Made by a program: the position numbers and the translations under genes
Shown here: positions 1 to 64,000 of the stretch, piece by piece
Position numbering within the stretch: position 1 is the first letter of the stretch
How the letters are laid out: every line of letters starts with the position of its first letter
The notes under the pieces: model-generated
Database searches by the model: none
Seen by the model: the letters and a program-made list of their open reading frames with translations, nothing else
What the model was told of the DNA's origin: nothing
Origin: Burkholderiaceae bacterium
GTDB lineage: Bacteria > Pseudomonadota > Gammaproteobacteria > Burkholderiales > Burkholderiaceae_C
DNA: 64,000 nucleotides
Direction of reading: 5' to 3'
Assembly: GCA_018780645.1 (NCBI GenBank)
Contig: JADMJJ010000011.1
Location: 62,001-126,000, forward strand

Positions 1-287
1 ATTTGATGGTCAACGCTGTCAGCTCATTTTCCGCGCAACCGCTGGTATGGCTGTTCAATATCGGCCTGACGATCACCACCTTCAGCTTTCTGTATGCCTT
101 CTATCTGTTGGTGCGCAAGGTCCTGTTCGACGACGCGCTGCTGGGCTTCACCTCGGTGATGGCGCTGACCACGCTGAGCCTGGGCATCATGACGACCGGC
201 CTGGGCATCATCGGCATCTACCTTGGCAAGGTGTTCACTCAGGTGCAGAACCGGCCGACTTACATCGTCAAGGACATCCACAGGTAG
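1..287 (+). CDS. GT2 polyprenyl-phosphate sugar synthase, C-terminal fragment
   Basis: This is the 3' end of a gene whose start lies before the window; the frame is open from the first base. The visible 94 residues hold two hydrophobic membrane segments (about residues 12-37 and 48-74) followed by the short tail GKVFTQVQNRPTYIVKDIH. That tail closely resembles the end of DPM1/GtrB/ArnC-like glycosyltransferases (compare EYLGRVFNEVKQRPLYLLNQ in the second GT2 of this window). Enzymes of this family put a nucleotide sugar on undecaprenyl phosphate at the inner face of the cytoplasmic membrane. The next gene starts 8 bases later, so it belongs to the glycan operon. The catalytic domain is outside the window, so the sugar cannot be predicted. 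Confidence 0.8.
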   Translation, partial: LMVNAVSSFSAQPLVWLFNIGLTITTFSFLYAFYLLVRKVLFDDALLGFTSVMALTTLSLGIMTTGLGIIGIYLGKVFTQVQNRPTYIVKDIHR

Positions 288-295
288 AAAGCAAG

Positions 296-1051
296 ATGAC
301 AGCCATCGCTTCGCTGGACAGCCACAAGAGTTCCTACACGGCTGACTTCCAGTTCTATGAGGAAAACCGCATGGTCCACGCGGCCTATGGGGCGAAGATT
401 GCCGAGCACATCGACGCCTCAAGCGCGGGCGCGGTGCTCAGCTTGGGCATCGGCCACACCGAGGTGGCCAGGGCAATCTTGTCGCGGCTCGGTACCGGAC
501 GCTTTTCACGCTATGTCGTCGTCGATGCGGCGCCGCAGATCATCGAGGACTTTCGCGCCAGCATCACGCCGCTGCCTGTCGGCCTGGAACTGGTCGAGGC
601 ATATTTCGAAGACTACGACAGCGCTTCGCGCTTCGACCTGATCGAAGCCGGCTTCATCCTGGAGCATGTCGATGACCCCGGCCTGGTCCTGCGCCGTTTG
701 CAGCAACTGCTGGCGCCGGACGGGCGTATCTTCATCGCCGTGCCGAATGCGCGTTCGCTGCACCGACTGATCGGCCATCTGTCCGGCTTCCTGCCCGACA
801 TGCACAAGCTCAGTCCGGCCGACCTGGCGCTGGGGCACAAGCGGTATTTCGATCTGGCCAGCCTGCGCAGCCTGGTGCAGGACTGCGGCTACCGTGTCAT
901 CAAGGCCGAGGGCATGCTGCTCAAGCCGTTCACGACGACGCAGCTGAACGCGCTGAATCTGGCGCCGGCGGTCTGGCAGGCCTTGCTGCAGGTGTCGGCC
1001 GACTATCCGGAGATATCGAACTCGATCTATCTCGAGGTCGCCGCTTCATGA
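296..1051 (+). CDS. Class I SAM-dependent methyltransferase
   Basis: A 251-residue protein. The frame is open further upstream, but ATG 296 is chosen because it follows the stop of the preceding gene and a purine-rich stretch (AGAAAGCAAG). Residues 45-75 show a Rossmann-like motif I (VLSLGIGHTEVARAIL) with an acidic end to strand 2 (VVVDAAP). A later segment, FDLIEAGFILEHVDDPGLVL, is typical of the Methyltransf_11/23 fold, and DGRIFIAVPNA is the usual strand-5 region. The family methylates small molecules or sugars with S-adenosylmethionine. Inside a sugar-modification operon a role in O- or N-methylating a deoxysugar or its acyl group is likely, but the substrate is inferred only. Its stop overlaps the next start by four bases (ATGA). 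Confidence 0.8.
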   Translation: MTAIASLDSHKSSYTADFQFYEENRMVHAAYGAKIAEHIDASSAGAVLSLGIGHTEVARAILSRLGTGRFSRYVVVDAAPQIIEDFRASITPLPVGLELVEAYFEDYDSASRFDLIEAGFILEHVDDPGLVLRRLQQLLAPDGRIFIAVPNARSLHRLIGHLSGFLPDMHKLSPADLALGHKRYFDLASLRSLVQDCGYRVIKAEGMLLKPFTTTQLNALNLAPAVWQALLQVSADYPEISNSIYLEVAAS

Positions 1052-2751
1052 AAAGGCAGGCCACCGCCTTGATCGTTTCCGGCGGCGGTTTCCAGGGACT
1101 GTCGCTGGTCAAGGCCTTGCGCGCGCTGCCTGGGGTCAGGGTGCTGGTCGCCGATTGCTACGACGAGAATGTGTCGCGCTACTTCGCCGACGCCTTCTTC
1201 GTCGCGCCGATGCTTGGCGAGACGCAGGCGTTCAGCGCCTTCATACTGGAGCTCTGCGCCCGCGAGGAGGTCAGCGACGTGTTCGCCTCGACCTCGCTGG
1301 AGCTGGCCGCGCTCGATGCGCTCCGGGCGCGCCTCGACGAGTCAGGCGTGACCTTGCATGTCTCGTCCCCGGCCGTGCTGGCGCTGGGCGCCGACAAGCT
1401 GCTGTTCTACCGCTGGCTGGTCGGCCAGGGCCTGGCGGCCTTGCCGTTCTATGCCGACAGTGCCGAGGCGTCGGCGGGTCAGGCCTTGCTCGGCAAGCCG
1501 CGCGGCACCTGGGGCGGGCGCGGCCAGGTCCGCTTGCAGGCCGGCCAGGACATCGGGACGGTCGGGTTGAAGGACGGCTCGGCCTATGTCTGGCAGAGCT
1601 ATCTGCCCGAGTTCGACGAGTATTCGGTCGACTTCGCCATTGACGCGCAGGGCAAGGTCTCGCCGCTCGGGCTGCGCCGTCGCGTGCGCACGCTCGGCGG
1701 CTTCGCGATCCTGTGCGAGCCGGGCGCGCCGGACTTCGTCGCGCAGCAGGCGCAGCGCTGTGTCGCGGCGCTGGCCGCCGCCGGCGCGCGCGGGCCGCTG
1801 AACCTGCAATTGCTGAGCGTGGGCAACGAGGCCTGGGTGTCGGATTTCAACCCGCGCGCTGGCACGTCGATGCCGCTGAGCCTGGTGCTGGGCTTCAACC
1901 CGCTGGCCTTTCTGCTCGGCCAGGCAGGTGCGGCGCCCGCAGTTGCCGATCCGCCACGACCCACGCTGCGCACGTTGCGCATCCTGGACGAGCGCGTGAT
2001 CGCGGCGCTCGACCTACGTGCGGTGCGCGGTGTCGTGTTCGATCTGGACGATACCTTGTTCGACCAGAAACGCTGGATGCTGGGCAAGCTCGAACTGACC
2101 TGGGCCGGCTTGCAGGACCAATTGCCGTCGCGAACCGAATTTCTGGCGATGGCCTTGCGCATCATCGAAGAAGGCAACCGCGCCCATCTGTTCGATGCTT
2201 TGTGCCGGGAACTGGGGCTGCCCGACACGGTGTGCAAGTCGCTGATTGACTGCTACCGCCTGGCCGTGCCGACGCTGGACGCGCTGTACGGCGACTCACG
2301 GGTCTGCCTGGACCAGCTGCGCCGCCATGGCTACAGGCTGGGCCTGATCACCGACAACCCGGCCGCTTCGCAACGTCAGAAGCTGCTGGCCTGCGGCCTC
2401 GGCGATTGCTTCGATGCGCTGATGCTGACCGGCGAGCACGGCATCAGCAAGCCCGATGCGCGTGCGTTCGACGGCTGTGCTCAGGACTTGGCGCTGGACC
2501 CGGATCAGTTGGTGATGGTGGGCGACAATCTCTACCGCGATATCGATGGCGCTGTGCAAGCAGGCTACCGCCATGCGTTCCATATCCAGCGCGACGGTGG
2601 ATTCTTCAATTTCAACCGCAGCAGTTGGGCGCAACTGGTCACGCCGGCAGACCGCTGGAGCACGCTGAATGGCCTGCACGAATTGCATTGGTATCTGAAG
2701 AGCAAAAACACGCCCATCGACGCGTTTGAACCGAAGACAAGCAAGCCATGA
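1048..2751 (+). CDS. ATP-grasp ligase fused to HAD phosphatase
   Basis: A 567-residue protein with two enzymes in one chain. Residues 1-300 look like a carbamoyl-phosphate-synthase-like ATP-grasp fold. They have an N-terminal nucleotide-binding-like segment (ALIVSGGGFQGLSLVKAL), Lys150 in GKPRGTWGGRGQ for ATP binding, and D266/N268/R270 in SDFNPRAG at the Mg-ATP site. Residues 327-545 are a complete HAD hydrolase: D332-x-D334 (FDLDDTLFDQ), T435, K468 and GDNLYRDID around 492-500. Such ATP-grasp enzymes join a carboxylate to an amine through an acyl phosphate. In this operon, which also has a sugar aminotransferase, ligation of an amino or hydroxy acid to an amino sugar is a plausible job, with the HAD part dephosphorylating a precursor. 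This is inference. The gene overlaps both neighbours by four bases, so translational coupling is likely. Confidence 0.8.
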   Translation: MKRQATALIVSGGGFQGLSLVKALRALPGVRVLVADCYDENVSRYFADAFFVAPMLGETQAFSAFILELCAREEVSDVFASTSLELAALDALRARLDESGVTLHVSSPAVLALGADKLLFYRWLVGQGLAALPFYADSAEASAGQALLGKPRGTWGGRGQVRLQAGQDIGTVGLKDGSAYVWQSYLPEFDEYSVDFAIDAQGKVSPLGLRRRVRTLGGFAILCEPGAPDFVAQQAQRCVAALAAAGARGPLNLQLLSVGNEAWVSDFNPRAGTSMPLSLVLGFNPLAFLLGQAGAAPAVADPPRPTLRTLRILDERVIAALDLRAVRGVVFDLDDTLFDQKRWMLGKLELTWAGLQDQLPSRTEFLAMALRIIEEGNRAHLFDALCRELGLPDTVCKSLIDCYRLAVPTLDALYGDSRVCLDQLRRHGYRLGLITDNPAASQRQKLLACGLGDCFDALMLTGEHGISKPDARAFDGCAQDLALDPDQLVMVGDNLYRDIDGAVQAGYRHAFHIQRDGGFFNFNRSSWAQLVTPADRWSTLNGLHELHWYLKSKNTPIDAFEPKTSKP

Positions 2752-3314
2752 GACTACTGATGTACGGGGCCGGAGACTTCGCCAGGACCGTTGAGATCCT
2801 GGCCCGCGACTGCGGGCACGAGGTGCTGGGCTGCATCGACGACACGGCGCAGAACCCGCACGCTCTGGGGACGTTCAGCGCCGTGTGCGAGAGCCATCCG
2901 CCGGCGGACTGTGGCGTGGTGATGGCGATCGGCTATCGCGACCTCGGCTCCCGCTGGAAGGCTTGGCTGCGCTTGCGCGCCGCCGGCTATGCCAGCCCGG
3001 CGCTGATCCACCCGCGCGCCTATGTGGCGGCGCAGGCAGTGTTGGCCGATGGCTGCCAGGTGATGGCAGGGGCGGTCGTCGACGTGCGCTCGAGCGTCGG
3101 CGAGGCCTCGGTGCTGTGGCCCTGCGCCAACGTCAATCACGACAGTCGCGTCGGTGCGAATTGCTTCGTGTCGCCGTCGGCCACGCTGTGCGGCTTCGTG
3201 CAGATTGGTGACGGCAGCTTCATCGGCGCCGGTGCGGTGGTCGTCGACCACTGCGTCGTGCCGCCGCACAGCTTCATCAAGGCCGCGAGCCTGACGCGCG
3301 GGCCGCGGCAATGA
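2748..3314 (+). CDS. NeuD/PglD-like left-handed beta-helix acyltransferase
   Basis: A 188-residue protein. The first 80 residues form a Rossmann-like sugar-binding region (LLMYGAGDFARTVEIL, then GVVMAIGYRD). Residues 90-180 carry the hexapeptide pattern of a left-handed parallel beta helix (ALIHPRAYVAAQAVLADG, NCFVSPSATL, DGSFIGAGAVVVDH), ending in the usual PPHSFIKA region. The NeuD/PglD family N- or O-acetylates nucleotide-linked amino sugars, for example UDP-4-amino sugars, using acetyl-CoA with a histidine base; NHDSRVG near residue 127 is the likely catalytic-His region. It overlaps both neighbours by four bases. Together with the WecE-type aminotransferase it suggests acylation of a 4-amino-4,6-dideoxyhexose. 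The acyl donor cannot be told from the sequence. Confidence 0.78.
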   Translation: MRLLMYGAGDFARTVEILARDCGHEVLGCIDDTAQNPHALGTFSAVCESHPPADCGVVMAIGYRDLGSRWKAWLRLRAAGYASPALIHPRAYVAAQAVLADGCQVMAGAVVDVRSSVGEASVLWPCANVNHDSRVGANCFVSPSATLCGFVQIGDGSFIGAGAVVVDHCVVPPHSFIKAASLTRGPRQ

Positions 3315-4054
3315 GCGCAAGTCTTGCATCGACAGCCACGCGCAGCGGCGGCAAGGCGGTGGTGGTGCTGCAGTCGAACTACATTCCGTGGAAGGGCTAT
3401 TTCGACCTGATCCATGACGCCGACCTATTCGTCTTCTACGACGACGTGCAGTTCACCAAGAACGACTGGCGCAACCGCAACCGGATCAAGACCGCCAGCG
3501 GCTCGAAGTGGCTGACGATCCCGGTCGGCACCGGCACCGATCGACAGGTCTGCGAAGTCGAGATGGCAGACCCGCGTTGGCAGAGCTCGCACTGGGACAG
3601 TCTGCGCCAGGCCTATGGCAAGCAGCCGTTCTTCAAACACTACCGGCCGTTCTTCGAGGGCGTCTACCTCGGGCAGCGCTGGCACAGCCTGTCGGACCTC
3701 AATCAGACGCTGATCAAGCGCATTGCCACGGAGCTGCTCGGCATCACGACCCGCTTCGAGGACTCGCGGGCCTATGCGGCGCAGGGTGCCAAACTCGACC
3801 GGCTGCTGCACCTGCTGTCGCTGACCGGGGCGCAGCGCTACATCACCGGTCCGGCGGCGCGTGACTATATCGACGCGGCGCGCTTCGTCGAGCATGGCAT
3901 CGAGCTGACCTGGAAGGACTACTCTGGCTATCCCGTGTACGAGCAGGCCCACCCTCCGTTCGAACACGGTGTCAGTATCCTGGATCTGCTGTTCAGCGTC
4001 GGCCCGGACGCGCCGCGCTACATCTGGGGATGGCGCGAGGGCGGGTCGTCATGA
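3311..4054 (+). CDS. WbqC family protein
   Basis: A 247-residue protein with the typical WbqC-family opening: VVLQSNYIPWKGYFDLI, then DADLFVFYDDVQFTKNDWRN, then NRIKTASGSKWLTIPV. The length and the conserved blocks up to the C-terminal KDYSGYPVYEQAHPPF fit the family. Members are common in O-antigen and exopolysaccharide loci next to sugar aminotransferases and have no settled biochemical role as far as I know. The position between an acyltransferase and a WecE aminotransferase suggests a part in modifying the amino sugar. There are no membrane segments or signal peptide, so it should act in the cytoplasm. It overlaps its upstream neighbour by four bases and the next start by four bases. Confidence 0.82.
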   Translation: MSASLASTATRSGGKAVVVLQSNYIPWKGYFDLIHDADLFVFYDDVQFTKNDWRNRNRIKTASGSKWLTIPVGTGTDRQVCEVEMADPRWQSSHWDSLRQAYGKQPFFKHYRPFFEGVYLGQRWHSLSDLNQTLIKRIATELLGITTRFEDSRAYAAQGAKLDRLLHLLSLTGAQRYITGPAARDYIDAARFVEHGIELTWKDYSGYPVYEQAHPPFEHGVSILDLLFSVGPDAPRYIWGWREGGSS

Positions 4055-4470
4055 GCCGCCGGACCTTCAAGCAATTGCTGCGCTACGGTGTGATCGGCCT
4101 CAGCTCCAACGCGATCGGCTATCTGCTGTACCTGGGACTGACCGATGGCCTGGGCATGGACCCGAAGCTGGCGATGTCGCTGCTGTATGTCGTCGGCGTG
4201 CTGCAGACCTTTTTGTTCAACCGCAAGTGGACCTTCGGCCACGAGGGCCGCAAAGCACCGGCGCTGCTGCGCTACTTCGTCGCCTACGGGCTGGGCTACC
4301 TGGTCAATCTGCTGGCCTTGTACTTGCTGGTCGACCGCCTGGGGCATCCGCACCAGATCGTGCAGGCGGTAATGGTGTTCGTGCTGGCCGCGATGCTGTT
4401 TCTACTGCAGAAATTCTGGGTGTTCCGCCGCCCGGCCGTGTCAAACCAAACCGTGATGGAACGTCAATGA
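4051..4470 (+). CDS. GtrA family membrane protein (putative lipid-linked sugar flippase)
   Basis: A 139-residue hydrophobic protein with about four membrane helices and the family signatures FKQLLRYGVIGLSSNAIGY near the N-terminus, FLFNRKWTF in the middle and FLLQKFWVFRR at the end. GtrA proteins are thought to move undecaprenyl-phosphate-linked sugars across the inner membrane. They usually work with a GtrB-type GT2 enzyme such as the one cut by the window start. ATG 4051 is chosen over an in-frame ATG at 4030 because it makes the 4-base overlap seen throughout this operon and removes an atypical arginine-rich extension. The stop overlaps the start of the aminotransferase by four bases. Confidence 0.85.
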   Translation: MSRRTFKQLLRYGVIGLSSNAIGYLLYLGLTDGLGMDPKLAMSLLYVVGVLQTFLFNRKWTFGHEGRKAPALLRYFVAYGLGYLVNLLALYLLVDRLGHPHQIVQAVMVFVLAAMLFLLQKFWVFRRPAVSNQTVMERQ

Positions 4471-5591
4471 TTCCCTTCAACAAACCCTACATGACGGGCA
4501 AGGAACTCTGGAACATAGCCCAGGCCCATGCCAAGGGCCATTTGGCCGGCGATGGCGGGTTCACCCGACTGTGCTCAGAGTGGTTGGTCGCCAAGACCGG
4601 CGCGCAAAAGGCCTTGCTCACGCACTCCTGTACCGCCGCGCTCGAGATGGCCGCCATACTGGCCAATTTTCAGGCAGGCGACGAAGTCATCATGCCGTCG
4701 TACACCTTTGTATCGACGGCGAATGCATTTGTTTTGCGTGGCGCCACACCAGTGTTCGTCGATATCCGGCCGGATACGCTGAATATTGACGAGACCAAGA
4801 TAGAGGCCGCCATCACGCCTCGCACCAAGGCCATCGTGCCGGTGCATTACGCCGGCGTCAGCTGTGAGATGGACGTCATCATGGACATCGCCCGCAGGCA
4901 TTCCTTGCTGGTCATCGAGGACGCCGCCCAGGGTGTGATGTCCAGCTACAAGGGCCGACCCTTGGGCAGCATCGGGCATATGGCTGCCCTGTCCTTTCAC
5001 GAGACAAAGAACATCATTTCCGGCGAGGGCGGGGCGCTGCTGATCAATGATCCGAGCTTCGTGGCCAGGGCCGAGGTCATCCGCGAAAAGGGAACCAACC
5101 GCAGCCAGTTCTTTCGCGGGCAGGTCGATAAATACACCTGGACGGATTTCGGCTCGTCCTACCTGCCCAGCGAGCTCATTTCGGCGTTTCTGTGGGCGCA
5201 GATGGAAGAGGGCGAGTCGATCACCCGCCGTCGCCTCGAGATCTGGGACATCTACCATCGGTTCCTGGAGCAGGCCGAGCGCCAAGGCAAGATCCGCCGC
5301 CCCATCATTCCGGCTGGATGTGGCCACAACGCCCACATGTATTACGTCTTGCTGCCCACCCTGGCTTTGCGCACACAGTTCATCGCGCGGCTGAAGGAGT
5401 CCGGTATTGGCAGCGTATTCCACTACGTGCCATTGCACAGTGCGCCATTTGGCCTGCAGGCGGCTCGCACCCATGGGGATATGTTCAATACCACGGACCT
5501 GAGCGACAGATTGGTGCGCTTGCCACTTTGGCTGGGACTTGAAGAGCAGCAGGCCGAGGTGATTCAGAGCATTCTGGCTGTGCTTGATTGA
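4467..5591 (+). CDS. wecE: dTDP-4-amino-4,6-dideoxygalactose transaminase (WecE/RffA)
   Basis: A 374-residue PLP enzyme of the DegT/DnrJ/EryC1 family; E. coli WecE has 376 residues. It starts IPFNKPYMTGKELWNI and contains the WecE-like HLAGDGGFTRLC, EDAAQGVMSSYKGRPLGSIG and SFHETKNIISGEGGALL, with Lys181 as the expected PLP lysine. The family transfers an amino group from glutamate to dTDP-4-keto-6-deoxyglucose to give dTDP-Fuc4N, used in enterobacterial common antigen and O-antigens. The genes for dTDP-4-keto-6-deoxyglucose (rmlA/rmlB) are not in the window and may lie upstream. Start ATG 4467 overlaps the gtrA stop; the frame is open upstream, but that extension is a shadow of the preceding genes. 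This gives the strongest hint of the sugar handled by the locus. Confidence 0.88.
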   Translation: MIPFNKPYMTGKELWNIAQAHAKGHLAGDGGFTRLCSEWLVAKTGAQKALLTHSCTAALEMAAILANFQAGDEVIMPSYTFVSTANAFVLRGATPVFVDIRPDTLNIDETKIEAAITPRTKAIVPVHYAGVSCEMDVIMDIARRHSLLVIEDAAQGVMSSYKGRPLGSIGHMAALSFHETKNIISGEGGALLINDPSFVARAEVIREKGTNRSQFFRGQVDKYTWTDFGSSYLPSELISAFLWAQMEEGESITRRRLEIWDIYHRFLEQAERQGKIRRPIIPAGCGHNAHMYYVLLPTLALRTQFIARLKESGIGSVFHYVPLHSAPFGLQAARTHGDMFNTTDLSDRLVRLPLWLGLEEQQAEVIQSILAVLD

Positions 5592-5700
5592 GCGCGTCGG
5601 AGCCCGTCGCTGCCTGGCTGATTGAATGCAGTCCGAATGCACGCGTTCCGTGGCCAGGGCGGCCGATGCACAACCCCATTTATTTTCCAGGTGAGCCTTG

Positions 5701-7416
5701 GTGACAGGAATTGAACGACAACGGGCGGCACGTGCGCGGCATGGGCCGCAGCTTCAGGTCCTGGCTGTGCTCGGGCTGGCCGTGCTTCTGGTCTACGGAC
5801 AGACCCTGTTTTTCGACCGGGTCCTTTTCAATGTCGATCAGGAAACGCACTACCGATGGATTGTCCAGTTTGGCCAGACCCTGCGCGAGGGGGGCTTCTA
5901 TCCCCGCTGGATGCCCAGGGCAAACCTGGGTTTGGGCGAATTGACCTACAGCGCCTATCTGAGCTACTGGTATTTGGCCGGCGGCATGGTGGCGCTGGGC
6001 CTGGATGCCTGGACGGCGATCAAGATGCTGGCTGGCGTCGGCGCCATCATCAGTGGTGCGTCGGTCTACCTTATTTCACGCAGGCTTGTGTCGCACTCGG
6101 TCGCCATGCTCGCGATGGTGTTTGCCGTTGTCGCGCCGATGACGACATTCCTGTTCAGCCACTATGCAGCGTTCCCCTGGAATTTCAGTCTCTGCCTGGT
6201 GCCCGCGTTCTTGGCGCTGTCCATCAACGAGAACTACTCTGCCAAGCGCTTTGCCGCGCTTGCGCTTTGCACCGCGCTGCTGACCCTGACCCATGTGCTG
6301 GTGGCCTTCATGGCGATTCTGAGCGTCTTCCCCGCCATTCTTTTGCAGTGGGGGCGGGCTCGGAAATCTCATGGTGCAAGAGACGGCCTGGTGTGGGGAT
6401 GGGCGGTATTGTTGGGTGTGCTGCTCGCCGCCTTCCAATTGGTGCCGGCAGTGGCCGCGCGTGGCCTGGTCAATGCAATTCCAGCCTCCGACGCACATTA
6501 TCTGGACTGGAGAAACAGTTTTGCATTCCCGTTCTTCACCGCCAAGCTGTTCGGGATGCGCTGGTTCTTGATTCAGTGGATTCATTCCTCCGTGATATTG
6601 CTGGCCGGCTGCGCCACCTTGTTTGCATTGCGCTTCAGTTCCGAGCCTGAGAGTCGGCTCCGTCGGGTCATACAGGCCCTGGCCCTCGTTTCCTTGACGG
6701 CATTGTTTCTTGCGTCGGAAGCGGCCTATCTTGCCTACAAATACATTGAGCCCATGCGCAGCGTGCAGTGGCCCTATCGATTCTTGTCCCTTGCATCGGT
6801 CGCTGGCCTGCTTGCGCTGGTACTTGCGCTGGCACTGCGGTATTCGCCTGCCCGAGAGAAAAACGCTCGACGGATGATCGGTGTTTCATTGGCGGTTCCT
6901 TTGCTGCTCAGCGTCGCCTTGCAAGTGCAACTGTGGCGCGAGGGTAAGCCCACCCAGCTGAACCTCGCACTGCTGGACCAGAACTTTCATCAGCACGGTC
7001 TCGAATTCCGTACGCAAGGTCCGAACTGGGGCCGCTACGTCGCCGACGGCGGACTGGCTGGCCTTTGTGATCGTCAGGGCGCCCAGTGCAAGCCTGTCAC
7101 CGACAAAGGCCATTTCCGGGTCTGGGACGTCAGCTCATCGAAGGGCGCTCAGCTGCTCTTGCCGGCCTTTGCCTTCCCCGGATGGGCAACGTTGCTCGAC
7201 GGACAACCAAGCGCGCATGCCATCGATCCGGATACCGGCCTGGTGAGTTTGGACGTTCCAGCCGGTACGCACAGGGTGACGCTTGCCTTCATCGGCCTGC
7301 CCGCGGAGCGAATAGGCCAGGCCATGAGCGGTGCCGGCTTGCTGGCCTTGTTCTCCTCGTTCCTGCTGTTTTGGAGCCGGCGCAGGAATCGGTCCGAATC
7401 AGGCCCGACTCGGTAG
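5701..7416 (+). CDS. Large polytopic membrane protein, PTPS-related/YfhO-like (GT-C type)
   Basis: A protein of about 571 residues with roughly a dozen membrane helices and a soluble C-terminal part (about 400-540). The first periplasmic loop has LREGGFYPRWMPRANLGLGE, which resembles the conserved loop of the membrane proteins called 6-pyruvoyl-tetrahydropterin synthase-related, a GT-C-like family. The C-terminal stretch LLLPAFAFPGWATLLDGQP with VPAGTHRVTLAF resembles the end domain of YfhO-type proteins. Such proteins are thought to move sugars from polyprenyl phosphate onto periplasmic or surface acceptors; this is inference. Start: GTG 5701 lies six bases after AGGTGA; TTG 5698 directly before it is an alternative. 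The gap of 109 bases after wecE holds nothing I recognise. Confidence 0.62.
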   Translation: MTGIERQRAARARHGPQLQVLAVLGLAVLLVYGQTLFFDRVLFNVDQETHYRWIVQFGQTLREGGFYPRWMPRANLGLGELTYSAYLSYWYLAGGMVALGLDAWTAIKMLAGVGAIISGASVYLISRRLVSHSVAMLAMVFAVVAPMTTFLFSHYAAFPWNFSLCLVPAFLALSINENYSAKRFAALALCTALLTLTHVLVAFMAILSVFPAILLQWGRARKSHGARDGLVWGWAVLLGVLLAAFQLVPAVAARGLVNAIPASDAHYLDWRNSFAFPFFTAKLFGMRWFLIQWIHSSVILLAGCATLFALRFSSEPESRLRRVIQALALVSLTALFLASEAAYLAYKYIEPMRSVQWPYRFLSLASVAGLLALVLALALRYSPAREKNARRMIGVSLAVPLLLSVALQVQLWREGKPTQLNLALLDQNFHQHGLEFRTQGPNWGRYVADGGLAGLCDRQGAQCKPVTDKGHFRVWDVSSSKGAQLLLPAFAFPGWATLLDGQPSAHAIDPDTGLVSLDVPAGTHRVTLAFIGLPAERIGQAMSGAGLLALFSSFLLFWSRRRNRSESGPTR

Positions 7417-7472
7417 CTTGTCATGAGCCCAGTCGACACTTCGCCCCTCAGCTAAAAGGCTTGAAACCCCAA

Positions 7473-8936
7473 ATGCTCGCCCGTCTTCTATCTCTGACCA
7501 TCGACAAGCTCTTTTTGGCCTCGGCCCTGCTTGCGATCGTTTCGACGATTTACCTGAGCTTTATGCTGGCCACCGGGCGGATGGGCCTGTCCGCCTTGAT
7601 CGCGATACTTGGCTCAGCGCTGATTCTCCTGCCTTTGTACCTTTGCCGAAACTCCGATTTTCTCAACCGACTGCTGAGCTATTTGTCCCGCGGTATATCA
7701 GAGTCGAAGCGGGTGTTCTGGATCTTGGTTGTTCTGGGTTTGGCGCTGCGCGTTCTTTGGTATTTGATGTATCCCAGTCGACCGCAATCCGATGGCATTG
7801 TCTATTTGAGCCTTGCCGATAATCTGGCGCAGGGCCTCGCCTATCTCGATGACCGTGGCGACTATGCCTACTGGCCCCCCGGCTATTCATTTTTTTTGAT
7901 GCCCTTCGTGTACGCCTTCGGAAAGGCGGCTTGGCTGACCATCGCGCTGAACCTGCTGCTATTTGTCGCAGCGGCCTGGACGACCAAGGGCCTGTTGTCG
8001 CAGGCGCTCGGTACGTACAAGGGAAATCTCGCGGTGGCGCTGTTGGCGGTCTGGCCAAACCTCATCTTTTCCGCGCCCGCTGCGTCAAAGGAACTGCTGG
8101 CATTGCCTCTGCTGACCGCCGCGGTCTGGACCTATTTGATAGCGGTCGAAGGCAGACGATCGGTTTGGGGATTCTCGCTGCTGACCGGCCTGCTCCTGGG
8201 CGCATCGAGCTTGACCCAGCCCTCCTTGATGCTGCTACCGGCCGCCTTCGCGGTTCATCTGTTCGTCGCCCAGGTTCGAGTTGGGCGTGCGTTGGCAGTC
8301 CTGGGCTTGACTGTTGCGGGCATGATCATGGTGATCTCACCGTGGTCGAACAGAAATCAGGCGGTATTGGGCGCAAGCGTACCGATATCGACCAATGGCG
8401 GCGATGTCTTCTACCGCGCGAATAATGCGGATGCCACGGGCGGCTATCAGGCCAAGGCCGAGGTGGATTTGCGCAAGTTTGGCGAGATCGAACGCGGCAA
8501 GCTGGGCTATGAACTGGGGAGCAAATGGATCAGGGAGAACCCCGTTTTGTTCGCCCAGTTGGCCGTCAAGAAGACGATCATCTTCCTGGGTGACAATTCC
8601 TATGGCGTCTACTGGAATCTCAAGCGGTCGCTCCATGTCAGCGACGGGCAGTTTGTGCTCTTCAAGGCCGTGTCCAACTTAGGCTGGATTGCGCTGTGGC
8701 TACTGATACTCCTCCCTGCATTCAAGACCGGCTGGTCTTGGCGCGCGCCTGTCACGGTCCTGATTCAAACCATATTCCTGTATTTCTTCCTGATCGACTG
8801 CGTCTACGAGGCCGGTTCTCGTCACCACATGCCCCTGGCGGGCTTGCTGGCTGTGTTGGTGGCCGGTGTCTTCTCGAGAAGGGCTGGCGAGGTGGGCCAA
8901 GGTCCGGGCGAACCGAAGGCGACACCGGTCGCGTAA
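7473..8936 (+). CDS. GT39/ArnT-like membrane glycosyltransferase
   Basis: A 487-residue polytopic protein. After two N-terminal helices it has the first extracytoplasmic loop of the PMT/ArnT fold (SRPQSDGIVYLSLADNLAQG, then DYAYWPPGYSFFLMPF). The acidic residue of SDG is in the place of the catalytic Asp of GT-C enzymes, and WPPGYSFF is the usual follow-up motif. Further helices run to about residue 465. The family transfers a sugar from polyprenyl phosphate to a protein, lipid A or glycan on the periplasmic side. ATG 7473 was chosen because the open frame upstream overlaps the C-terminus of the previous gene and codes for no sensible protein. With the GT2/GtrA proteins around it, this is the candidate final transferase of the locus. 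Confidence 0.72.
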   Translation: MLARLLSLTIDKLFLASALLAIVSTIYLSFMLATGRMGLSALIAILGSALILLPLYLCRNSDFLNRLLSYLSRGISESKRVFWILVVLGLALRVLWYLMYPSRPQSDGIVYLSLADNLAQGLAYLDDRGDYAYWPPGYSFFLMPFVYAFGKAAWLTIALNLLLFVAAAWTTKGLLSQALGTYKGNLAVALLAVWPNLIFSAPAASKELLALPLLTAAVWTYLIAVEGRRSVWGFSLLTGLLLGASSLTQPSLMLLPAAFAVHLFVAQVRVGRALAVLGLTVAGMIMVISPWSNRNQAVLGASVPISTNGGDVFYRANNADATGGYQAKAEVDLRKFGEIERGKLGYELGSKWIRENPVLFAQLAVKKTIIFLGDNSYGVYWNLKRSLHVSDGQFVLFKAVSNLGWIALWLLILLPAFKTGWSWRAPVTVLIQTIFLYFFLIDCVYEAGSRHHMPLAGLLAVLVAGVFSRRAGEVGQGPGEPKATPVA

Positions 8937-8979
8937 GTCAGCATGGTTGGCACCGTCCCGCTTCAACTTGCGCGGAACC

Positions 8980-9975
8980 TCACTCTTTGCTGAACCTGGA
9001 CGGAATGACCTGATTCAAGAGGTACAGCGGCCTTTGCTTAACCTCATTGAACACCCGCCCCAGGTATTCGCCAATGACCCCGATGAAGACCAGCTGAACC
9101 CCGCCCAGGAACAGCACGGTGACCATCAGCGAAGGGTAGCCGACCACCGGGTCACCGTACATCAGCGTCTTGTAGATCACCTTGGTGGCAAAGATGAATG
9201 CCACCAGCGCTATAACGAAACCAAAATATGTGGCGACCTTGAGCGGGGCCACGGTGAACGATGTGATCCCTTCAAGCGCGAAATTCCAGAGATTCCAATA
9301 GTTCCACTTGGTTTCCCCTGCGGCCCGCGGGTCTCTCTTGTAATAGACGGGTTTGGAGGGAAATCCGACCCAGGCGAACAAGCCCTTCATGAAGCGGTGC
9401 TGCTCACGGAGTTTTTCAAGCGATTTGACGGCCCGCCTGCTCATCAGCCGGAAGTCGCCGGTGTCCTTCGGGATCTGTACCCTGCTGACGGATTGGATGA
9501 GCCGATAGAACAGGCTGGCCGTCTTCTTCTTCAGCCAGGTTTCCCCTTCACGCTCGGTTCGCACCGCGTAGACGACGTCATAGCCGTCTTTCCACCCGGC
9601 CAGCAATTCCGGAATCAGTTCTGGCGGGTCCTGAAGATCGGCGTCAATGATGATGACAACATCGCCGGTGCATTGATCCAAGCCTGCCGTGAGGGCAATT
9701 TCCTTGCCGAAGTTTCGCGACAGGTCCACGATCATCAGGTTCTCATCCTGGTCGCGCAATCGATTCATGACGGCCAAGGTGTCGTCGACACTGCCATCGT
9801 TGACGAAAACAATCTCGTACGGGTTACCCAGCGCTCTGAGAACGGCTGAGGTGCGGCGATAAAACTCGGGCAATACTTCCTGTTCGTTGTATGCCGGGAC
9901 GACCACAGAAATGCTGGGAGTCGAGCTTCCGTTCTTGTGCAGTGAAACAGCTAACGAGGTGGCTGGAATACCCAT
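8980..9975 (-). CDS. GT2 polyprenyl-phosphate sugar synthase (GtrB/ArnC-like)
   Basis: A 331-residue protein with the GT2 fold at the N-terminus: ISVVVPAYNEQEVLPEFY, FVNDGSVDDTLAVM, and the catalytic DADLQDPPELIP. Two C-terminal membrane helices follow (about 233-260 and 270-300), ending in EYLGRVFNEVKQRPLYLLNQ. This architecture and length match GtrB, ArnC and DPM1-like enzymes, which transfer glucose, Ara4N or another sugar from a nucleotide donor to undecaprenyl phosphate. Its start overlaps the end of the GtrA gene upstream by 25 bases, so the two form a GtrA-GtrB pair read away from the epimerase side. It is convergent to the GT39 gene with 43 bases between them. Confidence 0.88.
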   Translation of the reverse strand: MGIPATSLAVSLHKNGSSTPSISVVVPAYNEQEVLPEFYRRTSAVLRALGNPYEIVFVNDGSVDDTLAVMNRLRDQDENLMIVDLSRNFGKEIALTAGLDQCTGDVVIIIDADLQDPPELIPELLAGWKDGYDVVYAVRTEREGETWLKKKTASLFYRLIQSVSRVQIPKDTGDFRLMSRRAVKSLEKLREQHRFMKGLFAWVGFPSKPVYYKRDPRAAGETKWNYWNLWNFALEGITSFTVAPLKVATYFGFVIALVAFIFATKVIYKTLMYGDPVVGYPSLMVTVLFLGGVQLVFIGVIGEYLGRVFNEVKQRPLYLLNQVIPSRFSKE

Positions 9976-10340
9976 ATTCGACTCGCAGAAAAATTGATGA
10001 CCAGAATCAGGATGGTTGCGACGAACTGCGCAATCATGTAGTGCGTGCCCATCAAGCTAAGCTGGCCAACGATAACGCCATTCAGCAGGACTCCCGTGGC
10101 GGCGAGTATCAAAAAACGGGGTATTGCTTCACGGTGGCTGCGCTTGCTTGCAAAAGTGAAGCGCCTGTTGAGGGTGTAATTGACTGCTGCACCTAGTGCC
10201 GCGCCCGCCCCGGCGGATAGACCTGGGGCGAAGTCGAACACGGACACAAGCGCGTAGAGCAGCGCATAGTGGCAGAGCGTGCCAAACGCTCCAACAAGGC
10301 CAAACCTCAGGAACTGAGAACCTATCTTCTTGCGCATCAT
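9951..10340 (-). CDS. GtrA family membrane protein
   Basis: A 129-residue protein with about four membrane helices and the GtrA signatures QFLRFGLVGAFGTLCHYALL, NYTLNRRFTFASKR and the C-terminal FSASRIWVFQPP. It is presumed to flip the undecaprenyl-phosphate sugar made by the GT2 enzyme encoded just downstream, whose start it overlaps by 25 bases. It is the second GtrA in the window; the two share only family-level features, so recent duplication is unlikely from visual comparison. The start shows two consecutive methionines (10340 and 10337) and either could be used. Confidence 0.85.
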   Translation of the reverse strand: MMRKKIGSQFLRFGLVGAFGTLCHYALLYALVSVFDFAPGLSAGAGAALGAAVNYTLNRRFTFASKRSHREAIPRFLILAATGVLLNGVIVGQLSLMGTHYMIAQFVATILILVINFSASRIWVFQPPR

Positions 10341-10373
10341 AGCCAGGGCTCGGGTGCAGCGAACCGGGAGGCG

Positions 10374-11381
10374 CTAGACCCCGTAGTAGGCGCGATACCA
10401 GGCCACAAACCGCCCAATCCCCACCTCGATCGGCGTGCCCGGCACAAAGCCCACCCAGTCGTTCAGCGCGTCGGTGTTGGCATAGGTCTCGGGCACATCG
10501 CCGTCCTGCAGCGGCAGCAGGCGCTTCTCGGACTTCTTGCCGATCGCGTCCTCGATGCAGCCGATGAAGTCCAGCAGGTTCACCGGGCTGTTATTGCCGA
10601 TATTGAACACGCGGTAGGGCGCATTGCTGGTGGCCGGGTCGGGCTGGTCCGCCGCGTAGGCCGGGTTGGCCTCGGCCGGTCGGTCGAGCACGCGGATCAC
10701 GCCTTCGACGATGTCTTCCACAAAGGTGAAGTCTCGCTTCATCTTGCCGTGGTTGAAGACATTGATCGGCTGACCGTCCAGGATCGCCTTGGTGAACAGG
10801 AACAGGGCCATGTCCGGCCGACCCCATGGGCCGTAGACGGTGAAGAAGCGCAGGCCTGTGGTCGGCAGTTTGAACAAATGGCTGTAGGTGTGAGCCATCA
10901 GCTCATTGGCCTTCTTCGTCGCCGCGTACAGGCTGACCGGATGGTCCACGCTGTCGTGCTCGGAAAAGGGCATTGCCGTGTTGCCGCCATAGACGCTGGA
11001 GCTGGAGGCATAGACCAGATGCTGCACCTGGGTGTGGCGGCAGCCTTCGAGAATGTTGGTGAACCCCACCACATTGCTGTCGATATAGGCCTGCGGGTTC
11101 TGCAGCGAATAGCGTACGCCGGCCTGGGCCGCCAGGTGGATCACCCGATCAAAGCGTTCGGCCTCGAACAGGTCGGCCGTGCCCTGGCGGTCGCCGACGT
11201 CCAGCTTGACGAAGCGGAAGTTGGAATGCGGCTCAAGGCGCTTCAAGCGGTCAAGCTTGAGATTGACGTCGTAGTAGTCGTTCAGATTGTCCAGCCCCAC
11301 GACCTCGTCGCCTCGGGCCAGCAGGCGCAGGGCCGTGGTCATGCCGATGAAACCTGCGGCACCTGTCAACAGTATCTTCAT
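10374..11381 (-). CDS. UDP-glucuronate 4-epimerase
   Basis: A 335-residue extended short-chain dehydrogenase/epimerase. It has the NAD-binding [17 protein letters not shown] at the very start, [15 protein letters not shown], the catalytic YASSSSVYG and YAATKKANE (Tyr-x3-Lys), and [20 protein letters not shown]. The GVRYS..NP and GRPDMA blocks are characteristic of UDP-GlcA 4-epimerases (CapI/LspL/GAE), which make UDP-galacturonate for capsule and LPS. It may supply galacturonic acid to the same surface glycan as the neighbouring genes. A strong terminator lies between it and the tRNA gene upstream, so it needs its own promoter in the short gap 11382-11401 or read-through from the tRNA. Confidence 0.87.
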
Positions 11382-11401
11382 GGTCTGACTCGTGGCTAGG
11401 G

Positions 11402-11440
11402 CAACAAAAAGCCCCTGAACACTTCCGGCGTTCAGGGGCT
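11402..11440 (-). terminator. Rho-independent terminator after tRNA-Ser
   Basis: Read on the minus strand this is an 11-base perfect stem (AGCCCCTGAAC pairing with GTTCAGGGGCT) with a 9-base loop, followed by TTTTTGTTG. It lies 7 bases past the tRNA 3' end and before the epimerase start, so it should end the tRNA transcript. Confidence 0.85.
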
Positions 11441-11445
11441 TGGGT

Positions 11446-11537
<92 letters not shown>

Positions 11538-11620
11538 GGAACCCAGCATTCTATATCAAGCGGCCATGCATTCTTTCGAGATAAAAAGAGATTTCTCCGA
11601 ATCGGCACTCATCGCGCCAC

Positions 11621-12538
11621 TCACGGCTTGGGGGCGGCGCCCTTCATCAGCGCCATCGCGGTGCCGATCAAGCCTGCGACCTCGCTCATATTGCCCGGCA
11701 CGATCATCGTGTTGTTCTTTTGCGCCAGCTGGGCGTAGGCGTCCACCGCTTTCTCGGCCACCTTCAGCTGCACGGCCTGTTGGCCACCGGGCATCTCGAT
11801 CGAGGCGGCGATCTTGCGGATGGCGTCGGCGGTGGCGTCGGCCACCGCGGTGATGGCGGCCGCCTCACCGAGGGCCTTGTTGATCTCGGCCTGCTTCTCG
11901 CCCTCGGAGCGGGCGATCGAGGCCTCGCGCTCACCGGTGGCGATATTGATCTGCTCCTGGCGGCGGCCTTCGGAGGCTGCGATCAGCGCGCGCTTCTCGC
12001 GCTCGGCGGTGATCTGCGCCTGCATCGAATGCAGGATGGCCGGCGGCGGCGTCAGGTCCTTGATTTCGTAGCGCAGCACCTTGACGCCCCAGTTCAGCGC
12101 CGCCTCGTCCAGCGCCTCGACGACCGAGGTGTTGATGATGGCCCGCTCCTCGAAGGTGCGGTCCAGCTCCATGCGGCCGATCACGCTGCGCAAGGTGGTC
12201 TGGGCCAGCTGGGTGATGGCGACGATGTAGTTGCTGGAGCCGTAGCTGGCGCGCATCGGGTCGGTGACCTGGAAGTAGAGGATGCCGTCCACCGTCAGCT
12301 GGGTGTTGTCCTTGGTGATGCAGACCTGGCTGGGCACGTCCAGCGGAATCTCCTTGAGCGTGTGCTGATAGGCGAGGCGGTCCACAAAGGGCACCAGAAA
12401 GTTCAGGCCCGGCGTCAAGGTGCCGTGGTACTTGCCCAGGCGTTCGACCACCCAGGCATGCTGCTGCGGCACGACCTTGATACTGCGGGCCACGAAGATG
12501 GCGGCGATCACCAGCAGAACCAGTGCGACGATTTCCAT
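11621..12538 (-). CDS. qmcA: SPFH/stomatin-like membrane protein QmcA
   Basis: A 305-residue protein, the same length as E. coli QmcA. One N-terminal helix (residues 3-20) anchors it, followed by the SPFH/band-7 domain (VPQQHAWVVERLGKYHGTL, GLNFLVPFVDRLAY, ARASYG-type middle part, IGRMELDRTFEERAIIN). A charged, alanine-rich helical region (about 180-245) follows, and the C-terminus is hydrophobic. Members form large membrane cages or scaffolds that work with NfeD and FtsH-type quality control. The start is supported by an excellent ribosome site (AAGGAGG, seven bases before ATG). The nfeD gene lies directly upstream in the same direction with a 36-base gap, the usual pairing. Confidence 0.9.
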   Translation of the reverse strand: MEIVALVLLVIAAIFVARSIKVVPQQHAWVVERLGKYHGTLTPGLNFLVPFVDRLAYQHTLKEIPLDVPSQVCITKDNTQLTVDGILYFQVTDPMRASYGSSNYIVAITQLAQTTLRSVIGRMELDRTFEERAIINTSVVEALDEAALNWGVKVLRYEIKDLTPPPAILHSMQAQITAEREKRALIAASEGRRQEQINIATGEREASIARSEGEKQAEINKALGEAAAITAVADATADAIRKIAASIEMPGGQQAVQLKVAEKAVDAYAQLAQKNNTMIVPGNMSEVAGLIGTAMALMKGAAPKP

Positions 12539-12574
12539 GAGATTTCCTCCTTGTTGTGTGTGGACTGGATACGG

Positions 12575-13006
12575 TCAGTGGTCAAGCAGCAGCATGCTGC
12601 CCTGCACCGCGCGTATCACGTAGGCGCCGGGCGCGGGTGCGTCCTGGCCCTGGTAGCGCGCGGTCCAGTTGGCGCCGCGGTAGTGGACACGGGCCGTGCC
12701 ATCGGCATTCCATTGAACCACCTGCACCTGGCCGCCGATGTCCAGATTGACGTCCGGGTTGGTCTCGGAGGGCAGGCTGTGGGGCTGGCCCCGCCGCAGC
12801 AAATACCAGGCGGCCACGGCTCCGCCGCCCACCAGGGCCGCGCTGAGCATTTGCCCGGTCGGGCCGGCACCCATGTGCGCGGCAATGGCCGCAGCGGCTG
12901 TGCCCAGGGCCAGCATCAAGAGATAAAAAGTGCCCGTGCCCAGCTCGATGGCGATCAGGGCGCCGGTGGCGATCCACCACCAGGTGGTGTCAGCAGTCAT
13001 GTCCAT
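12575..13006 (-). CDS. nfeD: NfeD family protein
   Basis: A 143-residue protein with N-terminal membrane helices (residues 9-33, 38-67) and a C-terminal beta-barrel OB-fold region (VNLDIGGQVQVVQW...ARVHYRGANWTARYQ...GAYVIRAVQGSMLLL) typical of short NfeD proteins (NfeD1b, YbbJ type). It partners stomatin-like QmcA, encoded immediately downstream, in membrane quality control or microdomains. Two methionines at the start (MDM) leave the exact start uncertain by two codons. Confidence 0.87.
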   Translation of the reverse strand: MDMTADTTWWWIATGALIAIELGTGTFYLLMLALGTAAAAIAAHMGAGPTGQMLSAALVGGGAVAAWYLLRRGQPHSLPSETNPDVNLDIGGQVQVVQWNADGTARVHYRGANWTARYQGQDAPAPGAYVIRAVQGSMLLLDH

Positions 13007-13109
13007 GTCGTCTCCCCGTCATCAGCGGCGCTGCCGTCAGTGCCATGATGTTGTCCGCAGTGTAGCGAGCGTGCGCTTTTGCGACAGCTTTTGACAGCTT
13101 GATCCTGGA

Positions 13110-13140
13110 TTGCCACAGCCGCCCGCATTGGCCCTACACT
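13110..13140 (+). promoter_or_regulatory. Candidate promoter for the decarboxylase gene
   Basis: TTGCCA at 13110-13115 and TACACT at 13135-13140 are separated by 19 bases, longer than ideal, and lie 40-70 bases before ATG 13180. A better -35 hexamer, TTGACA at 13091-13096, has no matching -10 at the right distance. The call rests on hexamer likeness only. Confidence 0.3.
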
Positions 13141-13179
13141 TCGCCCCTTTCAATTTTTCCGCCCACCGGAGGCACCCGC

Positions 13180-15444
13180 ATGCTGCGCTTTCGTTTCCCC
13201 ATCGTCATCATTGACGAGGACTATCGTTCCGAGAACACCTCGGGTCTGGGTATACGTGCGCTTGCAGAGGCTATCCAGAAGGAGGGCTTCGAGGTGCTGG
13301 GTGCCACCAGCTATGGTGACCTGAGCCAGTTCGCCCAGCAGCAAAGCCGGGCCAGTGCCTTCATCCTGTCGATCGACGATGAGGAGTTCACGCCCGGGCC
13401 GGAGCTCGATCCGGCGGTGCTGTCGCTGCGCAAGTTCATTGAAGAGATACGCTTCAAGAACGCGGACATCCCTATCTATATCTATGGCGAGACGCGCACC
13501 TCGCAGCATCTGCCCAATGACATCCTGCGCGAGCTGCACGGCTTCATCCATATGTTCGAGGACACGCCGGAGTTCGTGGCCCGCCACATCATCCGCGAGG
13601 CCAAGAGCTATCTGGACGGCCTGGCGCCGCCGTTCTTCAAGGCGCTGATGGACTATGCGCAGGACGGCTCCTACTCCTGGCACTGCCCCGGCCACTCGGG
13701 CGGCGTGGCCTTCCTGAAGAGCCCGGTGGGCCAGATGTTCCACCAGTTCTTCGGCGAGAACATGCTGCGCGCCGACGTCTGCAATGCCGTCGAGGAACTC
13801 GGCCAGTTGCTGGACCACACCGGCCCGGTGGCCGCCTCGGAGAAGAATGCCGCGCGCATCTTCAATGCCGACCATTGTTTCTTCGTCACCAATGGCACCA
13901 GCACCAGCAACAAGATGGTCTGGCACCACACGGTGGCGCCGGGCGATGTGGTGGTTGTCGATCGCAACTGTCACAAGAGCATCCTGCACGCCATCATCAT
14001 GACCGGCGCCGTGCCGGTGTTCATGACGCCCACGCGCAACCACTACGGCATCATCGGCCCGATTCCCGAGAGCGAGTTCTCGCCGGAGACGATCAAGAAG
14101 AAGATCGCCAAGAATCCGCTGCTCAAGGGTGTGGACACCAAGAAGATCAAGCCGCGCATCATGACGCTGACGCAGAGCACCTATGACGGTGTGCTCTACA
14201 ACACCGAAACGATCAAGGCCAAGCTCGACGGCTGGATAGACACGCTGCATTTCGATGAGGCCTGGCTGCCCCACGCCGCCTTCCACAACTTCTACGGCAG
14301 CTTCCACGCGATGGGCAAGAACCGCCCGCGCCCGAAGACGGCCATGGTCTATGCCACCCAGTCGACGCACAAGCTGCTGGCCGGCCTGAGCCAAGCCTCG
14401 CAGGTGCTGGTGCAGGACTCGCAGGACGTCAAGCTGGACAAGCATCTGTTCAACGAGGCCTATCTGATGCACACCTCGACCAGCCCGCAGTATTCGATCA
14501 TCGCCAGCTGCGACGTCGCGGCGGCCATGATGGAGCCTCCCGGCGGCACCGCGCTGGTGGAAGAGAGCATCTCCGAGGCGCTGGACTTCCGACGCGCGAT
14601 GCGCAAGGTCGAGAAGGACTATGGCAAGAAGGACTGGTGGTTCAAGGTCTGGGGCCCGGATAAGCTGACCGAAGACGGCTTCGGCAAGCCTTCCGACTGG
14701 ATGCTCAAGGCCGACGAGAAGTGGCATGGCTTTGGCGACATCGCGCCCGGCTTCAATATGCTGGACCCAATCAAGTCCACCATCATCACGCCCGGGCTGG
14801 ACATGAGCGGCAAGTTTGCCAAGACCGGCATTCCGGCCAGCATCGTCACCAAGTTCCTGGCCGAGCATGGCGTGGTGGTTGAGAAGACGGGGCTGTACAG
14901 CTTCTTCATCCTCTTCACCATAGGCATCACGAAGGGCCGCTGGAACACCCTGCTGACGGCGCTGCAGCAGTTCAAGGACGACTACGACAAGAATGCCCCG
15001 CTGTGGCGCATCCTGCCGGAGTTCGTGGCCAAGTACCCGCGCTACGAGCGCATGGGCTTGCGCGACCTGTGTCAGAACATCCACGAGGCCTATGCCAAGG
15101 GCGATATCGCCAGGCTGACGACCGAGGTCTATCTGTCCGACCTGCATCCGGCGATGAAGCCCAGCGACGCGTACGCCCATATCGCGCATCGCAAGACCGA
15201 GCGGGTCGAGATCGACAAGCTCGAAGGCCGCGTCACTACAGCTTTGTTGACGCCTTACCCGCCCGGCATTCCGCTCCTGATCCCGGGCGAGCGCTTCAAC
15301 AAGAAGATTGTTGAGTACCTGCGCTTCACCCGCGAGTTCAACGACGCTTTCCCGGGCTTCCACACCGATGTGCACGGCTTGGTCGAGGAAGCCGTGCCGG
15401 GCGCCGCCTCGCGCTACTACGTCGATTGCGTGCGCGACAGCTGA
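13180..15444 (+). CDS. AdiA-type arginine/lysine/ornithine decarboxylase
   Basis: A 754-residue PLP enzyme; E. coli AdiA has 756. It has the N-terminal wing/flavodoxin-like domain (FPIVIIDEDYRSENTSGLG), the fold-I core (CPGHSGGVAFLKSPVG, VVDRNCHKSILHAIIMTGA, LHFDEAWLPHAAFH) and the PLP lysine K398 in TQSTHKLLAGLSQAS. The C-terminal domain has YPPGIPLLIPGE and a final FPGFHTDVHGL. Residue similarity is strongest with AdiA-like proteins, but substrate (arginine, lysine or ornithine) cannot be fixed by eye. It would supply agmatine, cadaverine or putrescine, which fits the polyamine catabolic cluster 22 kb away. No antiporter gene is adjacent, so an acid-resistance role is not evident. ATG 13180 is preferred over an upstream in-frame start because CCGGAGG lies 8 bases before it. 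Confidence 0.88.
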   Translation: MLRFRFPIVIIDEDYRSENTSGLGIRALAEAIQKEGFEVLGATSYGDLSQFAQQQSRASAFILSIDDEEFTPGPELDPAVLSLRKFIEEIRFKNADIPIYIYGETRTSQHLPNDILRELHGFIHMFEDTPEFVARHIIREAKSYLDGLAPPFFKALMDYAQDGSYSWHCPGHSGGVAFLKSPVGQMFHQFFGENMLRADVCNAVEELGQLLDHTGPVAASEKNAARIFNADHCFFVTNGTSTSNKMVWHHTVAPGDVVVVDRNCHKSILHAIIMTGAVPVFMTPTRNHYGIIGPIPESEFSPETIKKKIAKNPLLKGVDTKKIKPRIMTLTQSTYDGVLYNTETIKAKLDGWIDTLHFDEAWLPHAAFHNFYGSFHAMGKNRPRPKTAMVYATQSTHKLLAGLSQASQVLVQDSQDVKLDKHLFNEAYLMHTSTSPQYSIIASCDVAAAMMEPPGGTALVEESISEALDFRRAMRKVEKDYGKKDWWFKVWGPDKLTEDGFGKPSDWMLKADEKWHGFGDIAPGFNMLDPIKSTIITPGLDMSGKFAKTGIPASIVTKFLAEHGVVVEKTGLYSFFILFTIGITKGRWNTLLTALQQFKDDYDKNAPLWRILPEFVAKYPRYERMGLRDLCQNIHEAYAKGDIARLTTEVYLSDLHPAMKPSDAYAHIAHRKTERVEIDKLEGRVTTALLTPYPPGIPLLIPGERFNKKIVEYLRFTREFNDAFPGFHTDVHGLVEEAVPGAASRYYVDCVRDS

Positions 15445-15462
15445 GTGCCTGTTCGATCAATG

Positions 15463-15488
15463 AAAAGGGGCTCCGCGGAGCCCCTTTT
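15463..15488. terminator. Bidirectional Rho-independent terminator
   Basis: The sequence is one long perfect inverted repeat: AAAAGGGGCTCCG and its complement CGGAGCCCCTTTT. It has a T-run on the plus side and an A-run on the other, and lies between the convergent decarboxylase and fabI genes, so it can stop transcription from both. Confidence 0.88.
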
Positions 15489-15527
15489 TGCTGCCATTCC
15501 TGCCGCGTGCGGCGAGGAGGGGCCGCT

Positions 15528-16307
15528 TCACCCCTCGGTCAAGGCCACCTTGCTGAAGCCGCCGTCCACATAGGTGATTTCGGCGCTGACGCCGCCGGCC
15601 AGATCGGACAGCAGGAAGGCGGCGACATTGCCCACATCGTCGATCGTGATGTTGCGGCGGATCGGCGCATTGGCGGCGAACTGGCTCAGCAGCTTGCCGA
15701 AGTCCTTGATGCCCGAGGCGGCCAGGGTCTTGATCGGCCCGGCCGAAATGCCGTTCACGCGAACGCCCTTGCTGCCCATCGCGTGGGCCAGGTAGCGCAC
15801 GCTGGCTTCCAGCGAAGCCTTGGCCAGGCCCATGGTGTTGTAGTTGGGCACATAGCGCTCGGCACCCAGGTAGGACAGGGTCAGCAGCGAGGCGCCGGCA
15901 CGCAGGCGAGGGGAGGCCGCCTTGGCCATGGCCGGGAAGCTGTAGGAGGAGATGTCATGGGCGATGCGGAAACCTTCGCGGCTCAGGCCGTCCAGGAAGT
16001 TGCCGGCGATGGCTTCGCGCGGCGCGAAGCCGATGGCATGCACAAAACCGTCGAACGCGGGCCAACTCTGGGCCAGACCCTCGAACAGCGCGGCAATCTG
16101 CTCGTCGCTGCCGACGTCGCAATCAAACACCAGCTTGGAGCCGAACTCGGCCGCGTATTCGGTGATGCGGTCCTTGAACCGTTCACCCTGGTAGCTGAAC
16201 GCCAGCTCGGCGCCTTCGCGGTGGCAGGCCTTGGCAATGCCATAGGCAATCGAGCGATTGTTCAGCACGCCGGTGATCAATAGCCGCTTGCCTGCGAGGA
16301 ATCCCAT
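15528..16307 (-). CDS. fabI: Enoyl-[acyl-carrier-protein] reductase (NADH) FabI
   Basis: A 259-residue short-chain dehydrogenase. It begins [21 protein letters not shown], the FabI cofactor motif, and has the active-site residues at the classical positions Tyr146, Tyr156 and Lys163 ([20 protein letters not shown]). It catalyses the last, NADH-dependent step of each fatty acid elongation round in the cytoplasm and is the target of triclosan-type inhibitors. A ribosome site CTAGGAG lies just before the start. It is divergent to the rimP operon with 219 bases between the two starts. Confidence 0.96.
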
Positions 16308-16377
16308 GTCGTCTCCTAGAACTGTAAAAATCAGCGGCGGATTCTCGCACGCCCAGGGTGATATTCATGGCTCGATC

Positions 16378-16406
16378 TTGCGGGCACGGTGTTTGCAGGG
16401 TACAAT
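16378..16406 (+). promoter_or_regulatory. Sigma-70-type promoter of the rimP-nusA-infB operon
   Basis: TTGCGG (16378-16383) and TACAAT (16401-16406) are spaced by exactly 17 bases, upstream of the leader hairpin and of rimP. Transcription would start near 16412-16414 and give a leader of about 115 bases. Confidence 0.6.
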
Positions 16407-16431
16407 TCCGCTTTCGCTGAGAAGCTGAAAT

Positions 16432-16460
16432 TGGGCGGATTCATCCAGCCCATTTTTTTT
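16432..16460 (+). terminator. Terminator-like attenuator in the rimP leader
   Basis: A GC-rich stem (TGGGC plus GGA pairing with TCC and GCCCA, one bulged A, 4-base loop) is directly followed by eight T residues. It lies after the operon promoter and about 67 bases before the rimP start codon, with no gene ending nearby on the same strand. It therefore most likely acts as a transcription attenuator controlling the whole operon. Confidence 0.65.
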
Positions 16461-16526
16461 GGCTGAGTGAAAAACAAGCACTTTTTTGCTAAAAACATCT
16501 TGATAGAGACTGGAACCGCCGGGCGC

Positions 16527-17090
16527 ATGAATTGGCAAGCCGCTGTTGAAACTACCGTGACCGGTCTGGGTTACGACATGGTGGATTGCGAACGCACTCC
16601 AGGGGGCCTGCTGCGTGTCTATATCGACCTCATGCCCCCCGCCCTGGGCGCCGATGGTGAAGCCCTGTACATCACCGTCGAAGACTGCGAGCGCGTGACC
16701 CGCCAGTTGCAGTATGTGCTCGAAGTCGAGGGCTGCGCTTACGAGCGCCTCGAGGTGTCCTCGCCGGGGCTGGACAGGCCGCTGAAGAAAGCCGCCGATT
16801 ACCTGCGTTTCGCGGGTTCCGAGATTGAATTGAATCTGAAGCTTGCGTTTCAGGGCAAGAAGAAATACCGCGGCCTGTTGTCGGCCGAGGGTGAAGGTTG
16901 GCGCCTCGTGTTCAACGATGGCAAGGCTGATCAAGCATTGGATTTTTCCCTCGATGAAGTGCGTGACGCTCGGCTGGTGCCGGTGATCGACTTCAAGGGG
17001 CGCCGGGCCAAGCCGGCGGCAACGCCCAAGGGCGCGGCAAACGACGCCGAAGTGGCGGACAACAAGGTTGACGGAGGTCTGGATCAATGA
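16527..17090 (+). CDS. rimP: Ribosome maturation factor RimP
   Basis: A 187-residue protein needed for 30S subunit maturation. Residues 1-90 have the RimP N-terminal domain ([33 protein letters not shown], the conserved [13 protein letters not shown]) and the following part is the SH3-like C-terminal domain ([14 protein letters not shown]...[17 protein letters not shown]). The lysine/alanine-rich tail after residue 160 is extra. ATG 16527 ([10 protein letters not shown]) is preferred over an in-frame GTG at 16467, which would overlap the leader and add residues foreign to the family. The stop overlaps the nusA start by four bases. Confidence 0.93.
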
Positions 17091-18565
17091 ATCGCGAACT
17101 GTTGATGCTGGTGGATGCCATCTCGCGCGAGAAGAATGTCGAGCGTGATGTGGTGTTCGGTGCCGTGGAAGCGGCACTGGCCTCTGCGACCAAGAAGCTG
17201 TATGGCGGCGAGGTGGACATCCGCGTGGCGGTTGACCGCGACACCGGCGTGTACGAGACCTTTCGCCGCTGGCATGTCGTCCCGAACGAGGCCGGCCTGC
17301 AGAATGCCGACGCCGAAATCCTGCTGTTCGAAGCCCAGGAGCAGATTCCCGACATCGAGGTCGAAGACCATATCGAAGAGTCGGTCGAGTCCGTGCCCAT
17401 CGGTCGCATCGGTGCGCAGGCCGCCAAGCAGGTGATCCTGCAGAAGATCCGTGACGCCGAGCGCGAGCAGTTGCTGAATGACTTCCTGTCGCGTGGCGAG
17501 AAGATCTTCGTCGGCACCGTCAAGCGCCTGGACAAGGGCGACATCATTGTCGAGTCGGGCCGCATCGAAGGCCGCCTGAAGCGCAGCGAGATGATCCCCA
17601 AGGAGAATTTGCGCACCGGAGACCGTGTCCGTGCCTTCATGGCCGGCATCGACCCGACGCAGCGCGGCCCGCAGATCATGCTGTCGCGCAGCGCGCCCGG
17701 CTTCATGATGGAGCTGTTCCATCAGGAAGTGCCCGAGATCGAGCAGGGCCTGCTGGAGATCAAGAGCTGCGCCCGTGATGCGGGCAGTCGCGCCAAGATC
17801 GCCGTGCTGTCGCATGACAAGCGCGTCGACCCGATCGGCACCTGCGTCGGCGTGCGCGGTTCGCGCGTCAATGGCGTGACCAATGAGCTGGCCGGCGAGC
17901 GCGTCGACATCGTGCTCTGGTCCGAAGACCCCGCCCAGTTCGTCATCGGCGCTTTGGCCCCGGCCAATGTGCAGTCCATCGTGGTCGACGAAGAGCGCCA
18001 CGCGATGGATGTGGTGGTGGACGAGGAAAACCTCGCCATCGCCATCGGCCGCGGTGGTCAAAACGTGCGTCTGGCGTCGGAATTGACCGGCTGGCGCATC
18101 AATATCATGACGGCCGAGGAATCAGCCGCCAAACAGGCCGTCGAAAGCGACGCCACCCGCAAGCTCTTCGTCGAGAAACTCGACGTCGATGTGGAAGTGG
18201 CCGAGATTTTGATTGCCGAGGGCTTTACCAGCCTGGAAGAAGTGGCCTACGTCCCGATGCAGGAAATGCTCGAGATAGAAGCCTTCGATGAGGATACCGT
18301 CAACGAGCTTCGCACCCGTGCCAAGGATGCGCTGCTGACGATGGAAATCGCCAAGGAAGAGGCGGTCGAGGAAGTGTCGCAAGATCTGCGTGATCTTGAG
18401 GGCGTGACCAACGAACTGATCTCCAAGCTGGCCGACGGCGGCATCCACACTCGCGACGACCTGGCCGATCTGGCCGTGGACGAGCTGGTCGAATTGTCCG
18501 GCATGGAAGAGGCTGCGGCCCGCACCATGATCATGAAGGCCCGTGAACATTGGTTCACTGCCTGA
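17087..18565 (+). CDS. nusA: Transcription termination/antitermination factor NusA
   Basis: A 492-residue protein with the full NusA order. The N-terminal RNA polymerase-binding domain comes first ([17 protein letters not shown]), followed by the S1 domain (about 135-200, [16 protein letters not shown]) and two KH domains ([33 protein letters not shown]). Two C-terminal acidic repeats follow (residues about 350-490), as in E. coli, which bind alphaCTD or NusG/lambda N. It controls pausing, termination and rRNA antitermination. It lies second in the rimP operon. Confidence 0.97.
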
Positions 18566-18633
18566 CCCCGCCCGGACCCGCCGCATTGCAACCATCGCAC
18601 AGCACCGAACGCACGAAGCAAGGACCTTACACA

Positions 18634-21585
18634 ATGGCAGTGACCACCGTCGCCCAGCTCGCCGCAGAGCTCAACCGCCCTGCGAGCACGCTGCTGGAGC
18701 AACTGCACTCCGCAGGCGTCAAGAAGGCGTCTGAAGCGGATGCCCTGACCGAATCCGACAAGGAGCGGCTGCTGGACTTCCTGCGCACCTCCCACGGCAC
18801 AGCCGTCGGCAGCGAGCGCAAGAAGATCACGCTGACGCGCAAGTCCACCAGCGAAATCAAGCAGGCGGATGCGAGTGGCAAGGCCCGCACCATCCAGGTC
18901 GAAGTGCGCAAGAAGCGCACCTTCGTCAAGCGCGATGACGTCACTGGCGTGACGGAAGAAACCGAAGCGCCCGAGCAGGACGACGCCGAACTGCAGCGCC
19001 GCGAAGACGAGGCCAATGCCCAGGCCGAGCAGCTGCGCATTCAGGAAGAAGAACTGGCCCAGCGCCGCCGCGAACGCGAAGAGGCCGAGGCCCGCGAACG
19101 CGAGGCCGCTGAGGCACGCCGCATCGAGGCCGAAGCCAAGGCTGCGGCTGACGCTGCAGCGCAGGCCGCTGCTGCCGAAGCCGCAGCCAAGGCCGCTGCT
19201 GACGCCGCCGCTGCCGCAACCGCTGCGGCACCGAAGAGTGGCACCAAAGCTTCCGGCAAGGCCTCGGCCAAGTCGGCGGGCACGCCGGCCCCGGTTGCTG
19301 CGCCTTCGACCCCAGTGGTTGAGGCTGTGGCTCCAGCTCCGGTCGAAGCCCCGAAACCTACGCTACGTGTGGTGAAGGCCGTCGAGGTTGTGGCCGAAGA
19401 GCAGCAGAAGCAGAACGATCTGGCCCGCCGCCGCAAGGCCGCGGAGGACGAAGCCGCCGCGATTCGCGCGATGATGGCTGCGCCCAAGAAGGTGATGCTG
19501 GCCAAGAAGCCCGAAGAACCCAAACCTGCCGTGGCGCCCGCCGCCGTGGCCGGCAAGGAAGGCATCAAGGGCACGATTCACAAGCCCAAGCCCGGCGCTC
19601 CTGGCACGACCACGACCACCGCGGCCAAGCCTGGCGACAAGGCCGTCAAGTCCGAGAAGCTGTCTTCCAGCTGGGCCGACGAAGCCGCCAAGAAGCGTGC
19701 GCTCAAGACCCGCGGTGCGCCGACCACGGCCGGACGTCCGGGCTGGCGCGCGCCCAAGGGGCGCGGCGGCCGCGGCAATGACCGTGACAACGGCAATTCC
19801 TCGGGCTATGTGGCGCCGAACGAGCCGGTGGTCCAGGAGGTGCACGTGCCCGAGACCATCTCGGTGGCCGATCTGGCGCACAAGATGTCGGTCAAGGCCT
19901 CCGAGGTCATCAAGCAGTTGATGAAGCTGGGCCAGATGGTCACCATCAACCAGCAACTGGACCAGGAAACGGCCATGATCCTGGTGGAAGAAATGGGCCA
20001 CAAGGCGCTGGCCGCCAAGCTGGACGATCCCGAAGCCTTCCTGGAAGAAGGCGAGGCCGAGCAGACCCACGAAGAGCTGCCCCGCGCCCCGGTGGTCACC
20101 GTCATGGGTCACGTCGACCACGGCAAGACCTCGCTGCTGGACTACATACGCACCGCCCGCGTGGCCGCAGGCGAGGCCGGCGGCATCACGCAGCATATCG
20201 GCGCCTATCACGTCGATACGCCGCGGGGCATGATCACCTTCCTGGACACCCCGGGTCACGCGGCGTTTACCGCCATGCGTGCCCGTGGCGCCAAGGCGAC
20301 CGACATCGTGATTCTGGTGGTGGCAGCCGACGACGGCGTGATGCCGCAGACCAAGGAAGCCATCCACCATGCCAAGGCTGCGGGCGTGCCCCTGGTTGTG
20401 GCGATGAACAAGATGGACAAGCCCGGCATCAACCTGGAGCGCGTCAAGAGCGAACTGGTTGCCGAGCAGGTCGTGCCGGAAGAGTTCGGTGGCGACGTGC
20501 CCTTCGTTCCCGTGTCTGCCAAGACCGGTGCCGGCATCGACCAGCTGCTGGAGCAGGTGCTTCTTCAGGCCGAGGTGCTGGAACTGACCGCCGCCAAGGA
20601 CTCCATGGCCAAGGGCCTGGTGATCGAAGCCAAGCTGGACAAGGGCCGCGGCCCGGTGGCCACGGTGCTGGTGCAATCCGGTACCTTGAAGCGCGGCGAC
20701 GTCGTGCTGGCCGGTTCGAGCTATGGCCGCGTGCGCGCCATGCTGGACGAGAACGGCAAGGCGATCCAGTCGGCCGGTCCGTCCATCCCGGTGGAAATCC
20801 AGGGTCTGACCGAAGTGCCGCAGGCCGGTGATGAATTCATGGTGCTGGGCGATGAACGCCGAGCACGCGAAATCGCCACCTTCCGCCAGGGCAAGTACCG
20901 TGACGTTAAGCTGGCCCGCCAGCAGGCCGCCAAGCTGGAGAACATGTTCGAGAACATGGGCGCCGGCGAAGTGCAGACGCTGCCGTTGATCTTGAAGGCC
21001 GACGTGCAGGGCTCGCAGGAAGCGCTGGCCCAGTCGCTGGTCAAGCTCTCGACCGACGAGGTCAAGGTGCAGATCGTCCATGCGGCGGTCGGTGGCATCA
21101 GCGAGTCGGACGTCAATCTGGCGATCGCCTCCAAGGCCGTCATCATCGGCTTCAACACGCGGGCCGATGCCGGCGCGCGCAAGCTGGCCGAACACAACGG
21201 CGTCGACATCCGCTACTACAACATCATCTATGACGCTGTGGACGAGATGAAGGCGGCGATGACCGGCATGCTGGCCCCTGAGCAGCGCGAGGAAGCCATC
21301 GGCACGGCCGAGATCCGCACCGTGTTCGTGGCCTCGAAGATCGGTACCGTGGCCGGCTCCATGGTCACCTCGGGCCTGGTGCGCCGTGGCGCCAAGTTCC
21401 GCCTGCTGCGCGAGAACATCGTCATCTACACAGGTGAAGTTGACTCGGTGCGCCGTTTGAAGGACGACGTCAAGGAAGTGGCCGCCGGTTTCGAGTGCGG
21501 TATCAAGCTGAAGAACTACAACGATATCGCCGAAGGCGACCAATTGGAGTTCTTCGAGGTGAAGGAAGTGGCCCGAACGCTGTAA
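18634..21585 (+). CDS. infB: Translation initiation factor IF-2
   Basis: A 983-residue GTPase that places initiator tRNA on the 30S subunit. The N-terminal IF2_N domain ([20 protein letters not shown]) is followed by a long charged, Ala/Glu/Lys/Pro-rich linker (about 95-400), partly coiled coil. A second IF2-associated domain ([20 protein letters not shown]) leads to the G domain with [17 protein letters not shown] and NKMD, and then domains II-IV ending [14 protein letters not shown] 18634 is chosen; an open extension to 18550 overlaps the nusA end and is not family-like. A hairpin follows the gene before rbfA. Confidence 0.97.
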
Positions 21586-21606
21586 GGCGGATTTGCCCTC
21601 ACCCTG

Positions 21607-21643
21607 CAAACCCCGCCTCCTGAAAAGTTGGCGGGGTTTGTGT
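21607..21643 (+). terminator. Hairpin between infB and rbfA
   Basis: An 11-base perfect stem (CAAACCCCGCC with GGCGGGGTTTG) with a 12-base loop is followed by the weakly T-rich TGTTTGG. It could partly terminate transcription after infB or mark an RNA-processing site; the T-run is poor, so full termination is unlikely. Confidence 0.5.
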
Positions 21644-21672
21644 TTGGCGGCAGCCCATGCAGAGGAATACCC

Positions 21673-22035
21673 ATGCGACATAAACGAGCTATACCCAACC
21701 GCGGTTTCCGCATTGCCGACCAGATCCAGCGCGATCTGGCCGAGTTGATTCGCGAGCTGAAGGATCCCCGCATCGGCATGGCCACCGTACACGCAGTGGA
21801 GGTCACGCCCGACTATGCCCATGCCAAGGTGTTCTTCTCTGTGCTGGTCGGTGACCCTCAACAGACGCAGGACGCGCTGAACGAGGCCGCCGGCTATCTG
21901 CGCAACGGCCTGTTCAAGCGCCTGCAGATCCACACGGTGCCTACGCTGCACTTCCATTTCGACCGCACCACCGAGCGCGCCGCCGAGCTGAGCGCACTGA
22001 TTGCGCAGGCCAACGCCACGCAAGCCAAGGATTGA
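21673..22035 (+). CDS. rbfA: 30S ribosome-binding factor RbfA
   Basis: A 120-residue protein with the RbfA KH-like fold: [47 protein letters not shown] and [19 protein letters not shown]. It helps 16S rRNA 5' end processing and cold adaptation. ATG 21673 follows AGAGGAA by five bases; an in-frame ATG at 21628 would overlap the hairpin region and is less likely. Thirteen bases separate it from truB. Confidence 0.94.
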
Positions 22036-22048
22036 GTTTCCAAGCAGC

Positions 22049-23005
22049 ATGAACGCCGTAGTTTCTGAACGTCGCCCCAGGCAGATACGCCGTGCCCTGC
22101 ACGGTGTGCTGCTGCTCGACAAGCCCCTGGGCCTGTCGAGCAATGACGCTTTGCAGAAGGCGAAATGGCTGCTGCGCGCCGAGAAGGCCGGCCACACAGG
22201 CACACTCGACCCCCTGGCCACCGGCCTGCTGCCGCTGTGCTTTGGCGCGGCGACCAAGTTCAGCCAGGTCAGCCTGGACGCCGACAAGGCCTATACCGCC
22301 GTGCTGAAGCTGGGCCAGACGACCAGCACCGCCGATGGCGAGGGCGATGTGCTGCAGACCCGTGAGGTCAATGTGACGCGCGAGCAGATCGAGGCCGCCT
22401 GCGCGGCCTTCGTGGGCCCGATCGAGCAGGTGCCGCCTATGTATTCGGCGCTGAAGCACGAGGGCAGGGCGTTGTACGAGTACGCCCGCCAGGGTATCGA
22501 GATCGAACGCCCGGCCCGCCAGGTATTGATTCATCGCATTGACATCCTGGCCTGGCAGCATGACCGGCTGGAGATTGCCGTGGTCTGCAGCAAGGGCACC
22601 TATATCCGCACCTTGGCCGAAGACATCGGCGAGCGCCTGGGCTGCGGTGCCCATCTGAGCGCCTTGCGGCGCACCGCCAGTGGCCCCTTGACGATTGCCT
22701 CCGCGGTCACGATTGAGGCATTGACCGAGATGAACGAAACACAGCGCGAAGCCCTGTTGCAGCCGGCGGACAGCCTGCTCAGCGACTGGCCGCGCATCAG
22801 CCTTGACGACGCCGAGGCCGGTCGCTTTCTGACCGGCCTGCGTCGCCGCGTCGCTGCCGACGATGCACCCCGGGTGCGCGTCTATGGTCCCCAAACGCAT
22901 GCCTTCCTGGGCAGCGCGCATATCACCGCTGGCGAGTTGATCGCCGACCGATTGTTGAGTCCCCTGGAGGTGCAGGGCCTCCAACATCCCGAAAGTAGTT
23001 TATGA
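22049..23005 (+). CDS. truB: tRNA pseudouridine(55) synthase TruB
   Basis: A 318-residue enzyme with the TruB signature [17 protein letters not shown] and catalytic Asp54 in [15 protein letters not shown]. The later block [18 protein letters not shown] and the C-terminal PUA-like part complete it. It makes pseudouridine 55 in the T loop of tRNAs. ATG 22049 is used; the extra upstream frame overlaps rbfA. Its stop overlaps typA by four bases, so the two are probably translationally coupled. Confidence 0.95.
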
Positions 23006-24825
23006 GCAAGCAAATCCGCAATATCGCGATCATCGCGCACGTTGACCATGGCAAGACCACCATGGTCGACCAACTGCTGCGCCAAAGCGGCACCTTCGCC
23101 GAGCACGAGAAGGTCGTCGACACGGTGATGGACAGCAACGCGATCGAACGCGAGCGCGGCATCACCATCCTGGCCAAGAACTGCGCGGTCAGCTGGGAAG
23201 GTACGCACATCAATATCGTAGATACCCCGGGCCACGCGGACTTCGGCGGTGAAGTGGAACGCGCGCTGTCCATGGTTGACGGCGTGGTGCTGCTGATCGA
23301 CGCCCAGGAAGGCCCGATGCCCCAGACCCGCTTCGTGACCAAGAAGGCGCTGGCCCTGGGTCTGAAGCCCATCGTCGTCGTCAACAAGGTGGACAAGCCG
23401 GGTGCCAAGCCCGATGCCGTGATCAACGCCGCCTTCGACCTGTTCGACAAGCTGGGCGCCAACGACGAGCAGCTCGACTTCCCGGTCGTCTATGCCTCCG
23501 GCATCAATGGCTGGACCTCGCTGACAGAAGGCGCGCCCGGTGAGCAGTGGGGCCCCGATATGTCGGCCCTGTTCAACACCGTGCTCCAACATGTGCCCGC
23601 CCAGAAGGGCGACCCGGACGCGCCGCTGCAGCTGCAGATCTCGGCGCTGGACTACTCGACCTTCGTCGGCCGCATCGGCGTGGGCCGCATCAGCCAGGGC
23701 ACGATCAAGCCGGCGATGGACGTGCTGGTGATGGAGGGTCCCGACGGCAAGTCCTTCAAGGGCCGCGTCAACAATGTGCTGACCTTCCAGGGCCTGGACC
23801 GGGTCCAGGCCACCGAAGCCGGCCCCGGCGACATCGTGCTGATCAACGGTCTGGAAAACATCGGCATCGGCGTGACCGTGACCAGCGTCGCCGACCCGGC
23901 GCCGCTGCCCATGCTGAAGGTCGATGAGCCGACCCTGACGATGAACTTCTGCGTCAACACCAGCCCGCTGGCCGGCCGCGAAGGCAAGTACGTCACCAGC
24001 CGCCAGATCTGGGACCGCCTGCAGAAAGAGCTGCAAAGCAACGTCGCGCTGCGCGTTTCGGAAACCGGCGAAGACGGCATCTTCGAGGTGATGGGCCGCG
24101 GCGAATTGCACCTGACCATCCTGCTGGAAAACATGCGCCGCGAGGGCTACGAGCTGGCCGTCAGCAAGCCGCGCGTGGTGTTCCACGATGTCAATGGCGA
24201 GAAGCATGAGCCTATCGAGCTGGTGACGGCCGACGTCGAGGAAATCCACCAGGGTGGCGTGATGCAGGCGTTGGGCGAGCGCAAGGGCGAGCTGGTCAAT
24301 ATGGAGCCGGACGGCCGTGGCCGCGTGCGCCTCGAGTACCGCATTCCGGCCCGTGGCCTGATCGGCTTCACCAACGAGTTCCTGAATCTGACCCGTGGTT
24401 CGGGCCTGATCAGCAATATCTTCGACGGCTACGAGGCCCACAAGGGTGATATCGCCAGCCGCAAGAATGGCGTGCTGATCTCGATGGACGCCGGTGAAAT
24501 CTTCACCTATGCGCTGGGCAAGCTGGACGACCGCGGCCGCATGTTCGTCAAGCCCAACGATCCGGTCTATGAAGGCATGATCGTCGGCATCCACAACCGC
24601 GACAATGACCTGGTGGTCAATGCCACGCGTACCAAGCAGCTGACCAACTTCCGCGTCAGCGGCAAGGAAGACGCCATCAAGGTCACGCCGCCCATCGACC
24701 TGACCCTGGAGTACGGTGTCGAGTTCATCGAGGACGACGAGCTGGTCGAAATCACGCCCAAGAGCGTGCGTCTGCGCAAGCGCCACCTGACCGAGAATGA
24801 ACGCAAGCGTGCTTCGCGCTCCTAA
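23002..24825 (+). CDS. typA: Translational GTPase TypA/BipA
   Basis: A 607-residue GTPase, the usual length. It has [20 protein letters not shown] (P-loop), [13 protein letters not shown] (switch I), [14 protein letters not shown] (switch II) and [11 protein letters not shown]-like domains III and V follow, with the BipA-specific C-terminal domain ending [20 protein letters not shown]. It binds ribosomes and aids 50S assembly and stress or cold growth. It is the last gene of the rimP-nusA-infB-rbfA-truB run. Confidence 0.96.
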
Positions 24826-24840
24826 GTCAGTCTGACCATC

Positions 24841-24858
24841 GCGGCCCCTCGGGGCCGC
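24841..24858 (+). terminator. Short GC-rich hairpin after typA
   Basis: GCGGCCCC and GGGGCCGC form an 8-base perfect stem with a two-base centre, 15 bases after the typA stop and 9 bases before the next start. The following bases TCTAAATTC hold no real T-run, so it is at best a weak terminator. Confidence 0.35.
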
Positions 24859-24867
24859 TCTAAATTC

Positions 24868-25770
24868 ATGAGCCATCGCAAGGCCGTGCTGCTGATGATT
24901 ATGGTGACCCTGCTGTGGAGCACGGCGGGTGTCGTCTCGCGCCATCTGGACGGTGCGCGCAGCTTCGAGGTCACCTTCTGGCGCAGCGCCTTCAATGCGC
25001 TGGCGCTGATCGTGGCGCTGTCCTTCATGCGCGGCACTGCCCTGTGGGGCCAGCTCTTGCGGGCGCCCAGGCAGGTCTGGATCTCGGGCCTGTGCTGGTC
25101 GGTGATGTTCACCGCCTTCATGGTGGCCATCACCTTGACCAAGGTGGCCAATGTGCTGGTGACGATGGCGCTGGGGCCCTTGATCACGGCACTGTTCTCG
25201 CGCGTGTTCCTCAAGCACCACCTGCCGCTGCGCACCTGGCTCGCCATCCTGGTGGCCACCGTGGGCATTGGCTGGATGTTCGGCCACGAGGCCGGCGGCG
25301 GCGATGCGCAATCGCTGCTGGGCGTGCTGGTGGCGCTGGCGGTGCCCTTGTCGGCGGCCGTCAACTGGACTCTGCTGCAACACATCTCGCACGGCAAGGG
25401 GGATCCCGAGGCCAGCGACGATGCGCCTATCGACATGCTGCCCGCCGTGCTGCTGGGCGCGCTGATCTCGGCCTTGAGCGTGCTGCCGCTGGCCTGGCCC
25501 TTCCAGGCATCGGTGCATGATCTATCGCTGCTGGCCCTGCTGGGCGTGTTCCAGCTGGCCCTGCCTTGCCTGATCGTCGTCAGGCTGACCCGCACCCTGC
25601 CCGGCCCCGAGATTTCGCTGCTGGGCCAGCTGGAGGTGCTGTTCGGCGTGCTCTGGGCCTGGGCCTGGGGCGGCGAGCAACTGAGCCCGGCCACCATGGT
25701 CGGCGGCCTGATGGTGCTCGGTGGGTTGGCCGCCAACGAAGCGCTGGCCCTGCGCCGGCGCGGTGCCTGA
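24868..25770 (+). CDS. DMT superfamily transporter (EamA domain)
   Basis: A 300-residue inner-membrane protein with about ten predicted helices arranged as two EamA repeats. The first repeat begins LLMIMVTLLWSTAGVVSRHL and the second LLALLGVFQLALPCLIVVRL. The repeat-end motif LEVLFGVLWAWAWGGEQL, near the last helices, is typical of the family. Members export metabolites or amino acids, but the substrate is unknown. It starts 42 bases after typA, behind a small hairpin, and precedes a CoA-ester hydrolase gene with a 37-base gap. Confidence 0.85.
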   Translation: MSHRKAVLLMIMVTLLWSTAGVVSRHLDGARSFEVTFWRSAFNALALIVALSFMRGTALWGQLLRAPRQVWISGLCWSVMFTAFMVAITLTKVANVLVTMALGPLITALFSRVFLKHHLPLRTWLAILVATVGIGWMFGHEAGGGDAQSLLGVLVALAVPLSAAVNWTLLQHISHGKGDPEASDDAPIDMLPAVLLGALISALSVLPLAWPFQASVHDLSLLALLGVFQLALPCLIVVRLTRTLPGPEISLLGQLEVLFGVLWAWAWGGEQLSPATMVGGLMVLGGLAANEALALRRRGA

Positions 25771-25807
25771 TATCCTTTTTCGTTTTCTTTCGCTGGAGAC
25801 TTCGCCC

Positions 25808-26926
25808 ATGACGGCTTCGCTGGTTCCCGCCCTGATTTCCGACGGTCAGGTGCTCGCCTCGGTCAATGGCTGCCTGGGCGTGATCACCCTGAACCGGGCG
25901 ACCGCGCTGAACGCGCTGTCGCTGGCGATGATTCGCGACATCACGTCGCTGCTGAAACACTGGGCGCAGGCGCCGCAGATCCAGGCCGTGGTGGTGCTGG
26001 GGGCAGGGCGCGAGGGCAAGCCTCCGGCCTTCTGTGCCGGAGGCGATATTCGCTTCTTCCATCAGGCCGCAATGGCCGGCGACGCCGCGCTGGAAGACTT
26101 CTTCACCGAGGAATACGCGCTCAACCACCTGATCCACAACTTCGCCAAGCCCTATATCGCCCTGATGGACGGTGTGGTGATGGGCGGCGGCATGGGCATC
26201 AGCCAGGGCGCCAAGCTGCGCGTGCTCAACGAGCGCAGCAAGCTGGCCATGCCTGAGACGAATATCGGCCTGTTCCCCGATGTCGGCGGCGGCTGGTTCC
26301 TGGGCCAGTGCCCGGGCCGCACCGGCGAATGGCTGGCGCTGACGGGTGCAGCCATCGGCGCAGGAGACGCCATTGCGCTGGACCTGGGTGATGTGTTCGT
26401 GCCCGCCGGCGCCTGGACGGCGATGCTGGACGATCTGCTCAAGGGGGATCAGCCCAGTGCCGAACATGTGGTGGCCACGGTGATGTCCCATGCCGAGCTG
26501 GCACCCCCTGCCGAGCAGCCCAGCCACCGCGCGACGATCGACAAGCACTTCGCTGCGCCCTCTCTGCCCGAGATCATGGCCTCGCTGGCGGCCGCCGTCG
26601 ACGAGTGGTCCGCACACACCTTGGCTACCTTGAACAAGCGTTCGCCCCTGATGATGGCCGTGACGCTGGAGCAGCTCAAGCGCGCTCGTAAGCTCAGCCT
26701 GGCCGAAGATCTGCGCATGGAGCGCGATCTGGTGCACCGCTGCTTCCATCTTCGCTCCGGTGCGGCCAGCGAGACCGTGGAGGGCATACGTGCGCTGGCC
26801 GTGGACAAGGACCATGCGCCGCGTTGGAACCCGCCCCGCGTCGAGGAGGTCAGCGACGCGATGGTGGCGGCCTTTTTCGAGAGCCCTTGGACGCCGGACG
26901 CCCATCCGCTGCGTGGGCTGAAGTAG
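25808..26926 (+). CDS. Enoyl-CoA hydratase/isomerase family, 3-hydroxyisobutyryl-CoA hydrolase-like
   Basis: A 372-residue crotonase-fold protein. Its blocks [48 protein letters not shown] and [18 protein letters not shown], and the length near 350-370, match the HIBCH subgroup rather than plain enoyl-CoA hydratases (about 260). The subgroup hydrolyses 3-hydroxyisobutyryl-CoA in valine breakdown. [12 protein letters not shown] with the following Asp-rich patch is where the catalytic acid lies. ATG 25808 follows CTGGAGAC by eight bases. No other valine genes are nearby, so the exact acyl-CoA is uncertain. Confidence 0.82.
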
Positions 26927-26948
26927 CAAAAAGGGGTCAGGTCTTGCC

Positions 26949-28637
26949 ATGCTCAGCTCACAGCCGTCCGACATCGAAATCGCGCAGGCCGCGACACTGC
27001 AGAAACTGATTCCGCTTGCCAGCCGGCGCCTGGGCATCCCTGAGGAGCAGCTGTCGCCCTACGGCCACTACAAGGCCAAGCTGAGCCTGCAGCACATCGC
27101 AAGCCTCAAGGCCAGGCCCAACGGGCACCTGGTGCTGGTGACGGCCATCACGCCGACCCCGCCCGGCGAGGGCAAGACCACCACCACGGTGGGCCTGGGC
27201 GACGGCCTGAACCTGATCGGCAAGAACACCATCATCTGCCTGCGCGAGCCCTCTCTGGGCCCCTGTTTCGGGATGAAGGGCGGGGCGGCCGGCGGTGGCC
27301 ATGCCCAGGTGGTGCCGATGGAGGACATCAATCTGCACTTCACCGGCGACTTCCACGCCATCGCGCTGGCCAACAACCTGCTCGCAGCGCTGATCGACAA
27401 CCACATTCACCACGGCAACGCGCTGGACATCGACCTGCGCCGCATCAGCTGGAAGCGGGTGGTGGACATGAACGACCGCGCGCTGCGCGACATCGTCGTG
27501 GCCCTGGGCGGGCCGGGCAACGGCTATCCGCGCCAGGATGGCTTCGACATCGTCGTCGCCAGCGAGGTGATGGCCATCCTGTGTCTGGCCACCTCGCTGA
27601 CCGATTTGAAGCGGCGGCTGGGCAGCATCGTCATCGGCTACACCAGCGACAAGCAGCCCGTCACCGCCCGCCAGCTGCAGGCCGATGGTGCGATGGCCGC
27701 GCTGCTGAAGGACGCTCTGGCGCCAAATCTGGTGCAGACCCTGGGCGGCAATCTGGCCTTCATCCATGGCGGGCCCTTCGCCAATATTGCCCACGGCTGC
27801 AACTCGGTGATGGCCACGCAGGCGGCGCTGAAGCTGGCGGACTATGTGGTCACCGAGGCCGGCTTCGGCGCCGACCTGGGGGCCGAGAAGTTCCTCGACA
27901 TCAAGTGCCGCAAGGCCGGGCTGCGGCCATCGGCGGCGGTGCTGGTGGCGACGGTGAGGGCGCTGCAATATCACGGCGGCGTCGATCCCAAGCTCGCGTC
28001 GAGCGCCACCCTGGACACGCTGCGCCAGGGTCTGACCAATCTGGACCGGCACGTCGAGAATGTGCGAACCCACTACGGCCTGCCCTGCATCGTCTCGATC
28101 AACCGCTTCAGCAGCGACACGCCCGATGAGATTGCACTGATAGCAGCCCACTGCGCGGCCCTGGGCGTGCAATGCGTGCTGGCCACGCATTGGTCGGAGG
28201 GCGGTGCCGGCGCGCAGGACCTCGCCCATGCCGTGGTGGAGGCCTGCGAAAGCGGCGCGGCACGAACCGGTTTGCTGTACGACGATGAATTGGGCCTGTT
28301 CGACAAGATTCGCACCGTGGCGACCAAGATCTACCGCGCCGCCGAGGTCACGGCCGACCCCAAGGTGATAGCCCAGCTGCGCGAATGGGAGGGACTGGGC
28401 TATGGCCACCTGCCGGTGTGCATTGCCAAGACCCAGTATTCGTTCAGCACCGACCCCAAGCTGCGCGCCGCGCCCAGCGGCCACACGCTGAATGTGCGCG
28501 AGGTCAGGCTGGCGGCGGGGGCCGAGTTCATCGTCGCCGTCTGTGGCGACATCATGACCATGCCGGGCCTGCCCAAGGCGCCATCGGCGCAGCGCATCGA
28601 TGTGGACGGGCAGGGGCGGATCTCGGGTCTGTTCTAG
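26949..28637 (+). CDS. fhs: Formate--tetrahydrofolate ligase
   Basis: A 562-residue enzyme, the normal length. It has the P-loop [18 protein letters not shown], the signature [20 protein letters not shown] and the later [11 protein letters not shown]. It uses ATP to join formate and tetrahydrofolate into 10-formyl-THF for purine and one-carbon metabolism. The 22 bases between the previous stop and this ATG contain AAAAAGGGGTCAGGTCTTG, which can serve as ribosome site. The 141-base stretch after the gene (28638-28778) is GC-rich and shows no clear feature. Confidence 0.96.
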
Positions 28638-28778
28638 CCACCGGCTAGCTGTTGGCTGTTGCTTGACGCCTGTCGCCGGCTGCTGCGGCCTGTGCGGACG
28701 GGCCTGCATCCTGTCGATTTGCTGCGGCCCTGCGCTTGGCATTTGCATACGCTGCGGGCTTCTTGAAGGAAAGCCAGC

Positions 28779-29663
28779 ATGCTCAGCATTCAAAACGTGG
28801 TGAAGACCTATGGCCCCAAGCTCCGGGCGGTGGACGATGTGTCACTGGAACTCAAGCCCGGCGTGCTGGGCCTGATCGGCCACAACGGCGCCGGCAAGAC
28901 CACCCTGATGCAGATGATTGCCACGCTCAACAAGCCCAGCAGCGGCCAGATCCTGCTCGACGGGCAGGACATCGCGAAGAAGCCCGAGCTGATGCGCCGC
29001 CGCCTGGGCTATCTGCCGCAGGACTTCGGCGTCTATCCGCACCTGACGGCGCTGGAATTCCTGCAGTACTTCGCGGCGCTGAAGGGCGTGCGCGACCCGG
29101 CGCGCGTCCGACGCCTTTTGGAGTTGGTGAACCTGCACGAGCATGGCAAGCGCCTGGCGGCCAGCTTCTCGGGTGGCATGCGCCAGCGCCTGGGCATTGC
29201 CCAGGCCCTGCTGAACGACCCGGACGTGCTGATCGTCGATGAACCCACCGCCGGGCTGGACCCGGAGGAGCGGCTGCGCTTTCGCCATCTGCTGAGCGAG
29301 ATCGGCTTCTCGAAGCTGGTGATTGTCTCCACCCATATCGTGTCCGACATCGAGAACATGGCCCAGCATCTGGCCATCATGCGCCAGGGCAGGCTGGTGG
29401 CCTTCGAGACGCCGGAGGCGATCCTGCAGCAGGCCCAGGGTCAGGTCTGGACGGCCGAACTGGAGCTTGGGGCCTACGAGGCGCTGCGCGGCCAGGTCCA
29501 GGTGCTGCATGCGCAGCGGCAAGGGCGCCTGATCAGCGTGCGCATGTCCCATGAGCACCGTCCCTGCGCCGGCGCCCATGTCGCCGAGCCCAGCCTTGAA
29601 GAAGTGCTGATGTCGCAACGCTATGCGCTGCAGCAACAGCACCCGCTGGGGCTCGCAGCATGA
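28779..29663 (+). CDS. ABC-2 transporter ATP-binding protein
   Basis: A 294-residue ATPase with Walker A GLIGHNGAGKTTLMQM, Q-loop YLPQDFGVYPHLT, signature SFSGGMRQRLGIAQAL, Walker B VLIVDEPTAGLDP and H-loop VSTHIVSDI. The set is typical of drug, lipid or bacteriocin-type ABC-2 exporters (CcmA family). The C-terminal 80 residues resemble the small domain of these ATPases. The start follows GAAGGAAAG by six bases. The stop overlaps the permease start by four bases. No substrate clue is nearby. Confidence 0.9.
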   Translation: MLSIQNVVKTYGPKLRAVDDVSLELKPGVLGLIGHNGAGKTTLMQMIATLNKPSSGQILLDGQDIAKKPELMRRRLGYLPQDFGVYPHLTALEFLQYFAALKGVRDPARVRRLLELVNLHEHGKRLAASFSGGMRQRLGIAQALLNDPDVLIVDEPTAGLDPEERLRFRHLLSEIGFSKLVIVSTHIVSDIENMAQHLAIMRQGRLVAFETPEAILQQAQGQVWTAELELGAYEALRGQVQVLHAQRQGRLISVRMSHEHRPCAGAHVAEPSLEEVLMSQRYALQQQHPLGLAA

Positions 29664-31231
29664 ATGCCTTGGCCTTCAAGGCGCTGGTGATCAACGAGCT
29701 GCGCCTGCGTGTGCGGCGCCTGAGCACCCTGGTGGTCTTGCTGGCGGTGGTGCTGCTGTCGTGGCTGATGGTGATCGATCCGGCCGGTGGCACGGCGATG
29801 ATCACGATTGGCGATGCACGGGTCCTGTACGACAGCACGGCGCTGGCGGCCGGCACCGCAACCTTGGGCTCGCTGCTGATGGGACTGGCCGGCTTCTTCC
29901 TGCTGCGCGGGCGCAGCCAGGAGGAGTTGCGGGCGGGCAGCGCCGCGGTGCTTGCGGCCACACCGGTGTCAAACGCGCAGCTTCTGATCGCGCGCTGGGC
30001 CGGCGGCGTGACCTATCTGTGCGGCTTGATGCTGACCTTGCTGCTGACCATGTTCGTTCTGCATGCGGTACGGGGGGAGGCTGCTTTCGAGCCAGGCGTC
30101 TATCTGCAGATGTACACCCTGCAACTGCTGCCCGGCCTGATGTTCGGCGCCGCCATGGCGACCCTGTGCGACGCCTGGGCGCCGCTGATGGGCAAGCGCG
30201 GCGATCTGCTGTACTTCGTGATCTGGATCGCCCAGCTGGCCACCCTGCCTGCCAGCCTGGGCCAGCACCGCATCCCGAGCTGGACGCTGCTGGACACGTC
30301 CGGCCTGGCCCTGCTGCCCAGCCGGCTCGAGCAGATCACCGGTCAGTCGAACATCGAAATCGGCGCCAGCGAGTTCAACGCCGCGCTGCCGGCGATACAG
30401 CTGCCCGCCGAGTTCTGGACCGCGCAGATGGTCGGTATGCGACTGGGCTCGGCCCTGCTGTCATTGCTGCCCCTGCTGCTGGCCCTGCTGCTGTTTCACC
30501 GCTTCTCGCCCGACAAGGTCAGGCCGCGGCCGCCAGGCCGGCGCTTGCTTGCCCCGCTGGCATGGTTGCGTTGGCTGACGCGGCCGCTCGGTTCTGCGCT
30601 CGGGCGCCTTCTGCTGCCGGCTGCCCGCATGCCGGGTCTGAGCGGGCAGGTGCTGGCCGACGCCCTGCTGACGCTGATGGCCCATCCCGTGACAGTACCA
30701 CTGGGGGCCCTGGCCATCGTGCTCGGCAGCGTCATTGATGCCGCGCAGCTGCCGGCCCTGCTCGGTGCCGTTGTCCTGGTCTGGGGTGTGCTGATCAGCG
30801 ACCTGAGCGAGCGTGACCATCAGTCGGGCATGGCCGCCATCGGTGCGGCCGTGCCGGGAGGCTCCGGGTGGCGCTATCTGCGCCAGTGGCTGGCGGGGCT
30901 GCTGCTGGGCCTGCTGTTCGCCGCCCCGGTGCTGCTTCGCTGGCTGGTGATGGCGCCGCAGGCCGCGATGGCCTTGCTGGCCGGCCTCGTCGCCCTCAGC
31001 GCCCTGGCCAATGCGCTGGGCACCATCACCCGGACGGGTCGCTGCTTCCTGGCCCTGTTCCTGTTCGGCGCCTATGTGTCCAGCCAGGTGAGGACCGTGG
31101 CATGGCTCGATGTGGTGGGCATCAACGGAGCAGCCAATCTCGCGTCGATAGCCGCCTGTCTGCTGGTTGGCTTGGCTGCCGCTGCGGCGGGCCATGTCTG
31201 GCAGCGGCGCAGCGGCGGGCAAACGGCCTAA
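29660..31231 (+). CDS. ABC-2 type permease, 12-helix
   Basis: A 523-residue hydrophobic protein with about a dozen helices, encoded with a 4-base overlap after its ATPase. It begins with a cytoplasmic stretch and a helix (LVVLLAVVLLSWLMVI), and a central charged loop near 290-325 (RPRPPGRR) separates two halves. There is no recognised signature beyond the ABC-2 permease pattern. It may act as a single fused permease because it has twice the helices of a half-transporter. Its cargo is unknown. Confidence 0.78.
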   Translation: MNALAFKALVINELRLRVRRLSTLVVLLAVVLLSWLMVIDPAGGTAMITIGDARVLYDSTALAAGTATLGSLLMGLAGFFLLRGRSQEELRAGSAAVLAATPVSNAQLLIARWAGGVTYLCGLMLTLLLTMFVLHAVRGEAAFEPGVYLQMYTLQLLPGLMFGAAMATLCDAWAPLMGKRGDLLYFVIWIAQLATLPASLGQHRIPSWTLLDTSGLALLPSRLEQITGQSNIEIGASEFNAALPAIQLPAEFWTAQMVGMRLGSALLSLLPLLLALLLFHRFSPDKVRPRPPGRRLLAPLAWLRWLTRPLGSALGRLLLPAARMPGLSGQVLADALLTLMAHPVTVPLGALAIVLGSVIDAAQLPALLGAVVLVWGVLISDLSERDHQSGMAAIGAAVPGGSGWRYLRQWLAGLLLGLLFAAPVLLRWLVMAPQAAMALLAGLVALSALANALGTITRTGRCFLALFLFGAYVSSQVRTVAWLDVVGINGAANLASIAACLLVGLAAAAAGHVWQRRSGGQTA

Positions 31232-31266
31232 GATGGTCAGCTGTCGTCATCCATCAGTCGCACACG

Positions 31267-31752
31267 ATGAGTGAAATCGCCCGCAGGCTGCAGGCCCTGG
31301 GTCTGCAGCTACCGCCACCGATCAAGCCGCCGCCCGGCGTGGTTCTGCCCTTCAGCTTCGTGCGCATCATCGGTTTGCGGGCCCATGTGTCCGGCCACAG
31401 CGCGCAGAGTGACGACGGCACGGTGGCCGGGCCGCTGGGCAAGCTGGGCCGGGACCTGACCGTGGAGCAGGGCTACCACGCGGCCCGGCTGACTGCGCTG
31501 TCCATCCTGGGCAGCCTGCAACGTGCGCTCGGTGATCTGGACCGGGTGCAGGCCTGGGGCCGTGTCTTTGGCATGGTCAATTCGGCTCCCGGCTTTCACA
31601 GCCAGCCCGCCGTGATCAATGGCTTCTCCGATCTGATCCTGGCCCTCTACGGCCCCGAGCGCGGTGCCCATGCGCGCAGCGCCGTAGGAATGGCCGAGCT
31701 GCCGTTCAATATCGCGGTGGAAATCGAGGCCGAGGTCGAGATAGCCGTCTGA
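31267..31752 (+). CDS. RidA (YjgF/YER057c/UK114) family protein
   Basis: A 161-residue protein; classical RidA proteins have about 128, so this is the longer subgroup with an N-terminal extension (SEIARRLQALGLQLPPP). It keeps VSGHSAQSDDG, and the C-terminal GAHARSAVGMAELPFNIAVEIE contains the arginine that in RidA binds the imine/enamine carboxylate. RidA hydrolyses reactive 2-aminoacrylate-type enamines, but long members often have unknown activity. ATG 31267 is used; the longer open frame upstream overlaps the permease gene. Confidence 0.82.
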   Translation: MSEIARRLQALGLQLPPPIKPPPGVVLPFSFVRIIGLRAHVSGHSAQSDDGTVAGPLGKLGRDLTVEQGYHAARLTALSILGSLQRALGDLDRVQAWGRVFGMVNSAPGFHSQPAVINGFSDLILALYGPERGAHARSAVGMAELPFNIAVEIEAEVEIAV

Positions 31753-31829
31753 GCCTGCGGACTTGGATGATCTGTGGATGCCGTGCAGAATGCGCCACTG
31801 TTCGTCCATGGATGAAAGCACCCTCCATC

Positions 31830-32276
31830 ATGCCCACAAGCACCATTCGAATTCACCGCGTCCTGCGTGCCCCGCCAGAGCGGGTGTACCGGGCCTTTCT
31901 CGACGCCGATGCCCTGTGCAAATGGCTGCCTCCGCACGGCTTCAGCGCCAAGGTCCACCATCTGGACGCCACGGTCGGCGGCAGCTACAGGATGTCGTTC
32001 ACCAATTTCAGTAGCGGTCACAGCCACTCGTTCGGCGGGCAGTATGTGGAGCTGGTGCCCAATGAACGCATCCGGCACACCGATCGCTTCGACGACCCGA
32101 ATCTGCCCGGCGAGATGCAGGTGACGATTTCGCTGAAGCAGGTCTTCTGTGGCACCGAGCTGAACGTCGTGCAGGAAGGCATCCCCGAGATCATCCCCGC
32201 TGAAGCCTGCTATCTGGGCTGGCAGGAGTCGCTGCTCTTGCTGGCTCAGTTGGTCGAGGCCGATATTCCGGGCTGA
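31830..32276 (+). CDS. SRPBCC (AHSA1-like) domain protein
   Basis: A 148-residue single-domain protein. It opens TIRIHRVLRAPPERVYRAFL, the normal first strand/helix of the START/Bet v1-like fold. It continues with WLPPHGFSAKVHHLDATVGG, YRMSFTNFSSG, and the C-terminal helix LGWQESLLLLAQLVEADIPG. Members bind small hydrophobic ligands; no catalytic role can be named. ATG 31830 fits the family start best; ATG 31812 is an alternative. It lies 77 bases after ridA and 16 before a GNAT gene. Confidence 0.82.
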   Translation: MPTSTIRIHRVLRAPPERVYRAFLDADALCKWLPPHGFSAKVHHLDATVGGSYRMSFTNFSSGHSHSFGGQYVELVPNERIRHTDRFDDPNLPGEMQVTISLKQVFCGTELNVVQEGIPEIIPAEACYLGWQESLLLLAQLVEADIPG

Positions 32277-32292
32277 GCTTTAAGCCAACGAT

Positions 32293-32763
32293 ATGACCCT
32301 CACCTTTCGCCGGGCCCTGCCGGGTGATGCTCCGGCTTGTGTCGTCATGCGAGGCAAGACCCGCCAGAACGCCATCTCGCCCGAACGTCTGGCTGAGCGG
32401 GGCATCACCCCGGTGTCATGGGCGGCCCAGATCGAGTCCGGCCAGCTGCCGGGCCATGTCTGTTTCGATGACGGCGCGCTCGTGGGCTACTGCTTTGGTG
32501 ATCTCGGTACCGGCGAGGTCGTGGTACTCGCACTGCTGCCTGACTCCGAAGGCCAGGGCCTTGGCAAGATGCTGCTGGACCGAGTGATGCAGGACCTCAG
32601 GGCCTGTGGCCATCGGCGCTTGTTCCTTGGCTGCTCCGCCGACCCCGAGAGCCGCTCCTACGGCTTTTATCGCCACCTCGGTTGGCGCTCGACGGGCCAG
32701 GCCGATGCGCATGGTGACGATGTGCTGGAGCACCTCGTCAATCAGGCAGACGGCGATGCCTGA
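32293..32763 (+). CDS. GNAT family N-acetyltransferase
   Basis: A 156-residue acetyltransferase. It begins LTFRRALPGDAPACVVMRGKT, and the acetyl-CoA-binding VVVLALLPDSEGQGLGKMLLDRVM follows, with the Q/R-x-x-G-x-G/A pattern as EGQGLG. The end YGFYRHLGWRSTGQ is also typical. The substrate is unknown. It ends within the coding frame of the next gene's long form; the preferred start of that gene lies 100 bases later. Confidence 0.86.
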   Translation: MTLTFRRALPGDAPACVVMRGKTRQNAISPERLAERGITPVSWAAQIESGQLPGHVCFDDGALVGYCFGDLGTGEVVVLALLPDSEGQGLGKMLLDRVMQDLRACGHRRLFLGCSADPESRSYGFYRHLGWRSTGQADAHGDDVLEHLVNQADGDA

Positions 32764-32863
32764 CGCACCGCAGCGCCGCCTGGCCGCATGGATGCCCGGG
32801 GCGCCCCTGGTCCTGTGGCTTGTCCTGCAAAGCGGGTCAGTCGTGGCCAAGGAGGTTTCTCCG

Positions 32864-33289
32864 ATGTCTTCAGCACCCATCTCCGAGCAGTCGGTCGTGC
32901 AGTTTCTGCATCATTTCGAGGCGCTGGCCGGGCACAAGGACTTCAGCCGGATCGAAGCCCTGGTCCACGAGCGCGCGTTCTTCCGCTTCAATGACGGGGA
33001 CTTTGTCGGTCGCCCTGCGGTCAAGCTTGCCTTTGAAAAAACCTGGCAGAGTGGCTACAAGGTCGAGAACGAGCGTTACTACCTGAGCGATGTCGTCGTG
33101 CTGTCTGTCGACCAGGCCAGCGCCAGCGTGACCTACAGCTACAACTGGGAAGGTCTGCACGAAGGTCGGCAGTTCCGCATCCAGGGCAGGGGCAGCCGCG
33201 TGCTGGTGCGCGGGCCGGAGGGCGGGCTGCAAATCATCCATGAACACCTGAGCCGACTCCCCAAGGTGGTCGAGCCAGGAAGGCCATGA
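32864..33289 (+). CDS. SnoaL/NTF2-like nuclear transport factor fold protein
   Basis: A 141-residue protein of the DUF4440/SnoaL type: VQFLHHFEALAGHKDFSRIE, ARVFFRFNDG-like strand, YYLSDVVVLSVDQASASVTY and a C-terminal IQGRGSRVLVRGPEGGLQIIHEHLS. SRVxx...IIHEHLS is the conserved last strand pair. Function in general: a ligand-binding or hydrolytic cone fold, unknown here. The start at 32864 is chosen because a perfect AAGGAGG lies eight bases before it. An in-frame ATG at 32756 would add 36 residues with a signal-like hydrophobic stretch (APLVLWLVLQ), so a longer exported form cannot be excluded. The stop overlaps the next start. Confidence 0.75.
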   Translation: MSSAPISEQSVVQFLHHFEALAGHKDFSRIEALVHERAFFRFNDGDFVGRPAVKLAFEKTWQSGYKVENERYYLSDVVVLSVDQASASVTYSYNWEGLHEGRQFRIQGRGSRVLVRGPEGGLQIIHEHLSRLPKVVEPGRP

Positions 33290-33774
33290 GCAATGAGTGG
33301 GACCACAAAATGACAGCAGAGCAACGCCTCGAAGACCTGGGCATCGAGCTGCCGGCCGGCAGCGCCCCGGCGGGCAACTACGCAACGGCGGTGCGCAGCG
33401 GCAATCTGCTGTTCCTGTCCGGCAAGGCGCCGCTTCCGGTCAACGGCGTCATGCCAAAGGGCCGGCTGGGCCAGGAGTACACCGCCGACGAAGGCTATGC
33501 GCTGGCCCGCTCGGCCTGCACAGACCTGATCGCGGCGATGCGCAAGGCGCTCGGCTCGCTGGACCGGGTGGCCCAGGTGGTCGACCTTCAAGGCTCGCTC
33601 AACACCACGCCCGAGTTCGAGGACCATGCCAAGGTGCTCGATGGCGCCTCCGACCTGTTGGCGGCCGTGTTCGGCCCGGCCGGCATGCATGCGCGCTCGG
33701 TCATTGGCGTGGCCTCGCTGCGCAAAGGGGTGCCGTTGACGATCAAGGCCGTGGTCGAGGTCAAGCCGGAGTGA
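33286..33774 (+). CDS. RidA family protein, second copy
   Basis: A 162-residue long-type RidA protein. It has GNYATAVRSGNLLFLSGKAPL, the characteristic SGKAP strand, GLARSACTDLIAAMRKALGSL-like helix and VIGVASLRKGVPLTIKAVVEV, with the arginine of ARSVIGV in the position that binds the carboxylate of imine substrates. It is related in length and layout to the RidA at 31267, so the two may be ancient duplicates. A 4-base overlap links it to the SnoaL-like gene. A start at ATG 33310 is also possible. Confidence 0.85.
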   Translation: MSNEWDHKMTAEQRLEDLGIELPAGSAPAGNYATAVRSGNLLFLSGKAPLPVNGVMPKGRLGQEYTADEGYALARSACTDLIAAMRKALGSLDRVAQVVDLQGSLNTTPEFEDHAKVLDGASDLLAAVFGPAGMHARSVIGVASLRKGVPLTIKAVVEVKPE

Positions 33775-33778
33775 GGTG

Positions 33779-33901
33779 GTGTTCGCCATCGATGTTCTTG
33801 AAGCCATTCACCCCCGCCACTCGATTCGCAAGTACCGGCCTGACGCGGTGGGCCGGGCGCAGTACGATGCTCGCCGATTCGCCACTCAGTCAGGCCGCTA
33901 G
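33779..33901 (+). pseudogene. Remnant of a nitroreductase gene (N-terminus only)
   Basis: A 40-codon frame starting with GTG encodes FAIDVLEAIHPRHSIRKYRP, which is the typical beginning of a nitroreductase (flavin-dependent, compare D-V-L-E-A-I-x-x-R-x-S-I-R-x-Y). The similarity stops after about 24 residues (DAV), and a stop follows at 33899. The remaining 85-90 percent of a normal gene is absent, so this is a broken leftover. It lies directly behind ridA and before a small membrane protein gene. Confidence 0.6.
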
Positions 33902-33913
33902 TTTTTTGCGTTC

Positions 33914-34228
33914 ATGCACGACACCCCCGACTACGACATCACCGAATTGCTGCTTTGTGGCTTTTTCATCGCCGGGGCCATCTCCTGCCTGATCTGGGCC
34001 GGTGCCTCGCTCTACGAAGATGAATTCTTCACCGCCACCGAAGCGGCGGGGCTGTCATTGATGCTGTTGGGCGGCTGTGCGCACCCGAAGAAGTACCTGT
34101 TCGACTGCCTCAGCTTCCCGCTGAGCTTCATTGAGCACAGCGGGCGCGAAACCCCGGTCACGGTGTTTGCGGCCGGTGCCGGGCTGGGCTTGTGGTTGAT
34201 CGGTCTGGCCGGGAATCACTTTGGCTGA
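33914..34228 (+). CDS. Small integral membrane protein, unknown
   Basis: A 104-residue protein with three hydrophobic segments (about 12-34, 45-58 and 83-100) and no recognised domain. A polar loop with HPKKYLFDCLSF separates the second and third. It may span the inner membrane. The start has no strong ribosome site. The next gene, dusA, lies 85 bases downstream. I do not recognise the family. Confidence 0.55.
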   Translation: MHDTPDYDITELLLCGFFIAGAISCLIWAGASLYEDEFFTATEAAGLSLMLLGGCAHPKKYLFDCLSFPLSFIEHSGRETPVTVFAAGAGLGLWLIGLAGNHFG

Positions 34229-34274
34229 GCGGGGCGAATAGGGGCGGCGCACAAGTCCTGCAGGCGTCTGCTGG

Positions 34275-34294
34275 GATAATCCAGTTCTCCAGCA
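34275..34294 (+). promoter_or_regulatory. Possible extended -10 promoter of dusA
   Basis: TGG followed by GATAAT (34275-34280) resembles an extended -10 element, 33 bases before the dusA GTG start. A 7-base inverted repeat, CTGCTGG (34269-34275) and CCAGCAG (34288-34294), overlaps it. The call rests on sequence likeness only. Confidence 0.3.
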
Positions 34295-34313
34295 GCCGTT
34301 CTCCGCCCCGCCC

Positions 34314-35357
34314 GTGACCGATTCCGCCCCAGCATCGCCCCCGCACAACCCTTGGCGCCTGTCCGTCGCGCCGATGATGGATTGGACCGATAGGCATTGC
34401 CGCTATTTCCATCGTCTGCTGACCCACCACACCCGCCTGTACACCGAGATGGTGACCACCGGCGCGCTGATCCATGGTGACAGGCCTCGGCATCTGGACT
34501 TCAATGCCGAGGAGCATCCGGTGGCGCTGCAGCTGGGGGGCAGCGAGGCGGCCGATCTGGCGCAGTGTGCCAAGCTGGCCCAGGACTGGGGCTATGACGA
34601 GGTGAACCTGAATTGCGGCTGCCCGAGTGAGCGTGTGCAGCGCGGTGCCTTCGGCGCCTGCCTGATGAACGAGGCCGGCCTGGTGGCCGATGGCGTGAAG
34701 GCGATGCGGGACATGGTGGACATTCCAGTGACGGTGAAGAACCGCATCGGCATCGACCGTGTCGAGAGCTATGAGTTCGTGCGCGATTTCGTCGGCACCG
34801 TGGCCGAGGCCGGCTGCGAGGTCTTCATCGTCCATGCGCGCAATGCCTGGCTGCAGGGCCTGAGCCCGAAGGAGAACCGCGAGATTCCGCCGCTGCGCTA
34901 CGAGCTGGTCTATCAGCTCAAGCGCGAGTTCCCGGACCTGACCATCGTCATCAATGGCGGCATACAGACCGAGCAAGACATTGCGCTGCATCTGCAGCAT
35001 GTGGACGGTGTGATGGTTGGCCGCCATGCTTATCACGAGCCCTGGGCGATGAGCCGCTGGGATTCTCGCTTCTTCGGCACGGCCGATCCCCTGGCCTCGC
35101 GCGAGGAGGCCGAGGCGCAGTGGCTGACTTATCTGGAACGCCATGTGGCGACGCAGACCGGCGGCCACCCGAACACCTGGCCGCAGGCGATGCGCCACGC
35201 GCTGGGGCTGTGGAACGGCTCGGCCGGTGCCAGGCGTTGGCGCCAGGTGTGGTCCGACCACAAGCTGAAACTGGAGCCGCCGGCCGCGGTGGCCGCCCTG
35301 GCCACGGCGGCCAGACAGGAAACGTGTCGCTTGCTCGCCGAGAGCGCTACGGCCTGA
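34314..35357 (+). CDS. dusA: tRNA-dihydrouridine synthase A
   Basis: A 347-residue FMN enzyme. It has SVAPMMDWTDRHCRYFHRLL at the start, YTEMVTTGALIHGD, LQLGGSEAADLAQCAKL, LNCGCPSERVQRGAFGACLM with the catalytic cysteine, and VKNRIGID. The W-T-D-R-H-C-R-x-F block is the DusA form of the family. It reduces uridines 20/20a in tRNA with NADPH. A GTG start at 34314 fits the family length of about 330-345; ATG 34371 or 34374 is too far inside the flavin site. It is convergent to a hydrolase gene with only three bases between the stops. Confidence 0.94.
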   Translation: MTDSAPASPPHNPWRLSVAPMMDWTDRHCRYFHRLLTHHTRLYTEMVTTGALIHGDRPRHLDFNAEEHPVALQLGGSEAADLAQCAKLAQDWGYDEVNLNCGCPSERVQRGAFGACLMNEAGLVADGVKAMRDMVDIPVTVKNRIGIDRVESYEFVRDFVGTVAEAGCEVFIVHARNAWLQGLSPKENREIPPLRYELVYQLKREFPDLTIVINGGIQTEQDIALHLQHVDGVMVGRHAYHEPWAMSRWDSRFFGTADPLASREEAEAQWLTYLERHVATQTGGHPNTWPQAMRHALGLWNGSAGARRWRQVWSDHKLKLEPPAAVAALATAARQETCRLLAESATA

Positions 35358-35360
35358 TCG

Positions 35361-36335
35361 TCAAAGGCGGCGTTCGCTGGCCCGAGCCAGGTAAAACCAT
35401 TCCTGCCCCGGCTGGGCCTTGGTATTCGGGAAGACGATGCGGCCGGCATCGGGCGCCAGCACCGGCGTGCCATCGTGCCGCGTGCCTATCAGCTGGCCTT
35501 TTGCTATCGGATCGAAGCTGACCCAGGTTTGAGCGAATCGGTCGCCTTCGTGCTCTCGGTCCACCACCTCGTACAGCTGCAGCAGCTCGGGCGCCTGCGT
35601 CGGTTGATGCAGATCGACCTCCGCCGCGTCGATCATGCCCAGCAGGGCCAGCGTGCGGGTGATGGCCAGCCAGGCCACCTCGGGGGCGTTCGGGTCGTCG
35701 TGCTGGCCGCACTCCAAGGTCACGCCGTAGCCACCCTGCGAGCGCATGTACTCGGTCGTGCCGACGCCGTAGTGCGGGTCCTGGTCAAGGCTCTGGCGGC
35801 GTGAGCCGTCATTTGGCAGTGCGGCGCGGCGTTGCAGACCCAGCGCATAGGTGCTCAGCCAACCCTCGACAATGCGCGTCGGGCCCAGCGCGGCGGCCAT
35901 GGCGGCCTCGGCCGCTTCGTGGGTGAAGGGTTCCAGCGGGCCGGCGTTATTGCGCGGGCCCAGCATCACAAAGGGCTGGCCGACGGCATTGAACGAATGC
36001 AGGTCCAGCAGCACGTCGTTGGCGGCCAGCCAGGGGCACAGGGCCTGGGCGATGCGGTCCTCGAAGTCCTGCGCGATCACCGCCGGGCGCAGATTGCGGT
36101 TCAGATTGCGCTCGCCCTCGCGCTGGCCGCGCTGGTAGGCCAGCGGGTTGACGATGGGGATGGCCGTCAGGGTGCCGCACAGCAGGCGCAGGGCGCCGCT
36201 GTCCAGGGCCTGCAGCAGGCGCTCGATGGCGCGGGTGCCGCAGGTTTCGTTGCCATGCACGGCGCCGGTGACGATCAGCCGCGGGCCCGGCAGCAGGCCG
36301 GCGAATTGGTGGATGCGAAGATGGGTGGGTTGCAT
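35361..36335 (-). CDS. Succinylglutamate desuccinylase/aspartoacylase family zinc hydrolase
   Basis: A 324-residue M14-like enzyme. The metal-binding elements are VTGAVHGNETCGTRAIE (His and Glu) and LLDLHSFNAVGQPFV (second His), with NPLAYQRGQREGERNLNRNL in between. A C-terminal beta domain (WVSFDPIAKGQLIGTRHDG) follows as in AstE/AspA proteins. The family cuts N-acyl groups from amino acids. The context, next to amino acid/polyamine genes, fits deacylation of an N-acyl glutamate or aspartate, but the true substrate is unknown. Fifteen bases separate it from the transporter gene upstream, so both may share a transcript. Confidence 0.82.
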   Translation of the reverse strand: MQPTHLRIHQFAGLLPGPRLIVTGAVHGNETCGTRAIERLLQALDSGALRLLCGTLTAIPIVNPLAYQRGQREGERNLNRNLRPAVIAQDFEDRIAQALCPWLAANDVLLDLHSFNAVGQPFVMLGPRNNAGPLEPFTHEAAEAAMAAALGPTRIVEGWLSTYALGLQRRAALPNDGSRRQSLDQDPHYGVGTTEYMRSQGGYGVTLECGQHDDPNAPEVAWLAITRTLALLGMIDAAEVDLHQPTQAPELLQLYEVVDREHEGDRFAQTWVSFDPIAKGQLIGTRHDGTPVLAPDAGRIVFPNTKAQPGQEWFYLARASERRL

Positions 36336-36350
36336 GCTGATGAGCGTGGT

Positions 36351-37271
36351 TCAGACAGCCGAGGATAGCGCCGGCCGCGGCGTCTCGGGCCAGGTGGCCA
36401 GCACCACGCCCAGCAGGGCCAGGCCGTAGGCACAGGCTTGCAACAGGCTCATCGTCTCGGCCAGGAACAGCAGGCCGACCCCGCCGGTGGCAATGGGCAG
36501 AAAGACCATGAACACGCCGGCGCGGGCGGCAGGCACCGAGGCCAGGCCGGTCATCCACAGCCAGACGGTGACCATGCTGGCGGCCAGCGCGTAGAACAGC
36601 AGAAAGCCCCAGCTCAAGCCTGGCACCGCGGCGAAGTCAAAGCTCAGGGCCTGCCACAACCCCAACGGCGTGACCAGGGTGAAGCCCCAAAGATTGATCA
36701 GGGCGCTGATGCGTTTGGCCGACACCTGGCCGGTCAGCTGCTTGCCGACCACCACATAGACGGCCTCGCAGAACACGGCGGCGATCAGCAGCAAGGGCCC
36801 CCACAAGGTGCCCTCCGAAGCGCCACCGCTGCGGCTGCTCGCCACCAGGCCAATGCCCACCACGGCACAGGCGATGGCCCCCAGCACGCGGCCGCCAATG
36901 CGCTCGCCCAGCACCAGCCAGGACAGCAGGGCCACTGCGGCTGGAATGCCGGCCATGATCACCCCCGCAGCCAGCGCCGAGCTGGCCCTGATGCCGTACA
37001 GCATGCAGATCGAGAACAGGAAGTTGCCGATGAAGGATTCGACGAACAGCAGCCTGCGGTCCCGCGCGCTCAGCGGCGGCTCGCCCGCGCCCCGTTTGAG
37101 CCAGGGCAGCATGGCCACAGCCGCCATGCCGAAGCGCAGCCAGGCCAGCAGAAAGACCGGAAACACCAGCACCAGCAGCTTGGACAGGCCCACATAGGTG
37201 CCCACCAGCGAGGTGCTCAGCGCCAGCGCACCATAGGCCAGCCACGGGACATGGTCCGCCTGTCGACGCAT
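36351..37271 (-). CDS. DMT superfamily transporter (EamA domain)
   Basis: A 306-residue protein with about ten membrane helices in two EamA repeats (first repeat GALALSTSLVGTYVGLSKLL, second LLLIAAVFCEAVYVVVGKQL). The last helices contain the usual GGVGLLFLAETMSLLQ pattern. The start at 37271 is chosen over an in-frame ATG at 37340, because the longer form would overlap the end of the glutamine-synthetase-like gene. The present start lies 5 bases after its stop. It is likely co-transcribed with that gene and could move its substrate or product; the substrate is not known. Confidence 0.83.
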   Translation of the reverse strand: MRRQADHVPWLAYGALALSTSLVGTYVGLSKLLVLVFPVFLLAWLRFGMAAVAMLPWLKRGAGEPPLSARDRRLLFVESFIGNFLFSICMLYGIRASSALAAGVIMAGIPAAVALLSWLVLGERIGGRVLGAIACAVVGIGLVASSRSGGASEGTLWGPLLLIAAVFCEAVYVVVGKQLTGQVSAKRISALINLWGFTLVTPLGLWQALSFDFAAVPGLSWGFLLFYALAASMVTVWLWMTGLASVPAARAGVFMVFLPIATGGVGLLFLAETMSLLQACAYGLALLGVVLATWPETPRPALSSAV

Positions 37272-37276
37272 CGATT

Positions 37277-38608
37277 TCAAAACTGGGCCACGTAGCGCTG
37301 CAGCTCCCAATCGCTGACATGGCGGGCATAGCCCAGCCATTCCTCATGCTTGAGGCGCAGAAACTCCTGGGTCAGCTCGGTGCCCAGGGCCTCGGTGATG
37401 ACGGTGTCGGCCTCCAGCGCGTGCAGCGCCTGTTCCAGGCTTTGCGGCAGCTGGGCGATGCCGCGCTCGCGGATCTGCGGCAGGCCCAGCGCGAACAGAT
37501 CCTCGTCGCAGGCCCGGCCCAGCGGCAGTTCGCGGTCAATGCCGTCGAGGCCGGCCGCGATCAGTGCCGCCGTCGCCAGATAGGGGTTGGCCGAGGCGTC
37601 GGGCAGGCGCCATTCGAAGCGGCCGGGCAGGGTGCGCACCAGGCAGGTGCGGTTGTTCGGCCCATGGGCAATGTGGGCCGGCGCCCAGCTGGTGCCCGAC
37701 AGCGATTCACCGACCACCAGCCGCTTGTAGGAATTGACGGTGGGTGCGGCGAGCGCGCACAGCGCCGGGGCATGCAGCAAGACACCGGCGATGAAGTGAT
37801 GGGCCAGCTTGGACAGGCCATGCTCGCGGTCGGTGAACAGGCACTTGGCGTTTTCGCCCTGGTCGGTCCACAGCGATACATGGAAGTGCATGCCGCTGCC
37901 GGGCTGCCGGGCAAAGGGCTTGGGCATCATCGAGAAGGTGGCGCCGTACTGCTCGGCGATGGCGTGTGCGGCCATCTTGAACAGCATCAGGTGGTCGGCG
38001 CTGCGCAGGGCCAGGTCATGACCGAAGTTGACCTCGTACTGGCCGTGCGCGTCTTCGTGATCGAGCTGCAGCACGTCCAGGCCGCAGGCTTCCAGGGTGT
38101 CTTGCAGCGCGCGCAGCAGCTCGGCCTGGCGCGGCAGGCTCTTCAGGTCGTAGGAGGGTTTGTCGAGCCGATCCATCTCGTCAAACGGCAGCCAGCCGCC
38201 GCCCTCGGCCGGGCGCAGCAGGAAGAACTCGGGCTCGATGCCGGTGCGGCAATGCCAGCCGCGCTCGGCCAGGCGAGCCTCGGCACGGCGCAAGACCTGG
38301 CGCGGGCAGGCCTCGAATGGCTCGCCGTTGACGAAACCATCGCAGACGATGCGCGCGTAGCCCGGCAGCCAGGGCAGGACCTGGGCGGTGCTGGCATTGC
38401 CGCGGGCGTAGTACTCGGAGCGCGTGCCGTGGCGCGCCAGGCCGGTGCCCCAGATCGACGGGCCGGAGAAGCCCACGCCGTCGGTCAGCAGCTCGTTGAT
38501 GTGGCGCAGGGGCACGAACTTGCCCTTGGCCACGCCGAAGATGTCGGTGAACTGGGCGATCAAGGTGTGCACGCCGGCACGGGTCAATTGGTCCAGCAGG
38601 TCTTTCAT
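37277..38608 (-). CDS. Type III glutamine synthetase-like ligase (GlnT/gamma-glutamylamide synthetase-like)
   Basis: A 443-residue ATP-dependent ligase of the glutamine synthetase superfamily. It starts LLDQLTRAGVHTLIAQFTDIF and has GVGFSGPSIWGTGLARHGTR. It also has GWHCRTGIEPEFFLLR with metal-binding Glu residues, LDHEDAHGQYEVNFGHDLAL and QPGSGMHFHVSLW with the ATP-site His. The blocks resemble gamma-glutamylmethylamide synthetase and GlnT more than housekeeping GlnA (about 470 residues). The likely reaction joins glutamate to an amine through its gamma-carboxylate. It sits at the end of the polyamine cluster and is a clear paralogue of PuuA at 47255, so the substrate should be another amine. 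It follows the aldehyde dehydrogenase gene by 32 bases. Confidence 0.82.
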   Translation of the reverse strand: MKDLLDQLTRAGVHTLIAQFTDIFGVAKGKFVPLRHINELLTDGVGFSGPSIWGTGLARHGTRSEYYARGNASTAQVLPWLPGYARIVCDGFVNGEPFEACPRQVLRRAEARLAERGWHCRTGIEPEFFLLRPAEGGGWLPFDEMDRLDKPSYDLKSLPRQAELLRALQDTLEACGLDVLQLDHEDAHGQYEVNFGHDLALRSADHLMLFKMAAHAIAEQYGATFSMMPKPFARQPGSGMHFHVSLWTDQGENAKCLFTDREHGLSKLAHHFIAGVLLHAPALCALAAPTVNSYKRLVVGESLSGTSWAPAHIAHGPNNRTCLVRTLPGRFEWRLPDASANPYLATAALIAAGLDGIDRELPLGRACDEDLFALGLPQIRERGIAQLPQSLEQALHALEADTVITEALGTELTQEFLRLKHEEWLGYARHVSDWELQRYVAQF

Positions 38609-38640
38609 CGTGTACTCCTTGATCTGGCCGAGACCCTAGC

Positions 38641-40128
38641 TCAGCTGTTGATGCGCAGCCAGGTCGTCTTCAGCTCGGTGTACTTGTCGAAGGCATGCAG
38701 CGACTTGTCGCGCCCGTTGCCGCTTTGCTTATAGCCGCCAAAGGGCACGGTGATGTCGTCCTCATCGTACTGGTTCACGTGCACGGTGCCGGCGCGCAGG
38801 GCCCGGGCCACCCGGTGTGCGCGGTCAATATGGCTGCTCCAGACGCTGGCCTGCAGGCCGTAGGCGCTGTCGTTGGCCAGGGCGACGGCCTCGGCCTCGT
38901 CCTTGAAGCGGATCACGCCCAGCACCGGGCCGAAAATCTCCTCGCGGGCAATCTTCATCGTGTTGGCCACGCCATCGAACACGGTCGGCTCGACGTAGTA
39001 GCCGCCGCTCTCGGTGCGCGTCTGCTTGCCGCCTGTGACGGCGCGGGCGCCCTCGGCCTGGCCGGCCTCGATATAGCCCATCACCGTGCGCAGCTGGCCG
39101 TCATCGACCAGGGCACCCATCACGGTGCGCCCATCGAGAGGATCGCCCGGCTGGTACTTCGGCGCCTCGGCCGCGACCAGGCTGACGAACTCGTCGGCAA
39201 TGCTCTCGTGGACCAACACCCGCGACGGCGCGTTGCAGCTCTCGCCCTGGTTGAAGAACATCGCGCCGGCCACCGTCTGCGCCGCGCGCTTGATGTCGTC
39301 GAAATCGGGAAAGACCAGGAAGGCCGACTTGCCGCCCAGCTCGTTGTAGACGCGCTTCAGGTTCGAGCGGCCCGCGTACTCCAGCATCTTGCGGCCCACC
39401 CGGGTGGATCCGGTGAAGCCCACCGCGTCGACCTGCTCGTGCAGGGCCAGTGCCTCGCCGGCCTCGTGGCCGAAGCCGGGCACGACATTGAACACGCCCT
39501 CGGGCAGGCCGGCCTCCAGGGCCAGCTCGGCCAGGCGCAGCGCGGTCAGCGGCGACTTTTCGCTGGGCTTGAGCACCACCGAGTTGCCGGCGGCGAGTGC
39601 CGGCCCCAGCTTCCAGGCGGCCATGATCATCGGATAGTTCCAGGGCACGATGGCGCCGATCACGCCCATGGCCTCGCGCTGAATCAGCGCCAGCGCATTC
39701 GGGCCGGTGGGGGCGATCTCGTCATAGATCTTGTCCACCGCCTCGGCATACCAGGCGATGCAGCGGGCGGCGGCCGGCACATCGACGGCCAGGCTGTACT
39801 GGATGGGCTTGCCCATGTCCAGCGTCTCCAGCAGGGCCAGTTCCTCCTTGGCGCTTAGGATCTTGTCGGCGAACTTCAGCAGCACCTTTTTGCGGGCGGC
39901 CGGCGGGCGCCTGGCCCAGCGGCCGTCTTCGAACGCTGCGCGGGCGCTCAGCACGGCGGCGTCTATGTCGGCGGCCTGGCCGCGGGCGACTTCGCCGATG
40001 ACGCGGCCGTCGATGGGCGAGATGCAGGCGAAGGTCTCGCCGTTGGCGCTGGCCAGGCGCTTGCCTGCGATCAGCATGCGGCCGTCAATTTGAAGCGCGC
40101 GGGCGCGCTCGTGCCAGTCAATGCTCAT
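38641..40128 (-). CDS. puuC: Gamma-glutamyl-gamma-aminobutyraldehyde dehydrogenase (PuuC-like)
   Basis: A 495-residue NAD-dependent aldehyde dehydrogenase, the same length as E. coli PuuC. Similar blocks are ETLDMGKPIQYSLAVDVPAA, GAIVPWNYPMIMAAWKLGPA, LKPSEKSPLTALRLA, GFTGSTRVGRKML and the end FGGYKQSGNGRDKSLHAFDK, which is almost the same as in PuuC. Catalytic residues are Glu263 (ELGGKS) and Cys298 (QGESCNAP). It oxidises the gamma-glutamylated or free aminobutyraldehyde of putrescine breakdown. It lies between the type III ligase and a repeat-containing gap, next to the porin gene. Confidence 0.88.
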   Translation of the reverse strand: MSIDWHERARALQIDGRMLIAGKRLASANGETFACISPIDGRVIGEVARGQAADIDAAVLSARAAFEDGRWARRPPAARKKVLLKFADKILSAKEELALLETLDMGKPIQYSLAVDVPAAARCIAWYAEAVDKIYDEIAPTGPNALALIQREAMGVIGAIVPWNYPMIMAAWKLGPALAAGNSVVLKPSEKSPLTALRLAELALEAGLPEGVFNVVPGFGHEAGEALALHEQVDAVGFTGSTRVGRKMLEYAGRSNLKRVYNELGGKSAFLVFPDFDDIKRAAQTVAGAMFFNQGESCNAPSRVLVHESIADEFVSLVAAEAPKYQPGDPLDGRTVMGALVDDGQLRTVMGYIEAGQAEGARAVTGGKQTRTESGGYYVEPTVFDGVANTMKIAREEIFGPVLGVIRFKDEAEAVALANDSAYGLQASVWSSHIDRAHRVARALRAGTVHVNQYDEDDITVPFGGYKQSGNGRDKSLHAFDKYTELKTTWLRINS

Positions 40129-40154
40129 GGACTGTTCTCCTGAAAAGGGGTTGT

Positions 40155-40229
40155 CGCCCGCATGAAGCGAAGCGCAATGCGGGGGCCTCGGCGCAGCGCC
40201 GCAAGCCCCCGGATTGCATCCGGGCTACG
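40155..40229 (+). repeat. Dispersed palindromic intergenic repeat (copy 1)
   Basis: The gap between the aldehyde dehydrogenase start and the porin stop holds two repeat-like units. The first is an inverted repeat around CGCCCGCATGAAGCG and CGCAATGCGGGGG. The second is GCCCCCGGATTGCATCCGGGCTACG (40205-40229) containing the arms CCCGGAT and ATCCGGG. The last 25 bases recur exactly at 60725-60749. Such short GC-rich palindromic units are common as scattered intergenic elements in proteobacteria and can act as transcription-stop or nucleoid-binding sites. Confidence 0.7.
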
Positions 40230-40242
40230 GAAGAGTAGTAGC

Positions 40243-41622
40243 TTAGAAGCTGACCACCACCGAGGTGCCCAGAACATTATTGCTCTTGCGGTATTCGCCA
40301 GAGCGTATGTCCATGAACACCGGCAGGCTGGCGCGGTCCATCCGGTACTCGGCCTTGAAGGTCGTGTTCAGGTTGTAGAGGAAGCTCAGGCCCAGCGAGA
40401 CGGCCATGCGGTTGCTGCCGCGCTCGGCGTCGCCGGCCTGGTCGGGGCCGATGCCGTTGCGGTCGTCGGCCACGGTGTAGCCCAGCAGGCCGCCACCGTT
40501 CTTGCGGTTCTGCAGATAGTCGAGGCGGGCGATGGCCTCCCAGCGCGGGGCGAACTTGTTGGCCACCAGGCCCGAGAAACCGTACCAGCGCGAATTGCGC
40601 AGCTCGCCGGTGACCGGGTCGGCGGTGATGGCCGCGGCCTTTTGCGTGCCATAGCTCAGCTGGCCCTGCACCGTCCAGTCGCCGCGGATGAAGTAGGCGT
40701 CGAACTCGAACAGGTTCACGGCGGTGTCGCGGGTGCTGTAGTCCTCGCCGGTGACCGGGTTGGCGCCATCGGCGCGGAAGTTGGCCGCCTTGCCGTGCAT
40801 GCCGGCAAAGCCGAAGCCCTGGTACTCGCCGCGCGAGTAGTCCACGCGGTAGACGATGGCCGGGGCCTTCTCGCCCGCCTGGCGCTTGCTGGTGTTGACG
40901 TTGGCCAGCATCACCTTGCTCAGCCACTTGCCGCGCGTCAGCTCCATGCCTGCGCCGGTGTACAGGGTGGGCAGGGTGAAGTCATACAGCAGGTTGTGGG
41001 TGATCAGCTTGTTCAGCGTCGGCTGCTGATACTCATACCCAGACCAGTCCGGCACCTGGCCGGCAATGAAGCGGGTCTGCAGGTCGCCCAGCGGTATCGA
41101 CACCGAGGCCTCCTGCACGATCGAGCCCTCGCCGATCACCGAACCGGTGCCGCGGTTGGGGGTCAAGGTCAGGCGGAACTTGGTGCCACCCTCCATCTCC
41201 TTCTGGAAGTCCAGGGTGGCCCCGCCAAAGTAGGAGTTGTCGTAGTTGTAGCCGTCGTTGGCCACCGGGTTCAGGAACTGGAAGCCGCCCCGATTCTGGC
41301 GCTGGTTGTAGATATATGTCGGGTCTGCAAAGCCGCTGATTTTCAGGTTCTTCAGGCCAAGAGCCTCCTGGGCGTCTTCCAGCGCCTCGGTCTTCACGGC
41401 GATGCGGTTGAAGTCGGCCACCTGCTGCTGGGTCATGCCCCACTGGGCCTCGGCGGCGGGTTTGGCAGAAGACGCGGCCTGGAGCTTCTGCTCCAGGCTT
41501 TCAACACGGGCGCGCAGGGCGCGCAACTCCTTCAGCAGGTCCTCATTGGACTGGGCGGATGCGGCCATCGGATAGGCACTGGCCAGGGCCAGGGTCAGAC
41601 AGGCGAGCTTTGCGATGCGCAT
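40243..41622 (-). CDS. DUF3138-type outer membrane porin
   Basis: A 459-residue exported protein. The signal peptide (residues 1-25, RIAKLACLTLALASAYPMAASAQ) is followed by a coiled-coil stretch, ELRALRARVESLEQKLQ. A beta-strand-rich barrel of alternating hydrophobic and aromatic residues then runs to the C-terminal phenylalanine (LGTSVVVSF), as in outer membrane porins. The DUF3138 porin-like assignment rests on this layout and the region LKISGFADPTYIYNQRQNR. ATG 41622 was preferred to an upstream in-frame start since AAGAGGAG lies eight bases before it and the signal peptide then begins properly. It lies 39 bases after the permease gene stop, inside the polyamine cluster, and is a candidate outer-membrane route for the substrate. 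Confidence 0.72.
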   Translation of the reverse strand: MRIAKLACLTLALASAYPMAASAQSNEDLLKELRALRARVESLEQKLQAASSAKPAAEAQWGMTQQQVADFNRIAVKTEALEDAQEALGLKNLKISGFADPTYIYNQRQNRGGFQFLNPVANDGYNYDNSYFGGATLDFQKEMEGGTKFRLTLTPNRGTGSVIGEGSIVQEASVSIPLGDLQTRFIAGQVPDWSGYEYQQPTLNKLITHNLLYDFTLPTLYTGAGMELTRGKWLSKVMLANVNTSKRQAGEKAPAIVYRVDYSRGEYQGFGFAGMHGKAANFRADGANPVTGEDYSTRDTAVNLFEFDAYFIRGDWTVQGQLSYGTQKAAAITADPVTGELRNSRWYGFSGLVANKFAPRWEAIARLDYLQNRKNGGGLLGYTVADDRNGIGPDQAGDAERGSNRMAVSLGLSFLYNLNTTFKAEYRMDRASLPVFMDIRSGEYRKSNNVLGTSVVVSF

Positions 41623-41661
41623 GGTTCTATCTCCTCTTGGGGTTCCGGGAATCAAAGGGTG

Positions 41662-42501
41662 TCAGGTCGGGCCGCGCTGGGCGGCGGCCAGGTCTCTGGA
41701 GCGCTGGCGCTCCTTGTGGGCAACGAGATAGCTGGCGGCGATCACGCCTATCGACACCAGCACGATGATGACGGTGGCCACCGCGTTGATGCTGGGGCTC
41801 AGGCCCAGGCGCGCACGCGAAAAGATCACCAGCGGCATGGTGGTGGCGCCGGGGCCCGACAGAAAGGCCGACAGCACCACATCGTCCAGCGACAAGGTGA
41901 AGGTCAGCAGCCAGGCCGACAGCAGCGACTGCGCAATCATCGGCAGGGTGACCAGCGCGAAGACCTGCAGCGGCCGCGCGCCGAGATCCATCGCCGCCTC
42001 TTCGAGCTGAGGGTTCAGGTCCTGCAGGCGCGCCTGCACCACCACCGTGGCATAGGCCAGACCCAGCAGCAGATGGCCCAGCCAGATGGTCAGGGTGCCG
42101 CGCTCGGGAAAGCCCAGCCAGCGCTGCATGGACACCAGCATCAGCAGCAGCGACAGGCCGACGATCACCTCGGGCATCACCAGCGGCGCACTGACCATGC
42201 CGGCGAACAGCGTGCGGCCCTTGAAGCGACGGTACTTGACCAGCGAAAAGGCCGCCAGGGTGCCCAGCACCACCGAGCCGCAGGCGGTGTAGAAGGCGAT
42301 CTTCAGCGATAGCCACAGACCGGACAGCATCTCTCGGTCCTCGGCCAGGGCGGCATACCATTTCAGGGTCACACCGCCCCATTTGCTGGGTATCGGCGAG
42401 TCGTTGAACGAGTAGATCACCAGGGCCAGGATGGGCAGGTAGAGGAACACATAGCCCAGGCCCAGCCAGCCGCGGCCGAAGTATTTGGCGACAAGGTTCA
42501 T
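41662..42501 (-). CDS. potI: Spermidine/putrescine ABC transporter permease PotI-like
   Basis: A 279-residue inner-membrane protein with six helices. The EAA motif of binding-protein-dependent permeases appears as EEAAMDLGARPLQVFALVTLP. The pattern FNDSPIPSKWGGVTLKWY near the N-terminus is typical of PotI/PotC proteins. It forms the transmembrane channel with PotH. Its start overlaps the PotH stop by four bases. Confidence 0.9.
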   Translation of the reverse strand: MNLVAKYFGRGWLGLGYVFLYLPILALVIYSFNDSPIPSKWGGVTLKWYAALAEDREMLSGLWLSLKIAFYTACGSVVLGTLAAFSLVKYRRFKGRTLFAGMVSAPLVMPEVIVGLSLLLMLVSMQRWLGFPERGTLTIWLGHLLLGLAYATVVVQARLQDLNPQLEEAAMDLGARPLQVFALVTLPMIAQSLLSAWLLTFTLSLDDVVLSAFLSGPGATTMPLVIFSRARLGLSPSINAVATVIIVLVSIGVIAASYLVAHKERQRSRDLAAAQRGPT

Positions 42502-43436
42502 CGCTTGACCTCCTGCGCTTCGGCCTGGTATTTGTTGAACAGGGCCAGCGGCACGATGATCAGCAGCACCATCACGACGGCCACGCTGGAGGCCATCGGC
42601 CAGTCGTTGTTGCTGAAGAACTCGTCCCACAGCACGCGGCCAATCATCAGGGTCTGCGGCCCGCCCAGCAGCTCGGGGATGACGAACTCGCCGACGCAGG
42701 GAATGAAGACCAGCATGGAGCCGGCGATGATGCCGGCCTTGGACAGCGGTACGGTGATCTTCCAGAACGCCACCCAGGGCGTGGCGCCCAGATCGGCGGC
42801 GGCCTCCAGCAGCCGCATATCCATCTTGGCCAGATTGGCGTACAGCGGCAGGATCATGAAGGGCAGGTAGGTGTAGACCATGCCGACCAGCAGGGAGAAG
42901 GGCGTGTTCATGAACAGGCCCGGCGACTCGATCAGACCCAGCTGTTGCAGCGGCCCGTCCAGCTTCAGGGCCATCAAGGTCTCGGCCACCCAGCCATGCT
43001 CGCTGAGCAGGCCCTTCCAGGCATAGACGCGCAGCAAAAAACTCGTCCAGAACGGCAGCATCACCAGCATCAGCAGTGCCGGCTGCAGGGTCAGCTTTGC
43101 GCGGGCCATGAAGTAGGCAAAGGGGTAGCCGATAAACAGGCACCAGAAGGTGGTGGCCGCGGCGTACTTGATGCTGATCAGGTAGGACTTGAAGTACAGA
43201 TCGTCCTCGGTGATGAAGACGTAGTTGCTGAGCTTGATCGACAGGCGCAGCACGCCATCGGCATAGACGATCAGGTCCTTGAAGCGCACCGTCTCCATCT
43301 CGGAGATGCTGATCTTCAGCACGATCAGGAAGGGCAGCATGAAGAACAGCGCCAGCCACAGATAGGGCACGCCGATCACGGCGGTGCGGCCGCGCATCAG
43401 ACGTTGCAGCAGCCCGGTGCTTTTTGCCGGACTCAT
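42498..43436 (-). CDS. potH: Spermidine/putrescine ABC transporter permease PotH-like
   Basis: A 312-residue permease with six helices and the EAA loop EAAADLGATPWVAFWKITVP, plus the typical FFMLPFLIVLKISISEMET beginning of PotH. Start 43436 overlaps the stop of the ATPase gene by four bases; an in-frame extension inside that gene is not real. It pairs with PotI as a heterodimeric channel in the cytoplasmic membrane. Confidence 0.9.
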   Translation of the reverse strand: MSPAKSTGLLQRLMRGRTAVIGVPYLWLALFFMLPFLIVLKISISEMETVRFKDLIVYADGVLRLSIKLSNYVFITEDDLYFKSYLISIKYAAATTFWCLFIGYPFAYFMARAKLTLQPALLMLVMLPFWTSFLLRVYAWKGLLSEHGWVAETLMALKLDGPLQQLGLIESPGLFMNTPFSLLVGMVYTYLPFMILPLYANLAKMDMRLLEAAADLGATPWVAFWKITVPLSKAGIIAGSMLVFIPCVGEFVIPELLGGPQTLMIGRVLWDEFFSNNDWPMASSVAVVMVLLIIVPLALFNKYQAEAQEVKR

Positions 43437-44536
43437 TGTGTCAGCACCACTTGCGAGGTCGGCGACCAGGAGGCCCAGACCGGGTCGTCCCAGGTCAGCG
43501 GGTCGGCCCGGTGCCGCTCCAGATTGCTTTCGCTGACCTTGATCACCTGGCCGCTGGGCAGCAGCAGGTGGTAGATGGTGTAGGCGCCGAAATAGGCCAG
43601 GTCGCGCACCTTGGCCAGCACCTGGTTGAACTCGCCCTCGGGCTTGTCGCAGGTCAGGCGTATCTTCTCGGGCCGCAGCGCCACGCTGACGGCCATGCCG
43701 GCGCTGCCGGTGATGCCGTGGCCGACGTAGTGCTTGCAGTCGGCGCAATCAATCACCACATGGTCGGGTTCATCGACGGCCAGCGTGCCTTCCATCATAT
43801 TGACGTTGCCGATGAAGTCGGCGACGAAGCGGGTGGCCGGCGTCTCGTAGATATCGCTGGGTGCGCCGATCTGCAAAATCCTGCCCTCGCTCATCACCGC
43901 GATGCGCGTGGCCATGGTCATCGCCTCTTCCTGGTCGTGGGTCACCATCACGCAGGTCACGCCGACGTCTTCGATGATGTTCACGAGCTCGATCTGAGTC
44001 TCTTCGCGCAGCTTCTTGTCCAGCGCACCCAGCGGTTCGTCCAGCAGCAGGAGCTGAGGCTTTTTCGCCAGGCTGCGCGCCAGGGCCACGCGCTGCTGCT
44101 GGCCGCCGGACAGCTGGTGCGGTTTGCGCTTGGCGAACTTGCCCAGCTGCACCAGCTTCAGCATGGCCTCGACGCGAGCGGCCACCTCGTCCTTGGGACA
44201 GCCATCGCGCTTAAGACCGAAGGCTATGTTGTCCCACACCGTCAGGTGCGGGAACAGCGCATAGCTCTGGAACATCATATTGATGGGCCTGAGGTACGGC
44301 GGCAGTCCCGACAGGTCCTGCCCGTTGAGCACGATGCGGCCCGAGCTGGGCGTCTCGAAGCCGGCCAGCATGCGCAGCAGCGTCGTCTTGCCGCAGCCCG
44401 ACGAGCCCAGCAGCGCGAAGATCTCGCCCTTCTGGATGTCTATGGACACATGGTTGACGGCCACGGCGCCGCCACCAAAGTCCTTCACCACATCCTCGAT
44501 GCGCAAATAGGCGCCGCCGTCCACCGTTGAGCTCAT
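43433..44536 (-). CDS. potG: Putrescine ABC transporter ATP-binding protein PotG-like
   Basis: A 367-residue ATPase with Walker A LLGSSGCGKTTLLRMLAGFE, signature LSGGQQQRVALARSLA, Walker B LLLLDEPLGALD and a C-terminal TOBE regulatory domain (VALRPEKIRLTCDKP). Residues NMMFQSYALFPHLTVWDNIAFG match PotA/PotG proteins. It powers uptake through PotH and PotI. It starts 24 bases after the binding-protein gene. Confidence 0.92.
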   Translation of the reverse strand: MSSTVDGGAYLRIEDVVKDFGGGAVAVNHVSIDIQKGEIFALLGSSGCGKTTLLRMLAGFETPSSGRIVLNGQDLSGLPPYLRPINMMFQSYALFPHLTVWDNIAFGLKRDGCPKDEVAARVEAMLKLVQLGKFAKRKPHQLSGGQQQRVALARSLAKKPQLLLLDEPLGALDKKLREETQIELVNIIEDVGVTCVMVTHDQEEAMTMATRIAVMSEGRILQIGAPSDIYETPATRFVADFIGNVNMMEGTLAVDEPDHVVIDCADCKHYVGHGITGSAGMAVSVALRPEKIRLTCDKPEGEFNQVLAKVRDLAYFGAYTIYHLLLPSGQVIKVSESNLERHRADPLTWDDPVWASWSPTSQVVLTQ

Positions 44537-44560
44537 CGGCCATCCTCCCTGTGCTTGTTC

Positions 44561-45679
44561 TTAGAGACCGGTCTTGAACGAGGTGTAGATGCGCGTCATG
44601 CTGCGGCGCAGGTCGTTGTTGATGGCGTCCGGCACGCCCATCTTCTTCATGTCGGCCTCGGGCGGGAATACGGTCGGGTTGTTCGCCACCTCGGGCTTGA
44701 TGAATTTGCGTGACTCCTTGTTCGGGTTGGCGTAGAACACCTTGTTGGTCAGGCCCGCATGGACCTCGGGGCGCAGGATGTAGTTGATGAACTTGTGCGC
44801 GTTGTTCGGGTGGGGCGCATCGGCCGGGATCACCATGGTGTCGAAGAACAGCACGCCGCCGGACTTCGGAATCAGCGCCTCGATCTTCTGGCCGGTCTTG
44901 CCGTCGATGGCGCGCTGACGAGCGATATTGATGTCGCCCGACCAGCCCAGGGCCACGCAGATCGAGCCATTGGCCATGTCATTGATATAGCCCGAGGAGC
45001 TGAACAGGGTGACGTGCGGCCGGATCGCCTTCAGCAGCGGCGGCACGGCCTGATAGTCGCCGAGGTTCTTGCTGTAGGGCGGCTTGCCCAGATAGTGCAG
45101 GGCGGCGGGCACAACCTCGGTGGCGCTGTCCAGAAAGCTCACGCCGCAGCTCTTCAGCTTGGAGATGTACTCGGGCTTGAACACCAGGTCCCAGGCGTTG
45201 TCGGGCATGGGCGTGCTGCCCAGCGCGGCCTTGACCTTGTCCACATTGATGCCCACCGTGGTATAGCCCCACAGCCAGTTGACCATGTACTGGTTGCCCG
45301 GGTCCAGCTTGGCGAGCTGGGCCTCGATGTCGGGGTCCAGATACTTCAGGTTGGGTATCTGCGCCTTGTCGATCTTGCGCAGCAGGCCGCCATCGGCCTG
45401 AAGCTTGGCCCAGTAGGAGGAGGGCACGACCACGTCGTAGCCGGTCTTGCCGGCGACCAGCTTGGCATGGACGATTTCGTTGTTGTCGAAATTGTCGTAG
45501 CGCACCTTGATGCCGGTTTCCTTCTCGAAGTTCTTCAGCGTGTCTTCGGCGATGTAGTCCGACCAGTTGTAGACGTTGATGACCTTCTCTTCTTCCTGGG
45601 CCTGGGCCGGCGCGCCCAGCAGCGTCAGGGTGCTCAGCAGCAGGCTCAGGGGCAGCTTGGGGACGGTGGTCAGCTTCAT
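44561..45679 (-). CDS. potF: Putrescine-binding periplasmic protein PotF-like
   Basis: A 372-residue substrate-binding protein. The signal peptide is residues 1-28 (KLPLSLLLSTLTLLGAPAQA). The mature part begins VINVYNWSDYIAEDTLKNFE, and the ligand-pocket block TGYDVVVPSSYWAKLQADGG is typical of PotD/PotF. Other family residues are VALGWSGDINIA and the C-terminal NKESRKFIKPEVANNPTVFPP. PotF-type length and pattern suggest putrescine over spermidine, but specificity must be tested. It is the first gene of the importer potFGHI. Confidence 0.9.
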   Translation of the reverse strand: MKLTTVPKLPLSLLLSTLTLLGAPAQAQEEEKVINVYNWSDYIAEDTLKNFEKETGIKVRYDNFDNNEIVHAKLVAGKTGYDVVVPSSYWAKLQADGGLLRKIDKAQIPNLKYLDPDIEAQLAKLDPGNQYMVNWLWGYTTVGINVDKVKAALGSTPMPDNAWDLVFKPEYISKLKSCGVSFLDSATEVVPAALHYLGKPPYSKNLGDYQAVPPLLKAIRPHVTLFSSSGYINDMANGSICVALGWSGDINIARQRAIDGKTGQKIEALIPKSGGVLFFDTMVIPADAPHPNNAHKFINYILRPEVHAGLTNKVFYANPNKESRKFIKPEVANNPTVFPPEADMKKMGVPDAINNDLRRSMTRIYTSFKTGL

Positions 45680-45750
45680 GGGAACGCTCTCCAGATGATC
45701 AACAAGGGATGATTCAGTCTATGCCCGGGCAGGCCAGGCCCCTATCCCGC

Positions 45751-45771
45751 AAAACCCGAGGCTGATCGGGT
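45751..45771 (-). terminator. Weak terminator/hairpin between putrescine aminotransferase and potF
   Basis: On the minus strand ACCCGA and TCGGGT form a 6-base perfect stem with a 6-base loop, followed by a short TTTT. It lies 50 bases after the aminotransferase stop and before potF. It could separate the catabolic and transport transcripts; the short stem makes this uncertain. Confidence 0.42.
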
Positions 45772-45820
45772 GGGGAAGGGCCAGGCCTTGCGCGGGCAGC
45801 TCAATGAACAGCTAGCAAGA

Positions 45821-47224
45821 TCAGAGCCAACCCCGCGCCTGCACGTCGGCCAGGGTCAGGTCCAGGCAGCGGCGTATCAGGGCCATCAGCTCATCCACCT
45901 GCGGGCGGGTGATCACCAGGGGCGGGGCAATGATCATGCGGTCGCCGACGGCGCGCATGATCAGGCCGTTGCCGAAGCAGTGGCCGCGGCAGACCATGCC
46001 CACTTCCAGTGCACCGTCGAACAGCTGACGCCTGGCCTTGTCCTTCACCAGCTGCACGGCACCCATCAAGCCGCAGGTCTGGGTCTCGCCCACCAGCGGG
46101 TGCTCGGCCAGCTGGGCGAACTGCTCGGCCAGGTAGGGCCCGACGTTGTGCTTGACATGGCTCACGAGGTTGAGCTGGCGTATCAGGCCGATATTGGCCA
46201 GCGCCACCGCGCAGGCCACCGGGTGGCCCGAGTAGGTGAAGCCGTGGTTGAACTCGCCACCCTGCTCGATCAGCACCTTGGCCACGCGCTCGCCGACCAT
46301 CACCCCGCCCAGCGGGATGTAGCCCGAGGTCACGCCCTTGGCGAAGGTCATCAGGTCGGGCTTGCTGCCCACCGTCTCGCAGCCGAACCATTCGCCGGTG
46401 CGGCCGAAGCCGCAGATCACCTCGTCGCTGACCAGGAGGATGCCGTACTTGTCGCAGATGCGCTGGATCTCGGGCCAGTAGGTCGTGGGCGGGACGATCA
46501 CGCCGCCGGCGCCCTGGATAGGCTCGCCGATGAAGGCGGCCACCCGTTCCGGGCCGACGGCGAGTATCTTCTCCTCCAGCCAGCGGGCGGCGGTGAGGCC
46601 GAAGTCCTCGCGGCTCTGCTCGCCGCCCAGCTCGTACCAGTGCGGCTGCTCGATATGGGTGATGTTCGGTATCGGCAGACCGCCCTGGGCATGCATGCCG
46701 CTCATGCCGCCAAGAGACGCCCCGGCCATCGTCGAGCCGTGATAGCCGTTGTGCCGGCCTATGATGACCTGGCGCTCCGGCTGGCCCAGCACATCCCAGT
46801 AGCGGCGCACCATGCGCACCACGGTGTCATTGCCCTCGGAGCCCGAGCTGGTGAAGAACACATGCTGGAACTGCGGCGGTGTCACCTCGGCCAGCAGCTC
46901 GGCCAGCTCGATGCTGGGCGGCGTGGCGGTCTGGAAGAAGGCGTTGTAGAAGGGCAGCTCCTGCATCTGCTTGGCGGCCGCATCGACCAGCGCCTTCTGC
47001 CCGTAGCCGACATTGACGCACCACAGGCCGCTCATCGCGTCGAGAATTCTGTTGCCCTCGCTGTCGTGCAGATAGATGTTGTCGGCGTCGGTGATGATGC
47101 GGGAGCCCTTCTTGGCCAGGGCGGCGAAGTCGGTGAAGGGGTGGAGGAAGTGGGCGGCGTCGGCCTGCTGCCACTCCTTGGTGCTGCGCTTGGCAGCCCG
47201 GGACGGTTGTTGAATCGTGCTCAT
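45821..47224 (-). CDS. spuC: Putrescine aminotransferase (SpuC-like, class III)
   Basis: A 467-residue PLP enzyme; P. aeruginosa SpuC is about 456. It has the class III pattern FHPFTDF-like opening (HFLHPFTDFAALAKKG), GRHNGYHGSTMAGASLGG, IGEPIQGAGGVIVPP, VSDEVICGFGRTGEWFG and the PLP lysine in DLMTFAKGVTSGYIPLG. The SpuC group converts putrescine and pyruvate to 4-aminobutanal and alanine. It sits 30 bases after puuA, so the cell can use both direct transamination and glutamylation. Substrate range could also cover diaminopropane or spermidine. Confidence 0.86.
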   Translation of the reverse strand: MSTIQQPSRAAKRSTKEWQQADAAHFLHPFTDFAALAKKGSRIITDADNIYLHDSEGNRILDAMSGLWCVNVGYGQKALVDAAAKQMQELPFYNAFFQTATPPSIELAELLAEVTPPQFQHVFFTSSGSEGNDTVVRMVRRYWDVLGQPERQVIIGRHNGYHGSTMAGASLGGMSGMHAQGGLPIPNITHIEQPHWYELGGEQSREDFGLTAARWLEEKILAVGPERVAAFIGEPIQGAGGVIVPPTTYWPEIQRICDKYGILLVSDEVICGFGRTGEWFGCETVGSKPDLMTFAKGVTSGYIPLGGVMVGERVAKVLIEQGGEFNHGFTYSGHPVACAVALANIGLIRQLNLVSHVKHNVGPYLAEQFAQLAEHPLVGETQTCGLMGAVQLVKDKARRQLFDGALEVGMVCRGHCFGNGLIMRAVGDRMIIAPPLVITRPQVDELMALIRRCLDLTLADVQARGWL

Positions 47225-47254
47225 GTTTGGCTCCGTAGCTATGGGCTGATGCGC

Positions 47255-48619
47255 TCAGACGTGAAGGAGAAGGTGTTCCCGTTCCCAGGGAGAAATGACC
47301 TTCATGAACTCCGCATACTCGATTTCCTTGACCTCGGTGTAGACGGTGATGAAGGACTCGCCCAGCACCTCGGCCAGGTCACCCTCGTTGCGCAGCAGGT
47401 CCAGCGCCTCGCCCAGGCTGCGTGGCAGTTGATAGTCGCCCAGGTACGCGTCGCCCTTGCATTCCGGGCTGGGGGCTATTCTGTTCTTGATGCCCAGGTA
47501 GCCGCAGGCCAGGGTTGCGGCCAGCGCCACATAGGGGTTGGCGTCGGCGCCGATGACGCGGTTCTCCACCCGGCGCGCCGAGGGGCTGGCCACCGGCGAG
47601 CGTATGCCGACGGTGCGGTTGTCGGTCCCCCACTGGATATTGATCGGCGCGGCGGTGTTGCGCGACAGGCGCCGGTAGCTGTTCACATAGGGGGCGAACA
47701 GGGCCATCGCGGCCGGGATGTACTTCTGCAGGCCGCCGATGTACCAGAAGAACTCCTGGCTGGGCGAGCCATCCTCATTGCTGAAGATGTTCTTGCCTGT
47801 CGTGGTGCTGACCACGCTCTGGTGCACGTGCATGGCGCTGCCGGGCTCGTTGGCGATGGGCTTGGCCATGAAGGTGGCGAACATATCATGGCGCATCGCC
47901 GCCTCGCGCAGGGTGCGCTTGAAGAAGAACACCTCGTCGGCCAGCTTCAGCGGGTCGTCATGGAAGAAGTTGATCTCCATCTGGCCCGCGCCGATCTCAT
48001 GGATCAGGGTGTCCACGTTCAGGCCCATCTGTTCGCAATAGGCATACACATCCTCGAACAGCGGGTCGAACTCGTTGACCGCGTCGATCGAATAGGCCTG
48101 GCGCGAGGTCTCGGCACGGCCGCTGCGGCCAACCGGCGGCTTCAGGGGGATGTCCGGATCGGGGTTGCGCGCCACCAGATAGAACTCCAGCTCGGGCGCG
48201 ACCACCGGCTGCCAGCCCTCGGCCGCATAGAGGTCGCAGACCCGGCGCAGCACCGAGCGCGGCGCGAACGGGATCAGCTTGCCGTGTTGGTCGAAACAGT
48301 CATGGATGATTTGCGCGGTCGGGTCGGTGGCCCAGGGCACTATGCGCACCGTGGTCGGGTCGGGCCGCAGATGCATGTCCTGGTCGGTGGGCGAGATCAC
48401 GTCGTAATAGGGGCCGACCTCGGGGAATTCGCCGGTCACGCCCATGGCGACCACGGCCTCGGGCAGGCGCATGCCCCGGTCTTCGGTGAAGCGCTCGCGC
48501 GGCAGGATCTTGCCGCGGGCCACGCCGGTCAAGTCGGGCACCAGGCACTCGATCTCCGTGACGCGACGCTCCTTGAACCATTGTTCGAGGTCTGCGAATG
48601 TGAATTTGCTGGTTGTCAT
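47255..48619 (-). CDS. puuA: Gamma-glutamylputrescine synthetase PuuA
   Basis: A 454-residue member of the glutamine synthetase superfamily. It starts FTFADLEQWFKERRVTEIEC, then GRAEISRQAYSIDAVNEFD-like and ANEPGSAMHVHQSVVS with the ATP-binding His. NYRRLSRNTAAPINIQWGTDNR corresponds to the NSYRR...W-G-x-x-N-R active-site block of PuuA. It glutamylates putrescine with ATP, the first step of the Puu pathway. An inverted repeat (CCGGCT, 4-base loop, AGCCGG) lies at 48642-48657, ahead of the start. Confidence 0.88.
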   Translation of the reverse strand: MTTSKFTFADLEQWFKERRVTEIECLVPDLTGVARGKILPRERFTEDRGMRLPEAVVAMGVTGEFPEVGPYYDVISPTDQDMHLRPDPTTVRIVPWATDPTAQIIHDCFDQHGKLIPFAPRSVLRRVCDLYAAEGWQPVVAPELEFYLVARNPDPDIPLKPPVGRSGRAETSRQAYSIDAVNEFDPLFEDVYAYCEQMGLNVDTLIHEIGAGQMEINFFHDDPLKLADEVFFFKRTLREAAMRHDMFATFMAKPIANEPGSAMHVHQSVVSTTTGKNIFSNEDGSPSQEFFWYIGGLQKYIPAAMALFAPYVNSYRRLSRNTAAPINIQWGTDNRTVGIRSPVASPSARRVENRVIGADANPYVALAATLACGYLGIKNRIAPSPECKGDAYLGDYQLPRSLGEALDLLRNEGDLAEVLGESFITVYTEVKEIEYAEFMKVISPWEREHLLLHV

Positions 48620-48691
48620 GTATCACCTGTTTGGCTGAGCCCCGGCTGAAGAGCCGGCGCGGGAGGGCGTTGGGGGTGAAACAGGAGACAG

Positions 48692-49471
48692 CTAGGTTTC
48701 CGGGTCGCGCTGCTGCAATTGCTGGCGGTCTTGATGGAATTGCCGGCAGGCCTGGCCGAAGGCCGTCAGCACGGCCATTGAGGCCGGATTGCTGGCTGCC
48801 TGCCACTCAGGGTGCCATTGCACGCACAGATTGAAGCCGCCGGACTGTTCGACGGAGAAGGCCTCGATCAGGCCATCGGGTGCGGTGGCCTCGACGCGCA
48901 GGCCCGGCGCCAGCTGCTTGACGCCCTGGCCATGCAACGAATTGACCTGGATGGTGTCGCTGCCGACGATTTGGTGAAGCAGGCCGCCGGGGACGACATC
49001 GATGGGATGCACCGGCGCGTACTGCTCCTCGGCGCTGAGGTCCTTGGGCGCGCGGTGGTCATGCAGGCCCGGCTGCTCCTGCACCGCCTGGTGCAAGGTG
49101 CCGCCCAGCGCCACATTGGCCTCCTGGAAGCCGCGGCAGATGGCGAACAGCGGCATGCCCAGTTCCAGCGCCTTGGGGATCAGGGGCAGGGTCCAGTCGT
49201 CGCGCTCGGTATCCAGCGGCAGCGATGGGTCATGCACGGCCTCGTCGAAATGGCTGGGGTGGACGTTGGACGGTGATCCGGTCAGCAGCACGCCGTCGGC
49301 CATGGCCAGCAGCGCGTCCAGCTCATGCGCCGGCACCGAGGGCACGATCAGCGGGGTGCAACCGGCAAGGCGCACGGCCTCGATGTATTTCTTGCCGGCG
49401 GCGTAGAACGGGTGGTCGCCGATAGGCCTGCTGCACGCCGGCACCAGCACAATGGGTTTTGCACGACTCAT
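48692..49471 (-). CDS. puuD: Gamma-glutamyl-gamma-aminobutyrate hydrolase PuuD
   Basis: A 259-residue class I glutamine amidotransferase-like hydrolase, close to the 254 residues of E. coli PuuD. Cys112 in MPLFAICRGFQEANVALGGT is the nucleophile (Cys114 in E. coli). The His-x-Glu pair is in CVQWHPEWQ, and VLLTGSPSNVHP is the PuuD-like oxyanion region. It releases GABA from gamma-glutamyl-GABA in the cytoplasm. The upstream start overlaps the puuB stop by four bases; puuA follows after 72 bases. Confidence 0.92.
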   Translation of the reverse strand: MSRAKPIVLVPACSRPIGDHPFYAAGKKYIEAVRLAGCTPLIVPSVPAHELDALLAMADGVLLTGSPSNVHPSHFDEAVHDPSLPLDTERDDWTLPLIPKALELGMPLFAICRGFQEANVALGGTLHQAVQEQPGLHDHRAPKDLSAEEQYAPVHPIDVVPGGLLHQIVGSDTIQVNSLHGQGVKQLAPGLRVEATAPDGLIEAFSVEQSGGFNLCVQWHPEWQAASNPASMAVLTAFGQACRQFHQDRQQLQQRDPET

Positions 49472-50787
49472 AACATGTCTCTCAAACGGTAATACGCCAT
49501 GCCCAACACCAGGGCCGGGGTGCGCAGCCAGCGCCCACCCGGAAAGCGGTGATGCGTCAGGCGCGCGAAGGTGTCGAAGCGTCCGGCGTCGCCGGCGATG
49601 GCCTCGGCCACCAGTCTCCCAGCCAGGCCGGTCAGCGCCAGGCCGTGGCCGGAAAAGCCCTGCAGGTAGTAGATGCCTGCGTCTTCGGACTTGCCGCTGC
49701 GCTGGTCGAGCCGGCCGAAATCGGGCGCGCGGTTCATCGTGATGTCCACGAAGCCGCCCCAGCTGTACTCCAGCTTCACGTCCTCCAACTGCGGAAAGCT
49801 CTTGCCCATACGCGCCCGCATGCTTTGCGCCAGATTCGGCGGCGTGACCGTGCTGTAGCTGACGCGCCCGCCGTAGAGCAGCCGGTCATCGGCGGTGGGC
49901 CGGAAATAGTCGAGCACGAAATTGGTGTCACACACCGCGGCACGCGACGGTATCAGCTGCTGCATCACGCCCGGTGCCAGCGGGGCTGTGCAGACGATAT
50001 AGGTGCCCACCGGCATGATGCGTTCGGCAAGCGCCGGTGCCAGATCCTGCAGATAGACATTGCCGGCCAGCAGCACCTGCCGAGCCTTGACCTTGCCCTG
50101 GGCGGTATGAACGGTGTTGGCAGTGCTGCCGCGTTCGATGCGCGTCACGGCCGTTTGCTCGAACATCTGCACACCGAGGCCGGCCGCTGCCCGGGCCAGG
50201 CCCAGGCTGTACTTCAGCGGATGCAGGTGCCCGGAGCGCGGGTCATAGACGCCGCTGTGAAAGCGCGGGCTCTTGATGTAGTCGGGCAGGTCGGCCGGGC
50301 CCAGCCAGCGCAGCGGATAGTCGTAGCGGCTGGCCATCTGCTCGGCCCAGTCCTGCAGCGCGGCGGCCTTGCGGGCATTGATCGCCAGGCCCAGATAGCC
50401 GTCCTGCCAGTCGCAATCAATCTGATGCTGCTGGCAGCGCTGCTTGATGATGTCCAGCGCCTCCAGCGTCATGCCCCAGACAGCGCGAGAAGCCTCAAGG
50501 CCCAGCTGCGCTTCGATGGTGGACTGCTCGCAGGCCAGGCCGTGAATCGCCTGACCGCCGTTGCGGCCCGAGGCACCCCAGCCCACTTCACGGGCCTCCA
50601 GCAGCACGACCTTGAAACCCCGCTCGGCCAGTTCGATCGCGGCGGACAAGCCCGCCAAACCACCACCGACAACGGCCACATCGCATGAGACCTCGTCCTG
50701 CAATGGGGGGAACGCCTGCTCGCGGCGCACGCTGGCCGCATAAAAGGAGTTCCGCGTCAGCTCGCGGTCTGTGCTCAGGAGGTTCAT
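49468..50787 (-). CDS. puuB: Gamma-glutamylputrescine oxidase PuuB
   Basis: A 439-residue flavoprotein of the DAO family. The FAD-binding motif is DVAVVGGGLAGLSAAIELAE and the next conserved block is VLLEAREVGWGASGRNGGQA. The C-terminal FGRLDQRSG...YYLQGFSGHGLALTGLAGRL closes the flavin pocket. It oxidises gamma-glutamylputrescine to the aldehyde, making H2O2. Length is like PuuB (426). It lies between the BauA-like gene and puuD with a 4-base overlap to the latter. Confidence 0.88.
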   Translation of the reverse strand: MNLLSTDRELTRNSFYAASVRREQAFPPLQDEVSCDVAVVGGGLAGLSAAIELAERGFKVVLLEAREVGWGASGRNGGQAIHGLACEQSTIEAQLGLEASRAVWGMTLEALDIIKQRCQQHQIDCDWQDGYLGLAINARKAAALQDWAEQMASRYDYPLRWLGPADLPDYIKSPRFHSGVYDPRSGHLHPLKYSLGLARAAAGLGVQMFEQTAVTRIERGSTANTVHTAQGKVKARQVLLAGNVYLQDLAPALAERIMPVGTYIVCTAPLAPGVMQQLIPSRAAVCDTNFVLDYFRPTADDRLLYGGRVSYSTVTPPNLAQSMRARMGKSFPQLEDVKLEYSWGGFVDITMNRAPDFGRLDQRSGKSEDAGIYYLQGFSGHGLALTGLAGRLVAEAIAGDAGRFDTFARLTHHRFPGGRWLRTPALVLGMAYYRLRDML

Positions 50788-50839
50788 AAAGGGTATGCGC
50801 TAGGCAAGGTCCTCGGTTGTGTCGTGGTCTGTCAGCGGA

Positions 50840-52159
50840 TCAAGCAGCGCGCTGGATCGCGCCCTTCAGCGTGTCGATGATGTGGTCGATGTGCTTGCGC
50901 TCGATGATCAGCGGCGGGCTCAGCGCGATGGTGTCGCCGGTGGTGCGTATCAGCACACCCTTTTCCCAGCAGTCGAGGAAGATGTTGAAGGCGCGCTTGG
51001 CCGGCTCGCCGGGCAGGGGGCTCAACTCGATGCCGCCGACCAGGCCGATATTGCGGATGTCGATCACATTCGGCAGGCCCTTCAGCGAGTGCAGGCACTC
51101 GGCGAAATAGCCGCCCAGCTCGCCGGCGCGGGTCAGGAGGCCCTCTTCGGCATAGGTGTCCAGGGTGCCCAGCGCGGCGGCGCAGGCCAGCGGGTGGGCC
51201 GAGTAGGTGTAGCCGTGGAAGAACTCGATCAGGTGCTCGGGCCCGTTCATGAAGGCGTCATGAATGTGCTGCTTGGCAATCACCGCGCCCATGGGCACAC
51301 AGCCATTGGTCAGGCCCTTGGCCACCGTCATCAGGTCCGGCGTGACGCCGAAGGTCTGGGCGCCGAAGGGGTTGCCGGTGCGGCCGAAACCGGTGATGAC
51401 CTCGTCGAAGATCAAGAGGATGCCGTGCTTGTCGCAAATCTCGCGCAGGCGCTGCAGATAGCCCTTGGGCGGAATCAGCACGCCGGTCGAGCCGGCCACC
51501 GGCTCGACGATCACCGCGGCAATGGTGCTCGCGTCGTGCAGGGCGACCAAGCGCTCCAGATCGTCCGCCAGATTCGCACCATGCTCGGGCTGGCCGACGG
51601 TGAAGGCATTGCGCGCAGCATCGTGGGTGTGGCCGATATGGTCCACGCCGCTGAGCATCATGCCGAACATCTTGCGGTTGCCGACCATGCCGCCGACCGA
51701 GATGCCGCCGAAATTGACGCCGTGATAGCCACGCTCGCGGCCGATCAGCCGCGTACGCGAGCCCTCGCCGCGCACGCGGTGATAGGCCAGGGCCATTTTC
51801 AGCGCGGTGTCCACCGACTCGGAGCCCGAGTTGGTGTAGAAAACCTTGTTCATCCCGGCGGGCGTCAACTCGACCAGGCGCTCGGCCAGCTCGAAGGCCT
51901 TGGGGTGGGCCATCTGGAACGGCGGGGCAAAATCCAGTTCGGCCGCCTGCTGCTGTATGGCCTGCACGATGCGCGGGCGGTTGTGGCCGGCATTGACGCA
52001 CCACAGGCCGGCAATGCCGTCCAAGACCTGGCGACCCTTGTCATCGGTGAAGTACATGCCGTCGGCGCGGGTCAGCAGGCGCGGCGCCTTCTTGAACTGG
52101 CGATTGGCCGTGAACGGCATCCAGTAGGCATCAAGCTTGGCGTCGGTCGGGTTGCTCAT
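50840..52159 (-). CDS. Omega-amino acid/beta-alanine:pyruvate aminotransferase (BauA-like)
   Basis: A 439-residue class III aminotransferase. It begins LDAYWMPFTANRQFKKAPRL, which is the typical start of beta-alanine:pyruvate transaminases. It also has NSGSESVDTALKMALAYHR, GRERGYHGVNFGGISVGG, IVEPVAGSTGVLIPPKG, FDEVITGFGRTG and the PLP lysine in DLMTVAKGLTNGCVPMG. It likely uses beta-alanine (from diaminopropane or spermine) or GABA with pyruvate. ATG 52159 was chosen since GGAG lies before it; the open extension to 52204 is not family-like. It is the first gene of the cluster, divergent to lrp. Confidence 0.86.
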   Translation of the reverse strand: MSNPTDAKLDAYWMPFTANRQFKKAPRLLTRADGMYFTDDKGRQVLDGIAGLWCVNAGHNRPRIVQAIQQQAAELDFAPPFQMAHPKAFELAERLVELTPAGMNKVFYTNSGSESVDTALKMALAYHRVRGEGSRTRLIGRERGYHGVNFGGISVGGMVGNRKMFGMMLSGVDHIGHTHDAARNAFTVGQPEHGANLADDLERLVALHDASTIAAVIVEPVAGSTGVLIPPKGYLQRLREICDKHGILLIFDEVITGFGRTGNPFGAQTFGVTPDLMTVAKGLTNGCVPMGAVIAKQHIHDAFMNGPEHLIEFFHGYTYSAHPLACAAALGTLDTYAEEGLLTRAGELGGYFAECLHSLKGLPNVIDIRNIGLVGGIELSPLPGEPAKRAFNIFLDCWEKGVLIRTTGDTIALSPPLIIERKHIDHIIDTLKGAIQRAA

Positions 52160-52297
52160 TGCGTCACTCCAGAGATTGATTTGGGCGCGGTCATTCATGG
52201 TCATTCGCCGCTGGCCCCACGTTCTACAGTCTAGTCAGGGCGGCGCGCAATGTGCTGGCGCAATGCGTGCGGGTTGACCCGTGGTTTCGCAATCTGA

Positions 52298-52306
52298 TGC
52301 GATAAT
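52298..52306 (+). promoter_or_regulatory. Possible extended -10 of the Lrp/AsnC gene
   Basis: TGC directly followed by GATAAT, 30 bases ahead of ATG 52337, resembles an extended -10 element. TTGACC at 52274-52279 is 21 bases away, too far for a normal -35. The divergent gap (52160-52336) probably also carries sites for the regulator itself, but I cannot name any. Confidence 0.3.
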
Positions 52307-52336
52307 TTGGCCGATTCAAGCAACAATATTCGAATC

Positions 52337-52807
52337 ATGGCCAATGCGGTGCAATTGGATGCGATAGACCGTCACATTTTGAACGAGCTCCAGGCGAATG
52401 GCCGGCTCTCCAATGTGGAGTTGGCCCAGCGGGTGCATCTGTCGCCCTCGGCCTGCCTGCGGCGCGTCAAACAGCTGGAAGAGCAGGGCGTCATTGCCAA
52501 CTATGTCGCCCTGGTGGACCCCAAGGTCGTCGGCAAGCAGGGCACCTGCTACACCATCATCAATCTGGAGCGGATGACGACACAGGCGCTGGAGTCCTTC
52601 GAGCAGGCCGTGCGCGCCAGCCCCGATGTGCTGGACTGCTTCTATCTGGCCGGCAGCAACGACTACCTGATCCGCTTCGCCTACCGTGACGCCGAGGACC
52701 TGGAGCGCTTCCACACCCATGTGCTGATGCACCTGCCCGAGGTGGCCCGCTCCAACTCAATGATGGTGCTGCGCACGATCAAGAAGAGCACGGCATTTCC
52801 GCTTTAA
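52337..52807 (+). CDS. Lrp/AsnC family transcriptional regulator
   Basis: A 156-residue regulator with an N-terminal HTH (LDAIDRHILNELQANGRLSN, VELAQRVHLSPSACLRRVKQ) and a C-terminal ligand-sensing RAM domain (VDPKVVGKQGTCYTIINLER, SPDVLDCFYLAGSNDYLIRF). Such proteins form octamer-type oligomers and respond to amino acids. It is divergent from the polyamine cluster, so it is the likely local regulator; binding to a polyamine product is inference. ATG 52337 is chosen over the in-frame 52307 because it gives the family N-terminus. It overlaps the histidine-kinase gene at the 3' ends by 29 bases. Confidence 0.9.
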   Translation: MANAVQLDAIDRHILNELQANGRLSNVELAQRVHLSPSACLRRVKQLEEQGVIANYVALVDPKVVGKQGTCYTIINLERMTTQALESFEQAVRASPDVLDCFYLAGSNDYLIRFAYRDAEDLERFHTHVLMHLPEVARSNSMMVLRTIKKSTAFPL

Positions 52808-54845
52808 GGCCCGTTCCCAGCCGCTGCGGCAGCTGCAGCACGAAGCTGCAGCCCTGGCCCTCGCCGCTGTGTACGGTGAGCCGCCCGGCCAGCAGATTGC
52901 TGCCCAGGCTGTGGGCCAGGTGCAGCCCGAGGCCAACCCGGGCCTGGTGAAGCTCGGTGTTGAACGGCTCGAAGATGCGCTGCAGGCGCGCCGCGGCGAT
53001 GCCCGGGCCCTGGTCGATGATGCTGATGCGGTATTCGTCGCCGACTGCAGCGAGTTGCACCCAGATGCCGCCCGGCCGCTGGTCGGTCTGGCCGTGGACC
53101 AGCGCGTTGTCCATCAGCGGGCGCAGCACCCTGGCCAAGACCCCGGGCAGGCCCCAGCCCGCGGGCACCGCGGCCAGCTCCAGATGCAGCTCGACATCCG
53201 CCTCGCGCAGCCGCCGCTGCATGGAGGCGGCCACCTGTTCAATCACCGCTGCTGGGGCATAGCTGCAGCAGGCCTCGGCATGGTCCAGCGCCGAGGCTTC
53301 CTTGAAGGCCTCCATCAGGTCGTTGGCCAGGGCCAGGGCGTCTTCGCCCAAGGTCGATGCCTGATTGACCAGCGTGACAAAGTCGTTCAAGCGCTGACGG
53401 GTCAGCGGCTGCTGCTGTGCTTCGGCGAATTGCCGGCCTTGGGCATGAATGCTGGACATGGCCAGGCGGGCATTGCCCAGCGGCGTGTTGAGGCGGTGGG
53501 CAAAACCGGCCATCAACCGGCCCATCGAGGCCAGGCGCTCCTGCCGCACCAGTGCCTCGCTGGCCAGCGCCAGCTGCTCGGTGCGCTCCATCACCCGCAG
53601 TTCCAGCTGGTCGTGCGATTGCTGCAGGGCCTGCTCGGCCCGCTCGCGCAGCCGCATTTCGCGTTGCAGCCGGGTGACGGTTTCGCGCAGTTCGTCGTTG
53701 CGTGCGGAGACCTCGCGCATCAGCTCATCGGTATGACCGCGCAGCACGCGGTTCTCGCCGGCGAGCTGAGCCGCATGGATGAACTCGGTCATGCCTGCCG
53801 CGGCCAGGGCATGCTGCTGCTGAGCTTGCTCGCGATGCAGGCGGGTGAGTTCGTCCAGGCTGCTGCCTATCAGTGCGGCATCGGTTTCGGGCCGCGCGTG
53901 GCGCAGCAGGGCCTCGTGGGTCTTGATCAGCACAGCCAGATTGTTGGCGCGCTCGATGTTGCCTATGCTCAGCGCGGCGGCCCAATGCGCGCTGGCCGCC
54001 GGCAGATCGCCGCCGTTGTGGGCGATTAAGCCCTGGCAATAGGCCAGCCAGACGCGCGCATTGACGTTCGACAGGCCGACAGCCAGCTCCGGCCGCTTGG
54101 CGAGTTCGAGAAAGCGGTCCAACTGCTCCTGGGCCGGGGCGGTCTGCCCCAGCGCGGCCAGGGCAAGGGCCAGATTGATGTGCTCGACCGCGGCGACATC
54201 CGCGCTCTCTCCGTCCTTGTAGGCCAGTGCCAGGGCCTGGCCGTACATGTCCAGCGCCGTCTGCCAATGCTCGCTGCCCTGTCCCGTCTCGGCCAGATTC
54301 TTGTGGGCCTCGGCCGCGGTGCCCAGTACCCGCATCAGTACCTTGTCTTCCAGCGCCGGGCTGTGATCGAGCCAGCGTGGCGCCAGGGCGATCACCGTCT
54401 CGAAATGGCCGCAGGCGTTGAGCAGGTTCATCTGCACCGGCAGCGCATGGATGAGCAGGTTCCAGGCTTGCAACTTCTCAAAGGCCTCAATGGCCTGCGC
54501 CGCATGGTGCAGGGCCATGCCCGGCGCGCCGGACAGGCGCAGCGCGCGGCAACTCAGCAGGTGCATCTCGGCCACAGCCCAGGGGTCGGCCTGGTCGCGT
54601 ACACGCAACTCCAGGTCCAGCACCTGCTGCAGGCGCTCGCTCGACAGTCGAGTGCTCTTGCGCAACGCCAGCAGCGTGCTCAGCACCTCCACCCGAAGGC
54701 CGGTCACCATATCGACGGGCCGCTCCCGCTCCAGCGCAGCGACCAGTTCCTGGCATGGCCCCCAGCACATCCGCACATAGGCGTCCCAGGCCTGGGCAAT
54801 AGCTTCCTGCTGTGCGGCTGGGCGGCGTGGCAGCGGCTGGTTCAT
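52779..54845 (-). CDS. Soluble TPR-domain sensor histidine kinase, orphan
   Basis: A 688-residue protein with no signal peptide or membrane helix, so probably cytoplasmic. Residues about 60-360 consist of alpha-helical TPR-like repeats (for example VAEMHLLSCRALRLSGAPGM, AAVEHINLALALAALGQTAP). A long coiled coil follows (about 365-430, RNDELRETVTRLQREMRLRE). The His-kinase H-box is MGRLMAGFAHRLNTPLGNAR (His near residue 450). The HATPase has DNALVHGQ (N box), DQGPGIAAARL (G1) and VGLGLHLAHSLG (G2). The TPR part could sense a protein partner. No response regulator is encoded nearby. The 3' end overlaps the convergent lrp gene. Confidence 0.82.
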   Translation of the reverse strand: MNQPLPRRPAAQQEAIAQAWDAYVRMCWGPCQELVAALERERPVDMVTGLRVEVLSTLLALRKSTRLSSERLQQVLDLELRVRDQADPWAVAEMHLLSCRALRLSGAPGMALHHAAQAIEAFEKLQAWNLLIHALPVQMNLLNACGHFETVIALAPRWLDHSPALEDKVLMRVLGTAAEAHKNLAETGQGSEHWQTALDMYGQALALAYKDGESADVAAVEHINLALALAALGQTAPAQEQLDRFLELAKRPELAVGLSNVNARVWLAYCQGLIAHNGGDLPAASAHWAAALSIGNIERANNLAVLIKTHEALLRHARPETDAALIGSSLDELTRLHREQAQQQHALAAAGMTEFIHAAQLAGENRVLRGHTDELMREVSARNDELRETVTRLQREMRLRERAEQALQQSHDQLELRVMERTEQLALASEALVRQERLASMGRLMAGFAHRLNTPLGNARLAMSSIHAQGRQFAEAQQQPLTRQRLNDFVTLVNQASTLGEDALALANDLMEAFKEASALDHAEACCSYAPAAVIEQVAASMQRRLREADVELHLELAAVPAGWGLPGVLARVLRPLMDNALVHGQTDQRPGGIWVQLAAVGDEYRISIIDQGPGIAAARLQRIFEPFNTELHQARVGLGLHLAHSLGSNLLAGRLTVHSGEGQGCSFVLQLPQRLGTGLKAEMPCSS

Positions 54846-55218
54846 GGCGGCGGACCGGGCAGGCTTCTAATGATAAAAACGGCGAGAAGCCGAAGTATCT
54901 CCGCTCCGGCACGGTTCAGGGTGGATTTGACGGCCATGGCTCAGGGCCTGGCGCCCGCAAGCACTGCGAGATTGCGCAATGCGATATTGCCATGTCGCAT
55001 TATGAAAAACAACAATGCTGCAGCGCCGCAAAATTTCTCATCATGAAGATTGTGATTTCATGATGCGGTTTTGAAAACATAAGTCATTGAATTTAAAAGA
55101 CTAAATATTTAGTCTTATATAAGACATAAGTCTTCCCATGCGGGGATGGCAGGCGTAATCTAGGACCCATGAACTGCCTCGTTTCCTTGTCTCACTGAAC
55201 CCCGCTGAAGGAGCTGTT
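54846..55218 (+). promoter_or_regulatory. AT-rich control region of isocitrate lyase
   Basis: This 373-base gap between the kinase start and aceA holds no gene I can support. It contains a direct repeat GCGANATTGC (54966-54975 and 54981-54990). It also has a perfect 9-base inverted repeat CATCATGAA/TTCATGATG (55039-55065). Finally there is a 38-base array with four alternating AAGAC/GTCTT half-sites (55097-55134). AAGGAG seven bases before ATG 55219 is the ribosome site. TATAAG-like words in the array could be -10 elements. Carbon-source-responsive regulation of glyoxylate cycling is the likely purpose. Confidence 0.6.
55097..55134. repeat. Array of alternating AAGAC/GTCTT palindromic half-sites
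   Basis: Three overlapping perfect palindromes can be drawn: 55097-55116 (20 bases), 55112-55125 (14 bases) and 55121-55134 (14 bases with ATAA spacer). Together they give AAGAC, GTCTT, AAGAC, GTCTT, suitable for cooperative repressor binding or for alternative hairpins in RNA. Confidence 0.75.
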
Positions 55219-56517
<1,299 letters not shown>

Positions 56518-56557
56518 GCGTGACCGGGACGTAATTACCTAGAGGTCCGGGAGACAA

Positions 56558-56595
56558 AAGGCCCGCCGCCACAAGCGGTGGGCCTTCCTATTTTT
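56558..56595. terminator. Terminator between aceA and Fe-ADH
   Basis: A 12-base stem (AAGGCCCGCCGC with GCGGTGGGCCTT, one G-T pair) and 5-base loop is followed by TTCCTATTTTT; the other strand has AAAA before the stem. It can end both convergent transcripts. Confidence 0.8.
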
Positions 56596-56603
56596 GCGAG
56601 GTG

Positions 56604-57752
56604 CTACATGCTGGCGATCAGCATCTCGCGGTACTCCTCCGCGCTGGCCAGGCGCGGATTGGTCTTGTGGCAATGGTCGGCCATCGCATAGCCGATGATG
56701 CGGTCGAACAGGTCGGCGGTGACGCCCATGGCCGCAAGCCCGGCCGGCAGGCCCAGGCGTTGATTCATTTCGGTCAGGGCCTCGGCCACCTCGGTGCCCT
56801 TGCTGTCGCAACTGCCCAGGCCCATCGCATGGGCCATGCGCTGCAGGCGCTGCTGCTCTTGCACGCTGGCCGAGCCGGCATTGAAACGCACCACCGCCGG
56901 CAGGAACACCGCGTTCAAGGTGCCATGGTGCAGGCGCGGATTGATGCCGCCCAGGCTGTGGCTCAGCGAGTGCACGCAGCCCAGGCCCTTCTGGAAGGCC
57001 AGCGCCCCCTGCATGCTGGCGCTCATCATGGCCCAGCGGGCGGCGCGGTCGCTGCCGTCCTTGGTGGCCCGTTCGATGTGCGCCCAGCCGCGGGTCAGGC
57101 CATCCAGCGCAATGCCATCGGCCGGCGGGTTGATGGCGGCCGACATGAAGGTTTCCATGCAATGTGCGATCGCGTCCATGCCGGTGGCGGCCGTCAGGCC
57201 GGGCGGCAGGCCCAGGGTCAGGTCGGGGTCGCAGATGGCGGCCTTGGGCATCAGGAACCAGCTGTGGAAACCGAGCTTGCGGCCATCGTCGACGATCAGG
57301 ATGGCGCCGCGTGCGACCTCGCTGCCGGTGCCTGCCGTCGTTGGCACGGCAATCAGCGGCGACACGGCAGCGGTGATGCGCGGGCTGCCGCCTTCGATCG
57401 TCGCGTAGGTGGTCATAGCCCCGGGATGGGTGGCGGCAATCGCCACGCCCTTGGCCAGGTCGATGCTGGAGCCGCCGCCGACGGCGACCAGGCCGTCGCA
57501 GCCGTTCTCGGCATAGACCTTGACCGCGGCCCGCACGGCCGCCTCGGTGGGGTTGGACGGCGTGCCGTCGAAGACCGCATGAGACAGGTCCTTGAGTCCG
57601 GCCAGCGCCTGGTCCAGCACGCCCGCGGCGCGCACGCCGGCGTCGCTGATCACCAGAGGCCGCTTGATGCCCACGCGCTGGCATTCGGAGGCCAGCAAGG
57701 CCACCGCGCCATGCTCGAACTGGATCTGGGTCAGGTAGTTGATCAAGGCCAT
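56604..57752 (-). CDS. Iron-containing alcohol dehydrogenase
   Basis: A 382-residue group III alcohol dehydrogenase. It has the NAD-binding GGGSSIDLAKGVAIAATHPG, VPTTAGTGSEVARGAIL, and the metal-binding histidines in GCVHSLSHSLGGINPRLHHG. Length is typical (about 380-390). It oxidises primary alcohols or reduces aldehydes; 4-hydroxybutyrate or 1,3-propanediol type substrates are possible, but unproved. ATG 57752 (ALINYLTQIQF) is preferred to a longer frame to 57803. It is divergent to an esterase gene with 65 bases between their starts. Confidence 0.88.
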   Translation of the reverse strand: MALINYLTQIQFEHGAVALLASECQRVGIKRPLVISDAGVRAAGVLDQALAGLKDLSHAVFDGTPSNPTEAAVRAAVKVYAENGCDGLVAVGGGSSIDLAKGVAIAATHPGAMTTYATIEGGSPRITAAVSPLIAVPTTAGTGSEVARGAILIVDDGRKLGFHSWFLMPKAAICDPDLTLGLPPGLTAATGMDAIAHCMETFMSAAINPPADGIALDGLTRGWAHIERATKDGSDRAARWAMMSASMQGALAFQKGLGCVHSLSHSLGGINPRLHHGTLNAVFLPAVVRFNAGSASVQEQQRLQRMAHAMGLGSCDSKGTEVAEALTEMNQRLGLPAGLAAMGVTADLFDRIIGYAMADHCHKTNPRLASAEEYREMLIASM

Positions 57753-57817
57753 GTCCCGCGTGCTCCTGTGTTGGGTGAACTGAACAAGTATGCTCCGGCC
57801 CATTCCGGTTTGAGGAT

Positions 57818-58759
57818 ATGGAATTGAGCAGCAAGTTGTTGACCGCCCGCATGGCAGGTGTGCTGGAGCGCATCACCCGCGCCAATCGCCCACCGTTCTA
57901 TTCGCAAAGCCCCGAAGCGGCCCGCGAGGCCTATACCCTGGGCGCGGAAATCCTTGACCTGCCGCGCGCCAAGCTGCATCGGGTCGAGGACCTGGTCCTG
58001 CCCGGCGCCGTGGGCGGCCTGCCGGCGCGTCTCTATGCCAACAGCCAGGAGCGTCTGCCGGTGGTGCTGTACTTCCATGGCGGCGGCTTCACGATCGGCA
58101 ATCTGGAGACCCATGACAGCCTGTGCCGGCAGCTGGCCCTGCGCAGCGGCGCGGCCGTGCTGGCGCTGGACTACCGGCTCGCGCCCGAGCACCGCTTTCC
58201 GGCCGCCGTCGATGACTGCTGGGCGGCGCTGGCCTGGCTGGCCGAGTATGGCCACACGCTGGATCTGGACAACCGCCGCATTGCCGTCGGCGGCGACAGC
58301 GCCGGCGGCACCCTGGCTGCGGTGAGCGCCCTGCATGCCCGCGACCTGGGCCTGAAGCTGGCCCTGCAGCTGTTGATCACCCCGGGCACGACGGCTCATG
58401 CCGACACCGGCTCGCACCGTCTGTTCGCCAACGGCTTTTTGCTCGACGCGCCCAGCATCGCCTGGTTCTTCGACCAATACATCGCCAAGGGCCAGCGCAC
58501 GGACTGGCGTTTCGCGCCGCTCTTGGCCGAGGATTTCGAGGGCCTGGCGCCGGCCTGCGTGATACTCGCCGAGTGCGATCCGCTGGTGGACGAGGGCCTG
58601 GCCTATGCGGATGCCCTGCGCGCCGCCGGTGTGCCGGTGCAGCTGGAGCTGCACCGCGGCGTGATACACGACTTCATCAAGATGGGCCGCTCGATTCCCG
58701 AGGCGCTGCAGGCTCAGGCCGCCGCGGCGCTGGCCCTGCAACAGGGATTCAAGGCATGA
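57818..58759 (+). CDS. Alpha/beta hydrolase, hormone-sensitive lipase family esterase
   Basis: A 313-residue serine hydrolase. It has the oxyanion motif LYFHGGGFTIGNLETHDSLC, the nucleophile in AVGGDSAGGTLAAVSAL, the acid in ILAECDPLVDEG and the base in LHRGVIHDFIKMG. These are typical of bacterial HSL/family IV esterases acting on short acyl esters. Its stop overlaps the next gene by four bases (ATGA), so it is translationally coupled to a thioesterase-GNAT fusion. Confidence 0.88.
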   Translation: MELSSKLLTARMAGVLERITRANRPPFYSQSPEAAREAYTLGAEILDLPRAKLHRVEDLVLPGAVGGLPARLYANSQERLPVVLYFHGGGFTIGNLETHDSLCRQLALRSGAAVLALDYRLAPEHRFPAAVDDCWAALAWLAEYGHTLDLDNRRIAVGGDSAGGTLAAVSALHARDLGLKLALQLLITPGTTAHADTGSHRLFANGFLLDAPSIAWFFDQYIAKGQRTDWRFAPLLAEDFEGLAPACVILAECDPLVDEGLAYADALRAAGVPVQLELHRGVIHDFIKMGRSIPEALQAQAAAALALQQGFKA

Positions 58760-59613
58760 ACCGCAAAGACTTTCGCTTTCTGGAGCGCCTGCGCGTGCGC
58801 TGGGCCGAGATCGACGCCCAGCAAATCGTCTTCAACGGCCACTACCTGATGTATCTGGACACCGCCGTCGGCGGCTACTGGCGCGCCATGGCGCTGCCCT
58901 ATGCCGACACGATGGCCAGCCTTGGCGGCGATCTCTATGTGCGCAAGTCGACGCTGGAGTACCTGGCCTCGGCCCGGTATGACGATCAGCTGGACATCGG
59001 CGTGCGCTGCGCCCGGATCGGCAACAGCTCATTGACTTTCCAAGGCGCGGTGTTCCGCGGCGAGGAGTTGCTGGTTCACGGCGAGCTGGTCTATGTGTTT
59101 GCCGACCCCGCGACGCAGACCTCGAAGGCCGTGCCGCAGGCGCTGCGCGAGGTGCTGCAGCGCTTCGAGGCCAGCGAGGCCATGGTCGAGGTCAGGGTCG
59201 GCGACTGGGCGACCTTGGGCCAGCATGCCCATGCGATACGCCAGCAGGTCTTTGTCGAGGAGCAGAAGATTCCGGCCCAGATGGAGTGGGACGAGGCCGA
59301 CGCCATCTGCACCCATGCCGTGGCCTACAACCGCTTCGGCGTGCCGCTGGCCACCGGCCGGGCGCTGGAGCATGTGCCGGGTGTGGTTAAGATCGGCCGC
59401 ATGGCGGTGCAGCGCGGCATGCGCAGCGGCGGTGTCGGCCGCAGCGTGCTGGACGCGCTGATGCGCAGCGCCCGCGAGCAGGGCTACCGCGAGGCGGTGC
59501 TGCATGCCCAACTGAGCGCCGCGCCGTTCTACATCCGCGCCGGCTTTGTGCAGCGCGGCGAGGTGTTCGAGGAGGCCGGCATCGGCCATGTGGAGATGAC
59601 GCGGGTGCTGTAG
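58756..59613 (+). CDS. YbgC-type acyl-CoA thioesterase fused to GNAT acetyltransferase
   Basis: A 285-residue two-domain protein. Residues 1-140 are a 4HBT hotdog thioesterase with the YbgC pattern VRWAEIDAQQIVFNGHYLMY (Asp of the active site) and later RKSTLEYLASARYDDQLDIG. Residues 150-285 are a GNAT domain: VRVGDWATLGQHAHAIRQQV, VFVEEQKIPAQMEWDEAD and the acetyl-CoA-binding VKIGRMAVQRGMRSGGVGRS. The closing LHAQLSAAPFYIRAGF is also standard. The fusion suggests that an acyl-CoA is cleaved or channelled in the same step as acyl transfer. It overlaps the esterase gene by four bases. Confidence 0.86.
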   Translation: MNRKDFRFLERLRVRWAEIDAQQIVFNGHYLMYLDTAVGGYWRAMALPYADTMASLGGDLYVRKSTLEYLASARYDDQLDIGVRCARIGNSSLTFQGAVFRGEELLVHGELVYVFADPATQTSKAVPQALREVLQRFEASEAMVEVRVGDWATLGQHAHAIRQQVFVEEQKIPAQMEWDEADAICTHAVAYNRFGVPLATGRALEHVPGVVKIGRMAVQRGMRSGGVGRSVLDALMRSAREQGYREAVLHAQLSAAPFYIRAGFVQRGEVFEEAGIGHVEMTRVL

Positions 59614-59665
59614 GTGACAGCGCCGGCACGCGGGCTGCCATAGGATGGGCGCTACAGGAGAAACC

Positions 59666-60679
59666 ATGACACCCATCCGCGCCTATGCCGCCCTCGAAGC
59701 CGGCGGCCCCTTGCAGACCTTTAGCTACGACCCCGGCCCGCTGGGCGAGGACGAGGTCAAGATCCGCGTCGAGCATTGCGGCATCTGCCACTCGGATCTG
59801 GCAATGATTGACAGCGAGTGGTTTCCGGCCAGCTATCCGATTGTGCCCGGCCATGAGGTCGTCGGCGTGATCACGGCGCTGGGCTCTCATGCCAAGGGCC
59901 GGCAGATAGGCCAGCGCGTCGGCATAGGCTGGCACACGTCCAGTTGCACGCACTGCCAGTCCTGCCTTGGCGGCGAGCAGAATCTCTGCGCCAAGCGCCA
60001 GCCCACCATCATGGGCCGGCACGGCGGCTTTGCTGAAAGCCTGCGTGCCCACTGGAGCTGGGCGGTGCCGATTCCCGATGGTCTGGACCCCGCCTCAGCT
60101 GGCCCGCTGATGTGCGGCGGTGGCACGGTGTTCCTGCCCTTCGTCATCCACTCGGTCAAGCCGACCGATCGCGTGGGCGTCGTCGGCATCGGTGGCCTGG
60201 GGCACCTGGCGGTGAAGTTCGCCCGGGCCTGGGGCTGCGAGGTCACGGCCTTCACGTCCTCACCGTCCAAGCGCGAGGAGGCGCTGGCGCTGGGCGCGCA
60301 CAAGACGGTGTCCAGCGTCGATCTGAGGGAGCTGAAGGCGGCGGCAGGTAGCCTGGACTTCCTACTGATCACCGTGGGCGCCAGCCTCGAATGGGATGCC
60401 TTGATCAACACCTTGGCGCCCAAGGGCCGCATGCATCTGGTCGGCGTCGTCACCGACAAAATGAGCCTGCGCAGCGGCTCGCTGCTGTCCTGGCAGCGCG
60501 GTTTGTCGGCCTCGCCGACGCCGTCACCGACGGTGCTGGCCAAGATGCTGGAGTTCTCGGCGCGTCACGGCATCGCGCCGCAGGTGGAACGCTTCGCCAT
60601 GAGCCGGGTCAACGAGGCGGTGGACCACCTGCGCTCGGGCAAGGCGCGTTACCGGGTGGTCCTCGACGCGGACTTTTAG
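59666..60679 (+). CDS. Zinc-dependent alcohol dehydrogenase (CAD/YahK-like aldehyde reductase)
   Basis: A 337-residue MDR enzyme. The catalytic zinc ligands are in VEHCGICHSDLAMID and PGHEVVGVI. The structural zinc has four cysteines in SCTHCQSCLGGEQNLCAKRQ. The NADP-binding Rossmann motif is VGVVGIGGLGHLAVKFARAW. Blocks fit the cinnamyl-alcohol-dehydrogenase/YahK group, which reduces many aldehydes with NADPH. ATG 59666 follows CAGGAG by six bases. It is followed by a palindromic repeat region. Confidence 0.9.
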   Translation: MTPIRAYAALEAGGPLQTFSYDPGPLGEDEVKIRVEHCGICHSDLAMIDSEWFPASYPIVPGHEVVGVITALGSHAKGRQIGQRVGIGWHTSSCTHCQSCLGGEQNLCAKRQPTIMGRHGGFAESLRAHWSWAVPIPDGLDPASAGPLMCGGGTVFLPFVIHSVKPTDRVGVVGIGGLGHLAVKFARAWGCEVTAFTSSPSKREEALALGAHKTVSSVDLRELKAAAGSLDFLLITVGASLEWDALINTLAPKGRMHLVGVVTDKMSLRSGSLLSWQRGLSASPTPSPTVLAKMLEFSARHGIAPQVERFAMSRVNEAVDHLRSGKARYRVVLDADF

Positions 60680-60685
60680 AGCGTC

Positions 60686-60749
60686 GCCCGGATGCAATCA
60701 GGGACCATCAACGTAGGCACACCGGCCCCCGGATTGCATCCGGGCTACG
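60686..60749 (+). repeat. Dispersed palindromic intergenic repeat (copy 2)
   Basis: GCCCCCGGATTGCATCCGGGCTACG (60725-60749) is identical to 40205-40229. An imperfect inverted partner, GCCCGGATGCAATCAGGG, lies at 60686-60703, so the pair can form a large hairpin after the alcohol dehydrogenase gene and overlaps the end of the DUF4936 gene by five bases. Confidence 0.72.
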
Positions 60750-61029
60750 CGAGGGGTTCGAAGACTTCTATTTGGCGCTGGCCGCCGGGCAGGGCCTGTG
60801 CTTCTGCCGCGATCAGCGCCAGCCAGCCGTCCGGCGGCGCGGCGCCCTGGGGCCAGCTGTGAACCTCCATCCAGGTCTGCTGGGCACCGGCCGGAACGGG
60901 GCGCTGGAGCAGGCGGCTCTGCAGGCCGGGCAGTTGCAGGCGCAGGGCGGCCTGCAATTGCCGAAACGCCGCCAGCGCCGCCTCCGCCTGCTGCGGCTCC
61001 AGCTTGTAATAGACGTAGAGCTCCTGCAA
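60745..61029 (-). CDS. DUF4936 family protein
   Basis: A 94-residue protein with ELYVYYKLEPQQAEAALAAF, LLQRPVPAGAQQTWMEVHSW and the end GQRQIEVFEPLA, typical of this small betaproteobacterial family (ferredoxin-like barrel proteins). Its function is not known. It lies 2 bases after the ygfZ stop on the same strand, the usual neighbour in Burkholderiales, and a role near Fe-S repair is a guess from that pairing only. Confidence 0.78.
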   Translation of the reverse strand: MQELYVYYKLEPQQAEAALAAFRQLQAALRLQLPGLQSRLLQRPVPAGAQQTWMEVHSWPQGAAPPDGWLALIAAEAQALPGGQRQIEVFEPLA

Positions 61030-61031
61030 CG

Positions 61032-61931
61032 CTACTCCGTCACGTCTACATCGATGTCATAGGGCAGGGGTCGGGCCTTCAGCTCGGCCCCCGACACACT
61101 GCCAAGATGCAGGCTGCCGGCGGCCAGCGCCGCCATCTTCACCTCGGCCAGCAGGCTGTAGCCGCCGGCCGGGTTGGGTGCCACGCCGGCCACCAGCCCG
61201 GCAGGCTGTTCAGCATCGCCGCTATGAAAGATCTCCTGGCCGATCGCCGCCGGGGCCTCGCTGTCGAACAGGAAGGTGCGTCGCTTGATCGTGCCGCGGT
61301 ACTGGCTGCGGGCGACGATTTCCTGGCCCGGATAGCAACCCTTCTGGAAGTTCACGCCGCCCAGCAGCTCGAGGTTGATCATCTGCGGTACGAACTGCTC
61401 GGTGGTTGCGCCTCGCACCCAGGCCAGGCCGCTCTGCACGTCCAGCCATTGCCATTGCGCTTCGCTGATACCGGGCAGGGCAGGGGCGGCGGTCTCTGGG
61501 CCTTGAGCCAGCAGATAGCGTTGCTGGCCGGCGGCATCGGGCAGGCGGATCGCGTCGCCGCTGCGTTGCCAGACCTCGGCGGGCGCGCCGTCGCCGACAA
61601 CACCCCACAGCGCGAACTGGGAACTGGCATCGCTGAGCTTGCACTTGGCCCGCAGCACGAACATCGACAAGCGCTTGAGCACCGCCGGCAGCACTTCGGC
61701 CGGCATGGCCATCAGCACTTCGTCAGGCGCCGGTTTCCAGGCGATGAAGCTGGCCAGCAGCCGGCCCTTGGCCGAGCAGAAGCCGGCCAGGCGGGCCTGG
61801 CTGGCGCTCATCAGCACGATGTCCTGGGTCAGCTGGCCGTGCAGGAACTTGGCCGCCTCTTCGCCGCTGGCGCGCAGCACGCCCCATTCGGTCAGGCGGG
61901 TCGCGCCATTGGGAATCATTTGCGTGGTCAT
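61032..61931 (-). CDS. ygfZ: Folate-binding Fe-S cluster repair protein YgfZ
   Basis: A 299-residue member of the YgfZ/GcvT family. It has LTEWGVLRASGEEAAKFLHG at the start and the signature NFQKGCYPGQEIVARSQYRG (the conserved K-G-C-x-x-G-Q-E). It uses folate and its reactive cysteine to help build or repair Fe-S proteins such as MiaB. Start 61931 gives the family length; the longer open frame (to 62153) lies antisense to mltG and is not credible. It is divergent from mltG. Confidence 0.93.
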   Translation of the reverse strand: MTTQMIPNGATRLTEWGVLRASGEEAAKFLHGQLTQDIVLMSASQARLAGFCSAKGRLLASFIAWKPAPDEVLMAMPAEVLPAVLKRLSMFVLRAKCKLSDASSQFALWGVVGDGAPAEVWQRSGDAIRLPDAAGQQRYLLAQGPETAAPALPGISEAQWQWLDVQSGLAWVRGATTEQFVPQMINLELLGGVNFQKGCYPGQEIVARSQYRGTIKRRTFLFDSEAPAAIGQEIFHSGDAEQPAGLVAGVAPNPAGGYSLLAEVKMAALAAGSLHLGSVSGAELKARPLPYDIDVDVTE

Positions 61932-61986
61932 GGCCCGATTATCATCAGCGCAGCCCAAGTCCGCCTTCCGACCCGAGAGAACCCGC

Positions 61987-62985
61987 ATGAGGTTTGTGCT
62001 GAAACTGCTTTTCTTGCTGCTGGTCCTCGCCGCCGGCGCGGTCGGCGGCGCCTGGTACTGGGTGCAGCAGCCGCTGGCACTGAGCCAGCCCTCGGTCGAG
62101 CTGTCGATCGAGCCCAATACCCTGCCGCGCGACGTCGCCCAGGCCTGGGTCACGGCCGGCGTGCAGACCTCGCCGCGCTGGCTCTACGAGTGGTTCCGCT
62201 GGTCGGGTCAGGCCAAGCTGATACGGGCCGGTAGCTACGAGATCCACACCGGCACCAGCCCTCGCCAGCTGCTGGACAAGATGGTGCGCGGCGACGAGGC
62301 GCTGGAGACGGTCAAGCTGATCGAGGGCTGGACCTTCCGCCAGTTCCGCGCCGCCCTGGCCAAGGCGCCGGCCCTCAAACCGGCCAGCGCGGCGATGAGC
62401 GAGGCCGAGATCATGGCCGCGCTCGGGGTGCCGCAGCTGCCGGCCGAGGGCCGCTTCTTCCCCGACACCTATGCCTACAGCCGCGGCGTCAGCGACCTGA
62501 CGGTGATGCGCCGCGCCCTGCAGGCGATGCAGCGACGGCTCGACGCCGCCTGGGCGCAACGCGCCACCGATCTGCCGCTGAAGAGCGCCGACGAGGCGCT
62601 GATACTGGCCTCCATCGTCGAAAAGGAGACGGGCAGGGCCTCCGACCGTGGCCTGGTGGCCGCCGTCTTCGTCAACCGGCTGCGCATCGGCATGCCGCTG
62701 CAGACCGACCCGACGGTGATCTATGGCCTGGGCGAAGCTTTCGACGGCAATCTGCGCAAGCGAGATCTGCAGACCGACACCCCCTTCAACACCTACACCC
62801 GCGGCGGTCTGCCGCCGACGCCGATCGCCATGCCGGGCCTGGCCTCGCTGCAGGCCACGCTGCACCCGGACGCCAGCAAGGCGCTTTACTTCGTCGCCAA
62901 GGGCGACGGCAGCAGCGCCTTCAGCGAAACCCTCACCGAGCATAATCGCGCGGTCAACAAACATCAGCGTGGTTTGAATCAGTGA
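61987..62985 (+). CDS. mltG: Endolytic murein transglycosylase MltG
   Basis: A 332-residue protein with one N-terminal membrane anchor (residues 2-22, [20 protein letters not shown]). The periplasmic domain contains a LysM-like part and the YceG core, [14 protein letters not shown]. The catalytic Glu is most likely Glu212, in [14 protein letters not shown], and [14 protein letters not shown] and [19 protein letters not shown] follow. It cuts nascent glycan strands and sets their length. ATG 61987 is favoured over the much longer open frame. Its stop overlaps tmk by four bases. Confidence 0.94.
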
Positions 62986-63611
62986 ATTCAGCAGTGAGCT
63001 TGAGCGGGAAATTCATAAGCTTTGAAGGTATCGATGGCGCCGGAAAGTCCACGCATATCGCGGCGTTGACCGAGCGCCTGCGTATCCGCGGCGCAGATGT
63101 GCTGAACACCCGCGAGCCCGGTGGCACGCCGCTGGCCGAGCAGTTGCGCGAGCTGTTCCTGTACAAGCCCATGGACGGCCTGACCGAGGCGCTCTTGGTC
63201 TTCGCCGGGCGCCGCGACCATCTGGTGACGGTGATAGCCCCCGCGCTGGCCGCCGGCCGCACCGTGCTGTGCGACCGCTTCGCCGACGCCACCTTTGCCT
63301 ATCAGGGCCATGGCCGCGGCATGGATCTGGCCGTGCTGACCCAGCTCGAAACCTGGGTGCTGGACGGCCGGCAGCCCGATCTGACCCTGTGGTTCGACCT
63401 GCCAGCCGAGACCGCCGCCCAACGCCGCGCCTCGGCCCGCGCACCGGACCGCCTGGAGCAGCTGGACCTGGACTTTTTCGAGCGCGTGCGCGCCGGCTAT
63501 GCCGCCCGCTGTGCCCAGTTTCCCGAGCGCTTTGCACGCGTCGACGCCCAGGGCGATATCGCACAGGTCTGGTCGCGCGTCGAGGCGGTGCTGGAGCAGC
63601 GGGGGTGGTAA
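62982..63611 (+). CDS. tmk: Thymidylate kinase
   Basis: A 209-residue enzyme. It has the P-loop [20 protein letters not shown], the [15 protein letters not shown] motif, [17 protein letters not shown] and the [16 protein letters not shown]. It phosphorylates dTMP to dTDP. GTG 62982 overlaps the mltG stop by four bases; GTG 62994 is an alternative. The gene order mltG-tmk-holB is standard in proteobacteria. Confidence 0.95.
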
Positions 63612-64000
63612 GGGAAGACGGGCAACTGCCCTTGCCCTGGCTGGCCACGCCGCTGCGCGCGGCCCTGGCCTCGGCCCGCTCTCACGCCCTGCTGGTGCAG
63701 GGGCCGGGCGGGGTGGGGCAGTTCGAGCTGGCCGTCGTGCTGGCACAGACCTGGTTGTGCGAAGACACGACCCGCGCGCCGGACGCCTGGGCCTGTGGCC
63801 GCTGCGTCAGCTGCCGACTGTTCAACTCCCATGGCCATCCGGACTTCCGGCTGCTGATTCCCGACGCGCTGCGCGAGTCGCTGGGCTGGGCACCGGACGA
63901 AGCCGAGGGCGCGGCCTCCGAGACCAAGGCCAGCAAGGCCAAGCCCAGCCGCGAGATCAAGGTCGACGCGGTGCGTTCGGCCATCGGCTTTGCGCAACAA
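63605..64000 (+). CDS. holB: DNA polymerase III delta prime subunit, N-terminal part
   Basis: Open to the window end, 132 codons visible; the 3' part lies outside. It starts [20 protein letters not shown], then [20 protein letters not shown], a degenerate P-loop as in HolB. The zinc-binding four-cysteine module follows: Cys in TWLCED, then [19 protein letters not shown]. The acidic tail [14 protein letters not shown] is the usual DAVR block. It is part of the clamp loader. The GTG at 63605 overlaps the tmk stop by seven bases; a later start is also possible. Confidence 0.88.

Follow-up and report, generated by a model that had tools for sequence, protein, structure and literature searches.

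The region described here lies directly upstream of a gene for isocitrate lyase (aceA), in a window of 64 kb (the whole stretch of DNA that was analysed). A preliminary description of this DNA had named the gene from its translation, and the family models listed in Table 1 bear out the name. The stretch ahead of the gene was also described as strongly AT-rich in GC-rich surroundings, which is the case: AT makes up 69% of 55000-55140 and 56% of 54946-55218, compared with 35% for the window. Between an Lrp-like gene and aceA there is a gene (52779-54845) for a protein of 688 aa in which a histidine-kinase ATPase domain was recognised. In both genus mates (L116 and L117) the apparent end of the Lrp-like gene, as read by eye, comes directly before the aceA promoter, and it seems that the 688-aa gene was either inserted in the lineage of the window or lost in the genus mates.

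Table 1 Features of the aceA upstream region (positions in the window)
Feature	Position	Strand	Basis or remark
TTTC-N7-GAAA-like box TGTCGCATTATGAAA	54993-55007	+	Among 6 genome matches to TTTCNCATNNTGAAA; alignment of 25 promoters
PhaR-like site CTGCAGCGCCG, one mismatch to CTGCNNNGCAG (candidate)	55018-55028		Conservation near the core; phaR gene present
TTTC-N7-GAAA-like box TTTCTCATCATGAAG	55034-55048	+	Contains the left arm of the inverted repeat; same search and alignment
Outer AAGAC, completing the 20-bp palindrome 55097-55116	55097-55101		Probably confined to the lineage of the window
Predicted SdhR operator core GTCTTATATAAGAC, perfect 14-bp palindrome	55112-55125		Motif identity, genome copies, conservation
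Right-hand additional box ATAAGTCTT	55126-55134		Abuts or overlaps the -35 position; kept in both genus mates
-35-like TTCCCA	55133-55138	+	Putative aceA promoter
Putative -10 box TAATCT of the aceA promoter	55156-55161	+	TANNNT spacing; alignment of 25 promoters
aceA, isocitrate lyase, 432 aa	55219-56517	+	NF011645 and TIGR01346 exceed cut-offs

The repeats reported earlier for this region were found again. The direct repeat GCGANATTGC occurs at 54966 and 54981, the inverted repeat has 9-base arms with a gap of 9 bases (CATCATGAA at 55039 and TTCATGATG at 55057), and a string check of the window placed the four alternating half-sites at 55097 and 55121 (AAGAC) and at 55112 and 55130 (GTCTT). 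These half-sites had been said to build three overlapping perfect palindromes. Two of the three are indeed perfect, i.e. 55097-55116 (20 bp) and 55112-55125 (14 bp), whereas the third, 55121-55134 (AAGACATAAGTCTT), has matching arms and one mismatched central pair (2 of its 14 positions) and is therefore imperfect. When 54946-55218 was shuffled 2000 times with dinucleotides preserved, a perfect palindrome of at least 20 bp was never obtained (0/2000), one of at least 14 bp appeared in 52 shuffles, and four alternating 5-mer half-sites of any sequence appeared in 2. The half-sites ahead of aceA are real and their origin by chance is unlikely. Among the longest perfect palindromes of the window the 20-mer ranks second; the longest, of 26 bp (AAAAGGGGCTCCGCGGAGCCCCTTTT, 15463-15488), resembles a two-way terminator.

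A full-text literature search for TCTTATATAAGA matched a single paper (PMC4494728). According to its accessible text, SdhR is a regulator of the HutC subfamily of the GntR family, known from a comparative-genomics prediction (Suvorova, Korostelev and Gelfand 2015, PMC4494728), and its motif TCTTATGTCTTATATAAGACATAAGA, credited there to Suvorova et al. 2012, is a "palindrome with additional symmetry". The 14-bp core ahead of aceA is identical to the centre of the motif printed there at all 14 positions, and 55106-55131 agrees with the full motif at 22 of 26. Among the registers listed, the next best has 10 mismatches and overlaps the same site, and the remainder have at least 11. The agreement is uneven at the flanks: the first six bases of the right-hand box match ATAAGA of the published motif at 5 of 6 positions, and the left additional box reaches only 3 of 6. 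The site is thus a further instance of a motif and a regulator that had already been predicted. No experimental study of SdhR was found in the literature searched, outside of which most subscription journals lie, and the word SdhR is absent from the accessible portions of PMC5343134 and PMC12543098.

The genome to which the window belongs (5.95 Mb) was searched for GTCTTATATAAGAC with up to 2 mismatches. Four places were found, three exact and one with a single mismatch, while the control string (the core read backwards) occurred once. One exact core is located between mdh (malate dehydrogenase) and a GntR/UTRA gene preceding sdhC, another is the one ahead of aceA, and the third precedes tam (trans-aconitate 2-methyltransferase); the gene on its other side encodes a PfkB-type sugar kinase. 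The core with one mismatch lies ahead of the monomeric isocitrate dehydrogenase gene icd, an assignment based on a fragment score of 832, where the cut-off for the whole protein is 950 and the edge of the locus truncates the protein at 467 residues. Agreement with the 26-position motif is the same at the regulator gene and at tam as at aceA (22 each), and is 15 at icd. The product of the GntR/UTRA gene (P0001) exceeds the cut-offs of both GntR (PF00392) and UTRA (PF07702); it reaches no NCBIfam cut-off, the best being HutC TIGR02018 (122.8 vs 220). It is called SdhR here because of the motif and the gene neighbourhood, mdh on one side and sdhC on the other. The exact core begins 46 bp ahead of the start used here for this gene.

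In a sample of 60 genomes of the family, the core (up to 1 mismatch) was present in 55 and the reversed control string in 5. The regulator (E 1e-30 or better) was encoded in 57; some genomes also contain paralogues of 34-44% identity. Site and regulator were found together in 55 genomes, the regulator alone in 2, the site alone in none and neither in 3 (Fisher p = 0.0003, a statistic that ignores kinship). The three genomes that lack the regulator (G008, G021 and G043, with completeness of 65% for G008 and 80% for G043) have no site, and the two with the regulator alone (G017 and G046) have sites with 2 mismatches only (L152, L159 and L133). Besides that of the window, 29 family aceA loci were compared, namely the best matches from the 56 other genomes in which aceA was present; 27 of them carry the core (up to 2 mismatches) within 500 bp. 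The exceptions, L125 and L134, belong to G021 and G043, and of the three genomes lacking the regulator only these two have aceA. At the regulator gene itself (the best 30 of the 57 matched genomes) a core with up to 2 mismatches was present in all 30 loci and one with up to 1 mismatch in 26; in L159 this site overlaps the estimated start. The family genomes with monomeric icd (L221-L247) have such a core (up to 2 mismatches) ahead of that gene in 11 of 27 cases.

The preliminary description had tied its reading to conservation of the repeats in relatives, and here the result is divided. For the wider comparison, 112 aceA loci were used (3 of the genus including that of the window, 29 of the family and 80 of named organisms; at least one pair, L048 and L129, is identical). 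Within 300 bp ahead of aceA, 98 of them carry the core with up to 2 mismatches. Over the same 112 loci, the best 14-mer in control 300-bp stretches inside aceA never had fewer than 5 mismatches, and the reversed string came to 3 mismatches upstream of aceA only once. The most common right flank of the 98 sites is ATAAG (0.54-0.78 per position). The outer elements fared otherwise: an exact outer AAGAC is found at 1 of the 98 sites, that of the window, and the right arm TTCATGATG of the inverted repeat is altered to TTCACAATG and TTCACGATA in the genus mates. The left arm belongs to a conserved stretch, ATTTCTCATCATGA.

In a class-wide sample of 151 genomes, the regulator was found in 8 (at E 1e-20 or better) and the pattern (up to 1 mismatch) in 18; 16 of these 18 are not members of the family, and 13 of the 16 have a single hit. 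The reversed control was found in 53 of the 151 (counted by eye from the table), and the pattern hits outside the family therefore do not exceed chance. The distant genome G204 contains four sites, and about 140 bp separate one of these from the matched part of a regulator of 33% identity that follows it.

Among the 80 aceA loci of named organisms, 12 have at least 3 mismatches at their best site. Two of these (L039 and L107) come from genomes without a regulator match, two (L111 and L113) from genomes with a match of 39-41%, and the remaining eight from genomes with a closer regulator, including L058, L070 and L103, in which the aceA site has 3 mismatches. No good aceA site accompanies the regulator in seven of the named loci, namely L070 (3 mismatches) and L083, L097, L098, L102, L106 and L113 (5-6 mismatches). 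Their regulators are 53-63% identical (41% for L113; that of L083 was matched in two pieces). A site with up to 2 mismatches is retained at the regulator gene in six of them (L070, L083, L097, L098, L102 and L113), being an exact upstream core in L083; at the regulator gene of L106 there is no site with fewer than 5 mismatches. In control loci with an aceA site (n = 11) the regulator was present in 11/11 and a site at its gene in 10/11, and of the named regulator loci 18 of 20 have such a site. Since named loci keep the regulator, and often its own site, without a site at aceA, this gene is a frequent and non-universal member of the regulon. In Pelomonas sp. UHG3 (L035) the aceA core is a variant, GTCTTGTACAAGAC, and there is no core at the gene of the regulator, which is only 59% identical; its specificity has possibly changed. 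Two regulators were split into two matching pieces within one frame (G011:C23:65038-65853, 306 aa, and G215:C196:2181-2951, 293 aa), as if by an in-frame insertion in the middle of the protein.

The position of the core relative to the promoter was compared in near relatives with a single core (n = 31, the window's own included, picked by locus number). A TANNNT box begins exactly 30 bp past the core in 29 of them. An alignment of 25 promoters, chosen from near relatives with the core, has few gaps. The putative -10 box of the window, and with it the putative start point of aceA, was placed on the grounds of this conservation and in preference to a scan with the sigma-70 consensus, which lists only 54987-55016 and misses the conserved box. 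The core of the window lies upstream of or at the -35 position, with its centre about 37 bp ahead of the -10 box. In 53 other single-core promoters (Burkholderia, Ralstonia, Oxalobacteraceae and others) the 30-bp spacing is not the rule; the most common distance from core to TANNNT is 24 bp (15/53). A further 14 promoters have two cores ahead of aceA (L126, L127, L130, L131, L138-L140, L142-L146, L046 and L047), separated by 30 bp in 13 of them and by 29 bp in one. Here TANNNT is found 31 bp past the first core in 13 of 14, and the second core therefore fills the stretch between the putative -35 and -10.

Motif identity, conservation, the joint absence of site and regulator in the family sample and the fixed promoter spacing are visible in the sequences themselves. 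The best explanation, to which we assign a probability of roughly 0.87, is that SdhR, whose gene lies between mdh and sdhC, uses the core and the right-hand box as its operator. Against this count the named loci with a regulator and no good aceA site, the two family genomes (G017 and G046) whose sites have 2 mismatches, the different spacing in the other single-core promoters, the location of the window's core and the poor left box. The two inverted half-sites GTCTT/AAGAC would be occupied by an SdhR dimer, and at the -35 position the adjacent extra box would offer one more half-site. Once bound, SdhR would most likely repress aceA by blocking RNA polymerase, and a ligand of the UTRA domain, signalling a need for the citric acid or glyoxylate cycle, would release it. 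Repression is favoured because the second core of the relatives sits between -35 and -10 and because at tam the core comes 9 bp after TACAAT, a box that we read as -10. Its own gene, mdh and sdh next to it and, in this genome, tam and monomeric icd are probably further targets of the regulator. The window site resembles the published SdhR operator in its core, in most of the full motif and in the extra right-hand box, and there is a GntR/UTRA gene before sdhC with a site of its own; it differs in its poor left box. The side of the additional box also varies, being mainly left (TCTTAT) at the regulator gene and mainly right (ATAAG) at aceA in the loci read, and the relatives with two whole cores depart further. 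If SdhR represses, it would be functionally similar to IclR, the glyoxylate-bypass repressor at aceBAK of Escherichia coli, which belongs to a different protein family and has a different motif (TGGAAATNATTTCCA, as given in the accessible part of PMC8222616). With this assignment, a gene of the glyoxylate shunt acquires a likely regulator across a large group of Burkholderiales, and the predicted regulon (mdh, sdhR-sdh, aceA, tam and icd) is testable.

The main rival to repression is that SdhR binds at the same core and activates aceA, because the single core of the window stands upstream of the promoter at a fixed distance. A location upstream of or at a weak -35 also suits activators, the constant 30-bp spacing to -10 in the near promoters is in keeping with it, and at icd, as counted by eye, the core has a similar position, 27-28 bp from TAGAAT, in four near genomes including that of the window. 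However, the second core of the two-core relatives and the core at tam both occupy positions in which a bound protein would block the polymerase, and activation is considered rather unlikely.

A less probable reading takes all four half-sites as one unit, with dimers occupying the overlapping 20-bp and 14-bp palindromes in competing registers. This is close to the cooperative binding by a dimeric repressor put forward in the preliminary description. The alternating arrangement is improbable by chance, as the shuffles indicate, and the accessible text of PMC4494728 describes GntR regulators whose palindromes are flanked by extra half-sites. The outer AAGAC, however, is replaced by AGGAT and ACAAG in the two genus mates, both of which keep the core and ATAAGTCTT, and, being exact at the window's site only among the 98 aceA sites, it is probably restricted to this lineage. 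Neither the outer palindrome of 20 bp nor the inverted repeat with CATCATGAA is counted as belonging to the SdhR operator. What stands of the earlier proposal is the dimeric repressor, as regards a conserved core of published identity that is missing from the family genomes without the regulator, together with the right-hand box; the outer left half-site drops out of the unit. Cooperative binding is more credible in the other genera that have two whole cores 29-30 bp apart.

Two other explanations are very improbable. Inverted repeats do exist here, as alternative hairpins in an aceA leader (the other branch of the preliminary description) would demand, but they lie upstream of the putative conserved -10 box, and an RNA element was rejected on finding no Rfam match at the gathering threshold and no terminator-like hairpin. 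In other bacteria, isocitrate lyase is a target of RamB-type regulators. A site for such a glyoxylate regulator (RamB/ScfR) was nevertheless rejected as scarcely credible, the ScfRs family (PF09856) having 0 matches in this genome (2 of 14 control genomes match) and the motif being published, in the part of PMC4494728 consulted, as a GntR/HutC one.

Further upstream, SdhR may not be the only input. A candidate PhaR-like site, separate from the palindromes of the preliminary description, lies 84 bp upstream of the core; the accessible text of PMC12542648 gives CTGCNNNGCAG as the sequence of PhaR (AniA) sites in Rhodobacter sphaeroides. A phaR gene was found in this genome. A site with up to 1 mismatch is present upstream of the core in 20 of the 31 near promoters, compared with 0/31 inside aceA and 6/31 further upstream. 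In 54966-55065 this site and an array of TTTC-N7-GAAA-like boxes can be traced across the 25 aligned near promoters, although single boxes are often weak. It is possible, as a tentative reading of these sequences, that the aceA promoter of this group has three conserved inputs, i.e. the SdhR core, the PhaR-type site and a further regulator on the TTTC-N7-GAAA array, with SdhR controlling icd as well. If so, the PhaR-type site could report polyhydroxybutyrate stores, and SdhR would set the isocitrate branch point through aceA and the rival isocitrate dehydrogenase. An IclR-type regulator was considered for the TTTC-N7-GAAA boxes and rejected, as the IclR-family consensuses in the accessible parts of the sources fit poorly by eye. 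Genome-wide, TTTCNCATNNTGAAA with up to 1 mismatch has 6 matches (control 0), two of them in the aceA promoter. Two others are located about 135 bp ahead of an MFS-transporter-like gene and between protease-like and lepA-like genes (kinds of gene read by eye from the translations, without a family search), another falls within a coding frame, and the last spans the start of a small gene.
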